Source: Hydrogenophilales bacterium
Lineage (GTDB): Bacteria > Pseudomonadota > Gammaproteobacteria > Burkholderiales > Thiobacillaceae
Direction of reading: 5' to 3'
Assembly (NCBI GenBank): GCA_023258975.1
Contig: JAHFRD010000006.1
Coordinates: forward strand, 1-64,000
Length of the DNA: 64,000 nucleotides
Part shown: piece after piece, positions 1 to 64,000 of the stretch
How the letters are laid out: each line of letters begins with the position of its first letter
Numbering within the stretch: the stretch's first letter is position 1
Notes under the pieces: model-generated
Told to the model about the DNA's origin: nothing
What the model saw: only the letters and a program-made list of their open reading frames with translations
Database searches by the model: none
Made by a program: the position numbers and the translations under genes

Positions 1-71
1 TTCTTCATCGGCAATCTCGGCAGCGACGCCACTTGGGCGGCGACCGTTTGTTCCTGGCTGGGTGTCTTCAT
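1..71 (-). CDS. DUF2924 family protein, N-terminal fragment (cut by window edge)
   Basis: Only the first 23 codons are in the window. They read MKTPSQEQTVAAQVASLPRL and then PMK. This matches the usual opening of DUF2924 proteins, short proteins encoded next to serine recombinases on mobile elements. The ATG lies 2 bp after the stop of the preceding small gene, so the two are probably co-transcribed. The match rests on a short stretch; I expect a recombinase gene further left, outside the window. Confidence 0.5.
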   Translation of the reverse strand, partial: MKTPSQEQTVAAQVASLPRLPMK

Positions 72-73
72 CG

Positions 74-256
74 TCAAACTCTTGGTTGAGAGGGGTTTGT
101 ATGAAGGCGCTCGGGTGCCGGGAAGCCAAGCGGAACAACGCTGTCTCCGGGCAGGGTCGAGTGAAGTCGCGCAATGGCGGTCGCGATGAGGGTTGCAGCC
201 TCGCAGGCACGCTCGTGGCGCGTCAGGTATTTGGGCGGCGTTTGTTCGACGGTCAT
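74..256 (-). CDS. Small hypothetical protein of the mobile-element module
   Basis: A 60-residue frame starting MTVEQTPPKYLTRHER, with an in-frame TTG 12 bp upstream as an alternative start. No domain is recognised. It is divergent from the XRE regulator at 447 and directly precedes the DUF2924-like start with a 2 bp gap. That is the usual order of regulator, small ORF, DUF2924 and recombinase in such elements. Coding status is inferred from this tight arrangement rather than from homology. Confidence 0.45.
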   Translation of the reverse strand: MTVEQTPPKYLTRHERACEAATLIATAIARLHSTLPGDSVVPLGFPAPERLHTNPSQPRV

Positions 257-446
257 TTCGGTATCCAATGAGGTTGTTCAGACCGTCAGGGATGTTATGA
301 CCGATTTTCCAGTCAGGATGGCAAGGCAGGGCCATGGAGAGCCATCCGGCATCTGCATGCGACGATTGTGCGTTAACAAAATAATTGACGACGGATATCT
401 GGTTCGATAACCTGACCGTTAACCAATCGCGCAATACATACATATC

Positions 447-698
447 ATGTCATTCGGGGCCTTCATCAGACAGAAGCGGGACGCAGCGGGCATCGCGCTG
501 AACGACTTCGCCCGCCAGATCGGCATCTCCCCCGCCTACTGGTCACGGATCGAACGTGATCTGGAAAAGCCCCCCAAGGACGATCTGATCAGCAAGGCAG
601 CGCAACTTCTCAACCTGGAGCCGGACGAGGCCTTCATCCAGGCCAGCCGTCTGCCACCTGACATGCAGCTGAATGTCGGCGAAGTCGTACACGCCTAG
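447..698 (+). CDS. XRE-family HTH regulator, C-terminus probably truncated by IS66
   Basis: An 83-residue Xre/Cro-type DNA-binding protein. The helix-turn-helix spans about residues 8-60 (FIRQKRDAAGIALNDFARQI, then ISPAYWSRIERDLEKPP). It probably represses the divergent mobile-element genes at 1-256. Members of this group normally run on after the sequence corresponding to PPDMQLNVGEVV. Here the frame stops two residues later, in a TAG at 696-698, exactly where the IS66 remnant begins. The tail therefore looks cut by the insertion and the last residues are junction sequence. No good Shine-Dalgarno is seen; the start was chosen because the domain begins there. Confidence 0.75.
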   Translation: MSFGAFIRQKRDAAGIALNDFARQIGISPAYWSRIERDLEKPPKDDLISKAAQLLNLEPDEAFIQASRLPPDMQLNVGEVVHA

Positions 699-820
699 GC
701 GTTGCCGTCACAGGGCGTGCGGCCAAGACTGGCCTGGATACGCTGGCTGAGGCCGTCAATGCCGGCGCGCATGTCGATCGGTTCGACCACCAGCCAGACC
801 TGGGCGGCGGTGGGCATCAT
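695..820 (-). pseudogene. tnpB: IS66 TnpB (Orf2), truncated to 41 codons
   Basis: The frame starts ATGATG, overlapping the tnpA stop, as is usual in IS66 elements. It carries the conserved TnpB start (VWLVVEPIDMRAGIDGLSQR). It stops right after GRTPCDGNA, where full TnpB (about 115 residues) continues with a YVFxNRR-type segment. The stop TAG is palindromic with the XRE stop (CCTAGG), so both frames end in the same junction sequence. Non-functional remnant. Confidence 0.8.
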
Positions 821-1186
821 GGTAGTTGTCGCAGCAGGTCGGCCAGCCAGGCGGGGTTGGCGGTCGCCAGCTCGATGCGCCAGCCACTCGGGCTGTGCAG
901 CCGAATCGCGGGCGTGGTGGCCGGGGGGCCAACACTGATCGGGACCAGAGTCAGCGAGGTTGCCGCCGCACGTTGCAGCTTGGTCCGCCAGCGGCGGAAG
1001 GATTTGATGTTCAGGCCATGTTGCGCGCAGTACGCAATCTGGCTCAACCCGCTTTGCCGCCAGCCTTCAACCTGCGCCTGCCAATAGTCCGTGCCCTGCC
1101 GTGCCGCCATCGCGCTTCTCCTTGGGAAAGCGGCTAGCTTGCTTAGGATGGGTTCGCGAGGGTAGGTGGTCGGGTTGGATGCTTAC
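699..1186. mobile_element. IS66-family remnant (one end plus tnpA and tnpB start)
   Basis: The element runs from the junction with the XRE gene near 699 to an IS66-like terminal sequence. Read on the minus strand, that terminus begins GTAAGCATCC at 1186. Only tnpA and the first 41 codons of tnpB are kept; the rest and the other end are gone. No target duplication can be shown because only one end survives. Confidence 0.7.
817..1110 (-). CDS. tnpA: IS66 family accessory protein TnpA
   Basis: A 97-residue protein (MAARQGTDYWQAQVEGWRQS, then GLSQIAYCAQHGLNIKSFRR). It matches the IS66 Orf1/TnpA family, helix-turn-helix proteins that assist the IS66 transposase. It looks full length, but the downstream tnpB is truncated and no tnpC is present, so it has no mobile partner here. 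The translational overlap with tnpB (TGA within ATGATG) is preserved. Confidence 0.85.
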   Translation of the reverse strand: MAARQGTDYWQAQVEGWRQSGLSQIAYCAQHGLNIKSFRRWRTKLQRAAATSLTLVPISVGPPATTPAIRLHSPSGWRIELATANPAWLADLLRQLP

Positions 1187-1218
1187 GAACATAGGAAACG
1201 GAACGCCAGACGCAAAAA

Positions 1219-1236
1219 AACCGCCCGGAGGCGGTT
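1219..1236 (-). terminator. Rho-independent terminator (minus orientation)
   Basis: The stem AACCGCC/GGCGGTT with a 4-nt loop is followed on the minus strand by a run of seven T. It lies between the IS66 and IS21 remnants, so the transcript it served is no longer evident. Confidence 0.6.
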
Positions 1237-1270
1237 GTCGTTGGGTTGCGGGCAGTCACGTCTGACTGCG

Positions 1271-1410
1271 CTGTCAATCAGCGTCCAATAGTTACCATGC
1301 GACAGCGTCCAAATCTGAGCAGCTGATCAGTCGGTTTTCAGTGCTTTCTTGCGCTGCTTGAAGCGGAAGGAATCGTTGCCGGTTTCCAGGATGTCGCAAT
1401 GGTGGGTGTT
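1271..1410. mobile_element. IS21-family end with istB 3' fragment
   Basis: The right part encodes, on the minus strand, the last 26 or so residues of an IstB-type ATPase. The left part (TGTCAATCAGCGTCC, with AGCGTCCAA repeated about 30 bp further on) resembles the repeated ends of IS21 elements. The rest of the element is missing. Confidence 0.55.
1327..1407 (-). pseudogene. istB: istB C-terminal fragment
   Basis: The minus-strand frame reads HHCDILETGNDSFRFKQRKK and then ALKTD before TGA. This is the characteristic C-terminus of IS21 IstB helper ATPases (H-C-x-I-L-E-T-G-N-x-S). A TAG immediately upstream closes the frame, so fewer than 30 residues of a protein of about 250 remain. Confidence 0.65.
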
Positions 1411-1482
1411 CTACTGTCATGACCATTACCTCTCTGTGATGGATTGCGCGTTGCGCGAACGCGCAACATGACGGGCCAATAA

Positions 1483-1680
1483 ATGCCGGCACTTGGCCGG
1501 TTGGTGATTGCCGGGCCCGAGCCGGCAACGCCAATTCAATGTGGGCGGCTGCCCTACAAGAATCCGTACCCGCCGCATTACAAGGTGGTGATCGCCGGCA
1601 ACCACAAGCCGTCCATTCGCAACGTGGATGCCCTGGCGCTGCTGCACTGGGCAATCGAGGCGCAAGGGGAGGCCGCATGA
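1483..1680 (+). pseudogene. Phage/plasmid primase (D5-like) fragment
   Basis: The segment YPPHYKVVIAGNHKPSIRNV resembles the sensor region of D5-type phage/plasmid primase-helicases (AGNHKPxIRxxD). Those proteins continue with an arginine-rich W-R-R stretch. Here the frame passes at once into LALLHWAIEAQGEAA and a stop, so an internal deletion is likely. The stop overlaps the next start (ATGA), which suggests the fusion kept an old prophage gene order. Function is lost. Confidence 0.5.
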
Positions 1681-1880
1681 AAATCCCCGCACACCCCTAT
1701 CGCAGCCCCCTGGCCCGACACCTGCCGGAGTCCACCGACCTGGAAGCCGTGAAGAGGGACGGCTGGCGTGGCCAGCACATCCTGGTGGTTGCGGAGACCG
1801 ACGAGCGCCTGGATTTCATCGAGCGCGAATTCATCCGCCGCATCGGCGAGCGGCTCTACGGAGGGCAGCGTCATGGCTGA
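1677..1880 (+). CDS. Hypothetical prophage protein, 67 aa
   Basis: The ATG overlaps the upstream stop (ATGA), and the 3' end overlaps the next gene. The product, starting MKIPAHPYRSPLARHLPEST, is charged with no recognised domain. Its place directly before a DUF6362 gene, with 4-8 bp overlaps on both sides, is typical of compact phage operons. I infer it is a genuine prophage gene of unknown role. Confidence 0.5.
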   Translation: MKIPAHPYRSPLARHLPESTDLEAVKRDGWRGQHILVVAETDERLDFIEREFIRRIGERLYGGQRHG

Positions 1881-2289
1881 ATGGACCGTGGATGACGTCG
1901 CGGCACGTTTCTCCGAGGCGGCCGAGACGGGTCGGCGGCTGCCCCCGGTCAGGGTGCAGGGCTACTTCAACGTCTGGCCGATGTTCGCCCGCCAGGAGTG
2001 GGAAGCCATGTCCACCGATGAGTATGAATACCGGCCCCTGCCGCCCACGCCCGATGCCATCGCAAGGATGATGGAGGCCATGCGCTGGGTGCAGTGGCTG
2101 GAGGAGGAGCAGCGCCATCTGGTCTGGATGCGGACCAAGGAGCACGAGTGGAAGGACATCTGCCGGCGCTTCGGCTGCGACCGCACGACGGCATGGAGGC
2201 GCTGGCAGAGGGCGCTGGGAATGGTTGCGGCTCGTCTCAACGAGAATAGTTTGCCAAAATTTGGCAAACATCCTAATGTGACGCCATGA
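1873..2289 (+). CDS. DUF6362 family phage protein
   Basis: A 138-residue protein with the DUF6362 pattern: an N-terminal WTVDDVAARF segment, LPPVRVQGYFNVWP, and a C-terminal helix-turn-helix-like part (EWKDICRRFGCDRTTAWRRW). Such proteins occur in prophages near replication and packaging genes; their function is not established, though the C-terminus resembles a sigma/terminase-small-subunit HTH. The ATG at 1873 was chosen over earlier in-frame codons because family similarity begins there and it overlaps the previous gene. It overlaps the parD start by 4 bp. Confidence 0.7.
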   Translation: MAEWTVDDVAARFSEAAETGRRLPPVRVQGYFNVWPMFARQEWEAMSTDEYEYRPLPPTPDAIARMMEAMRWVQWLEEEQRHLVWMRTKEHEWKDICRRFGCDRTTAWRRWQRALGMVAARLNENSLPKFGKHPNVTP

Positions 2290-2525
2290 CCACGATGAAC
2301 ATCTCCCTGCCCGACACGCTCAAGTCCTTCGTGGACGAGCAGGTCACCCAGCGCGGCTATGGCACCAGCAGCGAGTACGTGCGCGAACTGATCCGCAAGG
2401 ATCAAGACCGCACCCGGTTGCGCGGCCTGCTGCTGCTAGGCGCCGAGTCTGCACCGGGGAAACCGGTGGATGAGGCCTACTTCGGTGGCCTGCGTGATCG
2501 TATCCGCCGACGCGCACGGGGGTGA
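2286..2525 (+). CDS. parD: Type II antitoxin, ParD family
   Basis: A 79-residue ribbon-helix-helix protein. The N-terminal MNISLPDTLKSFVDEQV strand-helix binds DNA, and the segment around SSEYVRELIRKDQDR is typical of ParD. It would neutralise the ParE toxin encoded next and autorepress the pair. It overlaps parE by 4 bp (GTGA), which suggests translational coupling. Both genes look complete, unlike everything else in this island, as expected of an addiction module that resists loss. Confidence 0.88.
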   Translation: MTTMNISLPDTLKSFVDEQVTQRGYGTSSEYVRELIRKDQDRTRLRGLLLLGAESAPGKPVDEAYFGGLRDRIRRRARG

Positions 2526-2872
2526 AGCAAACCAAGCCCATCATCCCGCGTGAGTTGGCCAGCCGGGATGTCGAGGAAGCTGTCGATTACTACCTGGGCG
2601 AGGGAGGCGAGCAGGTCGCCCTTGGCTTCGTCGAGGCGCTGGAGCGCGCCTATTGCCATATCGCCAGCCAACCGGCCAGCGGTTCACCGCGCTATGCACA
2701 CGAGTTGAATCTGCCCGGCCTGCGCTTCTGGCCATTGCAACGCTATCCCTACCTCGTCTTCTACGTCGAACTGGCCGATCACATCGACATCTGGCGTGTA
2801 TTGCATGGTCAGCGCGACATCCCTGCGTGGCTGCACGATGACGCTGACTCAGGCCCGGATTCGACGCACTGA
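2522..2872 (+). CDS. parE: ParE-type toxin (RelE/ParE superfamily)
   Basis: A 116-residue RelE/ParE-fold protein starting at GTG. Typical features are the N-terminal two-helix part (ASRDVEEAVDYYLGEGGEQV), a central FVEALERAYCHIASQP segment, and the C-terminal strands with YPYLVFYVEL and IDIWRVLHGQRDIP. ParE toxins generally poison DNA gyrase; that activity is inferred from family membership. Partner and coupling are described under parD. Confidence 0.88.
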   Translation: MKQTKPIIPRELASRDVEEAVDYYLGEGGEQVALGFVEALERAYCHIASQPASGSPRYAHELNLPGLRFWPLQRYPYLVFYVELADHIDIWRVLHGQRDIPAWLHDDADSGPDSTH

Positions 2873-3063
2873 CCGCGACCTGATTGCATTTCGGGTTACC
2901 GAGCCAAAGAGGGTAATGCTTGCGGCGAGTGGCCGCAGTTTCAGGCTCCTGGCCGTATTTGGCCTGTTTTGGCGTGCAACATCCCAGCCGGTTTTGCCGT
3001 AGGATTTCGCTATCGTCGACCAGTTGACCGACCTCCCTGACCTTCCGCAATGGAAGGTTTTGC

Positions 3064-3089
3064 AGACCACCTCCGGGTGGTCTCTTTTT
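3064..3089 (+). terminator. Strong Rho-independent terminator
   Basis: Stem AGACCACC/GGTGGTCT with a TCCG loop, then CTTTTTC. It lies about 190 bp after parE. The stretch 2873-3063 holds no recognised gene. This hairpin makes the ATG at 3050 an unlikely start for the permease fragment that follows. Confidence 0.75.
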
Positions 3090-3107
3090 CGGTGTCGAAT
3101 GGTCGGC

Positions 3108-3532
3108 ATAAATTCGACGGGTCCTTCCTGGCGATCCTGCTGGTGATCTGGGTGCTGGGGCTGTACTCGGATTTCGCTCTGACCCTGGCGCTGCTGCCGG
3201 TGGTCGTGCTGACCGGCCTGTGTTTCGCCGGCCTCGGCCTGGCGGTGAACGCCATCTCGCCGAATTACGATTTCTTCCTCTATTACTTCACCTTGGGCGT
3301 CACGCCGATGGTGTTGCTGGGCGGCGTCTTCTACCCGCCCACGGCCTTGCCGGCCTGGCTGGCGGGCATCGCCGCCGGGTTGCCGCTGACCCACGCGATG
3401 GAACTGGCGCGGCCGCTGTTGCTGGGACATTGGCCGGATGCGGTGCCGCTGCATGTGGCGGTGCTTCTGGCGTATGGGCTGGCGGGGTTCACGCTGGGAC
3501 TGCGGTTGACGCGGAAGCGATTGTTGCGCTGA
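3108..3532 (+). pseudogene. ABC-2 type permease (NodJ-like), C-terminal fragment
   Basis: The frame encodes the last 135 or so residues of an ABC-2 exporter membrane subunit. It contains the conserved YDFFLYYFTLGVTPMVLLGG segment, a PLTHAMELARPLLLG segment and a terminal membrane helix ending TRKRLLR. Intact NodJ-type permeases have about 250 residues, so the first half is missing. Similarity begins near 3110, immediately after the terminator and the decayed island. I infer that island insertion or deletion removed the 5' half. No partner ATPase gene is in the window. Confidence 0.7.
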
Positions 3533-3634
3533 TCGTTCCGCTGTGGCGCCGGCTTACCATCCTGCGGGGACGGTATCCCTCAGGGCCTTGCCGACGCGGC
3601 GGGCCGGGGCCCGCAAGGAGGAGCAACAAAAAGA

Positions 3635-3656
3635 GCCGGCTGGAAGCCGGCGCTAC
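3635..3656. repeat. REP-like palindrome GCCGGC...GCCGGCGCTACA, single copy
   Basis: One half of the dispersed element also seen at 21715, 34349, 45969, 46491 and 54193. It overlaps the last codons of the nuclease gene on the minus strand. Confidence 0.6.
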
Positions 3657-6289
3657 AAGAGCGCGCCGATAGCCGGCCCATTCGGTGACGCCTCCGCGCC
3701 GTATTCGCGCCGACACAACCCCCGCATCTCACACCACTCGCAGGTCGGCGGCGCGGCGTTGGCGGGTAACGGGGCGCCGGCCGCCAGAGCCGCGAAGGCC
3801 CGCTCCAGCCGTTCGCCCTCGGCGGCGGCGGCCTCGGCCAGGTCACCTTTCCAGGCCAGGGTTTCCACCCTGTCGTCGTCCAGGGTGACGAAGCCGGCTT
3901 CGGCGGCGCCGCTGATCCAGGCATAGGCGGTGAGTTGCACGTTCTCCGCGTTTTCATCCAGCTTGTGCTTGAGCGTTTGCCTGGACTGGGTCTTGTAGTC
4001 GAGCAGGGCGGCGCCGGCATTGCCGGCGTCGAGGCGGTCGGCGCGGCCTTCCAGGTGGGTGCCTCGCGCCGGCGACCATTCGATCAGGCGCGACAGGCTT
4101 TCCTCGGCTTTCGCGAAGCGGTAGCCGCCCGCCTCGCGTTGCAAGGCCCAGTCGAGATAGGCGGGAATATGGCGCTCCCAGCGCAGACGCCAGGCGCTGG
4201 CGAGGTAACCGCGCGCTTCCGCCGGGGCGAACACGCGCCGGCTGGTGTCGCGCAGATCGGCTTCCAGGTCTTCGCGTTCGGCGCCCGCGAGGCTGGGGCG
4301 CCGGGTATGGAAATCGGCCAGCACGGCATGCACCAGGCTGCCGTAATCGGCCTTGTCCATTTCCTCCGGCACGTCATCGAGTTCATTGAGGCCGAGCAGG
4401 TGGCGCGCGAAGAACTGGTAGGGACAGGACACCAGGCTCTGCCAAGCGCTGACGCTGACGCGTTCTGGGATGGCGTCGGCCACCGGGCCGATGGCGGCCG
4501 GCGTGGTTGCGGCGGCGGAGATGGGCGGCGCGTTCGTGGTGGCCGGCCGCGCCCATTGCGTGCCCCAACCGGCGCGCTGGAACACGTCCAGGCGCAGCAG
4601 CCAGGGCGACAGCGGCTGTTCCTCGCCGGCTTCCGCGTTCTGCCAGATCAGCGCCACCCGTTCGCACCGGCTCATGGCGTCGGCCAGGGCGGCGCGGCTT
4701 TCCGCCTCGCGCTCGGCCGCGCCCGGCAATCCGAGTTGCGCGCGGGTGGCGTCGTTGAACAGGCCGGCGGGCGACTTGCCGGGCAGGTGGCCGGCATCGG
4801 CGCCGAGCAGGATCAGGCCGTCGAAGTCGCGCAGGCGCGCGGCGTTCAGGTGGGTGAGACGGATCGGGCTTTGCACCCGGGTATCGGCGAAAGTGGCCTG
4901 TTCCAGGTGCAGATAGAGCCAGCGCCGCCATTCCGCCAGGGCGAAACGCCGCTCGTGCGTGGCGGTCTCCCGCGCCAGGCCGGCGAGCAGGGTGAGCAGC
5001 TGGCCGCCCACCGGGTCGGCGCGCAGGGCCGGCGCGGCGGCCAGGCGGTCGAAAGCCTCCAGCAGGCGGCGGGTCCAATCCGCGAGCGGCAGACGGACAT
5101 CCGGGAACAGGCCGCGCGCGCGCTCGATGCGGGTCAGTATCCGCGTGGCGGCGTCCAGGCCTTCCTGGCGCGACAGGGCCAGATGCCCGGCCAGCCCCTG
5201 TGGCGCGCCGTGTCGGCGCCAGGCCCGCTCCAGGCCGTTGGCGGCGGCCAGACGCGCGTCTTCCGCATCGGTGAAGACGAAAGGCGACTTGATGAAATCG
5301 AGCAGGTCGCGGAACCAGGCATCGTCCATCACCACGTTCAGCCAGCGATCCAGCACATGGCTGGCGGAAGCGGTGGAAAACGCCCAGCCGGTTTCGTCCT
5401 GGATCAGGATGTTCCGCCGCTCCAGCAGGGCGCGCAGGCGGCGCGCGGCGCGGCGGTCGAGGGCGACGATGGCGATGTCGCGGCGGCCTTCGCGCAACCA
5501 GTCCAACAGCGTGCTTTCAGCGGCAAGCGCCGCTGCTTCCAGGCCGGGCGCGGCGAGGAGCGCGACCGTCTCGCGCAACGGGTTGCCGCTATGCGTGGCG
5601 GCGAAGTCGGCGCCGCGCCGCGCCAGTTCCGGCGCATCGGCCTCCCACACCGCCGCCAGCATGGCCTGACGCTCGGGGAAACGCGGCGGCACCGGCAGGT
5701 CGATCAGCGGCTGGCGTCGCGCCCAGGTGTCGAGAAATGCCTGTTCCAGCCGTGACAGGCCGGCCAGGCCGAGGTGGTAGAGCGGAGTTCCGCTCCGCGC
5801 CGCCAGGTGGGCCAGCCGTTCTCCGTAGTCGCGCTTGCGGCTTTTCGCGCCGCTCTGGTTCAGCGCCCGCCATACCGCCTGGGTGATGCCGGCTTCCACG
5901 CCGAGATGGTGGTTTTCAAGCGCTGGCAGGGACAGGCCCAGCCCATGTTCATCCAGTTCGTTCAGCAGGCTCAACAGTTCCTGCGCCGCCGGCCACAAGG
6001 CCGCGTGCGGCACCTGCCCGGTGCGCGCCAGGAAATGCCGCAGCTCGGCCAGGCGCAGGCTGTCCGGCTCGGGGCTGCCTGCGTCCGGCGCGCCGGCGGC
6101 CAGTTCCGGCAGCGTCGACAAGCGCGGCGGCAACCACGCCTGGCCCGGCAAGGCCTCATGCAGGGCGCGACGAAACGCCAGCCCGGCATGGTGGTGCGGA
6201 GTCAGGATCAGGCAAGCCGAGAAATCGGGAAAGCGGCCACCCTCGTGTTCGAGGAAGACCCGCGCGGCGACGGCATAGGAAGTGTCCAT
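3653..6289 (-). CDS. AddB-like PD-(D/E)XK nuclease with Fe-S cluster motif
   Basis: An 878-residue protein of the RecB-family nuclease / AddB type, expected to act in processing DNA ends. The long N-terminal part is a degenerate helicase-like region. The C-terminal nuclease domain shows GRADRLD near residue 746 and DYKT near 764, the metal-binding core. A cysteine near 621 (SCPYQFFARHL) together with C849-x2-C852-x5-C858 (CEWCEMRGLC) forms the 4Fe-4S staple known from AddB. I chose the ATG at 6289 (MDTSYAV); 31 further codons upstream are possible. No addA partner is adjacent. Confidence 0.85.
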   Translation of the reverse strand: MDTSYAVAARVFLEHEGGRFPDFSACLILTPHHHAGLAFRRALHEALPGQAWLPPRLSTLPELAAGAPDAGSPEPDSLRLAELRHFLARTGQVPHAALWPAAQELLSLLNELDEHGLGLSLPALENHHLGVEAGITQAVWRALNQSGAKSRKRDYGERLAHLAARSGTPLYHLGLAGLSRLEQAFLDTWARRQPLIDLPVPPRFPERQAMLAAVWEADAPELARRGADFAATHSGNPLRETVALLAAPGLEAAALAAESTLLDWLREGRRDIAIVALDRRAARRLRALLERRNILIQDETGWAFSTASASHVLDRWLNVVMDDAWFRDLLDFIKSPFVFTDAEDARLAAANGLERAWRRHGAPQGLAGHLALSRQEGLDAATRILTRIERARGLFPDVRLPLADWTRRLLEAFDRLAAAPALRADPVGGQLLTLLAGLARETATHERRFALAEWRRWLYLHLEQATFADTRVQSPIRLTHLNAARLRDFDGLILLGADAGHLPGKSPAGLFNDATRAQLGLPGAAEREAESRAALADAMSRCERVALIWQNAEAGEEQPLSPWLLRLDVFQRAGWGTQWARPATTNAPPISAAATTPAAIGPVADAIPERVSVSAWQSLVSCPYQFFARHLLGLNELDDVPEEMDKADYGSLVHAVLADFHTRRPSLAGAEREDLEADLRDTSRRVFAPAEARGYLASAWRLRWERHIPAYLDWALQREAGGYRFAKAEESLSRLIEWSPARGTHLEGRADRLDAGNAGAALLDYKTQSRQTLKHKLDENAENVQLTAYAWISGAAEAGFVTLDDDRVETLAWKGDLAEAAAAEGERLERAFAALAAGAPLPANAAPPTCEWCEMRGLCRREYGAEASPNGPAIGALL

Positions 6290-6429
6290 GCGGGCATTGT
6301 CCCGGCGCGCCAGGTAAAAACAAGGGGATGCGGGCACCGGCTTCCGTGATCTCACGGCCGGCGGCCTGGCGAAAGGATTCACGCAACTTCCGTATTCCCC
6401 GCCGCAATCTGAATTTCAGGCGCAAAAAA

Positions 6430-6450
6430 ACCCCGACACGGGGCCGGGGT
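6430..6450 (-). terminator. Rho-independent terminator (minus orientation)
   Basis: Stem ACCCCG/CGGGGT with a 9-nt loop, followed on the minus strand by seven T. It lies 18 bp beyond the stop of a 41-codon minus-strand frame and well upstream of the nuclease gene, so it implies a short minus transcript from 6,450-6,760. Confidence 0.6.
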
Positions 6451-6468
6451 GAAGAGAGGAGGAGGATG

Positions 6469-6594
6469 TCAGCCGCGCCGGTGCTGAATCGCGACCAACC
6501 ATCCCGGCCAGACCGCCCGATGAATCAGGGCAACCAGGGGGGATTCGGCATGAAACGTATTTCGGATGTGAATGTATGAAATATACTCATTCAT
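6469..6594 (-). CDS. Candidate 41-aa protein upstream of msrP
   Basis: A short frame beginning MNEYISYIHIRN and ending VAIQHRRG, directly followed by a minus-strand terminator. No family is recognised and the Shine-Dalgarno is weak. The only support is the matching terminator in a gap of about 480 bp with no other gene. The same transcript could instead be a small RNA. Confidence 0.25.
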   Translation of the reverse strand: MNEYISYIHIRNTFHAESPLVALIHRAVWPGWLVAIQHRRG

Positions 6595-6772
6595 GTCAAA
6601 TGGGTTGGCGTCGGGCCACGCCACGTAGGGGATGCCCACGGTTCAGGGTGATGGAACCAAGCGTCGCCACCCTGCCTCAACGCTCCACGAGAGCAACCTT
6701 TGTTACGGTGTGTAAGGAATATCGCCCCGCCGCGACCAATGGTTGCCCCCCACTCACTCTCTGGAGACCACC

Positions 6773-7714
6773 ATGCCGATCACCCGCCCGCCCGACATCC
6801 TTCCCTCCGAAATCACTCCGTCTGAAATCTACCGAGGCCGGCGCGAATTCATGCGTTCGACCGGCGCGCTGGCGCTGGCCGGCGGACTGGGTTCCCTGGC
6901 CGGTGACGCGACGGCGGGCGCCAAACTCGCGGGCACCCGGCCCGGCCCCTATGGCACCAGCGAGGAGCTGACACCCTACAAGGATGTGACGACGTACAAC
7001 AATTTCTACGAATTCGGCACCGACAAGGCCGACCCGGCGCGCAACGCCGGAAGCCTGAACCCGCATCCGTGGGCGGTACAGGTGGACGGCCTGGTGAAAC
7101 GCCCCGGCCATTACGACCTCGACGCCCTGCTCAAGCTGGCGCCGCTGGAAGACCGCATCTATCGCATGCGCTGCGTGGAGGGCTGGTCGATGGTGATTCC
7201 CTGGGTGGGCTATCCGCTCGACGAACTGATCCGCCGCGTGGAACCGCTGGGCAACGCTAAATATGTGGAATTCACCACGCTCAATGATCGCGCGCGGATG
7301 CCCGGAGTGCGCTCGCCGGTGCTGGACTGGCCCTACACCGAGGGGCTGCGCCTGGACGAGGCGCGGCATCCGCTTACCCTGCTGGCCGTGGGCCTGTATG
7401 GTGAAACCCTGCCGAATCAGAACGGTGCCCCGGTACGCGTCGTGGTGCCCTGGAAATACGGCTTCAAGAGCGCGAAATCCATCGTTCGCATCCGCTTTGT
7501 CGAGAAACAGCCGGAGTCATCCTGGATGAGCGCCGCGCCACGCGAGTACGGTTTCTATTCCAACGTGAACCCGGACGTGGACCACCCGCGCTGGAGCCAA
7601 TCCAGGGAGCGCCGCATCGGCGAGTTCTTCAAGCGCAAGACCCTGCTGTACAACGGCTGTGGCGAACAGGTGGCGGGGATGTATTCCAATCTGGATTTGC
7701 GGAAATATTTCTGA
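6773..7714 (+). CDS. msrP: Methionine sulfoxide reductase catalytic subunit MsrP
   Basis: A 313-residue periplasmic molybdopterin enzyme (formerly YedY) that reduces protein-bound methionine sulfoxide with MsrQ as electron donor. A Tat signal is visible (RREFM at residues 23-27, then a hydrophobic stretch). The molybdenum-ligating cysteine is C134 in MRCVEGWS. The family C-terminus ([11 protein letters not shown]) is intact. The start has a GGAG 7 bp upstream. It lies 18 bp before msrQ, the standard operon. Confidence 0.95.
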
Positions 7715-7732
7715 GGCGGCCACGAATCAATC

Positions 7733-8338
7733 ATGTCGCCTCGCCAATTCTCCCTCCTGAAAACCGCGCTCTTCGTCCTCTGCCTGGGGCCGCTGGCCAA
7801 CCTCGTTTACGGCCTGTTGAGCGACGCGCTGGGCGCCAATCCCATCGAGGCGCTCACCCGTGGCCTGGGTGACTGGACCCTGCGTTTTCTCCTGATGACC
7901 CTGGCGGTGACCCCGTTGCGCCGGCTCAGTGGCCGCAACTGGCTGCTCAAACTGCGCCGCATGCTGGGCCTGTTCACTTTCTTCTACGCCCTGCTGCACT
8001 TCACGAGCTATGTCTGGCTGGATCAGTTCTTCGACTGGGGCGACATCTGGAAAGACATCGTCAAACGCCCGTTCATCAGCATCGGTTTCGCGTCCTTCCT
8101 CCTGCTTGTTCCCCTGGCGGCAACCTCGAACAACGCCGCGATCAAGCGCCTCGGCGGCCGTCTCTGGCAATCCCTGCACCGCGTGGTCTATGCCATCGCG
8201 GTGTTCGCCGTGCTGCACTTCTGGTGGATGGTGAAAATAGACATCACCCAGCCGGCGATCCACGCCGCCACGCTGGCGCTGTTGCTGGGGATGCGGGTGT
8301 ACTGGGTGCTAAGGCGCGGCCAACCGAAGGCGGCCTGA
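7733..8338 (+). CDS. msrQ: Heme-binding membrane subunit MsrQ
   Basis: A 201-residue inner-membrane protein of the ferric reductase-like family with about six membrane segments. It passes quinone-derived electrons to MsrP. Histidines typical of heme ligation are in YALLHFTSYVW, SLHRVVYAIAV and VLHFWWM. It follows msrP by 18 bp and ends 3 bp before the stop of the convergent hemY-like gene, with no obvious terminator between. Confidence 0.93.
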   Translation: MSPRQFSLLKTALFVLCLGPLANLVYGLLSDALGANPIEALTRGLGDWTLRFLLMTLAVTPLRRLSGRNWLLKLRRMLGLFTFFYALLHFTSYVWLDQFFDWGDIWKDIVKRPFISIGFASFLLLVPLAATSNNAAIKRLGGRLWQSLHRVVYAIAVFAVLHFWWMVKIDITQPAIHAATLALLLGMRVYWVLRRGQPKAA

Positions 8339-8341
8339 CGC

Positions 8342-8800
8342 TCAGTCGGTGGTGGGCGCTTGCCGCTTCGCCGATCTCGGCCACAGCCTTTTTAGCCACG
8401 ATGGGGTCGGCAAGGGTACAGACTCGGCATTGAGCAGGCGCTCCGCGATATCCGGCGCCTGGCTGGCCCGCGCCTTGCGCGCCAGCTTGTCGGCGCGCAA
8501 GGCATCGCCATCGAGATGCGCGCGCACGGCATCCAGCAGCGCGCGTTCAGACGCGGTATCGCGCCGCCGGGCATGCCAGCCGCGCACGTCATCGGGCAGG
8601 CGCAGGGCGGTCTGGCCCAGGCGCAAGGCGGCGTAAACCAGAACGATGAGTCCGGCCAATAGCGCCAGAGCGAGCATGAACGACAATTCCATGCGCCAGG
8701 GCGGGTAGACCACGATGACGTAGCCCTGATCGATCCGAGCCGCCAGGGTCAGGGCCACGGCCAGAGCGAACAGGGCGAGCAGCCAGAAGGCGGCGCGCAT
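8342..8800 (-). CDS. hemY: HemY-like protein, N-terminal domain only (short)
   Basis: A 152-residue protein with two N-terminal membrane helices and the HemY_N pattern (RIDQGYVIVVYPPWRMELSF). HemY proteins linked to hemCDX normally have about 400 residues with C-terminal TPR repeats. Here the frame ends after about one helical unit (RKARASQAPDIAERLLNAES) and a basic, proline-containing tail. It is the last gene of hemC-hemD-hemX-hemY and its start overlaps the hemX stop. The role of HemY is not settled even in full-length form. The truncation may be a 3' deletion or a lineage variant. Confidence 0.75.
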   Translation of the reverse strand: MRAAFWLLALFALAVALTLAARIDQGYVIVVYPPWRMELSFMLALALLAGLIVLVYAALRLGQTALRLPDDVRGWHARRRDTASERALLDAVRAHLDGDALRADKLARKARASQAPDIAERLLNAESVPLPTPSWLKRLWPRSAKRQAPTTD

Positions 8801-9837
8801 CAGTGGCTCTTCCCTCGCGCGGCGCGCGCGGCTTTCAGGCTGGCGTCGATTTCCGCGTCCTTGAGCACCACGGGAACCTTGCGCATTTCATCCAGGCTGG
8901 CGAGCACCGCGCTGGTGGCTTCATCGCGCGGGTTGAAGTAGCGCCGGGTCCAGGAGTGCGCCTCGGTGATGTCGTTGCGGAAGGCGGTTTCGTCGCGTTG
9001 CAGCAGGCTCATGCGCGCGGAAAGCAGGCGCAGCTTGAGGTTCTCGCGCAGGAAATAGAGTTGCGAGGGCGCCAGCAGGGGCAGTTCGGGGTGATCCAGA
9101 CGGCGGATGCGTACCAGGCTCTTGAATTCCTTCCAGGCCTCCGCCGAGAAGCGCGCCAGGGTATCGACCGCGCCACCATCGGCCACCGGGGCTTGTTTCG
9201 GCGCGGGTTCGGTCTCGGATTCGGGCTTGAGCCGGTCCACATTCTGGATCAGCGCTTCGAGGCGGGCGTTGACGCTGAGGATGTCCGCCGCCGGCAGCAG
9301 CTTGAGCCGTTCCATATCGCGGGCAATGGCGTCGCGCAGGCCGTTGAACTGCGGTTTGTCGAGTTGCGCCAGGCGGGTTGCCGCCGCGTCCAGGCCGATC
9401 AGGGCCGCCTTCACATTGCCGGCCAGTTGCAGTTGCTGCTGCGCCAGCAGCAAAGTCTGTTCGAGGTCCGCCACCACCCGCTCATCCTGGCTGCGCGCGA
9501 TGTCCTGATACATCGCGTTGAGGGCCAGTTGCTGATTCTGGGTTTCCTGCCCGGCGGATTCCAGCGTGGCCAGGCGTCCCCGCAGGTCGGCCAGCGCGGC
9601 ATTGGCGGCCTTGGCGGCGGCGCGCGCTTCCTCGCTGGCGGCATCGAAGGTGCCGATGCGGCGAGCCAGTTGCACCTCCATGGTCTGGAAACGGTCATAG
9701 GCCTGCCAGGCCAGGCCGAGCGTCAGCGCAATGGCCACGCCGGCCAGGGCGGGGCCCAGCCACACCAGGTGGGAAGCCGGCGCTGTCCCCGGGGAACGGC
9801 TTGAGGGGACGGTATTTTCAGGAGTGTTTTCAGACAT
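8800..9837 (-). CDS. hemX: HemX-like membrane protein
   Basis: A 345-residue protein: a Ser/Pro-rich start, one membrane helix (WLGPALAGVAIALTLGLAW), a long coiled coil at about residues 60-130, and a HemX C-terminal domain. The family is encoded with hemC and hemD in beta- and gammaproteobacteria. It is often annotated as a uroporphyrinogen-III methyltransferase but lacks that fold. The start MSENTPENT at 9837 overlaps hemD by 8 bp and was preferred to an upstream extension lying wholly inside hemD. Confidence 0.85.
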   Translation of the reverse strand: MSENTPENTVPSSRSPGTAPASHLVWLGPALAGVAIALTLGLAWQAYDRFQTMEVQLARRIGTFDAASEEARAAAKAANAALADLRGRLATLESAGQETQNQQLALNAMYQDIARSQDERVVADLEQTLLLAQQQLQLAGNVKAALIGLDAAATRLAQLDKPQFNGLRDAIARDMERLKLLPAADILSVNARLEALIQNVDRLKPESETEPAPKQAPVADGGAVDTLARFSAEAWKEFKSLVRIRRLDHPELPLLAPSQLYFLRENLKLRLLSARMSLLQRDETAFRNDITEAHSWTRRYFNPRDEATSAVLASLDEMRKVPVVLKDAEIDASLKAARAARGKSH

Positions 9838-10591
9838 GGGCGAAGTATTCCACAAGACCCCGCAACAAGCCCGCTTCGCCCGATTCGGTGGCAATGGCCT
9901 GTGTGACGCCAAGTGCCCGGGCGTGTCCGGCGATGCGCGGGTGCGGCGCGAACAACGGCGTGGCGCGAACCAGGCCGGCACCCGCCGCGCCGACCAGGGC
10001 AAACAGGTTGTCCAGGCCTTGCGAACTCAGCACGGTGACGGCCTGGATGCCCCCCCGCCGCCAGGCGTCGAGAATCGGCGCGGGGTCGGCCAGGGGCACC
10101 CCACGCCGATAACACTCGGCGTAGTCCACGACGGCACCCCGCGCGGCCAGGGTATTCGCCAGAAGTTCGCGGCCACCCTCGCCCCGGAAGATGAGCACGC
10201 GCCGCCCCGCCATATCGGCCAGTTCCGGCAGGGCGAGCAGATGTTCGCTATCGGCGCCTTCCTGCGGCGCCAGCACCGGCAAGATGCCGGCCGCGCGCAA
10301 GGCGGCCGCCGTTCCCGGCCCCACCCCGGCCACGCGCGGCCCCGGCGGCCAGGCGGAGATGGCCGCGAGGCCGTGTTGTACGGCGGTGGGGCTGACGAAA
10401 ATGGCGAGGTCGTAAGTGGCCAGATCAGCCAGACGCCGCGCCAGCGCGGCCGGGTTGATCGGCGGCAGGATGTCCAGCGTGGGGAACAGAACGGGGGCGG
10501 CGCCCAGTTCGCGCAGATGGGCCAGCAAGCCCGCCGCCTGCCCGGCCGGACGGGTAACCAGCACACCCTGGCCGGACAGCGGGAGGATCAT
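9830..10591 (-). CDS. hemD: Uroporphyrinogen-III synthase
   Basis: A 253-residue HemD that cyclises hydroxymethylbilane to uroporphyrinogen III in heme and siroheme synthesis. Recognisable pieces are [13 protein letters not shown] at the N-terminus, a mid-protein [12 protein letters not shown] segment, and [12 protein letters not shown]. The family is poorly conserved, but its position between hemC (4 bp overlap) and hemX confirms the assignment. Confidence 0.92.
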
Positions 10592-11520
10592 TGCATGCGG
10601 TGTATGAGTTCCGCCAACAAGGTGTCCGCGCCCTGGGCGATCAGCTCCCGCGCGGCGGCGTGGCCGACGGCCTCGGGGTCGCGCGCGTCGCCTTCCACTT
10701 CGCTCTTGTAGAAGCGAATGCCCTCCAGATCGGCCACAAAAGCCCGCAAGCGGATACGCCCGCCGTGCATTTCGGCATAACCGCCGATGGGCGCCTGGCA
10801 GCCGCCATGCAGCATCCGGCTCATGGCGCGCTCGGCGCGCACGCAGGCGGCGGTTTCGGCGTCATTGAGCGGTGCCAGCAACGCGGCCAGTTCGGGGCGG
10901 CCCGCGCGAATCTCGATCCCCAGCGCGCCCTGGCCCACCGCCGGCAGGCTTTCTTCCGGCGACAGGATGGCGCGGATGTGGGCGTCGAGGCCGAGACGCT
11001 TGAGCCCGGCGGCGGCCAGGAGGATGGCGTCGTATTGGCCTTCCTCAAGCTTGCGCAGGCGCGTGTTGACATTGCCGCGCAGGGTATCCACGTCCAGGGT
11101 CGGGTATCGGGCGCGCAACTGCACCTGGCGACGCAGGCTGGAGGTGCCGACACGCGCGCCGGATGGGAGGTCGGCCAACCCGGCATATTTCCTGGAGACG
11201 AAGGCATCGCGCGGATCATCCCGCTCGGAGATGGCCGCCAGTTCGAAACCGGGTGGCAGATCCATCGGCACATCCTTGATCGAGTGCACGGCGAGATCGG
11301 CGCGGCCTTCCGCCATCGCCGTTTCCAGTTCCTTCACGAACAGACCCTTGCCGCCGATGCGTGAGAGGGGGGAGTCGAGAATCTGGTCACCCTGGGTGGT
11401 CATGCCGAGCAACTCGACTTCAAGGCCGGAATGCAACTCCATGAGACGGGCCTTGACGTGTTCGGCCTGCCAAAGGGCAAGCGGACTTTCACGGGTAGCG
11501 ATCACTATTTTTTTCGGCAT
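10588..11520 (-). CDS. hemC: Hydroxymethylbilane synthase (porphobilinogen deaminase)
   Basis: A 310-residue enzyme that joins four porphobilinogen units. Key features are the VHSIKDVP segment with the catalytic aspartate and HGGCQAPIG with the cysteine carrying the dipyrromethane cofactor. The start [17 protein letters not shown] at 11520 is the family start; in-frame codons further upstream add no conserved sequence. First gene of the hemCDXY operon. Heme made here would supply the many cytochromes of this genome. Confidence 0.97.
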
Positions 11521-11584
11521 GTTTGAACTATTGAGCATGAGGGAAGCATCGCTAGAATGCTTGAAGACATTGAGGAAAATGACG

Positions 11585-12088
11585 ATGAAACAGACAGTTA
11601 AGCGAGTGCTTGCGTGGCTGGCGATCTTATCATGCGGCATCACCCTGGCCCGCGCGGATGTGCCCTATGCCCAGGATCTGCAAAAAGACGCAGCAGCCGC
11701 GCGCGCGGTTCAGGGCGTGGTTTTGCTGGTGTTCGTCGGCTCGCACTGCTCCTACTGCGAAACCGCGCTCAACGAGTTCCTGATTCCCATGAGCGGCAAC
11801 GCCGATTACCTCGCCAAGGTGGTGATGCGTCGGGTGGAAAGCACCGGTTTCCGCGAGCTCAGGGACTTTCAGGGGCGCAAGGTGAGCCACCGAAAATTCG
11901 CGGGTGACAATGGCGCTCGCCTGACGCCGACCGTCATGGTGTTCGACGGCGAAGGCCATCAACTGGCCAAGCCGGTGGTGGGCATCACGACACGGGATTA
12001 CTACGGCGTCTATCTCGATCAGGCGATCGACCAGGGCGTGACGAAGGTTCGCGCCGGCTTGGGCAGCCTTCTCTCCAACGGCTCCTGA
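11585..12088 (+). CDS. Periplasmic thioredoxin-fold protein (SoxW-like)
   Basis: A 167-residue protein with a signal peptide (cleavage after about residue 24) and a thioredoxin fold. The active site is C55-S-Y-C58 and the cis-proline region is [11 protein letters not shown] role in periplasmic disulfide reduction, as for SoxW, is inferred. It is divergent from hemC with about 60 bp between starts. An ATG two codons upstream (11579) is possible, but GAGG is better spaced for 11585. Confidence 0.8.
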
Positions 12089-12200
12089 TGGCGAGCGTAG
12101 CGTCGGATTAACGGGATAAAAAGCCGCGCGGCGCGCCAGCCGGGGAGCTTGCCCAGGGTGGCGCCTGCAAAGCCGTCCGAAGGCCGCGCGACAGGTGTTA

Positions 12201-12647
12201 TCAGTGCGTCACCCGCGCCTGGCCACCGGATTCCAGCAGACGCACACGATCCCCCTTGGCGAATTTTTCACCGGTATCTTCCTGCACCACCGCGAGGGTG
12301 CGACCAGAATCCAGCCGGACGGTGATTTCCTGCCCGGTCTTGCGGGTGACGCCTTCTTCCACCGCCGCGCCGGCGATGCCGCCGACCACCGCGCCCAGCA
12401 CGGCGCCCACTGCGGAACCTTTGCCCTGCCCCGCTCCGCTGCCGGTGACCCCCCCCACGGCGGCGCCTGCGGCGGTACCGATGCCGGAAGCGGTGCCTTC
12501 CAGTTTCACTGCGCGGACGTTTTCCACCACGCCCATCTTCACTTCATACACGCGGCGGGCTTCCGCGCGTTCGTAGTCGTCGCTGCCCTTGCCACCGGCA
12601 CAGCCGGCCAGCGCGACGGGGATGAGGAGCAGCCAGAGCGTTTTCAT
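12201..12647 (-). CDS. Glycine-zipper outer-membrane lipoprotein (SlyB/PcpY-like)
   Basis: A 148-residue lipoprotein with lipobox VALAGC. Its glycine-zipper 2TM region spans about residues 53-100 (GAAVGGVTGSGAG and GAVLGAVVGGIAGAAVEE), followed by a beta-rich domain (ITVRLDSGRTLAVVQED). Relatives sit in the outer membrane and contribute to envelope integrity. GGAGATC precedes the start at 12647; the pfkB-type gene ends 11 bp upstream, so co-transcription is likely. Confidence 0.85.
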   Translation of the reverse strand: MKTLWLLLIPVALAGCAGGKGSDDYERAEARRVYEVKMGVVENVRAVKLEGTASGIGTAAGAAVGGVTGSGAGQGKGSAVGAVLGAVVGGIAGAAVEEGVTRKTGQEITVRLDSGRTLAVVQEDTGEKFAKGDRVRLLESGGQARVTH

Positions 12648-12658
12648 GTCGATCTCCT

Positions 12659-13591
12659 TCACAGTGAGTAGCCATATTCGGTTTTGAAGCGTTGCGCGAT
12701 CTCGTCCCAGGTGAAGCGGTGGTTCTGGCCGCCGCGCTGGGCAATCTTGATCGCGCCGACCAAACCAGCCAGACGCCCGCAGGTGGGCCAGTCCATCCCC
12801 TTGTGCATGCCGGTCATCAGGCCGGCGCGGTAGGCATCGCCGCAGCCGGTGGGGTCGACCACTTCGCTGGCCTTGGCGGCGGGGATGTCATGCACCTGGC
12901 CATTTGCGTAGATTCGCGAGCCTTCGCCGCCCAGCGTCACCACCAACGCGCGCACCTGTTTCGCCAGTTGCTCCAGCGTCTGACCGGTGCGTTCCTGCAA
13001 GAGTTTCGCCTCATAGTCGTTGCAGGTAAGGTAATCGGCCTGGCGCGTGAATTCCAGCAACTCCTCGCCATTGAACATGGGCAGGCCCTGGCCGGGATCG
13101 AAGATGAACGGGATGCCGGCCTCGCTGAACTGGCGCGCGTGCTCGATCATGCCCTGGCGGCCATCCGGTGAAATGATGCCGAGTTTGACGCCGGAGGCCG
13201 AATCCACCTGGTTCTGGTGCGCATAATTCATCGCGCCCGGGTGGAACGCGGTGATCTGGTTGTCGGCCAGGTCGGTGGTGATGAAGGCCTGCGCCGTAAA
13301 GGTGTTGGCGACACGGCGAATGTGGCTGGCGTCGAGGCCAAGCCGTTGCAGGCGCTCGGCATAGGGCGCGAAATCCTCGCCCACGGTCGCCATGATCTTC
13401 GGCTCGCCGCCCAGCAGGTTCATGTTGTAGGCGATGTTGCCGGCACAGCCGCCGAACTCGCGGCGCATGTCCGGCACCAGGAAGGCGACGTTCAGAATGT
13501 GAATCTGTTCGGGCAGGATATGGTTCTTGAAGTGGTCGTGGAACACCATGATGGTGTCGAAGGCCAGGGAGCCACAGATGAGGGTGCGCAT
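12659..13591 (-). CDS. PfkB-family carbohydrate/nucleoside kinase (adenosine kinase-like)
   Basis: A 310-residue ribokinase-fold enzyme. The N-terminal substrate lid region contains FGGCAGNIAYNMNLLGG and the C-terminal catalytic motif is DPTGCGDAYRAGL. The closest family pattern is the betaproteobacterial group annotated as adenosine kinase, but substrate cannot be read from sequence. Start: MRTLICGSLAFDTIM at 13591 matches the family start; an ATG at 13624 is an alternative. Confidence 0.88.
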   Translation of the reverse strand: MRTLICGSLAFDTIMVFHDHFKNHILPEQIHILNVAFLVPDMRREFGGCAGNIAYNMNLLGGEPKIMATVGEDFAPYAERLQRLGLDASHIRRVANTFTAQAFITTDLADNQITAFHPGAMNYAHQNQVDSASGVKLGIISPDGRQGMIEHARQFSEAGIPFIFDPGQGLPMFNGEELLEFTRQADYLTCNDYEAKLLQERTGQTLEQLAKQVRALVVTLGGEGSRIYANGQVHDIPAAKASEVVDPTGCGDAYRAGLMTGMHKGMDWPTCGRLAGLVGAIKIAQRGGQNHRFTWDEIAQRFKTEYGYSL

Positions 13592-13648
13592 GGGGGAAAT
13601 CTTGTGTGTGGAGATGTTTGGCATTCTCGCGCCTGGAACCGCAAAAAC

Positions 13649-14722
13649 CTAGTTCGGCTCGATATGCACCGTGCGCGTCGGGAAGGCGATTTCTGCGCCG
13701 TGGGCGGCGATGATCTCGGCGACCTTGAGCAGCACGTCCTGCTTGATCGCCTGGTAGCGCGCCCACTGGGTCATGGTCGTGAAGGTATAGATCATGAAAT
13801 CGAGGGAGGAGGCCGAGAAGGTGGTGAAGTTGACGATCATCGTCGCATCGTTGTCGATATCCGGATGCGCGACCAGCATGGCCCTCACGTCGGCGGTGAT
13901 GGTGGCCATCTTGTCGATGTCCCGGTAACGAATGCCGATGATTTCCTTGATGCGCCGGTGCGACATGCGCGAGGGGTTCTCCACCACGATGGTGGTGAAC
14001 AGGGCGTTCGGCACGTAAATCGGGTTCTTGTTGAAGGCGCGGATGCGCGTCTGGCGCCAGCCGATGTATTCCACCGTTCCCTCGATCGCCTTGTCCGGCG
14101 AACGAATCCAATCCCCCACCGAGAAAGGGCGGTCGAGATAGATCATCAGGCCGCCGAAGAAATTGGCGAGCAGATCCTTGGCTGCGAAGCCGAGGGCGAT
14201 ACCACCGATGCCGCTGAAAGCGAGCACGCCGGAGACGCTGAAACCCAGGGTTTGCAAAATCACCAGGATGGCAACGATGAGGACGATGATCCGCCCCAGC
14301 TTGCTCATGGCATCCACGGTGGTTCTGTCGACGGCTTCGCCACTCGACAGGCGTTGCTGTATGACGCTGGTCGCGGCATGGTTGATCATGCGAATGAGAA
14401 ACCAGGCCAGACAGGAGATCACCCCGACAATGCGCGCGGGGTGGGCATACTCCAGCGCATGGGCACCGGTTTCCCGGTCGATGATGCCCGCCACATGGGT
14501 GAGGCCAAGTACCCAGAGCAACACGGTGAGCGGGCGCCTCACGGAGCGGATCAGCGCATCGTCCCACACCGTTTCGGTCCGGTTGGCCACACGTTCGACG
14601 CGCTCCAGCGCCTTGCCGGAGAGGATGGTCAGCAGCGCCACCCCGGCCAGTACGAACAGCGCCTCGGATAGCCAGGTAGAGCCGAGAAAATCGAAACCGG
14701 TGAGTCGGGCCAGATCTTGCAT
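13649..14722 (-). CDS. MscS-family mechanosensitive channel
   Basis: A 357-residue inner-membrane channel with four or more predicted helices. The conserved pore helix and beta-domain are visible (SGIGGIALGFAAKDLLANFF, then GGLMIYLDRPFSVGDWIR). The C-terminal part carries an MscS-type alpha/beta region (NALFTTIVVENPSRM). Such channels release solutes on hypo-osmotic shock. It is larger than E. coli MscS (286) because of extra N-terminal helices. The start at 14722 lies before the first hydrophobic segment. Confidence 0.9.
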   Translation of the reverse strand: MQDLARLTGFDFLGSTWLSEALFVLAGVALLTILSGKALERVERVANRTETVWDDALIRSVRRPLTVLLWVLGLTHVAGIIDRETGAHALEYAHPARIVGVISCLAWFLIRMINHAATSVIQQRLSSGEAVDRTTVDAMSKLGRIIVLIVAILVILQTLGFSVSGVLAFSGIGGIALGFAAKDLLANFFGGLMIYLDRPFSVGDWIRSPDKAIEGTVEYIGWRQTRIRAFNKNPIYVPNALFTTIVVENPSRMSHRRIKEIIGIRYRDIDKMATITADVRAMLVAHPDIDNDATMIVNFTTFSASSLDFMIYTFTTMTQWARYQAIKQDVLLKVAEIIAAHGAEIAFPTRTVHIEPN

Positions 14723-14845
14723 CTTGTTTGTGTGCTGCGTGCCGTGGTGGGCCTGAAGTGTAAGACCTAAATCGGCGCCCCCCCGATGCGTACCGCGACG
14801 CGGTGGCATCGCACAAGCCACAACCGGGCCAGTGGGACAAGAAAA

Positions 14846-14864
14846 AGGCCGGTCTGGCCGGCCT
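14846..14864 (-). terminator. Rho-independent terminator of the lipoprotein gene
   Basis: Stem AGGCCGG/CCGGCCT with a 5-nt loop; T-rich tract on the minus strand. It lies 23 bp past the stop of the gene at 14887. Confidence 0.7.
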
Positions 14865-14886
14865 GTGGGCAACTAGCGGGAATCGC

Positions 14887-15246
14887 TCAATAAGCGATCT
14901 GCGGGATCACATCGAGGATGTCGTGGGTGTTGCGATTCACCAGAATCACATCCGTGCCCAGGGTCAGACGGGTGTAGGGATCGGGTAAACCCGGCAATTG
15001 CGCATCCAGCGCGGTGGGAAGCTTGTTCGGACGTTCTCCGGACATGAGCTTGTCACCCGCGTTGGCATGGTTTATTGCGGGTGGGGCCACGCGTGGCTGC
15101 CCCTGCTGCTGGTAATAACCCGTGATGATCTTGCGTTCCGCCTCGGTAAAACGCATGCCGGATGGATCGCCTTTTTCCGGTCCCTGGCTGGCGCAACCGA
15201 AGAGGGCGATGGCGGGAATGAAACCGATGAATGCACGACGATCCAT
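14887..15246 (-). CDS. Hypothetical lipoprotein
   Basis: A 119-residue exported protein with lipobox IALFGC. The mature part has a helical segment (FTEAERKIITGYYQQQ), a disordered proline-rich middle and a short C-terminal region (LTLGTDVILVNRNTHDILD). The C-terminal layout recalls RcnB/anti-sigma-type periplasmic proteins, but I cannot assign a family. It is a single gene with its own terminator. Confidence 0.7.
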   Translation of the reverse strand: MDRRAFIGFIPAIALFGCASQGPEKGDPSGMRFTEAERKIITGYYQQQGQPRVAPPAINHANAGDKLMSGERPNKLPTALDAQLPGLPDPYTRLTLGTDVILVNRNTHDILDVIPQIAY

Positions 15247-15365
15247 GACAGAAACCCTCTTAATGGCCAGGTGAAGGTAGCTATGTACCAAAGCCACCTG
15301 GATAAAACTTTGATGGGCATCAACATTTCCATCTTGGCCAAAAATTGCACCCGGCGCACAAGAAA

Positions 15366-15388
15366 AAAGCCCGCGCGCGGCGGGCTTT
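15366..15388 (-). terminator. Terminator of the ccm operon
   Basis: Stem AAAGCCCGC/GCGGGCTTT with a 5-nt loop. On the minus strand it is followed by TTTTTTCTT. It lies 17 bp after the ccmI stop. Confidence 0.85.
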
Positions 15389-15404
15389 ATCCGGTGCTTC
15401 TCGA

Positions 15405-16673
15405 TCAGGGGTGAATTTTGTCGATGGTCAGCTTGATGTCCTTGCTCCCCACTTTCACGCCCGCCAGGCTGCCCTCCAGGTCGCCGGCGCCGCCCTTCGG
15501 GTCGCCGGACTTGGAGACGCGCACGGTCAGCGTCACTTCCTTGAAATTGGACAATTTGTTGTCCGGATTCATGGCCATGGCGTCGCTCAGTTCGAACTCC
15601 AGCGGGAATTTCGTGGCGGTCGAGCGGATCGCGGCCACCGGAGCGCCGCCGGAGGCGGATCGGGCGAACAGGAACACCACATCCTTATCGCTGATCTTCG
15701 CTTTTAGCGCGGGGGAGATATCCACCTTGCCGTGGAGGGTGGCGCCGGGCCCGGCGACTTTGGCGGGCCCCTGGTCGGAGAGATTATCCATGCCGGTCAT
15801 GGTGCCCCGCGCCAGACGATTGGCCTCCTTCTGCGCCTCCAGAATATCCTGGGCGTAGGGCGATTCCGCCGGTAGCAGCTTGTGCAGATGCTTGAAGTAA
15901 TACGCGGCCTGGGCGAAATTCTTTTCCTGGAAAGCGCCGATGGCCGCCAATTCCAATCCTTTCATGTCGTTCGGGTCTTTTTCCAGCGCCTGCAGTACCA
16001 GCTTGATGGGCTCGCCCTTGAGGACGCGGTCACGGCCGATCGCCAGTGCCTCGGCATATCCGGTCATGATGGCGGGCATATCGGGCTTGAGCTTCATGGC
16101 CTTTTCATAGGCCTGTAGCGCTTCCGGCCAATGCCCCACGGCGGCGTAGGTCTTCGCCAGGATGGCCCAGGCGGCGCCATCGTTGGGATCCGCCTTGGTC
16201 TTGTCTTCCACCTGTTTGATCAGCTTCATGATGTCGTGCTGGCCTTGCGCCGCCTCGGCCATCGCCGGATTGGCCTGCGCTTCGGCGATGGAGATCAGCG
16301 ACATGGGGTTGCCCAGCCAGAAATAGAGGGCGAAGGCGGCGGCCGGCAGCACACCCGCCATCGTGAACCCCAAGCGGCGGCTGGCCACCGGCGCCATCAC
16401 GGCGTCGGCCTTGGCCAACGCATCCTCGGCCAATCTCGCTTCAAGCTCCAGCTTGCCGGCCTCGAACTGCTCCTCGGAAAGGAGGCCATTGTTGCGGTCG
16501 GCTTCCATTTCCTTCATTTGATCGCGATAGACGGCGATGTTGATGTCCCGCCGCGCCGCTTTGGCGACGACCTCTTTCCTGCGCAGCAGGGGCGGCAGGA
16601 CGAAGGCGAGCGCGACGGCGACACAGACGGCGGTGGCAATCCAGAACAGGGAGACGGTCCAGAACGGGTTCAT
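15405..16673 (-). CDS. ccmI: Cytochrome c maturation protein CcmI
   Basis: A 422-residue inner-membrane protein that presents apocytochrome c to the heme ligation complex. There are two N-terminal membrane helices with a cytoplasmic coiled coil between them (about residues 40-95), then periplasmic TPR repeats (about 150-270; AWAILAKTYAAVGHWPEALQ is one). A C-terminal CycH-type beta domain (about 310-422) completes the long fused form. It overlaps ccmH by 4 bp. Confidence 0.93.
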   Translation of the reverse strand: MNPFWTVSLFWIATAVCVAVALAFVLPPLLRRKEVVAKAARRDINIAVYRDQMKEMEADRNNGLLSEEQFEAGKLELEARLAEDALAKADAVMAPVASRRLGFTMAGVLPAAAFALYFWLGNPMSLISIAEAQANPAMAEAAQGQHDIMKLIKQVEDKTKADPNDGAAWAILAKTYAAVGHWPEALQAYEKAMKLKPDMPAIMTGYAEALAIGRDRVLKGEPIKLVLQALEKDPNDMKGLELAAIGAFQEKNFAQAAYYFKHLHKLLPAESPYAQDILEAQKEANRLARGTMTGMDNLSDQGPAKVAGPGATLHGKVDISPALKAKISDKDVVFLFARSASGGAPVAAIRSTATKFPLEFELSDAMAMNPDNKLSNFKEVTLTVRVSKSGDPKGGAGDLEGSLAGVKVGSKDIKLTIDKIHP

Positions 16674-17122
16674 TTGGTTTCATCCAGTAGTTGGGCGGCG
16701 GCGGCGAGTTGTTTCTCGTCCACCGGAGAGTCACTGAGGGCGCGTCGTTTTTTCAGGGTGGCATACCAGAGGCCACCGCCGATGCCGAGAAACAACAGTG
16801 GCCCCAGCCAGAGCAGGTAGGTCAGCGGCTTGAACGGCGGCCGGTACAGCACGAAATCGCCATAGCGGGTGGTCAGGTAGTCGATGACTTCCTTGTCGTT
16901 CTTGCCGGCCTTCATCTGGGAGCGGATTTCCTTTCTCAGGTCTTCCGCCAACTCCGCGTGAGAACCGGCCAGCGATTCATTCTGGCAAACCAGGCAGCGC
17001 AAATCCTCCGCCAGATTGACCAGACGCTGCTCAATCACGGGATCTTCGCCCAGGGTCATGGCTTCGCCCGCCCAGGTGGTGCTTGCCAAAGCCAGCAGCA
17101 GGGAGAACAGCAGGGATTTCAT
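16670..17122 (-). CDS. ccmH: Cytochrome c-type biogenesis protein CcmH
   Basis: A 150-residue CcmH/CcmL thiol-disulfide protein that keeps apocytochrome CXXCH cysteines reduced. It has a signal peptide, the motif L-R-C43-L-V-C46-Q-N, a C-terminal membrane helix (LLWLGPLLFLGIGGGLWYA) and a short cytoplasmic tail. The start was set by the 4 bp overlap with ccmG. Confidence 0.95.
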   Translation of the reverse strand: MKSLLFSLLLALASTTWAGEAMTLGEDPVIEQRLVNLAEDLRCLVCQNESLAGSHAELAEDLRKEIRSQMKAGKNDKEVIDYLTTRYGDFVLYRPPFKPLTYLLWLGPLLFLGIGGGLWYATLKKRRALSDSPVDEKQLAAAAQLLDETK

Positions 17123-17640
17123 GCGCCCAGCTCCTTCAATTTCGGTTCGAATTTCTCTTTCCAGACTTCCGGGCTGATCGGGCCGATATGTTTCATGCGA
17201 ATGATGCCGGCCTTGTCCACGACATAGGTTTCCGGCGTGCCGGTGACACCATAGTCGATGCCGGTCTTGCCGGTCAGATCGTCCGGCACCGCCACGTAAG
17301 GGCTGCCGTGCTCCGCCAGCAGTTGCGCCGCCTCGCGTTCCTTGTCCTTCCAGTTGAGGCCGACGATGGGCACCGGCTGGCTCCTGGCCAGCTCCATGAG
17401 CACGCCGTGTTCTTGACGGCACGATACGCACCAGGGAGCCCACACGTTGAGCAGCCAGACCTTGCCCTTCATGTCGGCGGGGCTGAAGGAAGCATTGGCG
17501 TTACCCACCAGCGGCAGGGTGAACGCCGGCGCCGGCTTGCCGATGAAGGGCGAAGGCACTTCGCGTGGATTGAGAAGCAGGCCCTTGGCAAAAAAACCGA
17601 CCAGGATCGCGAAAACCAGCAGAGGAATCCATCGCTTCAT
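17119..17640 (-). CDS. ccmG: Thiol:disulfide oxidoreductase CcmG/DsbE
   Basis: A 173-residue membrane-anchored thioredoxin-like protein. It has an uncleaved N-terminal anchor, active site C71-V-S-C74 within WAPWCVSC, the family GVTGTPETYVVD segment with the cis-proline, and a specific N-terminal PSPFIGKPAPAF stretch. It reduces CcmH or the apocytochrome. It lies one base from the ccmF stop, in the operon. Confidence 0.96.
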   Translation of the reverse strand: MKRWIPLLVFAILVGFFAKGLLLNPREVPSPFIGKPAPAFTLPLVGNANASFSPADMKGKVWLLNVWAPWCVSCRQEHGVLMELARSQPVPIVGLNWKDKEREAAQLLAEHGSPYVAVPDDLTGKTGIDYGVTGTPETYVVDKAGIIRMKHIGPISPEVWKEKFEPKLKELGA

Positions 17641-17641
17641 C

Positions 17642-19603
17642 TCAAGCCCCCTGTACCGCCGCGCCAGCCGGCGCCGTGGCCTTCACCGCGATTCGATAGC
17701 GCCGATCCGACGCCGCCAGGAAGCCGCCGGCCACCATGAACAGGGCGCCGATCCACAGCCAGTTTATGAACGGTTTGTGGAACAGGCGTACCGCCCAGGT
17801 CTTGGCTTGGTCATCCAGGGGCTCGCCCAGGGCGACGTAGACGTCGCGGAAGAAGTTGGGGTGTATGGCGGCTTCGGTCATGGGCATGCCGGAGGCGTTG
17901 TAGACACGTTTTTCCGGGTGCAGCACAAACAGTTTCTTGCCGTCCCTGCTCACTTCCACGGTGCCCTTGGCGGCGCGGTAATTGGGGCCCACACGCTCCG
18001 TGGTGCCCTGGAAGGTGAAGGTGTAACCGGCCAGCTGCGTATGGTCGCCCACGTTCATGCGCACGTCGCGCTCCTCCTGATAATTGGCCACCAGAGTAAT
18101 GCCGGCCACGCCCCAGGCCAGCCCCAAGTGCGCCAATTGCATCCCCCAGAAGGCGCGCGGCAGGTTGCCGATACGACCGCTGTTTTTCAGACGCTCGCGG
18201 AAGCCGATCAGCACGGTCAGCAGAATCCACATCGACAGCGTGAAGCCGAGCGCGGCCCAGGGATTGAAGCCTTTCAGCGTCAGAGGCAGCAGCAGGCCGG
18301 TCGCCACGGAAATCGCCAAAGCCCATTTCAGGCGTGACACCATGTCCGGCAGGCTGGCTTCCTTCCAGCGCGCCAGGGGGCCGACCCCCATCAGGAATAG
18401 CGCGGGCGCCATCAGCGGCACGAACACCGCGTTGAAGTAGGGCGGGCCGACGGAAATCTTGCCCATGCCCAGCGCGTCCAGCAGCAGCGGATACAGTGTG
18501 CCCAGCAGTACCGAGCCCAAAGCCGCCAGCAGAACGACATTGTTCGCGAGCAGCAAGGCCTCGCGCGAGAACCAGGTGAAACGGCCGCCGGTGAGCATCT
18601 TCGGCGCGCGCCAGGCGAACAGGGCGAGAGAGCCGCCGATCACCACCACCAGGAAGCCAAGGATGAAGGCGCCGCGCGCGGGGTCGGTGGCGAAGGCATG
18701 CACCGACGAAAGCACACCGGAACGCACCAGGAAGGTACCCAGCAGCGAGAGCGAAAACGCGGTCAACGCCAGCAGCACGGTCCAGGCTTTGAAGGCGCCA
18801 CGCTTTTCGGTGACCGCCAGGGAGTGAATCAGCGCCGTGCCCGCGATCCAGGGCATGAACGAGGCGTTTTCGGTTGGATCCCAGAACCACCATCCGCCCC
18901 AGCCCAGTTCGTTGTAGGCCCACCAACTGCCCAAAGCGATGCCCAGGGTGAGGAAAGCCCAGGCCACCGTGGTCCAGGGCCGCGACCAGCGCGCCCAGGC
19001 GGCGTCGAGCCGACCCGAGAGCAGGGCCGCGATCGCAAAGGCGAAGGCCACGGAAAATCCAACGTAACCCATGTACAGCATGGGCGGGTGGATCACCATA
19101 CCGGGATCCTGCAACAGCGGATTCATGTCGCGGCCATCGGCGGCGGCGGGGAGCAGGCGCAGGAAGGGGTTGGACGTGGTGAGCAGGAAGGCCAGGAAGC
19201 CGGTGGAGATCAGGCCCATGATGCCGATCACCCGGGCCACCATGTCATCCGGCAGGTGCCGCGAGAACACCGACACCGACGTGGTCCAGAAACCGAGGAT
19301 CAGCGCCCACAGCAACATGGAGCCTTCATGCGAGCCCCAGGTGGCGGTGAAGCGGTAGATCTCCGGCAGCTGCGAGAAGGAGTTGCGCGCCACGTTCTCT
19401 ACCGAGAAGTCGTTATGCAAAAACGACCAGGCCAGACAGCCAAAGGCGATGGCGACGAATACGAACTGCCCCTGCGCCGCCGGTCGTGCCACGGACATGA
19501 GCGTGAGGTTGCCGCGCTGGGCGCCGATCAGGGGCAGGATGGCCTGGGTAAGCGCCAGCAACAGCGCGACGATCAGTGCGAAATGGCCGAGTTCCGGGAT
19601 CAT
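17642..19603 (-). CDS. ccmF: Heme lyase subunit CcmF
   Basis: A 653-residue polytopic membrane protein that ligates heme to apocytochrome c. The WWD domain is intact (WGGWWFWDPTENASFMPW), and multiple helices and the C-terminal periplasmic domain are present. The start MIPELGHFALIVALLL at 19603 is the family start; the 61 in-frame codons upstream are not conserved. CcmE ends 64 bp upstream. Confidence 0.96.
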   Translation of the reverse strand: MIPELGHFALIVALLLALTQAILPLIGAQRGNLTLMSVARPAAQGQFVFVAIAFGCLAWSFLHNDFSVENVARNSFSQLPEIYRFTATWGSHEGSMLLWALILGFWTTSVSVFSRHLPDDMVARVIGIMGLISTGFLAFLLTTSNPFLRLLPAAADGRDMNPLLQDPGMVIHPPMLYMGYVGFSVAFAFAIAALLSGRLDAAWARWSRPWTTVAWAFLTLGIALGSWWAYNELGWGGWWFWDPTENASFMPWIAGTALIHSLAVTEKRGAFKAWTVLLALTAFSLSLLGTFLVRSGVLSSVHAFATDPARGAFILGFLVVVIGGSLALFAWRAPKMLTGGRFTWFSREALLLANNVVLLAALGSVLLGTLYPLLLDALGMGKISVGPPYFNAVFVPLMAPALFLMGVGPLARWKEASLPDMVSRLKWALAISVATGLLLPLTLKGFNPWAALGFTLSMWILLTVLIGFRERLKNSGRIGNLPRAFWGMQLAHLGLAWGVAGITLVANYQEERDVRMNVGDHTQLAGYTFTFQGTTERVGPNYRAAKGTVEVSRDGKKLFVLHPEKRVYNASGMPMTEAAIHPNFFRDVYVALGEPLDDQAKTWAVRLFHKPFINWLWIGALFMVAGGFLAASDRRYRIAVKATAPAGAAVQGA

Positions 19604-19667
19604 GCAGTCTCCTTGGGGTATCGATTTCTTTGCGATGGTCGGCGCCGGACAAACCGGCGCCGGTGCG

Positions 19668-20114
19668 TTATTTGACCAGCGACTTTTGCGCCTTTTGCGC
19701 CTGTTCCAAGGCATGAGCGGCCTCGGGCGGCATGTAGTTCTCATCGTGCTTGGCAAGCACCTGGGTCGAGGTAAACACACCATCACTGCCCAATTTGCCC
19801 TCGGCCACCACGCCTTTACCTTCCTTGAACAGATCGGGAAGGATGCCCTTGTAGACCACGTTCATGGACTTGGCCGTGTCGGTGACCACAAAGCGCACCG
19901 TCAAACCGTCCGGATCACGCTTGATGCTGCCCCGCTCCACCAGCCCGCCGATGCGGAAGGCGCGGTCGCCTGGCGCCTCGCCATTTGCCACCTGGGTGGG
20001 TGAGAAGAAGAACACCAGATTGCTCTGGAAAGCATTCAGGATGAGGGTGGCCGCGATACCGATGCCCGCGAGCGCCAGGACGATGACCAGGAGCTTCTTG
20101 TGACGTGACTTCAT
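19668..20114 (-). CDS. ccmE: Heme chaperone CcmE
   Basis: A 148-residue periplasmic heme chaperone with an N-terminal membrane anchor and an OB-fold domain. The covalent heme-binding histidine is H123 in [10 protein letters not shown], with the neighbouring Y127. The ATG at 20114 overlaps the ccmD stop (ATGA); it was chosen over an ATG 12 bp earlier, inside ccmD. Confidence 0.96.
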
Positions 20115-20284
20115 TGTTCTTCCCACTGCCGCATGCGTTTCAGGCGCCGGCGTGTATCGCCGGCGGCGCGTTTCAACAAAAGAACCTCGATCGCCACACA
20201 GACGGCGGTGACGCCATAGGAGCCCCAGACGTAGAAACCGTAACCACCCATGTGCCAGAAGTCGGACCAGCTAGCCCATTCCAT
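20111..20284 (-). CDS. ccmD: Heme exporter protein CcmD
   Basis: A 57-residue single-pass membrane protein. It has the aromatic N-terminal segment ([20 protein letters not shown]), one helix ([14 protein letters not shown]) and a basic tail. CcmD releases holo-CcmE from the CcmABC complex. It lies between ccmC (gap of 1 bp) and ccmE (4 bp overlap); position and sequence together make the call firm despite its size. Confidence 0.93.
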
Positions 20285-20285
20285 G

Positions 20286-21020
20286 TCAGGACTCCTTTTC
20301 CAGTAAAGCCTTGACCCATTCGCTCTGCCGCTCCCGTTCCAGGATGATGCGGCGCACGCGCGCCATTGCCACGGCGATGGTGTAAAGCCAGGCGGCGATG
20401 GCCAGAATCAGCATGCCCTGCAGCATGGTGGCCGCCATGCTGGGAGCCTTGGTGAGGCTGACCGAAGCGCCCTGGTGCAGGGTGTTCCACCACTTCACCG
20501 AGAAATAGATGATCGGCACGTTGATGGCGCCGATCAGGGTCAGCAGCGAGCCGGCGCGATCACCGCGCTTGATGTCGTCGATCGCGGCCCACAGGGCGAT
20601 GATGCCGACATAAAGGAATAACAGAATCAGTTCCGAGGTCAGGCGCGCATCCCACACCCACCAGGCGCCCCACATCGGCTTGCCCCACCAGGCGCCGGTC
20701 CACAGGGCAATGAACGTGAAGATCGCGCCGGTGGGCGCCAGCGCGCGCGCCATCATGAACGAGAGGCGGGTGTTGAAGGCCAGGCCGATGGCGCCCCAGA
20801 AAGCCATCACCAGATAGATGAACATGGACATCCAGGCAGCCGGCACATGGATGAAGATGATGCGGTAGGCCTCGCTTTGCTGAAAATCCGTCGGCGCCAG
20901 GAAAAAGGCGATGTACAGGCCCCAGGCGGTGAAAAGGCCGGCTCCCCAGGCGAACCAGGGAATGAGCTTGCCGGCAAGAATGTAGAAGTTCGCGGGGGAG
21001 GCGTAGGTATATAGATTCAT
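20286..21020 (-). CDS. ccmC: Heme transporter subunit CcmC
   Basis: A 244-residue membrane protein with six helices and the WWD motif (WGAWWVWDARLTSELIL). It delivers heme to CcmE. Conserved histidines on either side (FIHVPAAWMSM and WWNTLHQG) are present. Second in the block after ccmB, with an 18 bp gap. Confidence 0.96.
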   Translation of the reverse strand: MNLYTYASPANFYILAGKLIPWFAWGAGLFTAWGLYIAFFLAPTDFQQSEAYRIIFIHVPAAWMSMFIYLVMAFWGAIGLAFNTRLSFMMARALAPTGAIFTFIALWTGAWWGKPMWGAWWVWDARLTSELILLFLYVGIIALWAAIDDIKRGDRAGSLLTLIGAINVPIIYFSVKWWNTLHQGASVSLTKAPSMAATMLQGMLILAIAAWLYTIAVAMARVRRIILERERQSEWVKALLEKES

Positions 21021-21038
21021 TCGACGATCATGCGACGA

Positions 21039-21707
21039 TTATTCGAGAGAGACACGCAAGGCGGCGGCGGCGATCCAGGGCGCGATCATAAGGGAGAGCA
21101 CCAGAAAAGCGCCCAACAATGACAAGTGCGCCTCGGCTCCGGTTCCCGCCATCACGCCATCCACGGCCCCCGCGCCGAAAATAAGCGCGGGCACGTACAG
21201 AGGCAGGATCAGCAGGGTCAACAAAACGCCACCGCCACGCAGGCCCAGGGTCAGCGCGGCGCCGACGCCGCCGAGCAGGGAAAGAATGGGCGTTCCCAGC
21301 AGAAGCGAAATTTCCAGAACCCGGATCGCCTCCCAGGACAGATTGAATTGAATGCCCAACACCGGCGCGATCAGCAATAGCGGGATGCCGTAGATCAACC
21401 AGTGCGCCAGGGACTTTCCCAGCACCAACAGAACGGTGGGCTCTGGCGACAGCACCATGTGCTCCAGGCTACCGTCGCGATGATCGTCCGCGAACAGTCG
21501 CGACAGTGAAAGCAGGGATGCCAGCGTGGCCGCCACCCACAACACACCCGGGCCGATGCGCGCCAGCATGGCCGGCTCCGGGCCGACGCCCAGCGGAAAC
21601 AGGCTGGCGACCATTACGAAGAAGAATTGCGCGATCAACCAGTCGCCACGGCGACGCGCGGCCAGGGTGAGATCGCGCCGCAGGACGGCGAGCAGGAAGC
21701 GATGCAT
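21039..21707 (-). CDS. ccmB: Heme exporter ABC permease CcmB
   Basis: A 222-residue, six-helix CcmB-type permease. Conserved stretches include LSLSRLFADDHRDGSLEHM and GVGAALTLGLRGGGVLLTLL. It forms the CcmABCD complex that loads CcmE. It is separated from ccmA by 58 bp containing a REP-like palindrome, an unusual spacer in an otherwise overlapping operon. Confidence 0.95.
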   Translation of the reverse strand: MHRFLLAVLRRDLTLAARRRGDWLIAQFFFVMVASLFPLGVGPEPAMLARIGPGVLWVAATLASLLSLSRLFADDHRDGSLEHMVLSPEPTVLLVLGKSLAHWLIYGIPLLLIAPVLGIQFNLSWEAIRVLEISLLLGTPILSLLGGVGAALTLGLRGGGVLLTLLILPLYVPALIFGAGAVDGVMAGTGAEAHLSLLGAFLVLSLMIAPWIAAAALRVSLE

Positions 21708-21714
21708 TATCGTT

Positions 21715-21739
21715 GTGGCGCCGGCTTCCAGCCGGCGGT
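21715..21739. repeat. REP-like palindrome in the ccmA-ccmB spacer
   Basis: TGTGGCGCCGGC, then TTCCA, then GCCGGC: one hairpin unit of the dispersed family. Lying inside an operon, it could alter mRNA processing between ccmA and ccmB. Confidence 0.6.
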
Positions 21740-21765
21740 TTCCGGGTGCGGGTGTCGTCTCGCGC

Positions 21766-22416
21766 TCATGCCAACTCCGGAATCTCGACCTTGCCGACCA
21801 ATAGACGCCGCACCGTCACACCTTCCAGGTTCAACGCCTGATGGGTGGTCGCGACCACCATGCCGCCTCCATTCAGATGATCGCGGATCAGGCTCTCCAT
21901 CAAGGCCACGGCATGCACGTCGAGGCCCGTCAATGGCTCATCCAATATCCAGAGCGTGACCCCGGCCAGGAGCAAGGCGGCCAGCGCCACGCGGCGACGC
22001 TGGCCAAAAGACAGCACGCGACAGGGCAAGTCCAGGCAGCGGCCCAAACCCAGGCGTTCCAGCGTGGCGATGCCGCGCGCGGCATCGAACACACGGCCTT
22101 GCAGACCATCGGCAAAACGCAGGTTTTCCACGGGATTGAGATCGTCCTTCACGCCGTTGGCATGGCCGAGGTAGGCCATTTCCGCGTGGTATGCCTCGCG
22201 CTGCTTTCTGATGGGATCGCCACGCCAGCGCACTTCTCCATCCTCCGGGCTGGACAACCCGGTAAGCAGGCGCAGCAGACTGGTCTTGCCCTGGCCGTTG
22301 CCACCCTGAACCAGGAGCAATTCACCACTGTTCAGGCGGAAATTCATGTCCTTGAACAACAGCCGGTCGCCACGGGCGCAGGCCAGATCATGAACGGAAA
22401 GGTGAGCGTCGGACAT
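21766..22416 (-). CDS. ccmA: Heme exporter ATP-binding protein CcmA
   Basis: A 216-residue ABC ATPase. Walker A is GGNGQGKTSL, the signature region is LSFGQRRRVALAAL, Walker B is LWILDEPLTGLD, and the switch histidine is in VVATTHQAL. It powers release of heme-loaded CcmE. First gene of the operon ccmABCDEFGHI. Confidence 0.96.
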   Translation of the reverse strand: MSDAHLSVHDLACARGDRLLFKDMNFRLNSGELLLVQGGNGQGKTSLLRLLTGLSSPEDGEVRWRGDPIRKQREAYHAEMAYLGHANGVKDDLNPVENLRFADGLQGRVFDAARGIATLERLGLGRCLDLPCRVLSFGQRRRVALAALLLAGVTLWILDEPLTGLDVHAVALMESLIRDHLNGGGMVVATTHQALNLEGVTVRRLLVGKVEIPELA

Positions 22417-22466
22417 GGAATGGAGATGGGTTCAAGGCCGGCGAGCATACCAGCAAGAGATGGTCA

Positions 22467-22560
22467 GCTTGTAGCCGGTGGCCAGTGGTTGAGCGGGGCC
22501 TGTCCGCGTCGTAAAACGCCGCGTTATCGGCCCCCCCTTCACAAGCCACTGGCTACAAGC
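22467..22560. repeat. Inverted repeat with GTAGCC(G)GTGGC arms
   Basis: The arms GCTTGTAGCCGGTGGCCAGT and CAAGCCACTGGCTACAAGC face each other across about 50 bp, between ccmA and the octaheme reductase. It differs in sequence from the GTAGCGCCGGC family but has the same two-arm layout. Confidence 0.5.
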
Positions 22561-22575
22561 CAGTAGGCAGCAAAA

Positions 22576-22606
22576 AGGGGCGGCACGGGTAACCCCGCCC
22601 GCCCCT
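22576..22606 (-). terminator. Terminator after the octaheme reductase
   Basis: Stem AGGGGCGG/CCGCCCCT with a 15-nt loop and T5 on the minus strand, about 20 bp past the stop at 22628. Confidence 0.75.
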
Positions 22607-22627
22607 CTCAAATCTGCAATCGCGCGC

Positions 22628-24349
22628 TTACTTGGCCGCGACCGCAGGTGCCTTCATCTTGGCCAGCTCTTCCTTCAGGAACTTGATGCCGCCTTGAGAG
22701 GCATCAATGGAGCGGGTCAGAGATTCGCGCGCGTTATCCGGGTTGTGGAAGCCGTCGGAGTTCTCGGCGGTCCACCATTCCCAGTACAGGGTCGCGTCGT
22801 ATTGGAAGTCGTGAGCCTTCTCCATGACTTCCTTGGAGACACCGGCTTCCTTCGCCTTGTTGATCCAGTCGATCAGGTTGGCGATCCAGAACTCGGCCTT
22901 GGTCATCTTGCCGCGAATGTAGCCCTGGATGGCTTCCATGTGGTAGGTGGCATCGGCTTCAGTCCAGTCCTTGTGGCAGGTCAGGCACGCGCCCTTGATG
23001 TTGTAGCGGGGCGAAATCTGCTGGTGGTTGGTGGTCACCTTGCCGTTGGCGGCGCGCTTCTTGGTCATGTGGCAATCCTTGCACTCGACGCCCGCGCGCT
23101 CGTGCTTGGAACCCCAGAACGTTTCCGCTTCCGGATGCTGGATCTTGGCCAACAGGGCACCGGTGGAGGCGTGCTTGAAGTCCTTGAACTTGTACTGACC
23201 AGCCATCTTGTCCTTGTAGCCGAACACGTTCACCCAGGTGAACAGGTTGGTACGCGGATCGTCCATCTTCAGGTACTTCGGATTGTCCTTGTCGGAACAG
23301 TCGAAGCCGGGGCCGCAGTTGTATTCCACATGGCACTGGGCGCACATCACGTTGGAGTCGGCCTTGTTCAGCAGACCGATGGCGCGGAAGTCCTTGCCGT
23401 CACGCTGGAAGTTGACCTTGGTCATGGTGGTCTGCTGGCTCTTCACCGGATCCATCGGATAGGTGCCTTCCTTGCGATCGACCACGGCCTGGATCAGCGC
23501 ATCGCGCACGACACGGGGGCCGGCGGAGTGCGGGTCATGGCACATGTAGCAGTTCAGCGGATGGTTCACGCCACGGGCGAATTCGACCGGCTTGGAGGTG
23601 CGATCCCACTTGGCGCGAGGATCCTTTTCACCCATGTACTTCCAATCCAGGATGTGATCCTGCGTCTTGCAGTTCATGCACACCGGGTTCACGGCGGTGG
23701 CGGTCTGGCGCATGAATATCTTCTGGTCGGATGTCTCCGGCTCCTTGTCGACGATCACATTCCAGGCGCCATTGGCGGCCAGTTCAGCCTTGTTGACGTA
23801 GGTCCAGTCCTTGAACTTCATACGGCCGCCGAAAGCGCGATCCACGGCCCACTGGTCAACCAGCATGAACGCGTGCGAGCGCGGCTCGTTGTGTTCCTTG
23901 GTGAAGCCGTAGCCTTCCATCAGCTTGTCGAACAGCGGCGAACGGCTCTTGAAACTGGCCTTTTCGACGCGAGCCTTGGACTCCAGGTTGGGCTGGACGA
24001 AGGTGTTGTACTGCTCGACGTGGCAGGTGGCGCAGGCGCGGTGATCCTTGTTGGTGTGCGGACGCACCCCCCAGTCCTTCTGCTTGGCCAGTTTCTGGTG
24101 TTCCGCCGCGTTATCGTGACACTGCACGCAGTTCACCGTGGCATGGCGGCCCTTGGTGTGGAAGTCCTCGATGTCCTCGTGGCACGAATAGCACTTCTTG
24201 GCGTCCACCGGGGTCAACGGGGGCGCCTTGGGAGCGTCCGGTGGTGGCAGTTTCGGGCCGGGAATATCCACGGCCGCCTGTACGCCGATGGCGAATAGGG
24301 CCGCTGCCAGCCCCACTGCCATACGGCTCACTACTTTTCCAAATTTCAT
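22628..24349 (-). CDS. Octaheme cytochrome c nitrite reductase (ONR/TvNiR-like)
   Basis: A 573-residue exported multiheme protein with a signal peptide (about residues 1-26). Eight heme sites lie at C53, C74, C106, C224, C267, C336, C423 and C455. Seven are CXXCH; the fourth is C224-M-N-C-K228, the lysine-ligated catalytic heme of ammonia-forming nitrite reductases. Being fourth of eight matches octaheme nitrite reductases such as Thioalkalivibrio TvNiR, not five-heme NrfA or hydroxylamine oxidoreductase. Y343-x-C345 (VEYNCGPG) has the spacing of the Tyr-Cys crosslink in TvNiR, and H405 (KIQHPE) is the expected catalytic histidine. The family also reduces sulfite in vitro. It probably shares the fccAB transcript. 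Confidence 0.88.
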
Positions 24350-24367
24350 GGTCAGTCTCCTGAAAAA

Positions 24368-24448
24368 TTAAGCCTGCTTGGTGGCCCGTAATACGCAAGG
24401 AAGCGCGGGGCCCACCGGGTGGTTAAACGACGGTAGTCTCACGCGCAT
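24368..24448 (-). CDS. Short leader ORF (26 codons) between fccB and the octaheme reductase
   Basis: The frame MRVRLPSFNHPVGPALPC plus VLRATKQA ends 18 bp before the reductase start. A perfect AAGGAGG lies 10 bp upstream, stronger than for most genes here. An in-frame-distinct ATG 7 bp earlier would give only a 10-residue peptide. It may be a translated leader or a coupling cistron. No homologue is recognised, so coding status is inferred from the ribosome site only. Confidence 0.35.
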   Translation of the reverse strand: MRVRLPSFNHPVGPALPCVLRATKQA

Positions 24449-24491
24449 CCCGCATAGGCCTCCTTTATGAAAAGTCAGCAATACAACCACA

Positions 24492-25880
24492 TCAACCGAA
24501 AGCATCCGCCATCACGTTGCGCACCCAGCCGTCGGCGTACTCGGCTTCCAGCTTGCGGTAGATCGCCGGCACGGGCGATTTGTCCGGCATGGCCATGGGG
24601 GAGACGCCGCTACCTTCCTTGATGTACTTGAAGGTACCGTTTTCAACCCGATACTGGTGCGCCACGGAGAAACCGTAGTCGTCGCCCACGATGCTGTAGC
24701 AGGTGTTGGCGTAGTAGGGTTGCGGCGTGGGCAGGCCGTTGACCTTGGCGACGATGGCGGCGGCGGCGACCTTGGCCTGGGTCATGGCGATATGCGCCGA
24801 CTTGGGCATGTCGAAATTGGCGTTCGGATTACCGTAGAGGGCCATCTCGCCAGCCACGCAGGAATCGCCGATGGTGTAGATGTTTTCGTCCTCGGCGGAA
24901 GCCATGGTCATTGGCACCACCTTGCACCAACCGCTTTCCTTGGCCAGCCCGGTATCCACGGCGATCTTGCCGGCCTTGTGCGCGGGAATGATGTTGAGCA
25001 CATCGGCCTTCAGATCGACAAAGTCGGAATGCACCGTCTTGCTGGCGACGTCCAGTTTGTTGACCGTACCGCCTTCGGATGCCTTCACCCACTCGATCAT
25101 GCCATTCGTGCCCATGCCCTCTTTTTCGAAGCCATACATGGCTTTCCATGCCTGCTGGAACAGTCCCTTCTTCGAATGCGAGTCGTTGGCGTCGAGGATG
25201 ATGATCTTGGACTTGGTCTTGCCGTGGTGCTTCAGATAGGAGGCCGCCAGGGAAGCGCGCTCGTAGGGTCCGGGCGGGCAACGGAAGGGGCCCTTGGGAA
25301 CGACGATGACGAACTTGCCGCCGTCGGGCATGGCCATCAACTGCTTTTGCAGGATCAGGGTCTGCTCGCCGGCCTTCCAGGCGTGGGGAATGTCGTTGAT
25401 CACGGCCTCGGAATAGCCCGCGATGTTGTCGTAGTGGAACTCGACGCCAGGCGACATGACCAGCGCGTCATACTCCAGCTTCTTGCCGCCCTTGGTGGTC
25501 ACCACCTTCTTGGTGCGGTCAACGCCGATCACCATATCCTGCAGCACATGGACGCCGCGCTTCTTCAGGCCATCGTAGCCGACCTGAAGGGTCTTGATGT
25601 CACGGTGGCCCGAGATCACTTCGTTGGACAGCGGACAGGAGGTATAGACAGCGTTGGGCTCGATGAGGGTGACTTCGATGTCCCCATCCAGCAGCTTGAC
25701 GTATTTGGCGGCGGTGGCGCCGCCATAGCCGCCACCGATGACGACCACGCGGGCCTTGGCGCCACCACTGGCGCGCTTGGCGCCCGGTCCCGCGCAAGCG
25801 GACAAGGGCACGGAAACCGCTGCGGCGGAAGAGGCGGCGGCAATGGCCTTGACGAATTCACGACGGTTGATCTGGCTCAT
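24492..25880 (-). CDS. fccB: Flavocytochrome c sulfide dehydrogenase, flavoprotein subunit
   Basis: A 462-residue periplasmic flavoprotein that oxidises sulfide and passes electrons to FccA. A Tat signal begins INRREFVKAIAAASS. The FAD dinucleotide fold starts VVIGGGYGGATAAKY at about residue 46. The redox cysteine pair is C82 (YTSCPLSNEV) and C394 (NTCYSIVGDDYG), the latter in the family C-terminal domain. Start at 25880: GAGGGA lies 9 bp upstream and the twin-arginine motif sits at residues 6-7. It follows fccA by 11 bp. Confidence 0.93.
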   Translation of the reverse strand: MSQINRREFVKAIAAASSAAAVSVPLSACAGPGAKRASGGAKARVVVIGGGYGGATAAKYVKLLDGDIEVTLIEPNAVYTSCPLSNEVISGHRDIKTLQVGYDGLKKRGVHVLQDMVIGVDRTKKVVTTKGGKKLEYDALVMSPGVEFHYDNIAGYSEAVINDIPHAWKAGEQTLILQKQLMAMPDGGKFVIVVPKGPFRCPPGPYERASLAASYLKHHGKTKSKIIILDANDSHSKKGLFQQAWKAMYGFEKEGMGTNGMIEWVKASEGGTVNKLDVASKTVHSDFVDLKADVLNIIPAHKAGKIAVDTGLAKESGWCKVVPMTMASAEDENIYTIGDSCVAGEMALYGNPNANFDMPKSAHIAMTQAKVAAAAIVAKVNGLPTPQPYYANTCYSIVGDDYGFSVAHQYRVENGTFKYIKEGSGVSPMAMPDKSPVPAIYRKLEAEYADGWVRNVMADAFG

Positions 25881-25891
25881 TGTGCTTTCCC

Positions 25892-26467
25892 TCACTTGCT
25901 CTGCGCGCCGTAGTACTTGGCGGCGGTGGCGACATCACCCTCTTCCATCTTGCGGGTGTTCTTCATCATCTTCTTGTGGGTCATCTGGAAGCCCTCGTCC
26001 CGATACTTGAGCATTTCCAATTCCAGATACTTGGCCCATTGCCCATTCAGACGCGGGGTCTCCTTGTCGTCAGGCTGGCCGCCCGTGGCGCCGTGGCAGG
26101 TCTCGCAACGCTCGGTGACATCCTTGCCTTTGGCCAGCAACTCCTTGGCGGCGGGCTGCACCTGGGCAGTCCAGGGCAGTTTGGAGTAATAGCCGGCCAG
26201 TGCGGCGATTTCCTCGTCCGTGTACCCCTTGATCAGACGGGTCATGTTGGCGGAAGCGCGTGCGCCGGACTTCCACTCCATCAGGATGTTCTTCAGATAG
26301 GTCTCGGACAGTCCCGCGATGGAGGGCATGGAATAACCGACGCTGACGCCGCCAGTCCCGTGACAGTTGTTGCAGGTGCGGGCCAGACCCTCGATCGGAT
26401 CGGCGGCCAGCGCGGGCGCGGAAGCCAACCCAAGGGCGGCCAGGGCAAACAGCAAATTGTGTCGCAT
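25892..26467 (-). CDS. fccA: Flavocytochrome c sulfide dehydrogenase, diheme cytochrome subunit
   Basis: A 191-residue exported diheme cytochrome c with signal peptide cleavage after about A21 and heme sites at C32-N-N-C-H36 and C121-E-T-C-H125. It has the c553/c4-like two-domain layout of FccA. It receives electrons from the FAD of FccB and passes them to soluble cytochromes. A good GGAGGA precedes the start, and an FNR-type box with a matching -10 lies upstream. Adjacency to fccB distinguishes it from an ordinary cytochrome c4. Confidence 0.88.
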   Translation of the reverse strand: MRHNLLFALAALGLASAPALAADPIEGLARTCNNCHGTGGVSVGYSMPSIAGLSETYLKNILMEWKSGARASANMTRLIKGYTDEEIAALAGYYSKLPWTAQVQPAAKELLAKGKDVTERCETCHGATGGQPDDKETPRLNGQWAKYLELEMLKYRDEGFQMTHKKMMKNTRKMEEGDVATAAKYYGAQSK

Positions 26468-26526
26468 TTGTGTCCTCCTACGGTTTCGTCAATCGTGGAC
26501 AACCCATGATCGACGCCAGGGGGCGC

Positions 26527-26569
26527 ATAGTAGGAATTTGCTAGTCCACAATTCCTTGATGGCTATCAA
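26527..26569 (-). promoter_or_regulatory. FNR/ANR-type activated promoter of fccA-fccB-octaheme reductase
   Basis: A perfect TTGAT-N4-ATCAA box lies at 26556-26569. On the minus strand a TACTAT hexamer at 26532-26527 sits where the -10 of a class II FNR promoter (site centred near -41.5) should be, with the transcript start near 26521 and a leader of about 55 nt. This predicts induction at low oxygen by an FNR/ANR/CRP-family regulator. Confidence 0.65.
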
Positions 26570-26629
26570 TTTTTGTTGATATCTAAATGCCCCGAACCCG
26601 CGCCAGATATGGGTCGGGCCGGCCAATAC

Positions 26630-26661
26630 ATAAAAAAAGCGGCCGTAGCCGCTTTTTTTAT
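26630..26661. terminator. Bidirectional terminator
   Basis: A near-perfect palindrome, ATAAAAAAAGCGGC, loop CGTA, then the complement. It ends the D,D-peptidase transcript (minus), 15 bp after its stop. Confidence 0.9.
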
Positions 26662-26676
26662 GGGAAAAGCGCGCGA

Positions 26677-27744
26677 TCAGGTCGCGGCGCGAGACGCATG
26701 ACGGCTGGCGATCCGGTTGTCGTGCTCCAGCCATTTCCGGATGCGCTGCGCGTCGCCGATGCGGCTCCATTTACCCCAGGAATCGAGCAACACGATGATG
26801 ACCTTGCGTTCCGCGATGCTGGTCTGCATTACCAGACAACGTCCGGCCTCGTTGATGAACCCGGTTTTCGAGACGCCGATTTGCCAGTCCTGGTCGCGGG
26901 TCAGGGCGTTGGTGTTGTTGAAGGCCATGTGGCTTTGCACGACCCGCGAAACCTTGTGGGTCCGGCCGTTTTCACGAACCCGCACCACTTTGGTTCGTGG
27001 CACGGAGACATCGTAACTGCCGGTGCTGGTGATCTGGCGGATGCGGGGATAGCGATAGGCCGCGTCCACCATCTTCACCAGATCGGCCGCCGTCGAACGG
27101 TTACCGCTGTTGAGGCCGGTACCATCGACGAAGTGCGAGTCCTTCATGTCGAGTTCACGCGCCTTGCGGTTCATGGCGGCAACGAACGCGTCGCGCCCGC
27201 CCGGATAGGCGCGGCTCAACGCGGCGGCGGCCCGGTTTTCCGAGGCGATCAAGGCCAGATGCAGCAACTCTTCGCGGGTCAGCCGCGTGCCCAGCGCCAG
27301 GCGCGAACCCGTCCCCTTGAGGTGATCGACCTCCTCGTTGCCGATCACGATTTCCTCGTTGAGGTCGAGCTCGGCATCCAGGGTGACCATCGCGGTCATC
27401 AGCTTGGTAATGGAGGCGATGGAGGTGGGAACATCGACATTCTTGGCATAAAGAGCTTCGCCGGTTTTCTGATCCACCACCAACGCGGCGGCGGAGCGCA
27501 GCTTGAGTTCCTCGTCGTGCCAGGCTTTATCGTAGGAAACCGCGCGCAGGGGCGTCATGACCGGCTTCATGGCGGTCGCGGCATGCTTGCCGGCGCGATT
27601 GGCTTTCCTGGCCAGGTGTTTGGCCTTGTGCTTGGCGTTACCGGCTTTCGTCTTGCTCGTCTGCGCGGCCTGGGCATCGGGCACAGCCACCACCGGCGCA
27701 GCCAGGAAGGCCAGTAGCGAGAAAAGCAGCAAAGTCTTGTTCAT
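26677..27744 (-). CDS. D-alanyl-D-alanine endopeptidase/carboxypeptidase (PBP7-like)
   Basis: A 355-residue periplasmic serine peptidase of the S11 family that trims peptidoglycan. It has a signal peptide (about residues 1-27), a lysine-rich linker (residues 30-60), then the penicillin-binding fold: S111-I-T-K114 (SxxK), SEN for the SxN motif, and SKTGF for KTG. A C-terminal VIIVLLDSWGKWSR strand completes the domain. The start MNKTLLLFSLLAFL at 27744 puts the signal peptide at the N-terminus. Confidence 0.9.
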   Translation of the reverse strand: MNKTLLLFSLLAFLAAPVVAVPDAQAAQTSKTKAGNAKHKAKHLARKANRAGKHAATAMKPVMTPLRAVSYDKAWHDEELKLRSAAALVVDQKTGEALYAKNVDVPTSIASITKLMTAMVTLDAELDLNEEIVIGNEEVDHLKGTGSRLALGTRLTREELLHLALIASENRAAAALSRAYPGGRDAFVAAMNRKARELDMKDSHFVDGTGLNSGNRSTAADLVKMVDAAYRYPRIRQITSTGSYDVSVPRTKVVRVRENGRTHKVSRVVQSHMAFNNTNALTRDQDWQIGVSKTGFINEAGRCLVMQTSIAERKVIIVLLDSWGKWSRIGDAQRIRKWLEHDNRIASRHASRAAT

Positions 27745-27804
27745 TTTCACTCCTCGGGCCGCACCGGAAACACAAGTGCAATGTAGCAAACATCGGTGCT
27801 TGTG

Positions 27805-27824
27805 GTGAAATCTTTAGATTTCAC
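27805..27824. promoter_or_regulatory. Palindrome upstream of the D,D-peptidase (operator candidate)
   Basis: GTGAAATCT-TT-AGATTTCAC, 9-bp perfect arms, 61 bp upstream of the start codon. On the minus strand a TTGAAA/TAAAGT pair (16 bp apart) lies immediately before it, so it may be an operator just downstream of the promoter. Confidence 0.35.
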
Positions 27825-27888
27825 TTTAACTGTGCGACTCGATATTTCAACCTTGATCCGATGTAATTCTAGCCTTGCGCGCAATAAA

Positions 27889-28740
27889 TCACTTCCTGCT
27901 TCCCAACAGCCCTTCCAGGGACTTCATCAGATCGCCCGGCAACAGCACGGTGCGGCTACCCTCGGCGCCGGCCAGGGATTTCAAGGCGCCAACATATTTT
28001 TCCCCAAGCAGATACAGCGCGGGCAACTCCCTGTCAGGCAAAGCCAGGGCCACCAGTTTGATCGCCTCGGCGCTGGCGGTGGCCAGTCGCACCTGCACCT
28101 CGGCGTCGCGCTTGGCGGATTCCAGGCGCGCCTCGGCTTCCAGGATGGCGGCCTGTTTGTCGCCTTCGGCGCGGGTCACCGTGGCCTTGCGCTCGCGTTC
28201 TGCGGCGGCCTGCATTTCCATGGATTTCTGCATGGTGGGCGACGGCTTGATATCTTGAATCTCCACCGATTTCAGGGTCAGCCCCCAATCCGCCACATCG
28301 TCGGCGATGGACGCTTTCAGGCGCGCCTTGATCTGATCCCGGCTGGACAGCGCCTGATCCAGATCCATGTCGCCGATGATGGCGCGCAGGCTGGTCTGCA
28401 CCAGATTCATCACCGCCATCTGGAAATTGGTGACGCCATAGACCGCGCTCTGCGTGTCGGTCACTTTCACGAAGGCGATGGCATTGGTGATCAGCACCGC
28501 GTTGTCGCGGGTAATCACTTCCTGCTGCGGGATATCCATGATCAGATCCTTGGTCGTGACCTTGTAACCCACGTTGTCGATGTACGGCACCAGGATATGC
28601 AGGCCGGGCATCAAGGTTTTCAGGTACTTGCCGAGTCGCTCGACCACCCACTCCTCGCCCTGCGGAACGATGCGCACGCCCTTCCAGAGCGTGATGAAAA
28701 GAAAAAGCAGCAGGACGATGGAAACGATTTCGCCACCCAT
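27889..28740 (-). CDS. SPFH/stomatin-like membrane protein (QmcA-like)
   Basis: A 283-residue stomatin/prohibitin family protein. An N-terminal membrane helix (IVSIVLLLFLFITLW) precedes the SPFH domain (about residues 22-180, with RIVPQGEEWVVERLGKYLKT). An alanine/glutamate-rich coiled coil (AERERKATVTRAEGDKQAAI) follows. It assembles into membrane microdomain scaffolds and typically partners an NfeD protein, encoded 9 bp upstream here. Confidence 0.92.
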   Translation of the reverse strand: MGGEIVSIVLLLFLFITLWKGVRIVPQGEEWVVERLGKYLKTLMPGLHILVPYIDNVGYKVTTKDLIMDIPQQEVITRDNAVLITNAIAFVKVTDTQSAVYGVTNFQMAVMNLVQTSLRAIIGDMDLDQALSSRDQIKARLKASIADDVADWGLTLKSVEIQDIKPSPTMQKSMEMQAAAERERKATVTRAEGDKQAAILEAEARLESAKRDAEVQVRLATASAEAIKLVALALPDRELPALYLLGEKYVGALKSLAGAEGSRTVLLPGDLMKSLEGLLGSRK

Positions 28741-28749
28741 AGGATTCTC

Positions 28750-29187
28750 CTAGATTTGCTCGATTTTCAGGGTTTGCCCCAGCACGTCCACGACCCGCGC
28801 CTTGACGCCTGCGGCAATGACTTGATCCGCCACCACCGGCCAGCGATCCGAGCCCAATACCGGGCGCTGAAACAGGATTTCGCCCCGACTCAGTTCATCG
28901 ACCGGACGCGTCACCAGACCGACCATGCCAAGCGCGCCGCCCGAAGCCTGGCCCGCCTGGGTGCGATCCGGGTTGCGGAAGAATTTCATCCAGACACCCA
29001 CCATCAAGGCCGAGGCCAGACTCCAGACCCCCCACTGTCCGGCAAACCCGAGCGGTAGAAGCGCCGCCAGCAGGCCGGTGAGCAAGGCGCCCAGACCGAA
29101 CCAGATCAGATAGAACGCGGGCGCGAGCATTTCCAGGACGATCAACCCCAGCCCCAGCACCACCCAATGCCACCACAGCCATTCCAT
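28750..29187 (-). CDS. NfeD family membrane protein
   Basis: A 145-residue short NfeD: three or four N-terminal helices (WVVLGLGLIVLEMLAPAFYL) and a C-terminal OB-fold (VTRPVDELSRGEILFQRPVL). It pairs with the SPFH protein. Start MEWLWWHWVV at 29187; upstream in-frame codons have no hydrophobic or conserved sequence. Confidence 0.9.
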   Translation of the reverse strand: MEWLWWHWVVLGLGLIVLEMLAPAFYLIWFGLGALLTGLLAALLPLGFAGQWGVWSLASALMVGVWMKFFRNPDRTQAGQASGGALGMVGLVTRPVDELSRGEILFQRPVLGSDRWPVVADQVIAAGVKARVVDVLGQTLKIEQI

Positions 29188-29254
29188 CACCGCCTCCGCG
29201 AACAAGCAGCCGCTATTGTGCCCGAGACCGCGCGGCCGCGACTGCCGCCATTTC

Positions 29255-29268
29255 TTGATCCAGATCAA
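29255..29268. promoter_or_regulatory. FNR/ANR-type box upstream of the diheme cytochrome genes
   Basis: A perfect TTGAT-CCAG-ATCAA, 86 bp before the cytochrome start at 29355 and 68 bp before the divergent nfeD start. No convincing -10 at the class II distance is visible in either direction, so the controlled gene is uncertain; the cytochromes are more likely. Confidence 0.5.
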
Positions 29269-29354
29269 GAGAATATCGCGCTACTCCAACGGGCGATTCA
29301 AGCCGGCGTGGAGGATGGTTATCCTTCGCCGATCCACTCTCCCGAGGAATACCA

Positions 29355-29966
29355 ATGTTTCACGCAGCCCCGAAAATTCTCGCCGCCCTGGCCTTGCTGG
29401 GCGGCGGACTGACGCTTGCCGGCGCCGCGCTGGCGGAAAGCCCGGCGGCCAAGGCGGCCGCCACCGTCTGCGCCGGCTGCCACGGCGCGGATGGCAACAG
29501 CGTGGCGACCACCTTCCCGAAACTCGCGGGCCAGCAAAAGATCTACTTGCTGCGCGAAATGAAGGATTACAAGAGCGGCAAGCGGGCCAGCGAGATCATG
29601 ACGCCACTCATGGCCAACCTATCCGAGGACGACATGACTGAACTCGCCGCCTGGTATGCCAAACAGAAACCCGCGCGCGGCGTGGCTGGCGACCCGGCCC
29701 TGCTGGCGCTGGGCAAGAACCTGTATCTGAAGGGCAACAGCAAGACCGACGTGCCGTCCTGCGACAGCTGCCACGAGGAAGACGGCGTCGGTTACACCAA
29801 ATTCCCGCGCGTGGCCGGCCAGCACGTCGATTACGTACTCGAACAATTCCGCCTCTATGCCGCCGGCAAGCGCACCAATGGCGCCCGCGTGATGCAGGCG
29901 GTAGCCGAGCGGATGAGTGAACAGGAAACCCGCGCCGTCGCCGAATACATGGCCAGCATGCCCTGA
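29355..29966 (+). CDS. Diheme cytochrome c (c4 type)
   Basis: A 203-residue periplasmic diheme cytochrome. It has a signal peptide to about A27, heme sites CAGCH (after VC) and CDSCH (VPSCDSCHEEDG), and the two-domain repeat typical of c4 (FPKLAGQQKIYLLREMKDYK and FPRVAGQHVDYVLEQFRLYA). It carries electrons toward a terminal oxidase or reductase. GAGG precedes the start. It is followed 16 bp later by a second diheme cytochrome, so they form an operon. Confidence 0.9.
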   Translation: MFHAAPKILAALALLGGGLTLAGAALAESPAAKAAATVCAGCHGADGNSVATTFPKLAGQQKIYLLREMKDYKSGKRASEIMTPLMANLSEDDMTELAAWYAKQKPARGVAGDPALLALGKNLYLKGNSKTDVPSCDSCHEEDGVGYTKFPRVAGQHVDYVLEQFRLYAAGKRTNGARVMQAVAERMSEQETRAVAEYMASMP

Positions 29967-29982
29967 GACCGAGGAAAAATAC

Positions 29983-30684
29983 ATGAAATCGCAACCCACC
30001 CTGATCGCACTCCTTCTCGGCGCGCTCGCCGCGCTTCCCGCCAACGCCGAGTTCCAACACCAGCCGCGCGCGGCCGGCATCGAAACCTACGGCTACACAT
30101 GGAACAGCCCGGACCAGGACATGAACCGCGCGCTGGCCCACAAGGCCAACGCGCGGAAAGGCGAAGCCGCCTACAAGGTCTGCAAGGGCTGCCACAAGCC
30201 CGACGCTTCCGGCCAGGCGGATGCCGACTACCCGCAACTGGCCGGACAGCACGCCAGCGTAATCGTCAAGCAGATGATGGATATCCGCGCCGGCCGCCGT
30301 GACAACCCGCGCATGTACCCCTTTTCCGGCGACTGGATCGTCAGCGCCGAAGAAATCGCCGACATCGCCGCCTACCTGAATCAGCTGCCGATTCCCAGCA
30401 GCAACGGCAAGGGCGGCGGCGCCAATCTGGCGTTGGGCAAGACCCTCTACGACAAGGACTGCGCGAGCTGCCACGGCAAGAACGGAGAAGGCGACGGCAA
30501 GAAGTTCCATCCGATGGTGGCCGGGCAGCACTACAGCTATCTCAAGCGTGAATCGCGGGAAAGCCGCGACCAGGGCCGCCGCAACGCCAACCCCGATATG
30601 GTGAAAGTGCTCAAGCCCTACACCGACGCCGATATCGAAGCCGTCAGCGACTACCTGTCACGCCTGGCACCACCGAAGAAATAA
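29983..30684 (+). CDS. Second diheme cytochrome c
   Basis: A 233-residue exported protein with a signal peptide to about A22 and heme sites CKGCH and CASCH. The two cytochrome domains contain YPQLAGQHASVIVKQMMDI and FHPMVAGQHYSYLKRESRES. It has an extra N-terminal segment before the first heme (QPRAAGIETYGYTWNSPDQD), not seen in standard c4. GAGG lies 9 bp before the ATG. Co-transcription with the previous gene suggests a partner role in one electron route; the specific donor or acceptor is unknown. Confidence 0.85.
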   Translation: MKSQPTLIALLLGALAALPANAEFQHQPRAAGIETYGYTWNSPDQDMNRALAHKANARKGEAAYKVCKGCHKPDASGQADADYPQLAGQHASVIVKQMMDIRAGRRDNPRMYPFSGDWIVSAEEIADIAAYLNQLPIPSSNGKGGGANLALGKTLYDKDCASCHGKNGEGDGKKFHPMVAGQHYSYLKRESRESRDQGRRNANPDMVKVLKPYTDADIEAVSDYLSRLAPPKK

Positions 30685-30700
30685 CCGGCGCTGCGGGCGG

Positions 30701-31057
30701 TCAGCAACGCCCCAGCAGGAACACCGCCAGCAGCAGGGCGCCGCCCAGTCCGGCAAGCTTCCAGAAGAAGCGCAGGTTGTAGCGGCGCCCGCGCCGCTTC
30801 TCCTCCATCCAGCGTGTCGCCTCGCCGACGGCGGAAAGCGCCAGGGCGAAGGCGATGGGCGTCAACATCAGCAAGGCGGCCAGGCGAATCTCGCTGAAAT
30901 CGGCGGCGCAACTTCGATAGAAGAAACCGAATCCGGAATTGACCGTGTACATGTAGCCCAGCCCCAGGATGATGGCCACGACCACGAAAAACCCGGTGGC
31001 CACCAACAGGGCATGCGGGTCTCGCAGCAGGCGAAGCAGTCCTTTCAGGGCGGGCAT
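30701..31057 (-). CDS. Small membrane protein of unknown function
   Basis: A 118-residue protein with three predicted membrane helices (VATGFFVVVAIILGLGYMY, LAALLMLTPIAFALALSAV and LAGLGGALLLAVFLLG) and basic loops. No family recognised. It is 3 bp downstream of the fumarase stop on the same strand and probably co-transcribed. Confidence 0.65.
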   Translation of the reverse strand: MPALKGLLRLLRDPHALLVATGFFVVVAIILGLGYMYTVNSGFGFFYRSCAADFSEIRLAALLMLTPIAFALALSAVGEATRWMEEKRRGRRYNLRFFWKLAGLGGALLLAVFLLGRC

Positions 31058-31060
31058 GGC

Positions 31061-32581
31061 TCAATGCCTGGCAAGCGGAATCTTGCCGATCTTCATACGC
31101 CACTCGCGCGGGCCGCGCTCATGCACCGACTCGCCGCGACTATCCACCGCCACGGTCACCGGCATGTCCTCGACGATGAACTCGTACACCGCCTCCATGC
31201 CCAGTTCCGGGAAGGCGAGCACGCGCGCCGACTTGATCGCCTTCGATACCAGGTAGGCGGCGCCGCCGACGGCGATGCAATACACCCCGCCATGCGCCCG
31301 GATCGAGGCGATCGCCTCCGGCCCGCGCTCCGACTTGCCGACCATGCCGATCAGGCCGACCTGTTCACCCAGCATCAGGTCGGTGAACTTGTCCATGCGC
31401 GTCGCCGTGGTCGGACCGGCGGGGCCGACCGCCTCGTCGCGCACCGTGTCCACCGGGCCGACGTAGTAGATGAAGCGGTTGCGGAAATCCACTGGCAGCG
31501 GCTGCCCGGCCTTCACCATCTCCGCCAGCTTCTTGTGCGCGGCATCGCGTCCGGTAAGCAGGCGGCCACTCAATAACAACTGTTCACCCGCCTTCCAGGT
31601 GGCGGTCTCGGCCTTGGTCAACGTATCCAGATTCACCCGCCGCGCCGAGGCGGGGCCATCCCAGGCCACCGCCGGCCACTCGGACAAGGGCGGCGGCGTG
31701 AAGCTGGCCGGGCCGGAACCATCCAGGGTGAAGTGAATGTGGCGCGTGGCCGCGCAGTTGGGGATCAGCCCCACCGGCAGGCTGGCCGCGTGAGTCGGGT
31801 AATCGAGGATTTTCACGTCGAGCACCGTGGTCAGGCCGCCCAGGCCCTGCGCGCCGATGCCCAGCGCGTTGACCTCGTCCATCAACTCCAGGCGCAGTTC
31901 CTCCAACCGGTTGCTTGGCCCGCGTTGCCGTAGTTCCTGGATGTCGATCGGCGCCATCAGCGCCTCTTTCGCCAGCAGCAGCGCCTTCTCCGGCGTGCCG
32001 CCGATGCCGATGCCCAATATGCCCGGCGGGCACCAGCCGGCGCCCATTCCCGGCAGGGTTTCCAGCACCCAGTCGACGATGGAATCGGACGGGTTCAACA
32101 CCGTGAAATGGGCCTTGTTCTCGGAACCACCGCCCTTCGCCGCCACCGTGATTTCCAGCTTGTCGCCGGGCACCAGTTCGGTGTGGATCACCGCCGGAGT
32201 GTTGTCCCTGGTGTTCCGGCGGGCGCCGGCCGGGTCGGCCAGCACCGAGGCGCGCAGCGGGTTGTCCGGGTTCAGATAGGCGCGGCGCACGCCCTCGTTG
32301 ACCATGTCGGCCAGGCTCATGTTTCCTTCCCAGCGCACCCCCATGCCCACCTTGACGAAGGCCACCACCATGCCGGTGTCCTGGCAGATCGGCCGCCGCC
32401 CCTCGGCGCACAGGCGCGAGTTGATGAGAATCTGCGCCAGCGCGCCTTTCGCGGCCGGCGATTCCTCGCGGTCGTAGGCAGCCTTCACGGCCCGCACGAA
32501 ATCCAGCGGGTGGTAGATGGAAATGAATTGCAGCGCGTCGGCGACGCTCTGGATCAAATCATCCTGGCGGATGGTGGGCAT
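31061..32581 (-). CDS. fumA: Class I fumarate hydratase (4Fe-4S)
   Basis: A 506-residue single-chain class I fumarase interconverting fumarate and malate. The N-terminal domain carries cluster cysteines in PICQDTGMVV, GAGWCPPGILGIGIGG and IPNCAATRHIHF. The C-terminal domain has VGPAGPTTATRMDKFTD and the GGVYCIAVGGAAYL loop. Start MPTIRQDDLIQSVADAL at 32581. It works in the TCA cycle; the oxygen-sensitive class fits a microaerophilic lifestyle. Confidence 0.95.
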   Translation of the reverse strand: MPTIRQDDLIQSVADALQFISIYHPLDFVRAVKAAYDREESPAAKGALAQILINSRLCAEGRRPICQDTGMVVAFVKVGMGVRWEGNMSLADMVNEGVRRAYLNPDNPLRASVLADPAGARRNTRDNTPAVIHTELVPGDKLEITVAAKGGGSENKAHFTVLNPSDSIVDWVLETLPGMGAGWCPPGILGIGIGGTPEKALLLAKEALMAPIDIQELRQRGPSNRLEELRLELMDEVNALGIGAQGLGGLTTVLDVKILDYPTHAASLPVGLIPNCAATRHIHFTLDGSGPASFTPPPLSEWPAVAWDGPASARRVNLDTLTKAETATWKAGEQLLLSGRLLTGRDAAHKKLAEMVKAGQPLPVDFRNRFIYYVGPVDTVRDEAVGPAGPTTATRMDKFTDLMLGEQVGLIGMVGKSERGPEAIASIRAHGGVYCIAVGGAAYLVSKAIKSARVLAFPELGMEAVYEFIVEDMPVTVAVDSRGESVHERGPREWRMKIGKIPLARH

Positions 32582-32624
32582 GGCGGTCTCCTTCTCTGCC
32601 CGCAAGTATCGCCGCGCCGGCGCC

Positions 32625-32883
32625 GGCGCGAAACTGGCCTTCATCACGATTCCAAAATACACCGCCCATGAGCAGGCCGAAGAAATGATCGGCACCATCC
32701 AGGAGGTCGCGCCGCGCAACGGCATCACGCGGGAAATCCCCATCCACATCCTGATCGAAACCCACGGGGCGCCATCCCCGCCAGCCGCATGCGCGGCCCC
32801 GGCCAATGCGAGCACCGCCTCATCGCCCGCGCCAAGAGTGAAGTCGTCGCGGCGGCGCTGGTCAACGGTGTCATCGCGTGGCG
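32625..32883 (+). pseudogene. HpcH/HpaI aldolase (CoA ester lyase) with internal deletion
   Basis: Two pieces of one gene lie in different frames. 32625-32771 encodes LAFITIPKYTAHEQAEEMIG through REIPIHILIETHGA, the middle of a malyl/citryl-CoA-lyase-like protein. From 32772 another frame encodes MRGPGQCEHRLIARAKSEVV and AAALVNGVI, its C-terminal region. The start, about 130 central codons and the true C-terminus are missing. It is divergent from fumarase. Confidence 0.6.
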
Positions 32884-32906
32884 GTATGGCCGGGCGAAAG
32901 CAAGCG

Positions 32907-32928
32907 CCGCCCACGGGCGGAATTTTTT
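32907..32928 (+). terminator. Terminator behind the lyase pseudogene
   Basis: CCGCCC-AC-GGGCGG followed by AATTTTTTC. Probably the original terminator of the deleted gene. Confidence 0.55.
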
Positions 32929-32949
32929 CGCCAGGCATGGAGAAAAAAA

Positions 32950-32969
32950 TGGCCCGCCGAGGCGGGCCA
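32950..32969 (-). terminator. Hairpin with minus-strand T tract
   Basis: TGGCCCGCC facing GGCGGGCCA, with seven T on the minus strand. No minus gene is evident between it and the regB start, so its transcript is unknown. Confidence 0.45.
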
Positions 32970-33080
32970 GGAACACGTTTTCATGTAGGGAAGCGCATTC
33001 AGCGTAATCGAGGGCCGGCCATCCTGGAATGCGGCATGTTGTCGCGGGGGGCGGGGGCCGTCGCCCGCTAGAATCCACCC

Positions 33081-34334
33081 ATGCCGCACCTCCTCCCCCC
33101 GCACCTCCTCCCCCTATCCCCGCCGAGCTGGCGCGAGGTCTTGCCGCGCGAGGCGCAGATTCGCCTGATGCTGACGCGCGCGGCGCTGATTCTGATGGAA
33201 GGGCTGGGCATCCTGCTGGCGCTGTTCACCCTGAACGCGCGTCTGCCCCTGATTTCGCTGGCCCTGCTCCTGCTGCTGCATCTGCTGCTCGACGGTGTCG
33301 CCTGGGCGCGCTTGCGCGCGGGCGGCGCACCGCTGTTTGAACTGACCATCCAGTTCGCCGCCGACGCCGCCCTCATCGCCTCCCTGGTGTATCTCACCGG
33401 CGGCTATGCCAACCCCTTCATCTCCCTGTTGCTGGTGCCGCTGATTCTCGCCGCAGTCACTCTGCCGACGCTGTTCGCCTGGGGCATGGCGCTTTGGGTG
33501 GGTGGGTTGTACACGCTGTTGATGGGCCATTACCGGCCACTGGCCCTGCGGGTATCGGCGGACGCGGCGGTGGATATGCACCTGATGGGCATGTGGCTGA
33601 ACTTCCTGCTCACCGCCGCGCTGGTCGCCGCCTTCGCCGGCCACCTGGCCGCTACCCTGCGCCGCCGCGACGCGCAGCTGGCCGAGGCGCGGGAAGCGCG
33701 TCTGCGCGATGAACAGTTGTTCGCCCTCGGCGTCCAGGCCGCCGCAGCGGCGCACGATCTGGCCACCCCGCTGGCCTCGCTGCGCCTGACCCTGGACGAC
33801 CTCAGACGCGATTACGCGGGCGACGATGAACTGGAAGCGCCGCTCACCCTGCTCGCGGAGCAGAGCGCGCGCATGGAGCGGGTGCTCGCCCGCCTCGGCG
33901 ATGCCGCCCGCGCGCGCGGCGCGGCGGCCGGGCCGGAAATGCCGACTGCGGACTGGCTGGCGCGCGTGGTGGAACACTGGGGCCTGCTGCGGCCGGAAGC
34001 GCGGGTACATCTGGAAGCGGCCTCCGATCTGCCCGCGCGAGCCCACGACCCCGCGCTGGAAGCGGTGTTGATGACCTTGCTCAACAATGCGGCGGATGTG
34101 TCGCCCGAGGCGATATGGCTGCGCGCCGGAATCGCGGGTGGCGAGATCGCCATCGAGGTGCGGGATGGCGGCCCCGGCCTGATGGGCGAAATGGACAAGG
34201 CGAGCGGCTGGGGCGTCGGCCTCGACCTCGCCCGCGCCACCCTGGCCCGCCTCGGCGGCAGCCTGAACCTGGCCGACCACCCCGAGGGCGGCGCCGTCGC
34301 GCGGGTGTCGTTGCCGGTGGAAGGCACCGAATGA
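33081..34334 (+). CDS. regB: RegB/PrrB/ActS-type redox sensor kinase lacking cysteine
   Basis: A 417-residue sensor kinase. Six membrane helices occupy residues 25-190. The quinone-sensing loop TGGYANPFIS has the GGxxNPF signature of RegB. The dimerisation/phosphoacceptor helix is AAAAHDLATPLASL, followed by a catalytic domain (LLNNAADVSPEA, EVRDGGPGL, GWGVGLDLA). The protein contains no cysteine at all, so the redox-active cysteine described in Rhodobacter RegB is absent. The response regulator RegA follows. Signal sensing may rest on ubiquinone alone. Confidence 0.85.
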   Translation: MPHLLPPHLLPLSPPSWREVLPREAQIRLMLTRAALILMEGLGILLALFTLNARLPLISLALLLLLHLLLDGVAWARLRAGGAPLFELTIQFAADAALIASLVYLTGGYANPFISLLLVPLILAAVTLPTLFAWGMALWVGGLYTLLMGHYRPLALRVSADAAVDMHLMGMWLNFLLTAALVAAFAGHLAATLRRRDAQLAEAREARLRDEQLFALGVQAAAAAHDLATPLASLRLTLDDLRRDYAGDDELEAPLTLLAEQSARMERVLARLGDAARARGAAAGPEMPTADWLARVVEHWGLLRPEARVHLEAASDLPARAHDPALEAVLMTLLNNAADVSPEAIWLRAGIAGGEIAIEVRDGGPGLMGEMDKASGWGVGLDLARATLARLGGSLNLADHPEGGAVARVSLPVEGTE

Positions 34335-34348
34335 GCCCGGCCACCCAT

Positions 34349-34443
34349 GTAGCGCCGGCATCCCTGCCGGCGTCTTTTCTCCAGCCAAGAGCCGGCGGGG
34401 CCCTAAAGGATACCGACCCTACGGGCCATAACGCCGGCGCTAC
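34349..34443. repeat. REP-like inverted pair between regB and regA
   Basis: TGTAGCGCCGGC...GCCGGCG at 34349-34372 and its reverse complement (CGCCGGCGCTACA) at 34431-34443 enclose about 60 bp. It lies inside the probable regBA operon. Confidence 0.7.
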
Positions 34444-34470
34444 ATGCTGCTCCATGCGAGAGGCTCCGGA

Positions 34471-34998
34471 ATGACCGCCTGGAACATCCTGGTGGTGGAC
34501 GACGACCCGGTGTTCGCCGAGGCGTTGGCGCTGGCGCTGCGTCGACGCGGCCATGCGGTCGCCATCGCACATGACGGCGACGCCGCCCTCGCGGCGGACG
34601 GCGATTTCGATGCCGCCGTGCTCGACCTGCGACTGGCCGCCGATTCCGGCCTGCGCCTGATCGCCCCACTCAGGGCCGCCCGCCCGGAACTGCGCATCCT
34701 CCTGCTCACCGGCTACGCCAGCATCGCCACCGCCGTGGAGGCGATCAAGCTCGGCGCGGTGCACTACCTGGCGAAGCCCGCCGGCATCGAGGATATCCTC
34801 GCCGCACTTGGGCGCGAGGAGGGCGACGCGGCGGTGCCGCCGGCGATCAAGCCGATGTCGGTGGATCGCCTGGAGTGGGAACACATCCAGAAAGTGCTGG
34901 CGGAAAATGACGGCAACCTCTCCGCCACCGCCCGCGCCCTGAAAATGCACCGTCGCACCTTGCAACGGAAACTGGCGAAACGGCCGGTAAGGGAATAG
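34471..34998 (+). CDS. regA: RegA/PrrA/ActR-type response regulator
   Basis: A 175-residue two-domain regulator. The receiver domain has acidic residues D10-D12, phosphoacceptor D52 (AAVLDLRLAADSG) and K102 (YLAKPAG). The C-terminal Fis-type helix-turn-helix reads NLSATARALKMHRRTLQRKL, the RegA hallmark. In relatives it controls carbon fixation, hydrogen and respiratory genes in response to redox state. Start at 34471 (MTAWNILVVDDD). Confidence 0.92.
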   Translation: MTAWNILVVDDDPVFAEALALALRRRGHAVAIAHDGDAALAADGDFDAAVLDLRLAADSGLRLIAPLRAARPELRILLLTGYASIATAVEAIKLGAVHYLAKPAGIEDILAALGREEGDAAVPPAIKPMSVDRLEWEHIQKVLAENDGNLSATARALKMHRRTLQRKLAKRPVRE

Positions 34999-35005
34999 GA
35001 CAAAA

Positions 35006-35035
35006 AAAGGGGTGGAACTTTCGTTCCACCCCTTT
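35006..35035. terminator. Bidirectional terminator between regA and the Met-rich gene
   Basis: AAAGGGGTGGAAC, loop TTTC, GTTCCACCCCTTT: 13-bp perfect stem flanked by A and T runs; serves both convergent genes. Confidence 0.9.
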
Positions 35036-35055
35036 ATTACTGCGGCTGTGCCGTA

Positions 35056-35709
35056 TTACTTCGCGGCGGGAGCGGCGGGAGCAACCGGGAAGAAGCCGGC
35101 GAACGGGTTGGCCATGTTGCCGTAGGTGGCGGGGTTCATGAAACCGCCCCAGGTGCCGTAGGTCTTGGGATCAGCAGCGGCGCCGGCCCATTGGGTGTAA
35201 AGGTTGGGGTTCAGGGGAGCCATCATCATGTTCATGTTGGCCGGAGCAATGGGAGCCATCGCCCAGTTCATGTACATGTTGGGGTTCAGGGGAGCCATCG
35301 CCATTTGCAGGACGCGGGGATCAAGAGGAGCCGACAGCCACTTCATGTACATGTTGGGGTTCATGAGGGGAGCCATGGCGGCGGTGTAGAAGTTGGGGTC
35401 CATGGAAGCGGCCAGCCACTTCATGTACATGTTCGGGTCGATAAAGGCGGCGTAGGACTTCAGGATGTCGGGAGACATGCCGGCTTGAGCCATCTTGGTG
35501 AAGGTGGCGGGATCCATGCCCTTTTGCATCAGGATGATGGCGGTGGCGGGATCCATCATGTTGGTCATGGCGGCGACGGCGGCCTTGGGATCCTTGGCGA
35601 CGTCGGCAACCTTGGCGGGGTCCAGCAGCTTGGTGGCGGTTTGTTCCGGGGTATCGGCAAAGGCGGAGGTGGCAAGCATGGCCAGAACCAGGGCAGAGAT
35701 CTTCATCAT
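35056..35709 (-). CDS. Secreted Met-rich repeat protein of unknown function
   Basis: A 217-residue exported protein with a signal peptide cleaved after about A18. The mature part has imperfect repeats of about 25 residues built on (D/N)-P-N-x-Y-x-x-W (DPNMYMKWL, NPNMYMKWL, NPNMYMNWA, NPNLYTQWA), separated by MAPL-type linkers, and an Ala/Pro tail. About 28 of 217 residues are methionine and there is no cysteine. The N-terminal third is a helical DPAT-repeat region (MMDPATAIILMQKGMDPATF). AGGAG precedes the start, and own promoter and terminator imply a strongly expressed single gene. I do not recognise a family. Metal binding or methionine-based oxidant scavenging are possibilities only. Confidence 0.75.
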   Translation of the reverse strand: MMKISALVLAMLATSAFADTPEQTATKLLDPAKVADVAKDPKAAVAAMTNMMDPATAIILMQKGMDPATFTKMAQAGMSPDILKSYAAFIDPNMYMKWLAASMDPNFYTAAMAPLMNPNMYMKWLSAPLDPRVLQMAMAPLNPNMYMNWAMAPIAPANMNMMMAPLNPNLYTQWAGAAADPKTYGTWGGFMNPATYGNMANPFAGFFPVAPAAPAAK

Positions 35710-35769
35710 GGGACTACTCCTAAAACGTTGATAAGAAAGAGGAAACTTTGAATCGAAACTTGAGCGCTC

Positions 35770-35798
35770 AGTATATTTCCGAATATTAGAACATTCGA
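35770..35798 (-). promoter_or_regulatory. Sigma70-like promoter of the Met-rich gene
   Basis: On the minus strand: TCGAAT (-35, 3/6), 17 bp, TATACT (-10, 5/6), with a leader of about 55 nt before the ATG at 35709. The surrounding 35,710-35,885 is AT-rich compared with its neighbours. The gap up to 36,050 holds no recognised gene. Confidence 0.4.
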
Positions 35799-35888
35799 CT
35801 GCTCACTCTGCTGCCCCGTGCCCATCTCTAAATTATGTTGCAATAACGCAACATTCCTATTTCACAACAATCCGGTAAGGGCGGCTTT

Positions 35889-35920
35889 CGCAACTTGCCC
35901 GTTGGTATGGACAAGTTGCG
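35889..35920. repeat. Hairpin CGCAACTTG/CAAGTTGCG
   Basis: A 9-bp perfect inverted repeat with a 14-nt loop in the gap between the Met-rich gene and uvrD. A related GTTGC/GCAAC pair occurs 40-50 bp to the left. No U tract follows, so it is not an obvious terminator. Confidence 0.4.
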
Positions 35921-36050
35921 GGCAGTCTATCCCAGGCCCTATTTCATTCTTGTTGTTTGCCAGCCATCCACCGCAGTAACACCGATTGGAGTCGTGGCTA
36001 AACCACACTCGGGGGATGTGCGGCCTATTCACGGTGGCCGCGTTGCCGCG

Positions 36051-38210
36051 CTACACCGCTTCCAGCTTGGCGTACTGGAGGAGGAACGCCTTCTCGCCGA
36101 TCTTGGGGAAATTGATCTTGATTTCCATGTCCGGCGCCTGGCCCTGGTAGCCGGCGACCACGCCTTCGCCGTAGCGGGCGTGGCTGACGCGGCTGCCGAT
36201 CTTGAACGGGACGTCGGCCAGGCGGCGGGGCGGCGGCGGCGCGGCGGGGGTGATCTTGCGGGTGACGAAATTCGTGGCCGTGGCCGATGAGGCCGGCGCG
36301 GGCGCGGCGACGTGGTTGGATAGTGAGTGCACTAGTTTCTCCGGTATTTCTTCCAGAAAGCGGGATGGCAGGCCGTAACGCACCTGGCCGTGCAGCATTC
36401 TGGATTGTGCATGGGTCAGGTAGAGCTGTTTGCGCGCACGGGTGAGGGCGACGTACATGAGGCGGCGTTCTTCTTCCAGGCCGTCGGGCTCGGATAGGGC
36501 GCGTTCGTTCGGGAACAGGCCTTCTTCCAGGCCGGTGATGAAGACGCTATGGAATTCCAGGCCCTTGGCGGCATGCACGGTCATGAGCTGCACCGCGTCC
36601 TGGCCCTGGGCGGCTTCGTGTTCGCCGGCTTCCAGGGCGGCATGGCCGAGAAAACCTTCCAGGCTCTGGTCGTCGCTTTCCTGGGCATACGCGGCGGCGG
36701 CGGTGGCGAGTTCTTCCAGGTTTTCCACCCGGTCTTCGCCGTCCTTCTCATTCCGGTAGAACTCCAGCAGGCCGCAGCGGGAGACGACGTGATCCACCTG
36801 CTCGGCCAGAGGCAGGCCGGTGATTTCGCCGCGCAGGGCCTCAATCAGCAGGACGAAGGGGGCGTATTTCTTGTTGCCGTCCTTGCCGCTCGCGCAGGCC
36901 GTCGCCCAGAGACTGGCGCCACTCGCGCCGGCCTGCTCGCCGAGCATTGCCAGACTGCGATCACCGATGCCACGCGCCGGAAAGTTGACCACTCTGAGGA
37001 AGGCATTGTCGTCCTCCGGGTTGGCCGCCATGCGCAGGTAGGCGAGGGCGTGCTTGATTTCGGCGCGCTCGAAAAACCTGAGGCCGCCGTAGACACGGTA
37101 AGGAATCGAAGCCGAGAACAGGGCGTGTTCGAGGCCGCGCGAGAGGGCGTTGGCGCGGTAGAGCACGGCCATGTCGATGTATTTGTCCCCATCGAGGCGG
37201 CGACTCCGGATTTCCTCGACGATGAAATCCGCTTCCTCGCGCTCGTTGTAGGCCCGCAAATGGCGGATGGGTTCACCCTTGCCGGCATCCGTCCACAGAT
37301 CCTTGCCCAGGCGCCCCTCATTATTGCTGATGACCGCATTGGCGGCATCGAGGATGGTGGAAAGCGAGCGGTAGTTGCGGGTCAGCTTGATCGGCGCGGC
37401 GATGGCGAAATCGTCCATCAACTGCTGCATGTTGCCCACGTTGGCGCCGCGAAAGGCGTAGATCGACTGGTCGTCGTCACCCACCGCGAACAGGCTGGAG
37501 TCCGGCCCTTTCAGCAACTTCAGCCATTCGTATTGCAGGCGGCTGGTGTCCTGGAATTCGTCCACCAGGATGTGGCGGAAACGTTCCTGGTAGTGCTCGC
37601 GCAACAAGGCGTTGCGGGACAGCAGTTCGTGGGCGCGCAGCAGCAGTTCGGCGAAATCCGCCGCGCCTTCGCGCTGGCATTGCGCGTCGTAGGCGGCGTA
37701 GTAATCGACCATGTTGCGGCTGATCGGATCCCAGGCTTCCACCTTGTCGGCGCGCAGGCCGGCCTCCTTGTTCCGGTTGATGAAGCTTTGCACCTGGCGC
37801 GGGTCGTAGAGATCGGTGTTGACGTTGTGCGCGCGCAAACAGCGTTTCACGGCGGAAAGCTGGTCGCTGGAATCGAGGATGGTGAACAGTTGCGACAGCC
37901 CGGCCTCGCGGTGATGCGTGCGCAACAAGCGGTTGCACAGGCCGTGGAAGGTGCCGACCCACATGCCGCGGGTATTGATGGGCAGCATCGCGGTCAACCG
38001 GGTGAGCATCTCCTTCGCCGCCTTGTTGGTGAAAGTTACCGCCAGCAGGCCCATCGGCGAGACCTGTCGTTCCTGGATCAGCCAGGCGATGCGGGTGGTC
38101 AGCACGCGGGTCTTGCCGGAACCGGCGCCAGCCAGGACGAGCGCGGAAGAAGGCGCGGTGACGGCGGCGAGTTGGTCGGGATTGAGTCCGGAAAGCAGTT
38201 CAGAAGGCAT
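36051..38210 (-). CDS. uvrD: UvrD/Rep-family ATP-dependent 3'-5' DNA helicase
   Basis: A 719-residue superfamily 1A helicase. Walker A is AGAGSGKTRVLTTR, then VTFTNKAAKEM (Ia), LVDEFQDTS (II), GDDDQSIYAFRGA (III), LTRNYRS (IV) and VALTRARKQLYLTHAQSR (VI). The C-terminal tudor-like UvrD/PcrA domain is present (VSHARYGEGVVAGYQGQAPD). It acts in mismatch and nucleotide excision repair. Start MPSELLSGLNPDQLAAV at 38210. The C-terminal domain favours UvrD over Rep. Confidence 0.93.
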   Translation of the reverse strand: MPSELLSGLNPDQLAAVTAPSSALVLAGAGSGKTRVLTTRIAWLIQERQVSPMGLLAVTFTNKAAKEMLTRLTAMLPINTRGMWVGTFHGLCNRLLRTHHREAGLSQLFTILDSSDQLSAVKRCLRAHNVNTDLYDPRQVQSFINRNKEAGLRADKVEAWDPISRNMVDYYAAYDAQCQREGAADFAELLLRAHELLSRNALLREHYQERFRHILVDEFQDTSRLQYEWLKLLKGPDSSLFAVGDDDQSIYAFRGANVGNMQQLMDDFAIAAPIKLTRNYRSLSTILDAANAVISNNEGRLGKDLWTDAGKGEPIRHLRAYNEREEADFIVEEIRSRRLDGDKYIDMAVLYRANALSRGLEHALFSASIPYRVYGGLRFFERAEIKHALAYLRMAANPEDDNAFLRVVNFPARGIGDRSLAMLGEQAGASGASLWATACASGKDGNKKYAPFVLLIEALRGEITGLPLAEQVDHVVSRCGLLEFYRNEKDGEDRVENLEELATAAAAYAQESDDQSLEGFLGHAALEAGEHEAAQGQDAVQLMTVHAAKGLEFHSVFITGLEEGLFPNERALSEPDGLEEERRLMYVALTRARKQLYLTHAQSRMLHGQVRYGLPSRFLEEIPEKLVHSLSNHVAAPAPASSATATNFVTRKITPAAPPPPRRLADVPFKIGSRVSHARYGEGVVAGYQGQAPDMEIKINFPKIGEKAFLLQYAKLEAV

Positions 38211-38326
38211 GTATTGATGGGGCGGCTGGTAAGGATATGCCGTGGATGCGGGCGGGAAGGCAAAGCAAAACGCGCCCATCATCTCACGTAGGCGCGCTCG
38301 GTTGCCGATTGATGCGTCCGCGCGTT

Positions 38327-38347
38327 GTTCGCGGACATCCCGCGAAC
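38327..38347. promoter_or_regulatory. Palindrome GTTCGCGG-ACATC-CCGCGAAC upstream of uvrD
   Basis: 8-bp perfect arms, 117 bp before the uvrD start and 53 bp after the dgkA stop. It does not match the CTGT-N8-ACAG SOS box of betaproteobacteria. Could be an operator or a GC-rich hairpin. Confidence 0.3.
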
Positions 38348-38399
38348 GGGCCGAAATGGGCGCGGACGGCACGCGAACAAACGAATTCGGCCCAACGAT

Positions 38400-38768
38400 T
38401 TACGTGAACAGATGCGGCAAAAAAACCAGTGCTCCGATGGCGGCGGCGGTGATGGCGAGGATCAGCACGGCGCCCGCAGCCACGTCCTTGGCCCGCCCGA
38501 CGTCCGCGTTGAATTCCGGTGCAAGCGCGTCGGCCAGGGCCTCCACGGCGGTATTCATGGCCTCGGCCGCGAGCACCAGGCCGATGGCCAGGGTCAGCCA
38601 GCACCACTCCCAGCGCGTGACTTTGTAATGAATGCCGGCGGCGATGACTGCGGCGGCGGCGGCCAGATGGATCCAGGCGTTGTGCTGGGTGGCGAAGAGA
38701 TAGGCCACGCCGCGTCCGGCATGGACGAAACCCCTGGCGCGGGCTGCGAGCGAGAAGCGGCGGGTCAC
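38400..38768 (-). CDS. dgkA: Diacylglycerol/undecaprenol kinase family protein
   Basis: A 122-residue inner-membrane kinase with three helices and the family signature EAMNTAVEALADAL plus an N-terminal amphipathic region (GRGVAYLFATQHNAWIH). The pattern is closer to the undecaprenol-kinase-like branch than to E. coli DgkA. I chose the GTG at 38768, 7 bp after the upstream stop; a longer TTG-started form would overlap that gene. Its role is recycling lipid carriers. Confidence 0.85.
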   Translation of the reverse strand: MTRRFSLAARARGFVHAGRGVAYLFATQHNAWIHLAAAAAVIAAGIHYKVTRWEWCWLTLAIGLVLAAEAMNTAVEALADALAPEFNADVGRAKDVAAGAVLILAITAAAIGALVFLPHLFT

Positions 38769-38775
38769 GCTTGCA

Positions 38776-40413
38776 CTACTCGTCGGCGTGTAGGGCAACC
38801 AGGCTCAACGCCACCGCCTCCGCCACCTTGAGGCCGTCCACGGCGGCGGAGAGGATGCCGCCGGCATAGCCCGCGCCTTCTCCGGCCGGGTAGAGGCCAC
38901 GGGTGTTCAGGCTCTGGCAGTCGGCATCGCGGGTCAGGCGGATGGGTGAGGAAGTGCGCGTTTCCACGCCGGTCAGCACCGCGTCGTCCATCGCGAAACC
39001 GCGAATCTGCCTGTCGAACGCGGGCAGGGCCTCGCGCAGGGTGGCGATGACGTAGTCCGGCAGGCAGGTGGAGAGGTCGGTCCAGCGCACGCCGGGCGTG
39101 TAGGAGGGAATCACCGCGCCGGGGCCGGTGGAGGGGCGGCCGGCGAGGAAATCGCCGACTTTCTGCGCCGGGGCGGCGTAGGTCTCGCCGCCGGCGCGGA
39201 ACGCGGCTTCTTCCCACTGGCGCTGGAAATCCATGCCGGCGAGGGGGTTGCCGTTCACGTCGCCGGGAAAATCCCGTGGTTCGATGCCCACCACCAGCGC
39301 TGCGTTGGCGTTGCGTTCGTTGCGGGAATACTGGCTCATGCCGTTGGTGACGACCCGTCCCGCTTCCGAGGTGGCGGCGACCACGGTGCCGCCCGGACAC
39401 ATGCAGAAGCTGTAGGCGGAACGGCCGTTGCCGGCGTGGTACACCAGTTTGTAATCGGCGGCGCCGAGCGTGGCGTTACCGGCGAATGCGCCGAAGCGGC
39501 AGGAGTCGATCAGCGCTTGCGGATGTTCGATGCGGAATCCCATCGAGAACGCCTTCGGCTCGATGTGAACGCCGCGCTCATGCAGCATCCTGAAGGTATC
39601 GCGGGCGCTGTGGCCCACCGCGAGAATGACGTGGTCGGCGGCGATGCGTTCACCGTCGGCCAGAATCACCGCGCGAATCCGACGCCCCTCCGCGCCCTCC
39701 TCGATCTCCACATCCGCCATCCGGCTCTGGAAGCGGATTTCGCCACCCAGCGATTCGATGCCGGCGCGCATGTGTTCCACCATCGTCACCAGGCGGAAGG
39801 TGCCGATGTGCGGTTTGCTGACATACAGGATTTCCTCCGGCGCCCCGGCCTTGACGAACTCCTCCAGCACACGGCGCGCGCGGTGGCGCGGATCCTTGAT
39901 CTGGCTGTAGAGCTTGCCGTCGGAGAACGTGCCGGCGCCGCCCTCGCCGAACTGCACATTGGATTCCGGATTCAGCTCGCCCTTGCGCCACAGCCCCCAG
40001 GTATCCCTGGTGCGCTCGCGCACCGCCTTGCCGCGCTCCAGGAGGATTGGCCGAAACCCCATCTGCGCCAGCACCAGGCCAGCCAGCAGCCCGCAGGGGC
40101 CGGTTCCGACGATGACCGGACGCGAGGCCAACCCCTCCCGGGCGCGCGTGACGAAGCGGTAGGCCATGTCCGGCGTGGGTTGGACATGCGGATCCTGGCG
40201 CAGGCGCTTGAGCAACGCGGCCTCGTCCTTGACTTCCACATCCAGGCTGTAGATGAGGAAGATCGCGGCGCGCTTGCGCGCGTCGTAACCGCGCCGGTGG
40301 ATGCGGAAACCCAGCAACTGGCTGGCGGGGATGCCCAGTTTCCCGAGGATGGCGGCCGCGAGATCGGCTTCGGGATGGTCGAGGGGGAGTTTGACTTCGG
40401 TTAATCGCAACAT
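38776..40413 (-). CDS. NAD(P)/FAD-dependent dehydrogenase (COG2509-like)
   Basis: A 545-residue flavoprotein. An N-terminal domain of about 95 residues (FRIHRRGYDARKRAAIFLIY) precedes the FAD-binding fold (PVIVGTGPCGLLAGLVLAQM). A VQFGEGGAGTFSDGKLYSQI segment and VILAVGHSARDTFRML follow, with the C-terminal CPGGTVVAATSEAGRVV region. This is the large uncharacterised dehydrogenase family often annotated as FAD-dependent dehydrogenase; substrate unknown. It is transcribed with dgkA downstream. Confidence 0.85.
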   Translation of the reverse strand: MLRLTEVKLPLDHPEADLAAAILGKLGIPASQLLGFRIHRRGYDARKRAAIFLIYSLDVEVKDEAALLKRLRQDPHVQPTPDMAYRFVTRAREGLASRPVIVGTGPCGLLAGLVLAQMGFRPILLERGKAVRERTRDTWGLWRKGELNPESNVQFGEGGAGTFSDGKLYSQIKDPRHRARRVLEEFVKAGAPEEILYVSKPHIGTFRLVTMVEHMRAGIESLGGEIRFQSRMADVEIEEGAEGRRIRAVILADGERIAADHVILAVGHSARDTFRMLHERGVHIEPKAFSMGFRIEHPQALIDSCRFGAFAGNATLGAADYKLVYHAGNGRSAYSFCMCPGGTVVAATSEAGRVVTNGMSQYSRNERNANAALVVGIEPRDFPGDVNGNPLAGMDFQRQWEEAAFRAGGETYAAPAQKVGDFLAGRPSTGPGAVIPSYTPGVRWTDLSTCLPDYVIATLREALPAFDRQIRGFAMDDAVLTGVETRTSSPIRLTRDADCQSLNTRGLYPAGEGAGYAGGILSAAVDGLKVAEAVALSLVALHADE

Positions 40414-40611
40414 GGAGTTACAAGCGCTTTACTTTGAGGCCGGCAACACGCCGAAACGCGGCATCACCAGTGAATGACACAGGGTCGCCGCCGAGCCGCG
40501 GGCAACCGCTTGCGGGGCGTCCGGCGCGCGATCCATGCCGCGCCAGAATCCCCGTCTCCAGCCCGATCACTTTCCGCAACGCGAAGCGCGTCCGCCGGGC
40601 CAGGCTTGAGT
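40414..40611 (-). other. Gap with an open, startless frame
   Basis: About 200 bp between the flavoprotein and the CXXC gene. The minus strand is open in one frame for 48 or more codons, ending LGGDPVSFTGDAAFRRVAGL and VKRL before TAA. The ending recalls a PIN-domain C-terminus, but no acidic active-site motif or start is present. I treat it as an unresolved remnant. Confidence 0.25.
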
Positions 40612-40908
40612 TCAGTCGATTTCGTCGCGCATGACCTCGGTCATGCTGATGCCGACGAACAGGCGTTCTTCCAGCACGTTGCGCATGGAGCGCATGCGCT
40701 CGAAGCAGGCCGCGCAGATGTGCTGGCCGTCATCCGCGATCACCCAGCCGGCGAGTTTCGCTTCGTTGTCGATGCCGTCGAACCAGGCGCGGCCATCGGT
40801 CAGGCGGCGCCCATCGCGGCTGTCGCGGCCGGTGGTGCGGCGCATTTCGATGGAACGCAGTGCCAGCGGATTGCAGATGTCGCAAAAAATGAAGCTGCGG
40901 CGCGCCAT
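40612..40908 (-). CDS. Small CXXC (zinc-ribbon-like) protein
   Basis: A 98-residue protein with two CXXC pairs, CDIC (residues 9-12) and CAAC (in HICAACFERMRS), suitable for one zinc ion. A basic middle region (RRTTGRDSRDGRRLTDGRAW) precedes the second pair. Function unknown. Start MARRSFIFCDICN at 40908 puts the first pair near the N-terminus. Confidence 0.7.
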   Translation of the reverse strand: MARRSFIFCDICNPLALRSIEMRRTTGRDSRDGRRLTDGRAWFDGIDNEAKLAGWVIADDGQHICAACFERMRSMRNVLEERLFVGISMTEVMRDEID

Positions 40909-41028
40909 GTTCGTCTCTCGGAGTGGGGACCGGCGGCAAGGATAGTCCGTACCGGCAAGCCGGGCCAAGTGGTTTAACCGTCGGCTGCTAGAATCGCCGC
41001 CTCTTCCAATAACCAAGAAAGTACAACC

Positions 41029-41853
41029 ATGGAACTACCCATCCTGCTCAAAGCCTTGATCCTCGGCCTCGTCGAGGGCGTCACTGAGTTCCTGCCGGTT
41101 TCCAGTACCGGCCACCTCATCCTCGCCGGCCAGTTGCTCGATTTCACCGGCGACAAGGCCAAGGTGTTCGAGGTCGCCATCCAGTTGGCCGCGATTCTCG
41201 CGGTGGTGTGGGAATACCGCGTCCGTCTCGGCCATGTCGCGGTTTCCATGACCCGGGAACCGGTGTCGCGACGCTTCGCCATGAACCTGATCGTGGCCTT
41301 CATGCCGGCCGCCGTGCTGGGCCTGTTGTTCCTCAAACAGATCAAGTTCTACCTGTTCAATCCGATCGTGGTGGCCTCCGCCTTCATCGTCGGCGGCCTG
41401 CTGATCCTCTGGGCGGAACGGCGCCAGCATGTGGTTCGGGTGCGGGAAGTGGAGGAGATGAGCTGGCGCGATGCCTTGAAGGTGGGATTCGCGCAGGCAC
41501 TGGCGATGATCCCCGGCACTTCGCGCTCCGGCGCCACCATCATCGGCGGCCTGTTCTTCGGATTGAGCCGCAAGGCGGCCACGGAGTTTTCCTTCTTTCT
41601 GGCCATCCCCACCATGTTCGCGGCCACCCTGTATGACGTATTCAAGCATCGCGAGCTGTTCAGCGCGGACGACCTCGGCCTGTTCGCGGTGGGCGGGGTG
41701 GCGTCCTTCCTCTCCGCCTTTCTGGTGGTGCGCGGCCTGATCCGTTTCATCAGCCGCCACGACTTCACGCTGTTTGCCTGGTACCGCATCGCCTTCGGCG
41801 TGGCGGTGCTGGCGACGCATTACCTGGGAATCATCCACTGGGCGGCGGACTGA
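41029..41853 (+). CDS. uppP: Undecaprenyl-diphosphatase UppP (BacA)
   Basis: A 274-residue polytopic membrane phosphatase that recycles undecaprenyl pyrophosphate for cell-wall synthesis. Both signature motifs are intact: [17 protein letters not shown] near the N-terminus and [15 protein letters not shown] in the middle. A single gene, convergent with the next. Confidence 0.96.
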
Positions 41854-41898
41854 GGCGAATCGCCGCGCGGCGCCGGCCTGGATGCCGCCGCCGCGAAC

Positions 41899-42678
41899 TC
41901 AGCGCCTTACCTGCCGATACCCCGGCGGCACCATGAAGAACTCATCCGGCACCGGGTCGGTGCTGGCGCTTTCATAGACCAGGTTGAGGTGCGTGCCCAT
42001 GCGCCGCGCGAGTTCGGCCATGCGGCCGCCGCCTTCGTATTTGAGTTCCACGTCGATGGCGCAGACCATGCCCTGGTTGAACAGGCGCCGCAGCACCTCA
42101 CCGAGCGCGCGGGTGTGGGTCGGCGAGTTTTTCGCGAGGGCGGGGAAACCGATCAGGAAATCCGGGGAATCCATCGCCTTGAAGAAAGCATGCAGGTCTT
42201 TCGACTCGCGCGTGTTGCGCGCCAGCCAGACTTTCCCGACAAGCTGAAGGAGCACTTTTTCCGGCCCCAGTTCGGCCGGCATGCTGGCATCCAGGGTGTT
42301 TTCCGCGCAGTTCCAGGTGCCCAGCGTGTGTTTCTGGCCAGTCGGTTCCAGCTCCAGCTTGAGATCCTTGTATGAGGCCTTGGCTTCCGGCGTGTTGGCG
42401 ACCGCGTTCATTTCATACACCTGCAACTGGCGCAGCGAGTGGTCGAGCGCGCTGATGTCGCGGCCCTCCAGATCGTAGATGTAGGTGTAGGCCTTGCCGC
42501 GGTCGAGCTGGTCGCGGCGCAACCAGGATTTCTTCAGGTAGACCCGCTCCTGGCTGGTGGAGGGCATGTTCATCGACATGATCGTGCTGCGGCCGTTGAG
42601 GGTGAGGTCGGCCGCCGCGGCCAGTGGCAGGAGCAGGGCAATGAGGCCAAGGCCGAGGCTGGAGCGAAGTGGGGTCAT
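41899..42678 (-). CDS. Periplasmic protein paired with an MMPL exporter
   Basis: A 259-residue protein with a signal peptide cleaved after about A22. The mature part is beta-rich (ADLTLNGRSTIMSMNMPSTS, YIYDLEGRDISALDHSLRQL) and may have the LolA/DUF4412-like lipoprotein-sorting fold often encoded beside MMPL transporters. Its start overlaps the exporter stop by 4 bp, so the two are coupled. Fold assignment is tentative. Confidence 0.7.
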   Translation of the reverse strand: MTPLRSSLGLGLIALLLPLAAAADLTLNGRSTIMSMNMPSTSQERVYLKKSWLRRDQLDRGKAYTYIYDLEGRDISALDHSLRQLQVYEMNAVANTPEAKASYKDLKLELEPTGQKHTLGTWNCAENTLDASMPAELGPEKVLLQLVGKVWLARNTRESKDLHAFFKAMDSPDFLIGFPALAKNSPTHTRALGEVLRRLFNQGMVCAIDVELKYEGGGRMAELARRMGTHLNLVYESASTDPVPDEFFMVPPGYRQVRR

Positions 42679-44954
42679 TGGTGATCCTTGTGCTGGCGGG
42701 GGTCGATTTCGCTGAGGTGGAAGCGTTCGTAGATCATCAGCAGCGGCTTCGGCGCCCACCAGTTGAGGCGTCCGAGCAGGCGCAGGGAGGCGGGTACCAG
42801 CAACATGCGCACCAGGGTGGCGTCGACGATGACCGAGAGCAGCAGGCCCAGGCCCATCGCCTTCATGAACACCACCTCGCCCATCGCGAAGGTGCCGAGC
42901 ACGATGCCGATGAGCAGCGCGGCGCTGGTGATGATCGGGCCGCTTTTCTGGATACCGCTGGCCACCGCGCGCATGTTGTCGCCGGTGGCGACGCACATTT
43001 CCTTGACCCGCGACAGCAGGAACACCTCGTAGTCGATGGACAGGCCGAAGGCGCTGGCGAAGATCAACACCAGGATGGTGCCGTCCATGCTGCCCTGCGG
43101 CGTGAAATTGAGCAGGCCGGCCAAGTGCCCGTCCTGAAAGATCCACACCAGGATGCCGAAGGTGGCGGAGAGCGAGAACAGGTTGGTCAGCACCGCCTTC
43201 AGCGGCACCAGCACGCTGCCCAGCATCAGGAACAACAGCACGAAGATCACGCAGACGATGGCCAGGATCACCCAGGGCACCCAGGTACGCAGTGATTCCA
43301 CATAATCCAGGTGGAAAGCCGGAAAACCGCCCACCTGAACCTCCCGCAGCCCCCGAGGTATGGTGATGGCCCGAACCTGGCGCACCAGGGCGCGCGCCTC
43401 CTGCGAGGTCGGCGCCTGTTGGTAGTAGACGAAGATCAGGCTGTCCGGCCCCTTGGCGTACTCGCGCAAGCCCAACTGGGCGACGGGAAACTGGTCAGGG
43501 TACTGGTACATGAGCTGATAGTCGGCCAGTGACAGGTTGCCGGCGCCCGGTTCGGACAGGCTCGCCAGGCCGGCCACGCGGGTGACGCCGGGCAGAGCCT
43601 GAATGCGTTGCGTCAATTCATGCAGTCCGGCCAGGCTGGCGCTCGCCTGGGCCGGGCCGGTGGCGCGCACGGTCAGGATCAGGGGGCTCAACTCGGCGTG
43701 GCGGAAATCGTGATCCAGTGCTTCATGCACGCGGCGGCTTTCCGCGCTGAGAGGCAGCGATTTGCTGTCGGAAGGGCCAACCTCCAGGTGCAGCACCGGC
43801 AAGCCCATCGCGCCGAGCAGCAGGAAGGTGCCCAGCAGCACCAGTACGGCGTGGCGCATCACGAACTGGCTGAAGCGATACCAGCCGCCGCTGCCCTCCT
43901 CGCGCGCGTTGCGCCTGGCCAGCACCGGCAGCGCCAGATGGTTGACGCGCGGCCCCAACAGGGCGAGCAGGGCGGGCAGCAGCAGCACCGAGGTGAGCAT
44001 CGCCGCGCCCACCGAAATGCCGCCGGCCAGGCCCATGTTCTGGAAAAAACGCTGCGGCATCAGCAGCAGGCAGAACAGGCTGGCGGCCACGGTCAGACCG
44101 CTGTAGGCCACGGTGCGGCCGGCGGTGGAGAGGGTGGCGAAGAGAATCATCGCCGGGCTGCCGCCGCGCTCCAGCTCCTCGCGATAACGCGAGACGATGA
44201 ACAGGCCATAGTCGATGGCCAGGCCGAGGCCCAGCATGGACACCACGTTGGCGGAATAGACGCTGACGTCGGTGAACAGGGTGAAGAACTTGAGCATGGC
44301 CGCCGAGAGCACGATGGTGACCCCGCCGATGATCAGCGGCAGCGCCGCCGCCACCACGGAGCCGAACACCCAGATCAGCAGGATGGCGAGCAGGATGAAA
44401 CTGACGACCTCGGCATTCCAGATATCCTTCGCCAGTTGCTCGCGCACATCGACATAAGTGGCCAGTTCGCCGCCCAGTTCGATCTCCACCCGTTCACTGT
44501 GCAATTGCGCGCGCAGGCGCTGATAGGCGCCCATGCCCTCGTCGGCGGCGAGTTTCAGCTTGATCAGGGCATAGGTCATGTCGCCCCTGGCGGAACGCAG
44601 ACGGGCATCGGCGCCGCCGTAGTAGCTCTCCACGCCGGAGACATCCGGGTTCTCGCCGATGCCGGCCAACGCCGTTTCCACTGCGTCACGGAAGGCGGGA
44701 TCGTCGACATTCGCCGCCAGGCCGGGCTTGGCGCGGAACAGGGCGATGACCGGTGTTTCATCCTTGCCGAGGCGGTCGCGCAACTGTTTGAGCGCCAGTT
44801 CCGACCCGCTGCCCGGCACATCCCAGCCCGGCGCCAGGGTCAGATGCCGCACCACGTCGGCGCCAAACCCCGCCGCCATGCCCACCACGATTGTGGCGAC
44901 CGCGACGAACAACCAGGGGAAACGGCAGAGCAGGCGACCCAGGAGTGCGAACAT
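42675..44954 (-). CDS. MMPL/RND-family transporter
   Basis: A 759-residue inner-membrane exporter with two repeats of six helices, each preceded by a large periplasmic loop (about residues 35-190 and 415-560). Conserved helix-4-type motifs include GLAIDYGLFIVSRYREEL and AFGLSIDYEVFLLSRVKEM. Related proteins move hydrophobic molecules such as hopanoids or lipids to the outer membrane. The partner gene encodes a possible lipid-carrier protein, which suits that role; substrate unknown. Confidence 0.9.
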   Translation of the reverse strand: MFALLGRLLCRFPWLFVAVATIVVGMAAGFGADVVRHLTLAPGWDVPGSGSELALKQLRDRLGKDETPVIALFRAKPGLAANVDDPAFRDAVETALAGIGENPDVSGVESYYGGADARLRSARGDMTYALIKLKLAADEGMGAYQRLRAQLHSERVEIELGGELATYVDVREQLAKDIWNAEVVSFILLAILLIWVFGSVVAAALPLIIGGVTIVLSAAMLKFFTLFTDVSVYSANVVSMLGLGLAIDYGLFIVSRYREELERGGSPAMILFATLSTAGRTVAYSGLTVAASLFCLLLMPQRFFQNMGLAGGISVGAAMLTSVLLLPALLALLGPRVNHLALPVLARRNAREEGSGGWYRFSQFVMRHAVLVLLGTFLLLGAMGLPVLHLEVGPSDSKSLPLSAESRRVHEALDHDFRHAELSPLILTVRATGPAQASASLAGLHELTQRIQALPGVTRVAGLASLSEPGAGNLSLADYQLMYQYPDQFPVAQLGLREYAKGPDSLIFVYYQQAPTSQEARALVRQVRAITIPRGLREVQVGGFPAFHLDYVESLRTWVPWVILAIVCVIFVLLFLMLGSVLVPLKAVLTNLFSLSATFGILVWIFQDGHLAGLLNFTPQGSMDGTILVLIFASAFGLSIDYEVFLLSRVKEMCVATGDNMRAVASGIQKSGPIITSAALLIGIVLGTFAMGEVVFMKAMGLGLLLSVIVDATLVRMLLVPASLRLLGRLNWWAPKPLLMIYERFHLSEIDPRQHKDHQ

Positions 44955-45063
44955 GAACCCGTGTTTTTCTTAATGAGCGTCGCAGGATAACACCCGAAGA
45001 CGCCCGCCCGAAATGAACCGCCCCGGGTTTTGAGGAGGCCCCAACTCTTGAGAAGGTGGAGCC

Positions 45064-45182
45064 ATGAGGAAATCAACGAAGTTCTCCCCCCGAACTCCGG
45101 GAACGTGCCGTGCGTCTGGTGTTCGAGCACCGTTCCGGGCATGAATCTCACTGGGCAGCGATAGTGTCGATCGCCGGCAAAC
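45064..45182 (+). pseudogene. IS3-family OrfA fragment with frameshift
   Basis: MRKSTKFSP is followed, after removing one C from the six-C run at 45086-45091, by ELRERAVRLVFEHRSGHESH and WAAIVSIAGK. This is the N-terminal helix-turn-helix of IS3-type OrfA transposase subunits. Similarity ends at about 45182. Both the frameshift and the truncation make it dead. No IS ends are identified. Confidence 0.7.
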
Positions 45183-45286
45183 CATATTTCGCGGATTTTG
45201 GGCCAGGTTATGGTTTATTTCTGACCCGGGTTCGAATCCGTACCCAGCAATCGAATACTCCCTGGACGCGTCTCGTCGCTGCTGCT

Positions 45287-45450
45287 TCAAGAAGACTGGA
45301 GGTAGGCGGCTTGTACCGGGTTTGCGAGTTCACGCACGGCCTGGAACCATGGCGGCAGTTCTTCTGCGCGCCAGGCCACCGGGTCGTTGCCGTGCGGGGC
45401 GAGGTAGGGCGAGGGGTGCAAGCATGGTTGTACCTTGATGGTCTCCTCGC
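45287..45450 (-). pseudogene. Possible DUF255-like (thioredoxin-domain) remnant
   Basis: The frame is open without a start, in phase with the aspartic protease just upstream but beyond its stop. It encodes LHPSPYLAPHGNDPVAWRAE, similar to the SPYL-x2-H-x2-NPV-x-W opening of DUF255 proteins, then 30 unmatched residues. No ATG or GTG is suitably placed. Low-confidence remnant in the gap 45,183-45,469. Confidence 0.3.
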
Positions 45451-45469
45451 TATCGCGAAAGGGATTCCT

Positions 45470-45964
45470 TCAACGCGCGCGCAGGCGCATTTCCCCGTCG
45501 CGGATGGCGATGTCGAAACGGGAAAGAAAACTCATGCCCAGCAGCACCTCTTCGGTGCCCGGGTTGGCCATGATGGTGCCGGCCACGTCGCGCGCTTGCA
45601 GTCCGCCCAGCGATACGCTGTCGAGGCGGGTGGCGTAGGCGAGCGCGAGGCCGTTGGCGGTTTGCGCCTGGAACGCGCGGCCGGCGCGCAGGTTCATCGC
45701 GCGGGCCGGTTCCAGGGGAATGGCGACCTGGGTGGCGCCGGTATCGATCAGGAAATCCACCGGGAGGCCGTTGATGCGGCCGGGCGCGCGGTAATGGCCG
45801 TCGCGGCCGCGTTTCAGGACGATCTCGCCGGCGGGCTCGGTGACCCTGGCGAGTTCGGCGTTGGGATTATGTTGGCGTTCCAGTGCGCCGCCCATCACCC
45901 ACCAGATCAGCCCGGCCAGCAACAGCCAGCCGGCGACGATCATGAACAGGCCGGTGCGGCGCAC
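45470..45964 (-). CDS. Retropepsin-like aspartic protease, membrane-anchored
   Basis: A 164-residue single-domain clan AA protease. An N-terminal membrane anchor (MIVAGWLLLAGLIWWVMGG) precedes the retropepsin fold with catalytic D74 in FLIDTGATQVAIP and the flap region ATRLDSVSLGGLQ. The C-terminal strand is LLGMSFLSRFDIAIRDGEM. It would be active as a dimer, facing the periplasm. The start is GTG at 45964 (ATG seven codons later is possible). Confidence 0.85.
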   Translation of the reverse strand: MRRTGLFMIVAGWLLLAGLIWWVMGGALERQHNPNAELARVTEPAGEIVLKRGRDGHYRAPGRINGLPVDFLIDTGATQVAIPLEPARAMNLRAGRAFQAQTANGLALAYATRLDSVSLGGLQARDVAGTIMANPGTEEVLLGMSFLSRFDIAIRDGEMRLRAR

Positions 45965-45968
45965 GTCA

Positions 45969-46025
45969 TGTAGCGCCGGCGACTCGCCGGCTTTTCAAAG
46001 ACGCCGGCGAGTCGCCGGCGCTACA
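45969..46025. repeat. REP-like inverted pair, best-preserved copy
   Basis: TGTAGCGCCGGCGACTCGCC at one end and its exact complement at the other enclose GGCTTTTCAAAGACGCCGG-like sequence. It lies between the protease and dut genes and also offers a hairpin for termination. Confidence 0.8.
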
Positions 46026-46033
46026 GGGGGCAA

Positions 46034-46480
46034 TCAATGTTTCCCCGTGCTGCCGAAGCCGCCCTCGCCGCGATGGCTGGCGTCGAAATCTTCCACCACG
46101 TTGAAGCGGGCTTGCACCACCGGGACGATGACCATCTGGGCGATGCGCTCGAACGGCTGGATGGTGAAGGACTCCTGGCCGCGATTCCAGACGGAGACCA
46201 TGAGCTGGCCCTGGTAATCCGAGTCGATCAGGCCGACCAGATTGCCCAGCACCACGCCGTGCTTATGCCCCAGCCCGGAACGCGGCAGGATCATTGCGGC
46301 ATAGCCGGCATCGGCCAGGTGCATGGCCAGGCCGGTGGGAATCAGTTTGGTCTCGCCGGGATTGAGGCTGACCGCGCCATCCAGGCAGGCGCGCAGGTCG
46401 AGTCCGGCGCTGCCGGAGGTGGCGTAGTGGGGGAGTTGGCCGCGGACGCGTTCGTCCAGGATTTTCAGGTCGATTTGCAT
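46034..46480 (-). CDS. dut: Deoxyuridine triphosphatase
   Basis: A 148-residue trimeric dUTPase that removes dUTP and makes dUMP. Five motifs are present, including [26 protein letters not shown] and the C-terminal [12 protein letters not shown]. Flanked on both sides by REP-like elements; coaBC lies upstream on the same strand. Confidence 0.97.
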
Positions 46481-46490
46481 GGGGTCTCCG

Positions 46491-46546
46491 TGGCGCCCGC
46501 GTCCTCGCCGGCGTCTTTAGAACTTGCCGGCGGGACGCCGGCGCTA
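46491..46546. repeat. REP-like inverted pair between dut and coaBC
   Basis: TGGCGCCCGCGTCCTCGCC and GGCGGGACGCCGGCGCTA arms with TCTTTAGA in the loop. Third close copy of the family within 600 bp. Confidence 0.7.
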
Positions 46547-46548
46547 CT

Positions 46549-47736
46549 TTACTGATTGCGCGCGTTGTACAGCTCGGCGATATGCGCCACCAGCAGACGC
46601 GCCTGGGTACGCTTGTCGGCCTTCTCCAGCACATGGTGGCCGCCATCGTCGAGCAGGATCAAGCGCACGGCGTCGCTGCCCACCGCTTCCTTCACGTCAT
46701 TGGCGACGATCAGGGGCAGATGCTTGCGGCGGCGTTTCAGTTCCGCGTATTCCTCGATGTTTTCGCTCTCGGCGGCGAAGCCGACGCAGAACGGCGGCTT
46801 CGCGCGGCTGCTGATGCTGGCGAGGATGTCCGGGTTGGGAGCCAGTTCCAGGGTGAGGATGTGGGCGTCCTTCTTGATCTTCTGCTCACTCGGGTTGAGC
46901 ACGTAGTAATCGGCCACCGCCGCCACCGAGATGAAGATGTCGGCGGCATCGACCACCGCTTCCACCGCCGCCAGCATCTCCTGCGCGCTCACCACCGGCA
47001 GCAGGCGCGCCTCGCGCGGCGGCGCCAGGCAGACGCGGCCGGAAATCAGGGTGACCTCGGCGCCGGCCTCGATGGCGGCGCGCGCCACGGCGTAGCCCAT
47101 CTTGCCGGAACTGGGGTTGGTGATGCCGCGCACCGCGTCGATGGCCTCAAACGTGGGGCCGGCGGTGACCACCACTTTCAGCCCCTTCAACCGTTTCGCC
47201 TGGAAGCGCGCCTCCAGTGCTTCGAGCAAGGATTCCGGTTCCAGCATGCGGCCGAAACCGACCTCGCCGCAGGCCTGTTCGCCGCTATCCGGCCCCAGCA
47301 CCGTAACGCCGTCGGTGGTGAGTTGGGCGACGTTGCGTTGCGTGGCCGGCGCTTCCCACATCTGCCGGTTCATCGCCGGCGCCACCAGCAGGGGGCAGTC
47401 GCGCGCCAGGCAAAGCGTGGAGAGCAGATCATCGGCGCGCCCCTGCGCCAGCCTGGCCAGGAAATCGGCGGAAGCCGGCGCCACCAGGATGGCGTCGGCG
47501 CCCCGGGTCAGGTCGATATGCGCCATGCCGTTGTCGACGCGCTCGTCCCAGAGGTCGCTGAACACCGGGTGGCCGGTGATGGCCTGAAAGGTGGCGGCGC
47601 CGACGAAATGCCGCGCCGCCGCGCTCATCACCACCTGGACGTCGAGCCCGCCCTTCACCAGCAACCGCGCCAGTTCCGCCGCCTTGTACGCCGCGATGCC
47701 GCCGGTGATGCCCAATACGATGCGTTTGAGTTTCAT
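46549..47736 (-). CDS. coaBC: Phosphopantothenoylcysteine decarboxylase/synthetase
   Basis: A 395-residue bifunctional enzyme for coenzyme A synthesis. The N-terminal CoaC flavin domain (residues 1-190) has GITGGIAAYKAAELARLL, PAMNRQMWEAPATQRN and the active cysteine in GEQACGEVGFGRM. The C-terminal CoaB domain has VVVTAGPTFEAIDAVRGI and SSGKMGYAVA. The dut gene downstream is its usual neighbour. It overlaps the Uma2 gene by 4 bp. Confidence 0.96.
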   Translation of the reverse strand: MKLKRIVLGITGGIAAYKAAELARLLVKGGLDVQVVMSAAARHFVGAATFQAITGHPVFSDLWDERVDNGMAHIDLTRGADAILVAPASADFLARLAQGRADDLLSTLCLARDCPLLVAPAMNRQMWEAPATQRNVAQLTTDGVTVLGPDSGEQACGEVGFGRMLEPESLLEALEARFQAKRLKGLKVVVTAGPTFEAIDAVRGITNPSSGKMGYAVARAAIEAGAEVTLISGRVCLAPPREARLLPVVSAQEMLAAVEAVVDAADIFISVAAVADYYVLNPSEQKIKKDAHILTLELAPNPDILASISSRAKPPFCVGFAAESENIEEYAELKRRRKHLPLIVANDVKEAVGSDAVRLILLDDGGHHVLEKADKRTQARLLVAHIAELYNARNQ

Positions 47737-48305
47737 GCCGCTTCCTGTTCCACGTCTTCAAAAACCACATCGAGCGGCGCCATGAAATCCAGGCTGTTCA
47801 GGATCAGACCCTGATCGCTTTCGCTCGCCATCAACAGCCAGTCGCCCGATTCCTGGCGGCGGAATACTTCCACGCGGCGGCTGTCGGGGTCGATCAGGGC
47901 ATATTCCTCAAGGCTGCCCAGTTGCCGATAGGCGGCGAACTTGCCACCCCGGTCATAGGCGGCGGTGCTTTCCGAAAGCACCTCGATGATGACCTTGGGA
48001 TGCCTCATCGCCAGATCTGCCTTGAGGTCATCCGGATGGCAGGTGACCAGCACGTCGGGATAGAACACCGCGTCGGCGGTTTGTACCGCCAGCTTCATGT
48101 CCGCCATGAAAGCGCGGCAGGGTCCGCCGCGCAGGTGCGCCTTGAGGCTGGCGTAGCAATTCCCGGCCACGGCAACATGCACCCGGCGAGCGCCGGTCAT
48201 GGCGAACACCTCGCCGGCCACGAACTCATGCTTGTCCGGCTGCTGGTTTTCCCAGGCGATGAATTCCTCGGTGGTCATGACGACCTGATGTTGCGGCAAG
48301 CCCAT
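47733..48305 (-). CDS. Uma2 (DUF820) family protein
   Basis: A 190-residue protein of the Uma2 PD-(D/E)XK-fold family. Visible motifs are TTEEFIAWENQQPDKHEFVA, DAVFYPDVLVTC with the putative catalytic aspartate, and PKVIIEVLSESTAAYDRGGK with the E-x-K-like arrangement. The family is abundant in cyanobacteria and some sulfur bacteria; its biological role is unclear. Start MGLPQHQVVMTTEEF at 48305; the frame extends upstream only into non-conserved sequence. It looks co-transcribed with coaBC. Confidence 0.85.
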   Translation of the reverse strand: MGLPQHQVVMTTEEFIAWENQQPDKHEFVAGEVFAMTGARRVHVAVAGNCYASLKAHLRGGPCRAFMADMKLAVQTADAVFYPDVLVTCHPDDLKADLAMRHPKVIIEVLSESTAAYDRGGKFAAYRQLGSLEEYALIDPDSRRVEVFRRQESGDWLLMASESDQGLILNSLDFMAPLDVVFEDVEQEAA

Positions 48306-48489
48306 GATGCACCCCCTCGAATCGGCTTCAACGGAGCGGATTGTAGGGCAGGCATCCGCGACGCGGCTTGTTCCCGCCTCGGCATCGGGATACCCACAAA
48401 AACCCGATGGGCTGCGGGGGTTTTCGATTGACGTCTCCCCGCGCCTTCGGCATCTTCGAACCACTCTCAACAGACCCGAGTCTTCCAGC

Positions 48490-49542
48490 ATGGACATCCA
48501 CAGCCAGCCCATCGAAAACCGGATCGACTGGGTATTCGAGATCGCCACGCGGCACGCGGAAACCTTCAGCAGCCCGGAAGCCTGGCTCGCCCGCCAGCGT
48601 TACCTGGCGGAGCACCCCACCGCCGTGCTCGTGCTCAAGTGCATGGACGGGCGTATCAACATCCCCATCGCCACCAAGACCCCCAAGGGCATCATCCAGC
48701 CCTTCCGCAACCTGGGCGGCATGTTCAACCTGGGCTGGCCGCATCTCGGTGAAGTGTTTGCCCATAACATCCAGCAGGTCGTGCGCGCCGGACGGCGGAG
48801 TCTGGTTCTGATCACCTATCACTACTCCAAGGGCGACCCGAAACGCGGCTGTGCCGGCTTCAACTACGACACCGAGGCCGCGCGCGCCCACACTCAGGAA
48901 ATCCGGTCACAGGTGGAATACACCTTCGGCCTCGGCCATGACACCGTCTACCCGCTGGTGTGCGGCTTTGAAACCGACGAGGAAGCCCTCGTCCTGCATG
49001 GCGCCGGGGGCGGCATCCTCAATCTGGCGGAACTCGAATCGGCCGCCCTGCCGCACCTCGGGCAGCGGCTGGCCAGCCTGTATCCGGACATGCCGGCCCA
49101 GGTGCGCGCCGATCTGCTCCCCTTGTTGCTGGGCAACATCGAGCACATCGCGGATCTGCGCCAGACCTCGCGCGAGCTCAATATCGAACACCGGGAATGG
49201 ATCATCTGCGTGGGTCGCGGCTTCGATTTCCTGCACATGCCCAATCTGGCCCTGATCATCGGCCCTTACAGCCCGGATTTGGGCGACCCCATACGCAAGG
49301 CCGCCGGCATCATCGAATCCAACATGCGCGCCGGACGCATCCCGGATGACGGCTTCCTTCTGCTCGCCTCCTCGCCCTACGAGGAAATCGGCGTGGACCG
49401 GGCGCGCGCGCAACTCAAGGCGCATTTCCTGTCGAAGTTCGCCGCCGAGGAAATCCAGCGTGAGCGCCCCGAGTTGGCGAAGAAGATGCACGTGCGCACC
49501 GCCCTGCTCGATTGGAACTCCAGGCGGCTGGAGGTGCTGTAA
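48490..49542 (+). CDS. Divergent beta-carbonic-anhydrase-like protein (CsoSCA/DabA-like zinc site)
   Basis: A 350-residue soluble protein with no signal peptide. C51-M-D53-G-R55 matches the first zinc-site motif of beta carbonic anhydrases (CxDxR). RNLGG at residues 73-77 resembles the conserved RNAGN loop. H111 and C121 (YHYSKGDPKRGCAGF) would complete the zinc site. H and C are ten residues apart, not three as in ordinary beta enzymes; wide spacing is known in CsoSCA (11) and DabA (15). A C-terminal domain (about 170-350) is unrecognised. It faces the dab genes convergently. Carbonic anhydrase activity is inferred. Weak -35/-10 at 48428-48456. Confidence 0.7.
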   Translation: MDIHSQPIENRIDWVFEIATRHAETFSSPEAWLARQRYLAEHPTAVLVLKCMDGRINIPIATKTPKGIIQPFRNLGGMFNLGWPHLGEVFAHNIQQVVRAGRRSLVLITYHYSKGDPKRGCAGFNYDTEAARAHTQEIRSQVEYTFGLGHDTVYPLVCGFETDEEALVLHGAGGGILNLAELESAALPHLGQRLASLYPDMPAQVRADLLPLLLGNIEHIADLRQTSRELNIEHREWIICVGRGFDFLHMPNLALIIGPYSPDLGDPIRKAAGIIESNMRAGRIPDDGFLLLASSPYEEIGVDRARAQLKAHFLSKFAAEEIQRERPELAKKMHVRTALLDWNSRRLEVL

Positions 49543-49564
49543 CCCGACAGGGGGCCGGGTTACA
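49539..49564. terminator. Hairpin at the end of the CA-like gene
   Basis: TGTAACCCG/CGGGTTACA with an 8-nt loop; includes the stop codon. No T tract, so termination strength is uncertain. Confidence 0.4.
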
Positions 49565-49654
49565 GCCAGCCCGATAACCAGCCGCGCCGGTTAACGAGAT
49601 CGCGTGTGTCGCCGGGAATGGTTGCCATCACCCCTTGAGAAAGGGGGCGCCGTC

Positions 49655-51151
49655 TCAATGATGCAGGCGCCCCACCCATGCTTCCGCCGCCGGCCGGATG
49701 ACTTCCAGAAGCGGGGCGGGGTACAGCCCGAAAATCAGGATCAGCGCGGCGAAGGACAGCACCAGGGCGAGTTCGCGCGGGCGCAGGTCGAGCGCGCTGG
49801 CGACGCCCTGATTCGTCACCGGGCCCAGGAAGGCGCGGCGGTAGAGGTTGATGAAGTAGCCGGCGCCCACCACCATGCCGAACAGGGCGGCGAGACCGGC
49901 GCCGGTGTGGGTCTTGATGGCGGAAACCAGAATCAGCAGTTCCGCCGGGAAACCGCTGGTGCCCGGCACACCCATGCCGGCCAGACCGAAGAACAGGAAG
50001 AAACTGGCCAGCAGAGGCATGGTTTTCGCGGCGCCGCCGAGGGAGAGCAGGTCGGTGGAGCCGAGGCGGTGCTGCACGAAGCCGGTGATCAGGAACAGGC
50101 CGCCGGCCACCAGAGTGAAGTTGAGCAGTTGCAACACCGCGCCCTGCGCCCCTTGCAGGTTGAAGGAGGCGATACCGAGCAGCACCAGGCCGACGTGGGA
50201 AAGGCTGGCATAGGCCAGCATGGCGCGCAGATTGGTCTGCGCCAGGGCCGCCACCGCGCCGTAGAGCAGACCGAAGACACCGAGTCCGGCGAGCAGCCAG
50301 TGCAGGTGTAGCGCGGCGTCCGGTGCCAGCGGCACGGCGAAGCGGAGCAGGCCGTAGGCGCCCAGCTTGAGGCCGGTGAGCAGTGCCACCACCGCCACCG
50401 GGCCTTCCATCGACAGCAGCGGCAGCCAGGTATGCAACGGAAAGACGGGGATCTTCACCGCGAAACCAAGGAACAGCAGCAGGAAGACGATCCATTCCAG
50501 TCGGTCGGACAAGGGTGTGGCGAGCAGCGTCGCCAGATCGAAGGACAGCCCGCCGGGCAGGCCGGCGCCGCCCAGCGCGGCGTGATTGAAGGCCAGCACC
50601 AGGAAGCCGAACAGCAGCGGCACGCCGCCAGCGAACATGATGAGGGTGTACTTGGTGGCGGCGTAGCCGCGATGCGGCCCCACGCCCCAGAGACTGACCA
50701 GGAAGTAGAACGGCACCAGGGAGAGTTCCCAGAACAGGAAGAACAGCATGGTGTCCACCGCGCAGAATACGCCCAGCGTCGCCCCGGCCTGCAACAGCAG
50801 CAGGCTGTGATACAGGCGCGGCAGCTTATTTTTGTCCTGCTGCGCGCTGTTCCAGGAGGCCAGGTTCACGCCCAGGAAGAGCAGCGCGGTGGCGGGCAGG
50901 AACAGGACGGAAATGCCGTCCACCCCGACCGCGTAGTCGATGTTCAGGCTGGGAATCCAGGCGGCGCGCTCGACCATCTGAAAGCCGGACTGGCTCGGAT
51001 CGAAAGCGACCAGCAGGAGCAGGGCGAGCGCCAGGCCGACACCGTTGACCGCCAGGGCGACGCCGCGCGCGGTGTCGGCGCGCGGCGCCAGCCACACCAG
51101 CAGGGCGCCCACCGGGTAGGCCAGGAGCAGGAGGGAGAGCGAATCAAACAT
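49655..51151 (-). CDS. NuoM-like antiporter-type membrane subunit, third copy
   Basis: A 498-residue, about 14-helix protein of the NuoM/MrpD family. The key glutamate motif (FFLFWELSLVPFYFLVSLWG) and the broken-helix lysine region (LTGLKLGAYGLLRF) are kept, with FPLHTWLPLLSMEGPVAVVA between. Last gene of the dab transcript, overlapping the preceding gene by 8 bp. Probably part of a proton- or sodium-conducting module coupled to DabA, not of complex I, since no other nuo genes are present. Confidence 0.85.
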   Translation of the reverse strand: MFDSLSLLLLAYPVGALLVWLAPRADTARGVALAVNGVGLALALLLLVAFDPSQSGFQMVERAAWIPSLNIDYAVGVDGISVLFLPATALLFLGVNLASWNSAQQDKNKLPRLYHSLLLLQAGATLGVFCAVDTMLFFLFWELSLVPFYFLVSLWGVGPHRGYAATKYTLIMFAGGVPLLFGFLVLAFNHAALGGAGLPGGLSFDLATLLATPLSDRLEWIVFLLLFLGFAVKIPVFPLHTWLPLLSMEGPVAVVALLTGLKLGAYGLLRFAVPLAPDAALHLHWLLAGLGVFGLLYGAVAALAQTNLRAMLAYASLSHVGLVLLGIASFNLQGAQGAVLQLLNFTLVAGGLFLITGFVQHRLGSTDLLSLGGAAKTMPLLASFFLFFGLAGMGVPGTSGFPAELLILVSAIKTHTGAGLAALFGMVVGAGYFINLYRRAFLGPVTNQGVASALDLRPRELALVLSFAALILIFGLYPAPLLEVIRPAAEAWVGRLHH

Positions 51152-52649
51152 GGCCGAACCTCGCCGCCAGCGCCTTCATGGGGGTTTCCACCAGATCCAG
51201 CCAGGGCACCATGTGGAAGCCGGCAGTGAGGATCACCACCACCAGGAGGACGGCGATGAACCATTCCATGCCGCTCGCGCGTTCCACCGCGCCGCCGCGA
51301 CCGGCCGGCGTCGGCGCCAGGAAGGCGCGCTGGAAGGCCCAGAGCAGGAAGCCGGCCGCCACCACGTTGCCCAGCGCCGCGCCCACCGTGGGGAGGGCGC
51401 CGAAGCGGTGGATGGCGGCCTCCAGTACCAGATGGGCGGCATCGAAGCCGGGCGTGCCGGGCATGCCGACGATGGCCAGGCCGGCGACGAAGTAGGTTAG
51501 ACCGATCATGGGGATGCGATCGAACAGGCCGCCCAGCTTTTCCAGGCGGGTGGTGCGGGTGCGCCGATAAACGAGGCCGGTCATCAGCATCATGGCGGTG
51601 GCGGCGAGGCCGAAATTCACCGTCAGCAACAAGGCTCCCTGCAACGCGACATGATCGAGGGCGAACAGGCCGACCAGCACCAGCGAGGTATGGCTGACCA
51701 CGGCGAAGGCCATGAGGCTGCGCAGATTGGTCTGCTGGAAGGCGAGCAGCGCGGCGTAGAACACCCCGGCGGCGGCGAAGCCGACCACGTAGGGCGCCCA
51801 CGCCTCCACCGCCGCCGGCAGCAGCGGCAGCACGAAACGCACCAGGCCGTAGATGCCGACCTTCACGCCCAGCAGCAGGGCCGGGGCGATGGCGACATTG
51901 CCATGCCGCGCCACCGTCGGCAGCCAGCCATGCAGCGGGAAGATCGGAGTGCGCACACCGAGGCCGTAGAACAGCAGGAAGAAACACACCGCGCCGAGTT
52001 CGAGCGGCACCGCCTGGCCGGCCAGGTCGAACAGGTCGAAGGTCCAGGCGCCCCCGGTCAGGTCATGGTGGGTCCAGCCGAGGATGAGCACGCCGGCCAG
52101 CAACATGGCGAGGCCGACTCCCTGGAACTGGTAGAAGCGGGACACCGCCGTTTCCCTTTCCGGCGAAACCGACCAGCGCCCGATGAGATGCCCTACCAAC
52201 GCCAGTTCCACGCCGGAGGCGAGCACGAACCAGAGCAGGTTGAACGTGGTGAGCGAGGACATCATCACGCCCTCCACCGCCAGCACCACGGCGATCAGGC
52301 GCGACTCTTCGCCGAGGCCGCGCACCATGCCGTAGAGCGTGACCAGGAAGACGATCAACGCGCCGAGCAGGACGAACAGCACGGTCACGCCGTCGGCGCC
52401 GGCGTGGTAGGCCAGCGGCCCGAGCAGATCGAGGCGCTCGGCGAACTGGAATGCCGCCTCGTGTTCATCGAACTGGCGATACAAGAGGATGGCCAACAGC
52501 AGTTCGATGCCGGCGATGCTCCGCCCCAGCAGGGTGGCCGCGCCGGTTTCACCCAGCCGCAGCAACAGCGCGGCGCCCGCCAGCGGCAGGAATTGCAGCG
52601 TCGCCAGCAGGGGCCAGTTCGCGTGTTGGTTCCAGAAAAGTTCAGTCAT
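51144..52649 (-). CDS. NuoM/NuoN-like membrane subunit, divergent copy
   Basis: A 501-residue antiporter-like protein. The lysine helix is present (LLLGVKVGIYGLVRF) with FPLHGWLPTVARHGNVAIAP before it. The usual WE motif of helix 5 is replaced by WFVLASGVELALVGH, so the glutamate is displaced. This may be a structural or regulatory subunit with an altered ion path. Start at 52649 (MTELFWNQHANWPLL), overlapping the DabB-like stop (TGATG). Confidence 0.82.
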   Translation of the reverse strand: MTELFWNQHANWPLLATLQFLPLAGAALLLRLGETGAATLLGRSIAGIELLLAILLYRQFDEHEAAFQFAERLDLLGPLAYHAGADGVTVLFVLLGALIVFLVTLYGMVRGLGEESRLIAVVLAVEGVMMSSLTTFNLLWFVLASGVELALVGHLIGRWSVSPERETAVSRFYQFQGVGLAMLLAGVLILGWTHHDLTGGAWTFDLFDLAGQAVPLELGAVCFFLLFYGLGVRTPIFPLHGWLPTVARHGNVAIAPALLLGVKVGIYGLVRFVLPLLPAAVEAWAPYVVGFAAAGVFYAALLAFQQTNLRSLMAFAVVSHTSLVLVGLFALDHVALQGALLLTVNFGLAATAMMLMTGLVYRRTRTTRLEKLGGLFDRIPMIGLTYFVAGLAIVGMPGTPGFDAAHLVLEAAIHRFGALPTVGAALGNVVAAGFLLWAFQRAFLAPTPAGRGGAVERASGMEWFIAVLLVVVILTAGFHMVPWLDLVETPMKALAARFGHV

Positions 52650-54181
52650 CACAGAATCACGACCAGGGTCGCCATCACCAACAGCAGCAGATAGCGCGGC
52701 TGCTCCAGCAGGGTTTCCACCCATTTCAGCCAGTCGCCCAGGCGCCGCATGCCGTCACCCAGGCGGCCGCCACCGCCTTGCAGAACCAGATGTTGCTCGA
52801 AGCGGTCGCAGCGCTGCGCCACCCACAACAGCAGACCGCCGGCGAGGCCGCGCCCCTTCACCACTTCGGCGTTGTTGTCCCGCTCGTCGAGCAACGCGGC
52901 GGCGCGTTGCGCTTCCGGCATGCCGACCAGGCGGCTGACCACGTTGTCGTCGATGGCGCGCATGTCGCGCGCCATCGCCAGAGTCGGGCGGGTGAGCAGG
53001 CGGTCGGCCAGGGACTCCAGCCAGAAGCGTTGCAGGGCGGCGGTATACAGGCGTGGACAACGGCGTAACCACGCGGGCGCCGGCGGCGTGGGCGCGCGCA
53101 ACAGGTGCATGTAGGAGGGGGCGGCGAGGAACTGCCAGGCGCGCCAGGTGGCGTGCAGGGCCATGTGCCAGGCGGCGAGATCGAACAGGCCGAGACCGCA
53201 TTCCAGGAACATCAGGCCGACCTGGGTGAGGGTAGCGAACAGCAGAGCGGATTTCACGTCGCTCTGCGCGTAGCCGACGATCCAGGCGTACAGCGCCGTG
53301 AGCAGGCCGATGAGGGCGATGAGCGCCATCACCCCGGGGGTGTGAACCAGGATGGGTTGCAGACGGATCACCAGGTAGACGCCCGCATGCACCATCACCG
53401 CGCCGTAGAAAATCGCGGAGGAGGGGGTCGGGCCTTCCAGCGCGCGCGCGATCCAGGGCGAGAACGGCACCTGCGCCGATTTCGCCAGGGCGGCGGTGAC
53501 GAAGCCGAGCGCCATCAGGCCGACGTAGAGCGTGGGCAGGTTCCGGGCGCCGGTGGCCATCTCCTTCCAGTCCAGGCTACCCAGCCAGAGCGCGGCCAGG
53601 GCGATGCCCAGCAGGAAGCCGGCGTCGCCGACGCGGTTGGTGATGAAGGCGCGCTGTGCGTTGGTGGTCGCGGTGCCGCGCTCGAAAGCGTAGCCGATCA
53701 ACATCCACGAACTCACCCCGGCCAGTTCCCAGCCGACGAACGCCAGCGCCGCGTTGCCGGCCAGCACGATCAGCGCCATGCCGGCGGTGAACAGGTTCAT
53801 GCCGATGAAAAAACGGTGGAAACCCGCCTCGCGGTGCATGTAGTTGACCGAGAACTTGAGCGTCACCAGGGCGATGAAGGCGACCAGGGTGGCGAAGCCC
53901 AGCGCGAGTCCATCCAGGGTGAACGACAGTGGCAGCTTGAGCGCGCCGCTGGTGAACCAGTCGGCCAGCCATACCTGTCCCGGCGGGCCGGCTCGCGCGG
54001 CGAGGACGTCCAGCCCGAGCAGGGTCAGCAGGCCGAAGCCACTGGCCAGGAGGGTGATGCGCGCGGTGAGCCTTTCCCCCGCCTCGCCGCGCGCCGGCCC
54101 GGCCAGGTGCAGCAGGGTAATGAGCAGCGCCGCCAGCAGCGGCAGCGCGGGGATCAGGGCAATCAGGGCAAAGGGGGTCAT
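52649..54181 (-). CDS. dabB: DabB: NuoL-like membrane subunit of the inorganic-carbon pump
   Basis: A 510-residue NuoL/MrpA-type protein, the direct neighbour of dabA. FVGWELAGVSSWMLIGYAFE carries the helix-5 glutamate. KSAQVPFSPWIARALEGPTP and SSAIFYGAVMVHAGVYLVIR are the NuoL half-channel. DabB is the membrane partner that, in studied systems, energises DabA with a cation gradient. It lacks the long NuoL lateral helix, as expected. The ATG at 54181 overlaps the dabA stop by 4 bp. Confidence 0.9.
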   Translation of the reverse strand: MTPFALIALIPALPLLAALLITLLHLAGPARGEAGERLTARITLLASGFGLLTLLGLDVLAARAGPPGQVWLADWFTSGALKLPLSFTLDGLALGFATLVAFIALVTLKFSVNYMHREAGFHRFFIGMNLFTAGMALIVLAGNAALAFVGWELAGVSSWMLIGYAFERGTATTNAQRAFITNRVGDAGFLLGIALAALWLGSLDWKEMATGARNLPTLYVGLMALGFVTAALAKSAQVPFSPWIARALEGPTPSSAIFYGAVMVHAGVYLVIRLQPILVHTPGVMALIALIGLLTALYAWIVGYAQSDVKSALLFATLTQVGLMFLECGLGLFDLAAWHMALHATWRAWQFLAAPSYMHLLRAPTPPAPAWLRRCPRLYTAALQRFWLESLADRLLTRPTLAMARDMRAIDDNVVSRLVGMPEAQRAAALLDERDNNAEVVKGRGLAGGLLLWVAQRCDRFEQHLVLQGGGGRLGDGMRRLGDWLKWVETLLEQPRYLLLLVMATLVVIL

Positions 54182-57100
54182 GCGGCCGCTCCCGTAGCGC
54201 CGGCGTCCTCGCCGGCAACGCCCGCCGATAGGCGGGCTTCCAGCCCGCTTGCCGGCGAGGACGTTGGCGCCACACCGGTTTCGATCAGCGCCGGCGGCAG
54301 CGCGTCGCGCTGGCCACGGTACCAATCCGCCGAGCGTCGCACGCTGGGCAGCGCCGGGCCTTGCGGCAGCCATTCGACCCAGCCGGCGCCGACCACGAAG
54401 CGGTGGATCGCGGCCGTATCCGGGTCGATGGCGACGAGTTGGATCCAGGCGTTGTCGATGAGGCTCTGGATGGCGGGCTGGCGCTGGTAGATCGCGGTGA
54501 GCACGTCGAGCGTGTGTTCCACCACCACCAGGATGCGCATCGCCTCGTGTACCTCGATCATCTGCCGGGGCAGGCCGGTGCGCAGGTCGGAGGCTGCGCC
54601 TTCCATCACGCCGAGCAGGCCGGCGACGTTGTGCATGACCTTGGTGCCGCAGCCGTAACGTTCGTTGTTGGCGCTGGAGAAGTAGTACTCCAGGCTGATG
54701 CCGGCGCCCACCGCGCCGTTGATGATGAGATGCCGCTCCAGCACGGCGCCGTCCGGATCCTGGCTGGGGTCGTAGGAAACCAGGAAGGTGCGGCGGTCGA
54801 AGAACGCCCCGCGCGACAGCGAGCGGCGGCCGAAAAAGGCGCTGGCGTTGGTGGCGTGGCCGAGTTCCGGGCGCGCCTGCGAATAGTCGTTGGCGCGGCC
54901 GGTGACATGGTTCCAGGCGGCCTCCGGGCCGATGTCGAGCGGCGCCGACATGAAGCGGCGGCAGCGTTCCTGGGCATGCAGGCGGCAGGCGGCCTCGCAA
55001 TCCCGCCGCAGTTTCGCCAGGGCCGGGCGCAGGGCTTCGGGCAGCAGCGCCTCGTCATACCAGGTGATGATGTCGTCGCAGGTGTCGTGTTCCGAGCCGA
55101 TGAACCAGGTGGCATCGGGAATGGTGATGCCGCGCTCGCGCAGCAGCGCGCGCACCTCGGGGCGGTTGGCCATCGCCGCCACCAGGCGCGCGTTGGGCCC
55201 GGAGTTGCGGCCGGCGCAGGCGCCGCAACTGTAGGCGGAACCATGCGGGTTGTTCAGGCTGTGCGAGCCGTGCCCGACGATCGCCACCAGGGGCGAAAAA
55301 CCGTAGGTGAGGCCGGTGTTGTACAGCAAGGCCTGCACCCGGTCGGTCTGTTCCACATCGGTGAAGCCCGGGTTGCGCGCCTCCGGGGAGGCGGTGGGGC
55401 TGTCGTTGGGCACGGTGAAGGCGATCCGGGTCGCCACCGGCCGGTCGAAGCGCGCGCGCAGGTTTTGCGTGAAGCGGCCCAGGGCGCCCGGCGCGAACGC
55501 CTTGCCGGCGAGCACGCCCAGGGTCAACGGCGCGGCGGCGATACTCATCAGGGTGGGCGTGACCAGGCCGAGACGGGTGCCCTGGTGCAGGCGCGCCTTC
55601 CAGCGCAGGCGCTGGCCTTGCCGCTGCGCGTGCCGGGCATGGAGCGCCGCGTCCACGGCCCGCTCGCGCACCTCATGCGCCGGCAGCACCACGCTCGGCA
55701 CCACCGGGCAGAGCGCCACCGCATGGTCGTCATCGAGGCTGCGCCAGGCGTGCGGCACGTTGAAGTGGGCGGCCGCGCCCAGGGTTTCCACCTCCGGCGC
55801 GAGTTCCTCCAGGTGGCGGCGCAGGCCTTCCTCGCGGTCGTCGATGCAGAACACCAGTTGCGCGGCGGGCGGCGTGGCGCGGGTCTTCCAGGGGCCGCGC
55901 CCGGCGTTGGCGGCGAGCGCGGCGAGAATCTGCTGGCGAAAGTGGCGTTCGTAGGCTTGCAGGAAGACCCAGCCCATGCGTTGCGGCGTGAGGTCGTCCA
56001 GGCAGGCCAGCAGCGCCTGGACGCCGTCGCCGTCGCACCGTGTGAGGGCGTGGGCAGGGATGCCGAGGTGCTGGCAGAGAAGGAAGAGGGGCCAGCGGTT
56101 CGGGTTGAGGCGGCGCGCATCGCACGCGTCCACTTTCTCCGTGAGCAGGCGCGCGATCGGCAGCCAGTCGGCCTCGTCCTCTTCGCCTGCGCGGTTGACC
56201 GCTTCGCGCACCATGCGATGGCCCTGGCCTTGCAGCCATTCCGGCGGCGTGCCCATCTCATGGCTGTCGCGTAGCGACGCTTGATGCTCCCCTCTCCCGC
56301 GAGCGGGAGAGGGATTGGGGGTGAGGGGCGGGCCATACAACGCCAGGCGTACCAGCAGTTCCGCCGGATGGTGGTGCAGATAGCCGCGCAGGCCATGCAC
56401 GCTTGCCTCGGTCTTGAAGTGGATGCTGGCGAGGCGCTGCGCGTGGATGCGTTCCAGCACCAGGCGCACGGCGAGGTAGTCCAGCATGGCGACGGGTGTG
56501 CTCGGTTGCGTTGCCTCGTCTTCGTAGCCGGGATGCAGATCGCGCCACAGGAACATGCCGGACCAGCCCGGCAACTCCAGGGCGAGCGCCTCCAGATACT
56601 CGGCGCGGCCATCGTCGGGCAGTCCCAGCACCTGCAATTCCTGGACGATGCAGGCTTCGGCATCGTCCGGCAGACGTTCCAGGATCGGGTCGCAACCGGG
56701 TAGTTCGCTGAATTCGAAATGTGGATCGCGGCGCGCGCTTTCCAGCCAGGCGGCATAGAAGCCGCGCGCCCGCGCCGGGTTGTGCCAGGCGGCCATGCCC
56801 AGATCCAGATGCGCGGCGAAATGCCGGATCAGATAGGGGCGCTGCTCGTCCAGGATGTCGCGCCCGGTCAGGCGCAGCAGCAGGCCGCGCAGGCTGAGGC
56901 CGTGCGTGAATTGCCCCATCAGGTCGGCAAGTTTCTGTTCGGCTTCGTGCTTGATCCGATGCAGGTTCCAGAGCTGGGCGGCCTCGCCGGCCAGGGGCTC
57001 CTCCGCCACTTCCGCCGGAGCGGCCTCGCGCGCGGCCAACGCGTCGCCGCAGGCTTGCCACAACGCCGTCAGCGCCACCGCCTCGTCGCCCCCCCCGTCC

Positions 57101-57546
57101 AGCAGGCGCCGCCGCGACGCATCCGGCACTTCGTCCTGGAAACGGGTGAGCGCGCCCAGTTCGTCGATGCGCCAGTCCAGGGCGGTATCGGGCAAGGGCT
57201 GGAGGTCGAAGCAAAGCGCGGCCAGCAGCGCGTCGCGGCGCCTGAGGCCGCCAGGCAAGGCCGCGTCGGCGCGCAGTTCCGGGGTCTCGTCGAGCGCGGC
57301 GTCGAGGTCGGAGAGATCAATGCGGCCTTGCCGGAAATAGGCGCGGAAGGCTTCCGGCGGCTGATAGCCGTGATTGCCGGTGGCCGCTTCCGCCGCCGCC
57401 AGGGCTGCGCGGAAATGCCGATCCGCGAAGCCGTGCAGGGTGTTGTGGTGCACGAAGTCCTTGATCGGCGCCTGCGCTGGCAGGAGGTGTTCCAGGTGGC
57501 GCAGCAGATCGCGCAGCCAGGCGTTCCGGGGCGTCGGGGTCGTCAT
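54178..57546 (-). CDS. dabA: DabA: inorganic-carbon transporter subunit (DUF2309)
   Basis: A 1122-residue peripheral protein of the DAB carbon uptake complex, thought to hydrate CO2 vectorially. The zinc site is complete: C567-I-D569-D-R (VFCIDDREEG), H759 (IVGHGSHS) and C774 (SAYSCGACAGR); the H-to-C spacing of 15 equals that of characterised DabA2. N-terminal hallmark: IKDFVHHNTLHGFADRHF. Odd points: residues 406-421 (LTPNPSPARGRGEHQ) are encoded by a palindromic repeat, and residues about 1091-1122 by a REP-like element. Both are probably late in-frame insertions. It overlaps neighbours on both sides by 4 bp. Confidence 0.95.
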   Translation of the reverse strand: MTTPTPRNAWLRDLLRHLEHLLPAQAPIKDFVHHNTLHGFADRHFRAALAAAEAATGNHGYQPPEAFRAYFRQGRIDLSDLDAALDETPELRADAALPGGLRRRDALLAALCFDLQPLPDTALDWRIDELGALTRFQDEVPDASRRRLLDGGGDEAVALTALWQACGDALAAREAAPAEVAEEPLAGEAAQLWNLHRIKHEAEQKLADLMGQFTHGLSLRGLLLRLTGRDILDEQRPYLIRHFAAHLDLGMAAWHNPARARGFYAAWLESARRDPHFEFSELPGCDPILERLPDDAEACIVQELQVLGLPDDGRAEYLEALALELPGWSGMFLWRDLHPGYEDEATQPSTPVAMLDYLAVRLVLERIHAQRLASIHFKTEASVHGLRGYLHHHPAELLVRLALYGPPLTPNPSPARGRGEHQASLRDSHEMGTPPEWLQGQGHRMVREAVNRAGEEDEADWLPIARLLTEKVDACDARRLNPNRWPLFLLCQHLGIPAHALTRCDGDGVQALLACLDDLTPQRMGWVFLQAYERHFRQQILAALAANAGRGPWKTRATPPAAQLVFCIDDREEGLRRHLEELAPEVETLGAAAHFNVPHAWRSLDDDHAVALCPVVPSVVLPAHEVRERAVDAALHARHAQRQGQRLRWKARLHQGTRLGLVTPTLMSIAAAPLTLGVLAGKAFAPGALGRFTQNLRARFDRPVATRIAFTVPNDSPTASPEARNPGFTDVEQTDRVQALLYNTGLTYGFSPLVAIVGHGSHSLNNPHGSAYSCGACAGRNSGPNARLVAAMANRPEVRALLRERGITIPDATWFIGSEHDTCDDIITWYDEALLPEALRPALAKLRRDCEAACRLHAQERCRRFMSAPLDIGPEAAWNHVTGRANDYSQARPELGHATNASAFFGRRSLSRGAFFDRRTFLVSYDPSQDPDGAVLERHLIINGAVGAGISLEYYFSSANNERYGCGTKVMHNVAGLLGVMEGAASDLRTGLPRQMIEVHEAMRILVVVEHTLDVLTAIYQRQPAIQSLIDNAWIQLVAIDPDTAAIHRFVVGAGWVEWLPQGPALPSVRRSADWYRGQRDALPPALIETGVAPTSSPASGLEARLSAGVAGEDAGATGAAA
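54193..54275. repeat. REP-like inverted pair inside the dabA 3' end
   Basis: CGTAGCGCCGGCGTCCTCGC and CGAGGACGTTGGCGCCACA arms enclose a nested GCCCGCC...GGCGGGC hairpin. It encodes the last DabA residues (SSPASGLEARLSAGVAGED). Confidence 0.75.
56287..56331. repeat. Palindromic CTCTCCCGCGAGCGGGAGAG repeat inside dabA
   Basis: Stem CCTCTCCCG/CGGGAGAGG flanked by CCCCAATCC-like sequence. This is a common dispersed genomic repeat that often reads LTPNPSPxRGRG. Here it is in frame in dabA (residues 406-421). Confidence 0.7.
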
Positions 57547-58997
57547 ATCGCGAACAAGCGCGCGTAGCGGCCGACCGAGGCGGCGATCAGATGCAGCATC
57601 GGCGCGGGGTAGAAACCGATGCTCAGGCTGCCGGCGGTGAGCACGGCGGCGGCGGTGAATTCGCCCCGGGTGAGGTCGGGCAGATGCCGCATGCGCGCGG
57701 AGACCGGGCCGGTGAACAGGCGCCCCACCGTGCGGATGGCGTAGGCGGCGGTGATGACCACGGTGAGCGAGAGCAGCGCCATCCAGGCACCCCAGCGTTC
57801 AAAACCACCCACCAGAACGTGCAATTCGGCGACGAAGCCGGCGGTGCCGGGCAGGCCGACGGCGGCGAGGAAGGCCAGCACGGTGAAGAAGGCGAAGCGC
57901 GGCATGACCTTGACCAGGGAAGCGTAGTCGGCCAGTTCGCGGGTGTGGGTGCGCTCGTACAGGAGGCCAATGAGCAGGAACAGCGCGCCCGCCACCAGGC
58001 CGTGCGCCACCATCTGCATCACGGCGCCGTTGAGGCCGGCCGGGTTGAGGGCGGCCAGTCCAAGCAACACCACGCCCATGTGCGAGACCGAGGAATAGGC
58101 CACCATCGCCTTCAGATCAGACTGCTTCCATGCCAGCACACCGCCGTAGACCAGGCTGACCAGGGCCAGCGTCATGAGCACACCCTGCAACGCCTCGGCG
58201 GCGGCGGGCAGCATCCAGACCGCGCGGATCAGCCCGTAGGAACCCATCTTGAGCAGGATGCCGGAGAGCAGGATGGACACCGGGCTGGGCGCCTCGACGT
58301 GGGCCAGGGGCAGCCAGCCATGCAGCGGGAAGATCGGCATCTTGACGCCGAAACCGATCAGGAGGCCGAGGAACAGACCGATCTGGGTGGCTTCCGGCAA
58401 CAACCGCGCGCCTTCCCGGATCACGCCCATGTCGAAGGAATGCCCGGGCGCCACGTCGTACAGGATGAGCAGGGCGATCAACATGAACACCGAGCCGCCC
58501 ATTGTGTAGAGCACGAAGTTGAGCGCGGCGTGGCTGCGGTTCTTGCCGCCGTAGCGGTCGATCAGGAAGAACAGCGGCAGCAGGGTGAGTTCCCAGAACA
58601 CGTAGAACAGCGACCAGTCGCGCGCCGTGAATACCCCCAGCATGGCCGCTTCCAGCAACAGCAGCAGGATGTAGTAGCCCTTGGGCTTGTCCTTGATGCC
58701 GGCGGAGGCGAGCGCGGCGATGAACGCCAGCAGCGTCGCCAGCCAGACCAGCGGCAGCGAGATGCCATCGACGCCGAGGGTGAAGGCGCTGCCCAGGCGC
58801 GGGTTCCAGACATGGCTTTCGACCAGTTGCGCGGTGGCGACCGCAGGGTCGAAGGCGGAGGCCAGCCACAGGCTCCAGCCCAGCGTCACCGCCGCCGCCG
58901 CGATGGCGGCGCGGCGGATGAGCGTGCCCGAACGCGCGGGCAGAAACACGATCAGCAGCGCGCCGAGCAGCGGCAGCAGAAGCAGGGTTCTCAGCAC
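57543..58997 (-). CDS. NuoM-like antiporter-type membrane subunit, first copy
   Basis: A 484-residue NuoM/MrpD-type protein starting at GTG. It has FYVFWELTLLPLFFLIDRYG with the helix-5 glutamate and GILLKMGSYGLIRA with the lysine, plus FPLHGWLPLAHVEAPSPVSI. Of the three NuoM-like proteins here it is closest to bona fide NuoM. It overlaps dabA by 4 bp and follows the SulP gene by 18 bp. Confidence 0.88.
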   Translation of the reverse strand: MLRTLLLLPLLGALLIVFLPARSGTLIRRAAIAAAAVTLGWSLWLASAFDPAVATAQLVESHVWNPRLGSAFTLGVDGISLPLVWLATLLAFIAALASAGIKDKPKGYYILLLLLEAAMLGVFTARDWSLFYVFWELTLLPLFFLIDRYGGKNRSHAALNFVLYTMGGSVFMLIALLILYDVAPGHSFDMGVIREGARLLPEATQIGLFLGLLIGFGVKMPIFPLHGWLPLAHVEAPSPVSILLSGILLKMGSYGLIRAVWMLPAAAEALQGVLMTLALVSLVYGGVLAWKQSDLKAMVAYSSVSHMGVVLLGLAALNPAGLNGAVMQMVAHGLVAGALFLLIGLLYERTHTRELADYASLVKVMPRFAFFTVLAFLAAVGLPGTAGFVAELHVLVGGFERWGAWMALLSLTVVITAAYAIRTVGRLFTGPVSARMRHLPDLTRGEFTAAAVLTAGSLSIGFYPAPMLHLIAASVGRYARLFAI

Positions 58998-59015
58998 GGC
59001 GCGCGCTGCCAGCGA

Positions 59016-61163
59016 TCAGGCCGCAGCCGGCGCCGGCTTCACCACACAGAACAGATCATCCTGGGCCACATCGGCCAGACGCTCGTAGATCGCGGTCAGC
59101 GCCTGATCCTCGGTGGCGAAGATGTTGTGCTGGCCGATCAGTTCGAACAGGCCGGTGGAGCGCATCACGTCGAGAATCTGTTTCTTGAGGCCGGAGAACA
59201 CGATTTCCACGTTGCCCTCGCGCAGCCGGCTGACCAGGTGGTGCACCACTTCCTCGCCGGAGGCGTCCATCTGGTTCACCGCGTCGCCGACGATGAGCAC
59301 GTACTTGGCGTTGGGGTTGTCCGCCACGGCTTCCAGCACCGCGTCCTCGAAGAAGGCGATGTTGGCGAAGTAGAGGGAACCGTCGAAACGCATGGCCACC
59401 ACATGCTCGCTGGTGGGCAGGTTCGGGTGCACCTTGATGTCGCGCAAGGTGCCGTCCGGGTAGCGGCCGAGGATGGCCACGCGGGGGCGCATGGTGCGGT
59501 ACAGGTAGAGCAGGATCGCCAGGCCGGCGCCCACCAGGATGCCGTTGTCCAGATGCGGCGCGTAGATCAGGGTGGCGACGAAGGTGATGCCGGCGGCGAT
59601 GCCGTCATGGCGGCTGGCGTGCCATGCGTGCTTGATCGCCTCGAAGTTCACCAGGCCGATCACCGCCATGATGATGATGCCCGCCAACACCGCCTGGGGC
59701 AGGTGATAGAGCAGCGGCGTCAGGAACAACAAAGTGAGCAGCACGAAGCCGGCGGTGATGACGGAGGCCAGCCCGCTTACCGCCCCCGCGTTGAAGTTCA
59801 CCGCAGAACGTGAGAAGGAGCCTGACGCCGGAAAGGCCTGGGTGAAGCTGCCGGCGATATTGGACAGGCCCTGGCCGATCAATTCCTGGTTGGGATCCAC
59901 CTTCTGCTTGGCCTTGGCCGCCAGGGCCTTGGCGATGGAGATGGCCTCCATGAAGCCCACCAGGGAGATGACGATGGCGGCGGAAAGCAGGGAACCGATG
60001 GCGTCCAGGTTCAGGCTGGGCATGGACACGGAAGGCAGGCCCTTCGGAATGGAGCCCACCACCTCGCCGCCACCCACCAGCTTGAGCTCGCCGCCCTTCA
60101 CCTTCTTGATGCGCCAGCGCACCCCATCGGTCGGGGTGCCCTCGGGCACATTACCCTCAAGAAACAGCTGGCCACCGCCCTGGCCGCCGCTCTGACCATC
60201 AGGCACGCGCTGGAAGGCCATCTTGCGCAGGGCGCGCATGCGCTTGGAGTTCTCTTTTTCCCGATCCTCAAGCTTCAGGCGCAGCACGTCCAACTCGTAG
60301 CGCAGGCTCAAGGCCGCCTGGCTATGCTCGCCATGCGTTTTTTCCTGTGCCAGCAAATGGTTTTGCACGGCCGCGATTTCGGTGTTGATCTCGGTGATCT
60401 TGCGTTCGGCTTCCACCGATTCGTTGAGCAATGTCCGCACATCGGGGTTGACCACTTGATCGAAAACGGCGGTGCCGTTGCGTTCGAACGTGATGGCCCA
60501 GGAGAGGGTGGTCGTCAGCACCACGGCGATCAGCACACCCGGCCATTTGGGTTTGTATTTCCGGATGGCCCACATCAGGGTGATGGCCATCACGCCCATG
60601 CCCAGCGTCGGCAGGTGGGTATCGCCGATCTGCTGGAACACCCCCCAGATGTCCTTCATGAAGCTTTCCGAACGTCCCATGGGCACGCCGAACAGCTTGG
60701 ACACCTGGGACAGGCCGATGATGATGGCTGCGGCGTTGGTGAAGCCCACGATCACCGGGTGGGACAGGAAGTTGACGATCACGCCCAGCTTCAACACGCC
60801 CAGGGAAAGCTGAAAGACGCCGACCATCAAGGTCAGCAAAATCGCCAGGGCGATGAACTGGTCCGACCCGGGTGGCGCCAACACGGCCAGGGAAGACGCG
60901 GTCAGCAGGGAGACCACCGCGACCGGGCCGGTGCCGAGAAAATTGGATGAACCGAACAGGGCCGCCACCGCCACCGGCAGAAAGGCCGCGTAGAGGCCGT
61001 AATAGGCCGGCATGCCCGCCAACTGGGCATAGGCCATGGACTGGGGAATCAGCACCAGGGCCACCGTGATCCCGGCGATGAAATCCGCCTTGAAGAGATC
61101 GCCCTTGAGGGGAAACCAGCGCAGGAAGGGGAGGTAGCGGGCAAGAGAATTCATGGGCGGCAT
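59016..61163 (-). CDS. SulP-family anion transporter with inserted coiled coil
   Basis: A 715-residue SLC26/SulP transporter, a candidate bicarbonate or sulfate carrier. The N-terminal signature is present (ADFIAGITVALVLIPQSMAY), as is the SulP core at about 395-560 (FPASGSFSRSAVNFNAGAVS). The C-terminal STAS domain is at about 590-700 (ILIVGDAVNQMDASGEEVVH-type segment). Unusually, residues about 231-365 form an extra soluble insertion between transmembrane blocks: a charged coiled coil (246-312) then a glycine-rich linker. First gene of the probable dab operon. ATG at 61163 or 61154. Confidence 0.88.
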   Translation of the reverse strand: MPPMNSLARYLPFLRWFPLKGDLFKADFIAGITVALVLIPQSMAYAQLAGMPAYYGLYAAFLPVAVAALFGSSNFLGTGPVAVVSLLTASSLAVLAPPGSDQFIALAILLTLMVGVFQLSLGVLKLGVIVNFLSHPVIVGFTNAAAIIIGLSQVSKLFGVPMGRSESFMKDIWGVFQQIGDTHLPTLGMGVMAITLMWAIRKYKPKWPGVLIAVVLTTTLSWAITFERNGTAVFDQVVNPDVRTLLNESVEAERKITEINTEIAAVQNHLLAQEKTHGEHSQAALSLRYELDVLRLKLEDREKENSKRMRALRKMAFQRVPDGQSGGQGGGQLFLEGNVPEGTPTDGVRWRIKKVKGGELKLVGGGEVVGSIPKGLPSVSMPSLNLDAIGSLLSAAIVISLVGFMEAISIAKALAAKAKQKVDPNQELIGQGLSNIAGSFTQAFPASGSFSRSAVNFNAGAVSGLASVITAGFVLLTLLFLTPLLYHLPQAVLAGIIIMAVIGLVNFEAIKHAWHASRHDGIAAGITFVATLIYAPHLDNGILVGAGLAILLYLYRTMRPRVAILGRYPDGTLRDIKVHPNLPTSEHVVAMRFDGSLYFANIAFFEDAVLEAVADNPNAKYVLIVGDAVNQMDASGEEVVHHLVSRLREGNVEIVFSGLKKQILDVMRSTGLFELIGQHNIFATEDQALTAIYERLADVAQDDLFCVVKPAPAAA

Positions 61164-61233
61164 CGGCTAAAGAACACTGCGAATCGGCGGAAAAATGGCC
61201 GGAGATGCCGGCCTGGGGGGTGTCCAAATCAAG

Positions 61234-61275
61234 GTTTCAATTTGAAACACTCGCGAAACGCTGCAAATTGTAACA
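61234..61275 (-). promoter_or_regulatory. Promoter and palindrome upstream of the sulP-dab operon
   Basis: On the minus strand, TG-T-TACAAT (extended -10, 61275-61267) puts transcription near 61260. A perfect GTTTCAA-T-TTGAAAC palindrome (61234-61248) falls within the first 30 nt, an operator position. The leader would be about 95 nt. No -24/-12 element was found despite the adjacent sigma54-type regulator. Confidence 0.4.
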
Positions 61276-61327
61276 GGCAAATCAGGGTTTTCTAAAGTAG
61301 CGGCCCCGCCGGGGTTCGGTGAGCGCA

Positions 61328-62689
61328 TCAGGCCAGGCCGAATTTCTTGATCTTGCGCCACAGGGAGACGCGGTCGATGCCCAGCATGTCGGCGGCCTGT
61401 CCACGGTTGCCCCGGGTGTGCTCCAGGGCGCGGCGGATCAGTTCCTCCTCCTGGACTTCCAGGGTGGGGAAGTCACCCCCCGCTTGCGGCAACACCTTGA
61501 TCTGGGCGGCGCGGGTGACCTCGGGCAATTGCGCGGCTTCCAGCGTTTCACCCGGCGCCAGGGCCACGCCGCGTTCCATCATGTTGGAGAGTTCGCGCAC
61601 ATTGCCCGGAAAGTCATAGTTGCCGAGCAGGCGCAGGGCTTCGGGGGAGAGGTCGGCCACCGGCCTGGCCATGGTGAGGGCATGTTTTTTCAGGAAATAG
61701 TAGGCCAGCAGGGGAATGTCGTCGCGGCGCTCACGCAGGGGGGGCAGCACCAGATTGACCACATTGAGGCGGAAATAAAAGTCGGAACGAAAGCGCCCCG
61801 CCTCCACCGCTTCCCGCAAGTCCCGGTTGGTGGCGGCGACGATGCGCACATCCACGGGGATGGGCGTGGTGCCGCCCACGCGCAGCAGTTCGCGCTCCTG
61901 GATCACGCGCAGCAACTTCACCTGCATGGTCGGCGACATTTCCGCCACTTCGTCCAGGAACAGGGTGCCGCCGTCCGCGACCTCGATGAGGCCGCGCTTC
62001 TCCCGGTCGGCGCCGGTGAAGGCGCCCTTGTCGTGGCCGAACAGTTCGTTGGCCAGCAGATCCTCCTGCAGGGCGCCACAGTTCACCGCCATGAACGGGC
62101 CATCGGCACGCTTGCCATGCACATGCACATAGCGCGCCATCAGTTCCTTGCCGGTTCCGGATTCGCCGGTGATGAGCACGTTGCAGTCGGTGGCCGCCAC
62201 CTGCCGCGCCACTTCCAGCAGGCGCTGCATGGCCAGATCCTGGGTGATGATGTTGACGCTGCCCTGGTAACCCTCGATGCGCCGCTTGAGCGCCCGGTTC
62301 TCCCGTTTCAGGCGAACCATGTCCAGGGCGCTCTTCACCACCTGGCGCACCTCATCCAGGCGGTAGGGTTTGGCAACGTAGTGGAAGGCGCCCTCCTTCA
62401 TGGCGGCCACCGCCGAATTCAGGGTGGCGTGGCCGGTGATGAGCACGGTCTCGCTATCCGGATGCAGTTCCCGCGTTCGCTTCAGGATGGCCATGCCATC
62501 CACCTTGTCCATCATCAGATCGGTGAGCACCACGTCGAAGGCCTCGGTTTCCAGAGACTTGAGGCCGGCCAGGCCGCTCTGCCGCGCGGTCACGGCATAG
62601 CCCTCCTTGCGGAAGACATGAGCCAGGCTCTTCAAGGCGGCGGCCTCGTCGTCGACGATCAGCAGGGATGAAGTCTCGGTTTCACGCAT
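61328..62689 (-). CDS. Sigma54-dependent response regulator (NtrC family)
   Basis: A 453-residue three-domain activator. The receiver domain has phosphoacceptor D57 (VVLTDLMMDKVDG) and K-P (YVAKPYR). The AAA+ domain has Walker A GESGTGKE, the sigma54-contacting GAFTGAD loop and Walker B GGTLFLDEV. The Fis-type helix-turn-helix is GNRGQAADMLGIDRVSLWRK. It overlaps its kinase by 8 bp. Targets unknown; the adjacent sulP-dab genes are a candidate only by position. Confidence 0.95.
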   Translation of the reverse strand: MRETETSSLLIVDDEAAALKSLAHVFRKEGYAVTARQSGLAGLKSLETEAFDVVLTDLMMDKVDGMAILKRTRELHPDSETVLITGHATLNSAVAAMKEGAFHYVAKPYRLDEVRQVVKSALDMVRLKRENRALKRRIEGYQGSVNIITQDLAMQRLLEVARQVAATDCNVLITGESGTGKELMARYVHVHGKRADGPFMAVNCGALQEDLLANELFGHDKGAFTGADREKRGLIEVADGGTLFLDEVAEMSPTMQVKLLRVIQERELLRVGGTTPIPVDVRIVAATNRDLREAVEAGRFRSDFYFRLNVVNLVLPPLRERRDDIPLLAYYFLKKHALTMARPVADLSPEALRLLGNYDFPGNVRELSNMMERGVALAPGETLEAAQLPEVTRAAQIKVLPQAGGDFPTLEVQEEELIRRALEHTRGNRGQAADMLGIDRVSLWRKIKKFGLA

Positions 62690-64000
62690 GTGTTTCTTCC
62701 CGGGTTCGGCAAGGCAGCCAAAGAGTGAAGCGGGCGCCCGCGCCGACGGGCGTCTCCGCTGCCACGCAGCCGCCATGTTCGGCCACGATCTCTTCCACCA
62801 CAAACAGGCCCAGGCCCACGCCGTGCCCTTCGCCGTGTCCCGTTCCCCGGGTGGTGAAGAAGGGGTCGAAGACATGGGCCAGGGCATCGGGGCGGATGCC
62901 GGGGCCGTCATCCTGGATCTGGATGGCGGTGACGCGGCGGCCCTCGTGCATCTCCGCCACCGCCCCGGCCAGAATGGCGCCGGCGGCGGGGCGGCATTCC
63001 CCCCAGGTGGCGCGCCGCGCGCTGATCGTGAGCCGGGTCGCGCCGGCGTCCAGCGCGTTGCGCAGCAGGTTGATGAAGACCTGCTGCATGCGTTGCTCGT
63101 CCACCCAGACCGCCAGATCGGGTTGCAGTTCCAGACACAGGCGGTCGCTGGCCGGGCGGCGCTTGCCGAGCAGGAGCAGGCTCTTGTCCAGCACTTCTTC
63201 CAGGGCCACCCGTTGCGGATGGAAGTCCTGGCGCCGGGCGTAATCCAGCAGGGTGCGCACGATGCGGCGGGCACGCTCGGCCTCGGAGTCGATCTGGGCG
63301 ACCCAGGCGTGGTTGGCGTCGTCGGCGGGCAACTCCTCCGCGAGGATCTGCGCGGCGGAGGAGATGTTGCCAAGGGGGTTGTTCAATTCATGCGCCACGC
63401 CCGAGGCCAGCACACCCATGGATGACAGTTTTTCCGCGTGCAGCACCTGGCGCCGGCGCACGTCCAGTTCCTCCAGCATGCGGTTCAGCGCCTGGGTGAG
63501 GGAGACGAACTCCCGATCCCGCGAGGGCGCCACGAACCGGGCGAAGCGCCCCTCGGCCAGCGGTTGCAGTTCCGCCTCCAGTTCCCGCAGCGGGCGCGCC
63601 ACCATGCGCGCGATCCCCTGCCCGGCCAGCAGGCCCAGCACCACCACGGCCAGGGCGAAGGCCATCATGGCGTGGGTGGATTTCTGCACCGATGCCACCA
63701 GGGCGGCGCGTTCCTGTCGGCCCAGATGTTCGGCGATATTGGAAATTTCGTGGCCCGAGCCGCGCACCGTTTTTTCCTTCTGGGCGTCCAGCGCGCCGGG
63801 CACATCGAACTGGTGGCGATAGTTCCGCAGGGCTCGGGCCAGCAGGGTCAATTCCTGATCCGGCACCAGACCGTGAAACAGATCGCGCCGGACGTTCAGA
63901 TCGGCGGCGACGCCATCCGCCAGTTCCAGGGCGGAGAAGCGATCAGCCGGGTCGCGGTAGAGGAAGTAGTTTTTTTCATGGCGCCGCATCTCCAGAGTCC
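62682..64000 (-). CDS. Sensor histidine kinase, 5' end outside window
   Basis: At least 438 residues are present. A periplasmic helical sensor part comes first (MRRHEKNYFLYRDPADRF near the edge). Then a membrane helix (AMMAFALAVVVLGLLAGQGI), HAMP (residues following RPLRELEAEL), H-box GVAHELNNPLGNISS, N-box LLRNALDAG, G1 DDGPGI, F-box DPFFTT and G2 GHGVGLGLF. The frame is open to position 64000 (TLE before MRRHEKN) and the sequence continues a typical sensor helix, so the true start is probably beyond the window. Confidence 0.93.
   Translation of the reverse strand, partial: TLEMRRHEKNYFLYRDPADRFSALELADGVAADLNVRRDLFHGLVPDQELTLLARALRNYRHQFDVPGALDAQKEKTVRGSGHEISNIAEHLGRQERAALVASVQKSTHAMMAFALAVVVLGLLAGQGIARMVARPLRELEAELQPLAEGRFARFVAPSRDREFVSLTQALNRMLEELDVRRRQVLHAEKLSSMGVLASGVAHELNNPLGNISSAAQILAEELPADDANHAWVAQIDSEAERARRIVRTLLDYARRQDFHPQRVALEEVLDKSLLLLGKRRPASDRLCLELQPDLAVWVDEQRMQQVFINLLRNALDAGATRLTISARRATWGECRPAAGAILAGAVAEMHEGRRVTAIQIQDDGPGIRPDALAHVFDPFFTTRGTGHGEGHGVGLGLFVVEEIVAEHGGCVAAETPVGAGARFTLWLPCRTREETHA

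Follow-up and report, generated by a model that had tools for sequence, protein, structure and literature searches.

The window analysed here, the first 64,000 nucleotides of contig JAHFRD010000006.1 from a Hydrogenophilales bacterium, carries a gene for a carbonic-anhydrase-like protein beside an operon for the inorganic-carbon pump DAB, which raises the question of what family the protein belongs to and whether it could serve the pump. In the carbon-concentration model, a carbonic anhydrase combined with a pump but no shell is self-defeating because the free enzyme lets CO2 leak, and the presence of a free carbonic anhydrase together with a bicarbonate pump has been described as a possible conundrum (PMC10880623). 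The host bacterium appears, from its gene content, to be without carboxysomes. A profile search for BMC shell genes that was positive in 2 of 14 control genomes gave no matches in its genome, which has two Rubisco large-subunit genes as well as one PF00484 beta carbonic anhydrase and one alpha carbonic anhydrase.

Translation of the open reading frame agrees with the residues named in the original prediction: C51, D53, R55, an RNLGG loop (R73-G77) and, instead of an HxxC pair, H111-x9-C121. An earlier in-frame start is possible at 48304, while the MDIH start that we use is where the alignment of most homologues begins. Just upstream, on the opposite strand, the called frame of a Uma2-family gene (putative restriction endonuclease, 47733-48548) slightly overlaps the start of csoSCA2. 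Aligned with six CsoSCA proteins from other genomes, C51, D53, R55, H111, C121, H234 and E236 fall on all seven residues of the published CsoSCA active-site list (C173, D175, R177, H242, C253, H397 and E399; PMC9164163). In a profile alignment to PDB chain 2fgy_A, the aligned His, Cys, His and Glu are likewise H242, C253, H397 and E399 after subtracting a chain offset of 28. The first five of these residues are invariant in 14 of 14 aligned homologues and all seven in every one of the 47 sequences aligned, the window protein among them, and the motif is therefore not a chance match. An AlphaFold2 model of the protein was predicted with high confidence (pLDDT 93.4, pTM 0.89), with two helices (8-26 and 29-41) preceding the first strand. 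The original prediction had expected C51, H111 and C121 to be conserved and to converge in a predicted structure; they are conserved, the predicted fold is that of CsoSCA, and the convergence, judged from alignment and fold, is consistent with the CsoSCA zinc site. The invariance of every catalytic residue also argues against a relative that has lost catalysis or acts only in regulation, such as a bicarbonate or RuBP sensor. We consider that explanation highly improbable, although Cyanobium CsoSCA is allosterically activated by RuBP near the defunct active site of its C-terminal domain (PMC11086599) and the main texts of the CsoSCA2 literature found appear to report no activity of the protein.

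Table 1. Features of the csoSCA2-like gene and the neighboring DAB operon (window coordinates)
Feature	Position	Strand	Basis
csoSCA2-like gene, compact non-carboxysomal CsoSCA homologue, 350 aa	48490..49542	+	ORF translation, Pfam, alignments, model
C51-x-D53-x-R55, putative first zinc ligand and Asp-Arg dyad (CsoSCA C173/D175/R177)	48640..48654	+	Alignment; CsoSCA numbering from PMC9164163
H111 ... C121, putative remaining zinc ligands (CsoSCA H242 and C253)	48820..48852	+	Alignment; numbering from PMC9164163
H234-x-E236 in the C-terminal domain (CsoSCA active-site H397/E399)	49189..49197	+	Alignment; numbering from PMC9164163
NuoM/Mrp-like membrane subunit, last operon gene	49655..51151	-	PF00361
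NuoM/Mrp-like membrane subunit	51144..52724	-	PF00361
DabB (NuoL-like, Proton_antipo_N + M)	52649..54181	-	Pfam
DabA, long form, 1122 aa, C567-x-D569 and H759-x14-C774	54178..57546	-	PF10070 E=1.2e-227
NuoM/Mrp-like membrane subunit	57543..58997	-	PF00361
SulP-family transporter with STAS domain, likely first operon gene	59016..61163	-	PF00916/PF01740

The window protein is a member of a described but uncharacterised family, named CsoSCA2 in 2022 (PMC9164163) and non-cso CsoSCA in 2024 (PMC11086599). Its sole Pfam match is CsoSCA_cat (PF20686; 26.7 bits against a gathering cut-off of 21.5), and its score of 41 bits with TIGR02701, the equivalog model for carboxysomal CsoSCA, lies below the curated cut-off of 241.05. 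A PDB search with a profile of 14 homologues returned CsoSCA alone at E-values up to 0.01; the single-sequence search was uninformative, with an RNA helicase chain (E 0.0021) just above CsoSCA (0.004). When the model was searched against the PDB by fold, the top five matches were five CsoSCA chains from three entries (E 1.4e-15 to 4.9e-15), above every ordinary beta carbonic anhydrase (1ddz, E 2.5e-6). A new enzyme class is thus ruled out by the Pfam match, the CsoSCA alignment and the fold search together with the two family papers.

As published, CsoSCA2 proteins are compact, are encoded outside carboxysome loci and have an N-terminus of about 40 residues, one active and one defunct domain and all catalytic residues. 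The window protein is compact in the same way, with a two-helix short N-terminus, no hook insertion and shorter loops in both alignment and model. It is 70% identical to the protein of locus L082 from Ca. Accumulibacter phosphatis and 69% identical to that of locus L073 from Sulfuricella, both carriers named in PMC9164163, which also names Sulfuritortus. With carboxysomal CsoSCA (2FGY, 8THM, 9G4T) it shares the fold, the zinc ligands, the Asp-Arg dyad, the C-terminal His/Glu and a wide spacing of the ligands (H-x10-C in CsoSCA), but the structural alignments show only 18-19% identity, the N-terminal hook and Rubisco-binding region is missing by alignment, and the two families form separate clades in a quick tree (SH-aLRT 100; 101 versus 5 rows). 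Canonical beta carbonic anhydrases have the CxDxR motif and a related fold, but the window protein has no PF00484 match, an H-x9-C rather than H-x2-C pair and a single active site over two domains. DabA, also a protein of inorganic-carbon function, has a zinc-enzyme motif with widely spaced ligands but is much larger, and the window protein has no match to PF10070.

These comparisons modify the original prediction in several respects. The protein does resemble a carbonic anhydrase, though not a canonical beta one. By alignment and fold search, the supposedly widened spacing is real but is the normal CsoSCA spacing (H242-x10-C253) less one residue, and of the two enzymes said to share it, CsoSCA is a true relative while DabA is alike only in the wide spacing itself. 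The C-terminal half, previously thought unrecognised, is by the same evidence the C-terminal domain of CsoSCA, carrying H234 and E236. The enzyme family itself is described, and the 2022 paper calls it yet to be studied. The DAB linkage that the original prediction pointed to recurs, and the main texts of the two family papers appear to make no mention of it.

The DAB operon next to the gene is real, as the original prediction claimed. Six genes run from 61163 down to 49655 in the order SulP, NuoM-like, DabA, DabB, NuoM-like and NuoM-like, with overlaps of 4 to 76 bases, except that SulP ends 18 bases before the next gene. The csoSCA2 gene is tail-to-tail with the operon; since the two are on opposite strands with their stop ends 112 bases apart, it lies beside the operon, not in it. 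A pattern scan found no terminator between them. With SulP, three extra NuoM-like subunits and a DabA of 1122 residues, the operon at 49655-61163 is an extended form unlike the two-subunit DAB2 of the published description.

To see how often such an arrangement recurs, we compiled 20 CsoSCA2-positive genomes, 15 from 250 genomes of the order and five more from 369 of the class. TIGR02701 is weak on CsoSCA2 (21-30 bits for five of six class-draw genes, window included, with G569 missed), and a dedicated profile (A1) was therefore used in the class draw; eight weak A1 matches (E 4e-15 to 6e-11), all in CsoSCA genes above the cut-off, were left out of the CsoSCA2 count. Flanks of up to about 10 kb on either side were searched in the window and 18 other genomes for DAB, Hyf-like, SulP, beta carbonic anhydrase and Rubisco genes. 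The remaining genome, G596, was placed from genome searches, with DabA about 5 kb from csoSCA2 on the same contig as locus L076.

A DAB or a Hyf-like operon lies within 10 kb of csoSCA2 in 10 of the 20 genomes and neither does in the other 10. The DAB operon accounts for three (G000, G214 and G596) and the Hyf-like operon for seven, adjoining the gene in G014, G243, G145, G129 and G331 and lying about 3.4 kb away in G150 and 7 kb in G248. Three of these seven Hyf-like operons (G014, G243 and G145) were seen to include SulP; the flanking sequence of G129, G150 and G248 stops short of, or inside, the region expected to contain it, and in G331 there was no match within 1.8 kb beyond HyfB. As in the window, csoSCA2 is convergent with the operon in most linked relatives and is thus not co-transcribed with it there, while it follows directly, on the same strand, after the last DAB gene in G214 and after HyfI in G331. 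Set against a chance rate of 2%, which is our rough assumption, linkage in 10 of 20 genomes gives p ~1.6e-12 and in 8 of 14 genera p ~7e-11, both too small because of relatedness. A survey of named loci (80 of 360 found) gave a DAB operon in the flank of 16, starting less than 1 kb away in 14 and at about 6 kb in two (in L071 the flank covers two NuoM-like genes only), and at least two adjoining Hyf-like genes in five, with a HyfB fragment in a sixth.

Other neighbors were seen in individual loci. On the side of csoSCA2 away from the Hyf-like operon, G014 and G243 have a gene for the Rubisco large subunit (a 92% identical piece) at a distance of about 4.2 kb, and two Thiobacillus MAG contigs have Rubisco large-subunit matches about 4 kb upstream of the gene (L090:4500-6056, L093:2910-5180) with a Hyf-like operon downstream. 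Rubisco genes near csoSCA2 were published for two Sulfuricella species (PMC9164163); the flanks of our Sulfuricella locus L073 gave no Rubisco match, unlike those of G014 and G243. In G043 (L149, L164), a stretch of about 50 kb includes csoSCA2 and two Rubisco genes, together with a set of carboxysome shell genes and true csoSCA a few kb from csoSCA2 and a DAB-SulP operon about 18 to 25 kb from it. A canonical beta carbonic anhydrase gene (PF00484; L028:9218-9856) lies directly upstream of csoSCA2 and divergent from it, and at L158:7871-8915 (G145) a real break or an assembly error divides csoSCA2 between two reading frames. No match to csoSCA2 was found in 72,556 plasmid records.

The Hyf-like operon comprises, by Pfam family, NuoB, 49/30-kDa complex I, antiporter-type and NuoH subunits and one member without a Pfam match, followed by SulP; the Hyf names of its members are ours, given from the Pfam matches and the usual gene order. 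Copies of this Hyf/Ehr-like operon with SulP that converge on csoSCA2 and are apparently NiFe-free occur at L028:11069-20473, L150:341-9768, L153:345-9766 and L158:8973-18643. NiFe enzymes carry cysteines at a stretch where all three copies of the HyfG-like protein compared there have SGDST, and none of the five copies checked has a CxxC motif, so the protein is probably not a hydrogenase. The operon therefore appears to encode a hydrogenase-like proton-pump complex that is apparently free of NiFe, and with SulP it plausibly takes part in inorganic-carbon uptake. A similar motif, SGD[TS], is known with NLSYSGHDL from group 4-like large subunits of Acidithiobacillus (PMC6002666), the only directly relevant paper in our searches on Ehr/SulP, Hyf/SulP, hydrogenase-4 and Thiodiazotropha. 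The neighborhoods of non-cso CsoSCA genes reported as often having NAD or [Fe-Ni] hydrogenases or permeases (PMC11086599) probably include this operon.

CupA/B are thought to convert CO2 and bicarbonate on cyanobacterial NDH-1, and CsoSCA2 could similarly dock on DAB or the Hyf-like complex for gated or vectorial conversion there. Such docking would suit two linked membrane modules that have different soluble parts but common NuoL/M-type antiporter subunits, with SulP examples in both, as well as the loci of G214 (DAB) and G331 (Hyf-like), where csoSCA2 closes the row of operon genes in the same orientation, and the lack of a hook domain. We nevertheless regard it as unlikely, given that the genes are mostly convergent and not co-transcribed, that half of the sample is unlinked, and that DAB comes with a catalytic subunit, whose motif is intact.

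In the CsoSCA2 tree, DAB-linked rows occur in several places, and forcing 18 linked rows of 101 together was rejected (AU p=0.0013), in a test chosen after inspecting quick trees with poorly resolved backbones. The test left out L016 (which is G214 and itself DAB-linked), L115, L114, L015 and L017 and added G596 to the linked set; the linkage labels on the tree predate the flank surveys, with the rows later recognised as Hyf-linked (G014, G243, G145, G129, G150, G248, G331 and L079) as well as G214 and G596 labelled 'none'. The DAB-linked rows are not one clade, and linkage thus arose or was lost repeatedly, both of which fit. In the DabA tree the window group and a Thiodiazotropha group are sisters (SH-aLRT 96), with L058 apart, which means that a single cassette, inherited or transferred, may account for part of the pattern. 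A 45-row clade with Accumulibacter and other Rhodocyclales has one DAB-linked row (L058) and two Hyf-linked rows (G150, G248), and no match to either operon in its other searched flanks. MAG contigs labelled Myxococcales, Sumerlaeota, Nitrospira and Desulfobulbaceae (L055, L078, L088 and L026/L037/L097) carry csoSCA2 genes 67-72% identical, by lateral transfer or misbinning.

The relatives in Accumulibacter, Dechloromonas and Propionivibrio, whose searched flanks gave no DAB or Hyf-like match, would fit a general housekeeping carbonic anhydrase of the cytoplasm that supplies bicarbonate to anaplerotic carboxylases, with the pump linkage reflecting only a shared regulon or island. Heterotrophs are among the published carriers (PMC9164163), and the recurrent neighbors looked up for the named loci seem unrelated (eight cluster representatives: rRNA methylase, Wzc-type kinase, malate dehydrogenase, PAPS reductase, CobD, aminotransferase, nitroreductase and NAD synthase). 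However, the host genome already has another beta carbonic anhydrase, linkage in half of the sampled genomes is far above the assumed chance rate, and Rubisco (PF00016) is present in all 15 CsoSCA2-positive genomes among the 250 of the order sample, compared with 99 of the other 235 (p=4.5e-6, which overstates independence because the sampled genomes are related). We therefore consider a purely housekeeping role rather unlikely. The co-occurrence of homologues with dabA that the original prediction anticipated is weak by genome (6 of 15 versus 46 of 235, Fisher p=0.09) and was dropped as the main argument, physical linkage being the stronger signal. DabA is present in 22 of 49 CsoSCA2-positive genomes queried; in four of these (L027, L040, L046 and L050) it shares a contig with csoSCA2 at a distance of 11 to 18 kb, and the others, G596 apart, were counted by genome irrespective of position.

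The reading that we favor, and judge moderately probable, is that csoSCA2 encodes a soluble cytoplasmic carbonic anhydrase belonging to a module that takes up inorganic carbon without carboxysomes. The predicted enzyme would consist of two fused beta-carbonic-anhydrase-like domains with one zinc site formed by C51, H111 and C121, gated by D53 and R55, to which the second domain would contribute H234 and E236. SulP, DAB and the extra proton-antiporter subunits would raise cytoplasmic bicarbonate, a task that in relatives may fall to the apparently NiFe-free Hyf-like complex, often with SulP, in place of DAB. Working with the pump in the cytoplasm, CsoSCA2 would catalyse the equilibration of this bicarbonate with CO2, and we infer a net flux toward non-carboxysomal Rubisco, with leaked CO2 recaptured by the pump. 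Several points weigh against this module. No linkage is seen within 10 kb in 10 of the 20 sampled genomes, nor is the genome-level association with DabA significant (p=0.09). Pump neighbors are lacking in many loci of Accumulibacter and related bacteria, the linked genes are mostly convergent and hence not co-transcribed, the host has both a beta and an alpha carbonic anhydrase, and an unconfined cytoplasmic enzyme next to a bicarbonate pump threatens to let CO2 leak out.

The family as such is known from the literature, and the new finding is that its genes recur beside two kinds of carbon-pump operon. We found no paper reporting DAB linkage of CsoSCA2 in its main text; the single mention of DAB in PMC9164163 is in the title of a cited reference, and the convergent six-gene SulP-NuoM-DabA-DabB-NuoM-NuoM arrangement appears to be absent from the main texts of the CsoSCA2 papers. 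CsoSCA2 is widespread, and its published description draws, in those texts, on sequences and models alone and assigns it no role. Its recurring linkage leads to the hypothesis of a carbonic anhydrase that serves inorganic-carbon pumps in bacteria mostly without a shell gene (no shell match in 18 of the 20 carriers; matches in G043 and G355). A more far-reaching and rather doubtful extension is that CsoSCA2 is an exchangeable partner of carboxysome-free carbon-concentrating systems, one that goes with DAB-SulP in some hosts and in others with a Hyf-like proton-pumping complex that is apparently NiFe-free and in examples has SulP. It may dock on either of them, and bicarbonate would be dehydrated beside the pump or Rubisco without a shell; carboxysomal CsoSCA could then descend from an older pump-linked enzyme. 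If the module is real, it would help to explain the CO2 supply of non-carboxysomal Rubisco in many autotrophs, and it could bear on the origin of the carboxysomal carbonic anhydrase.
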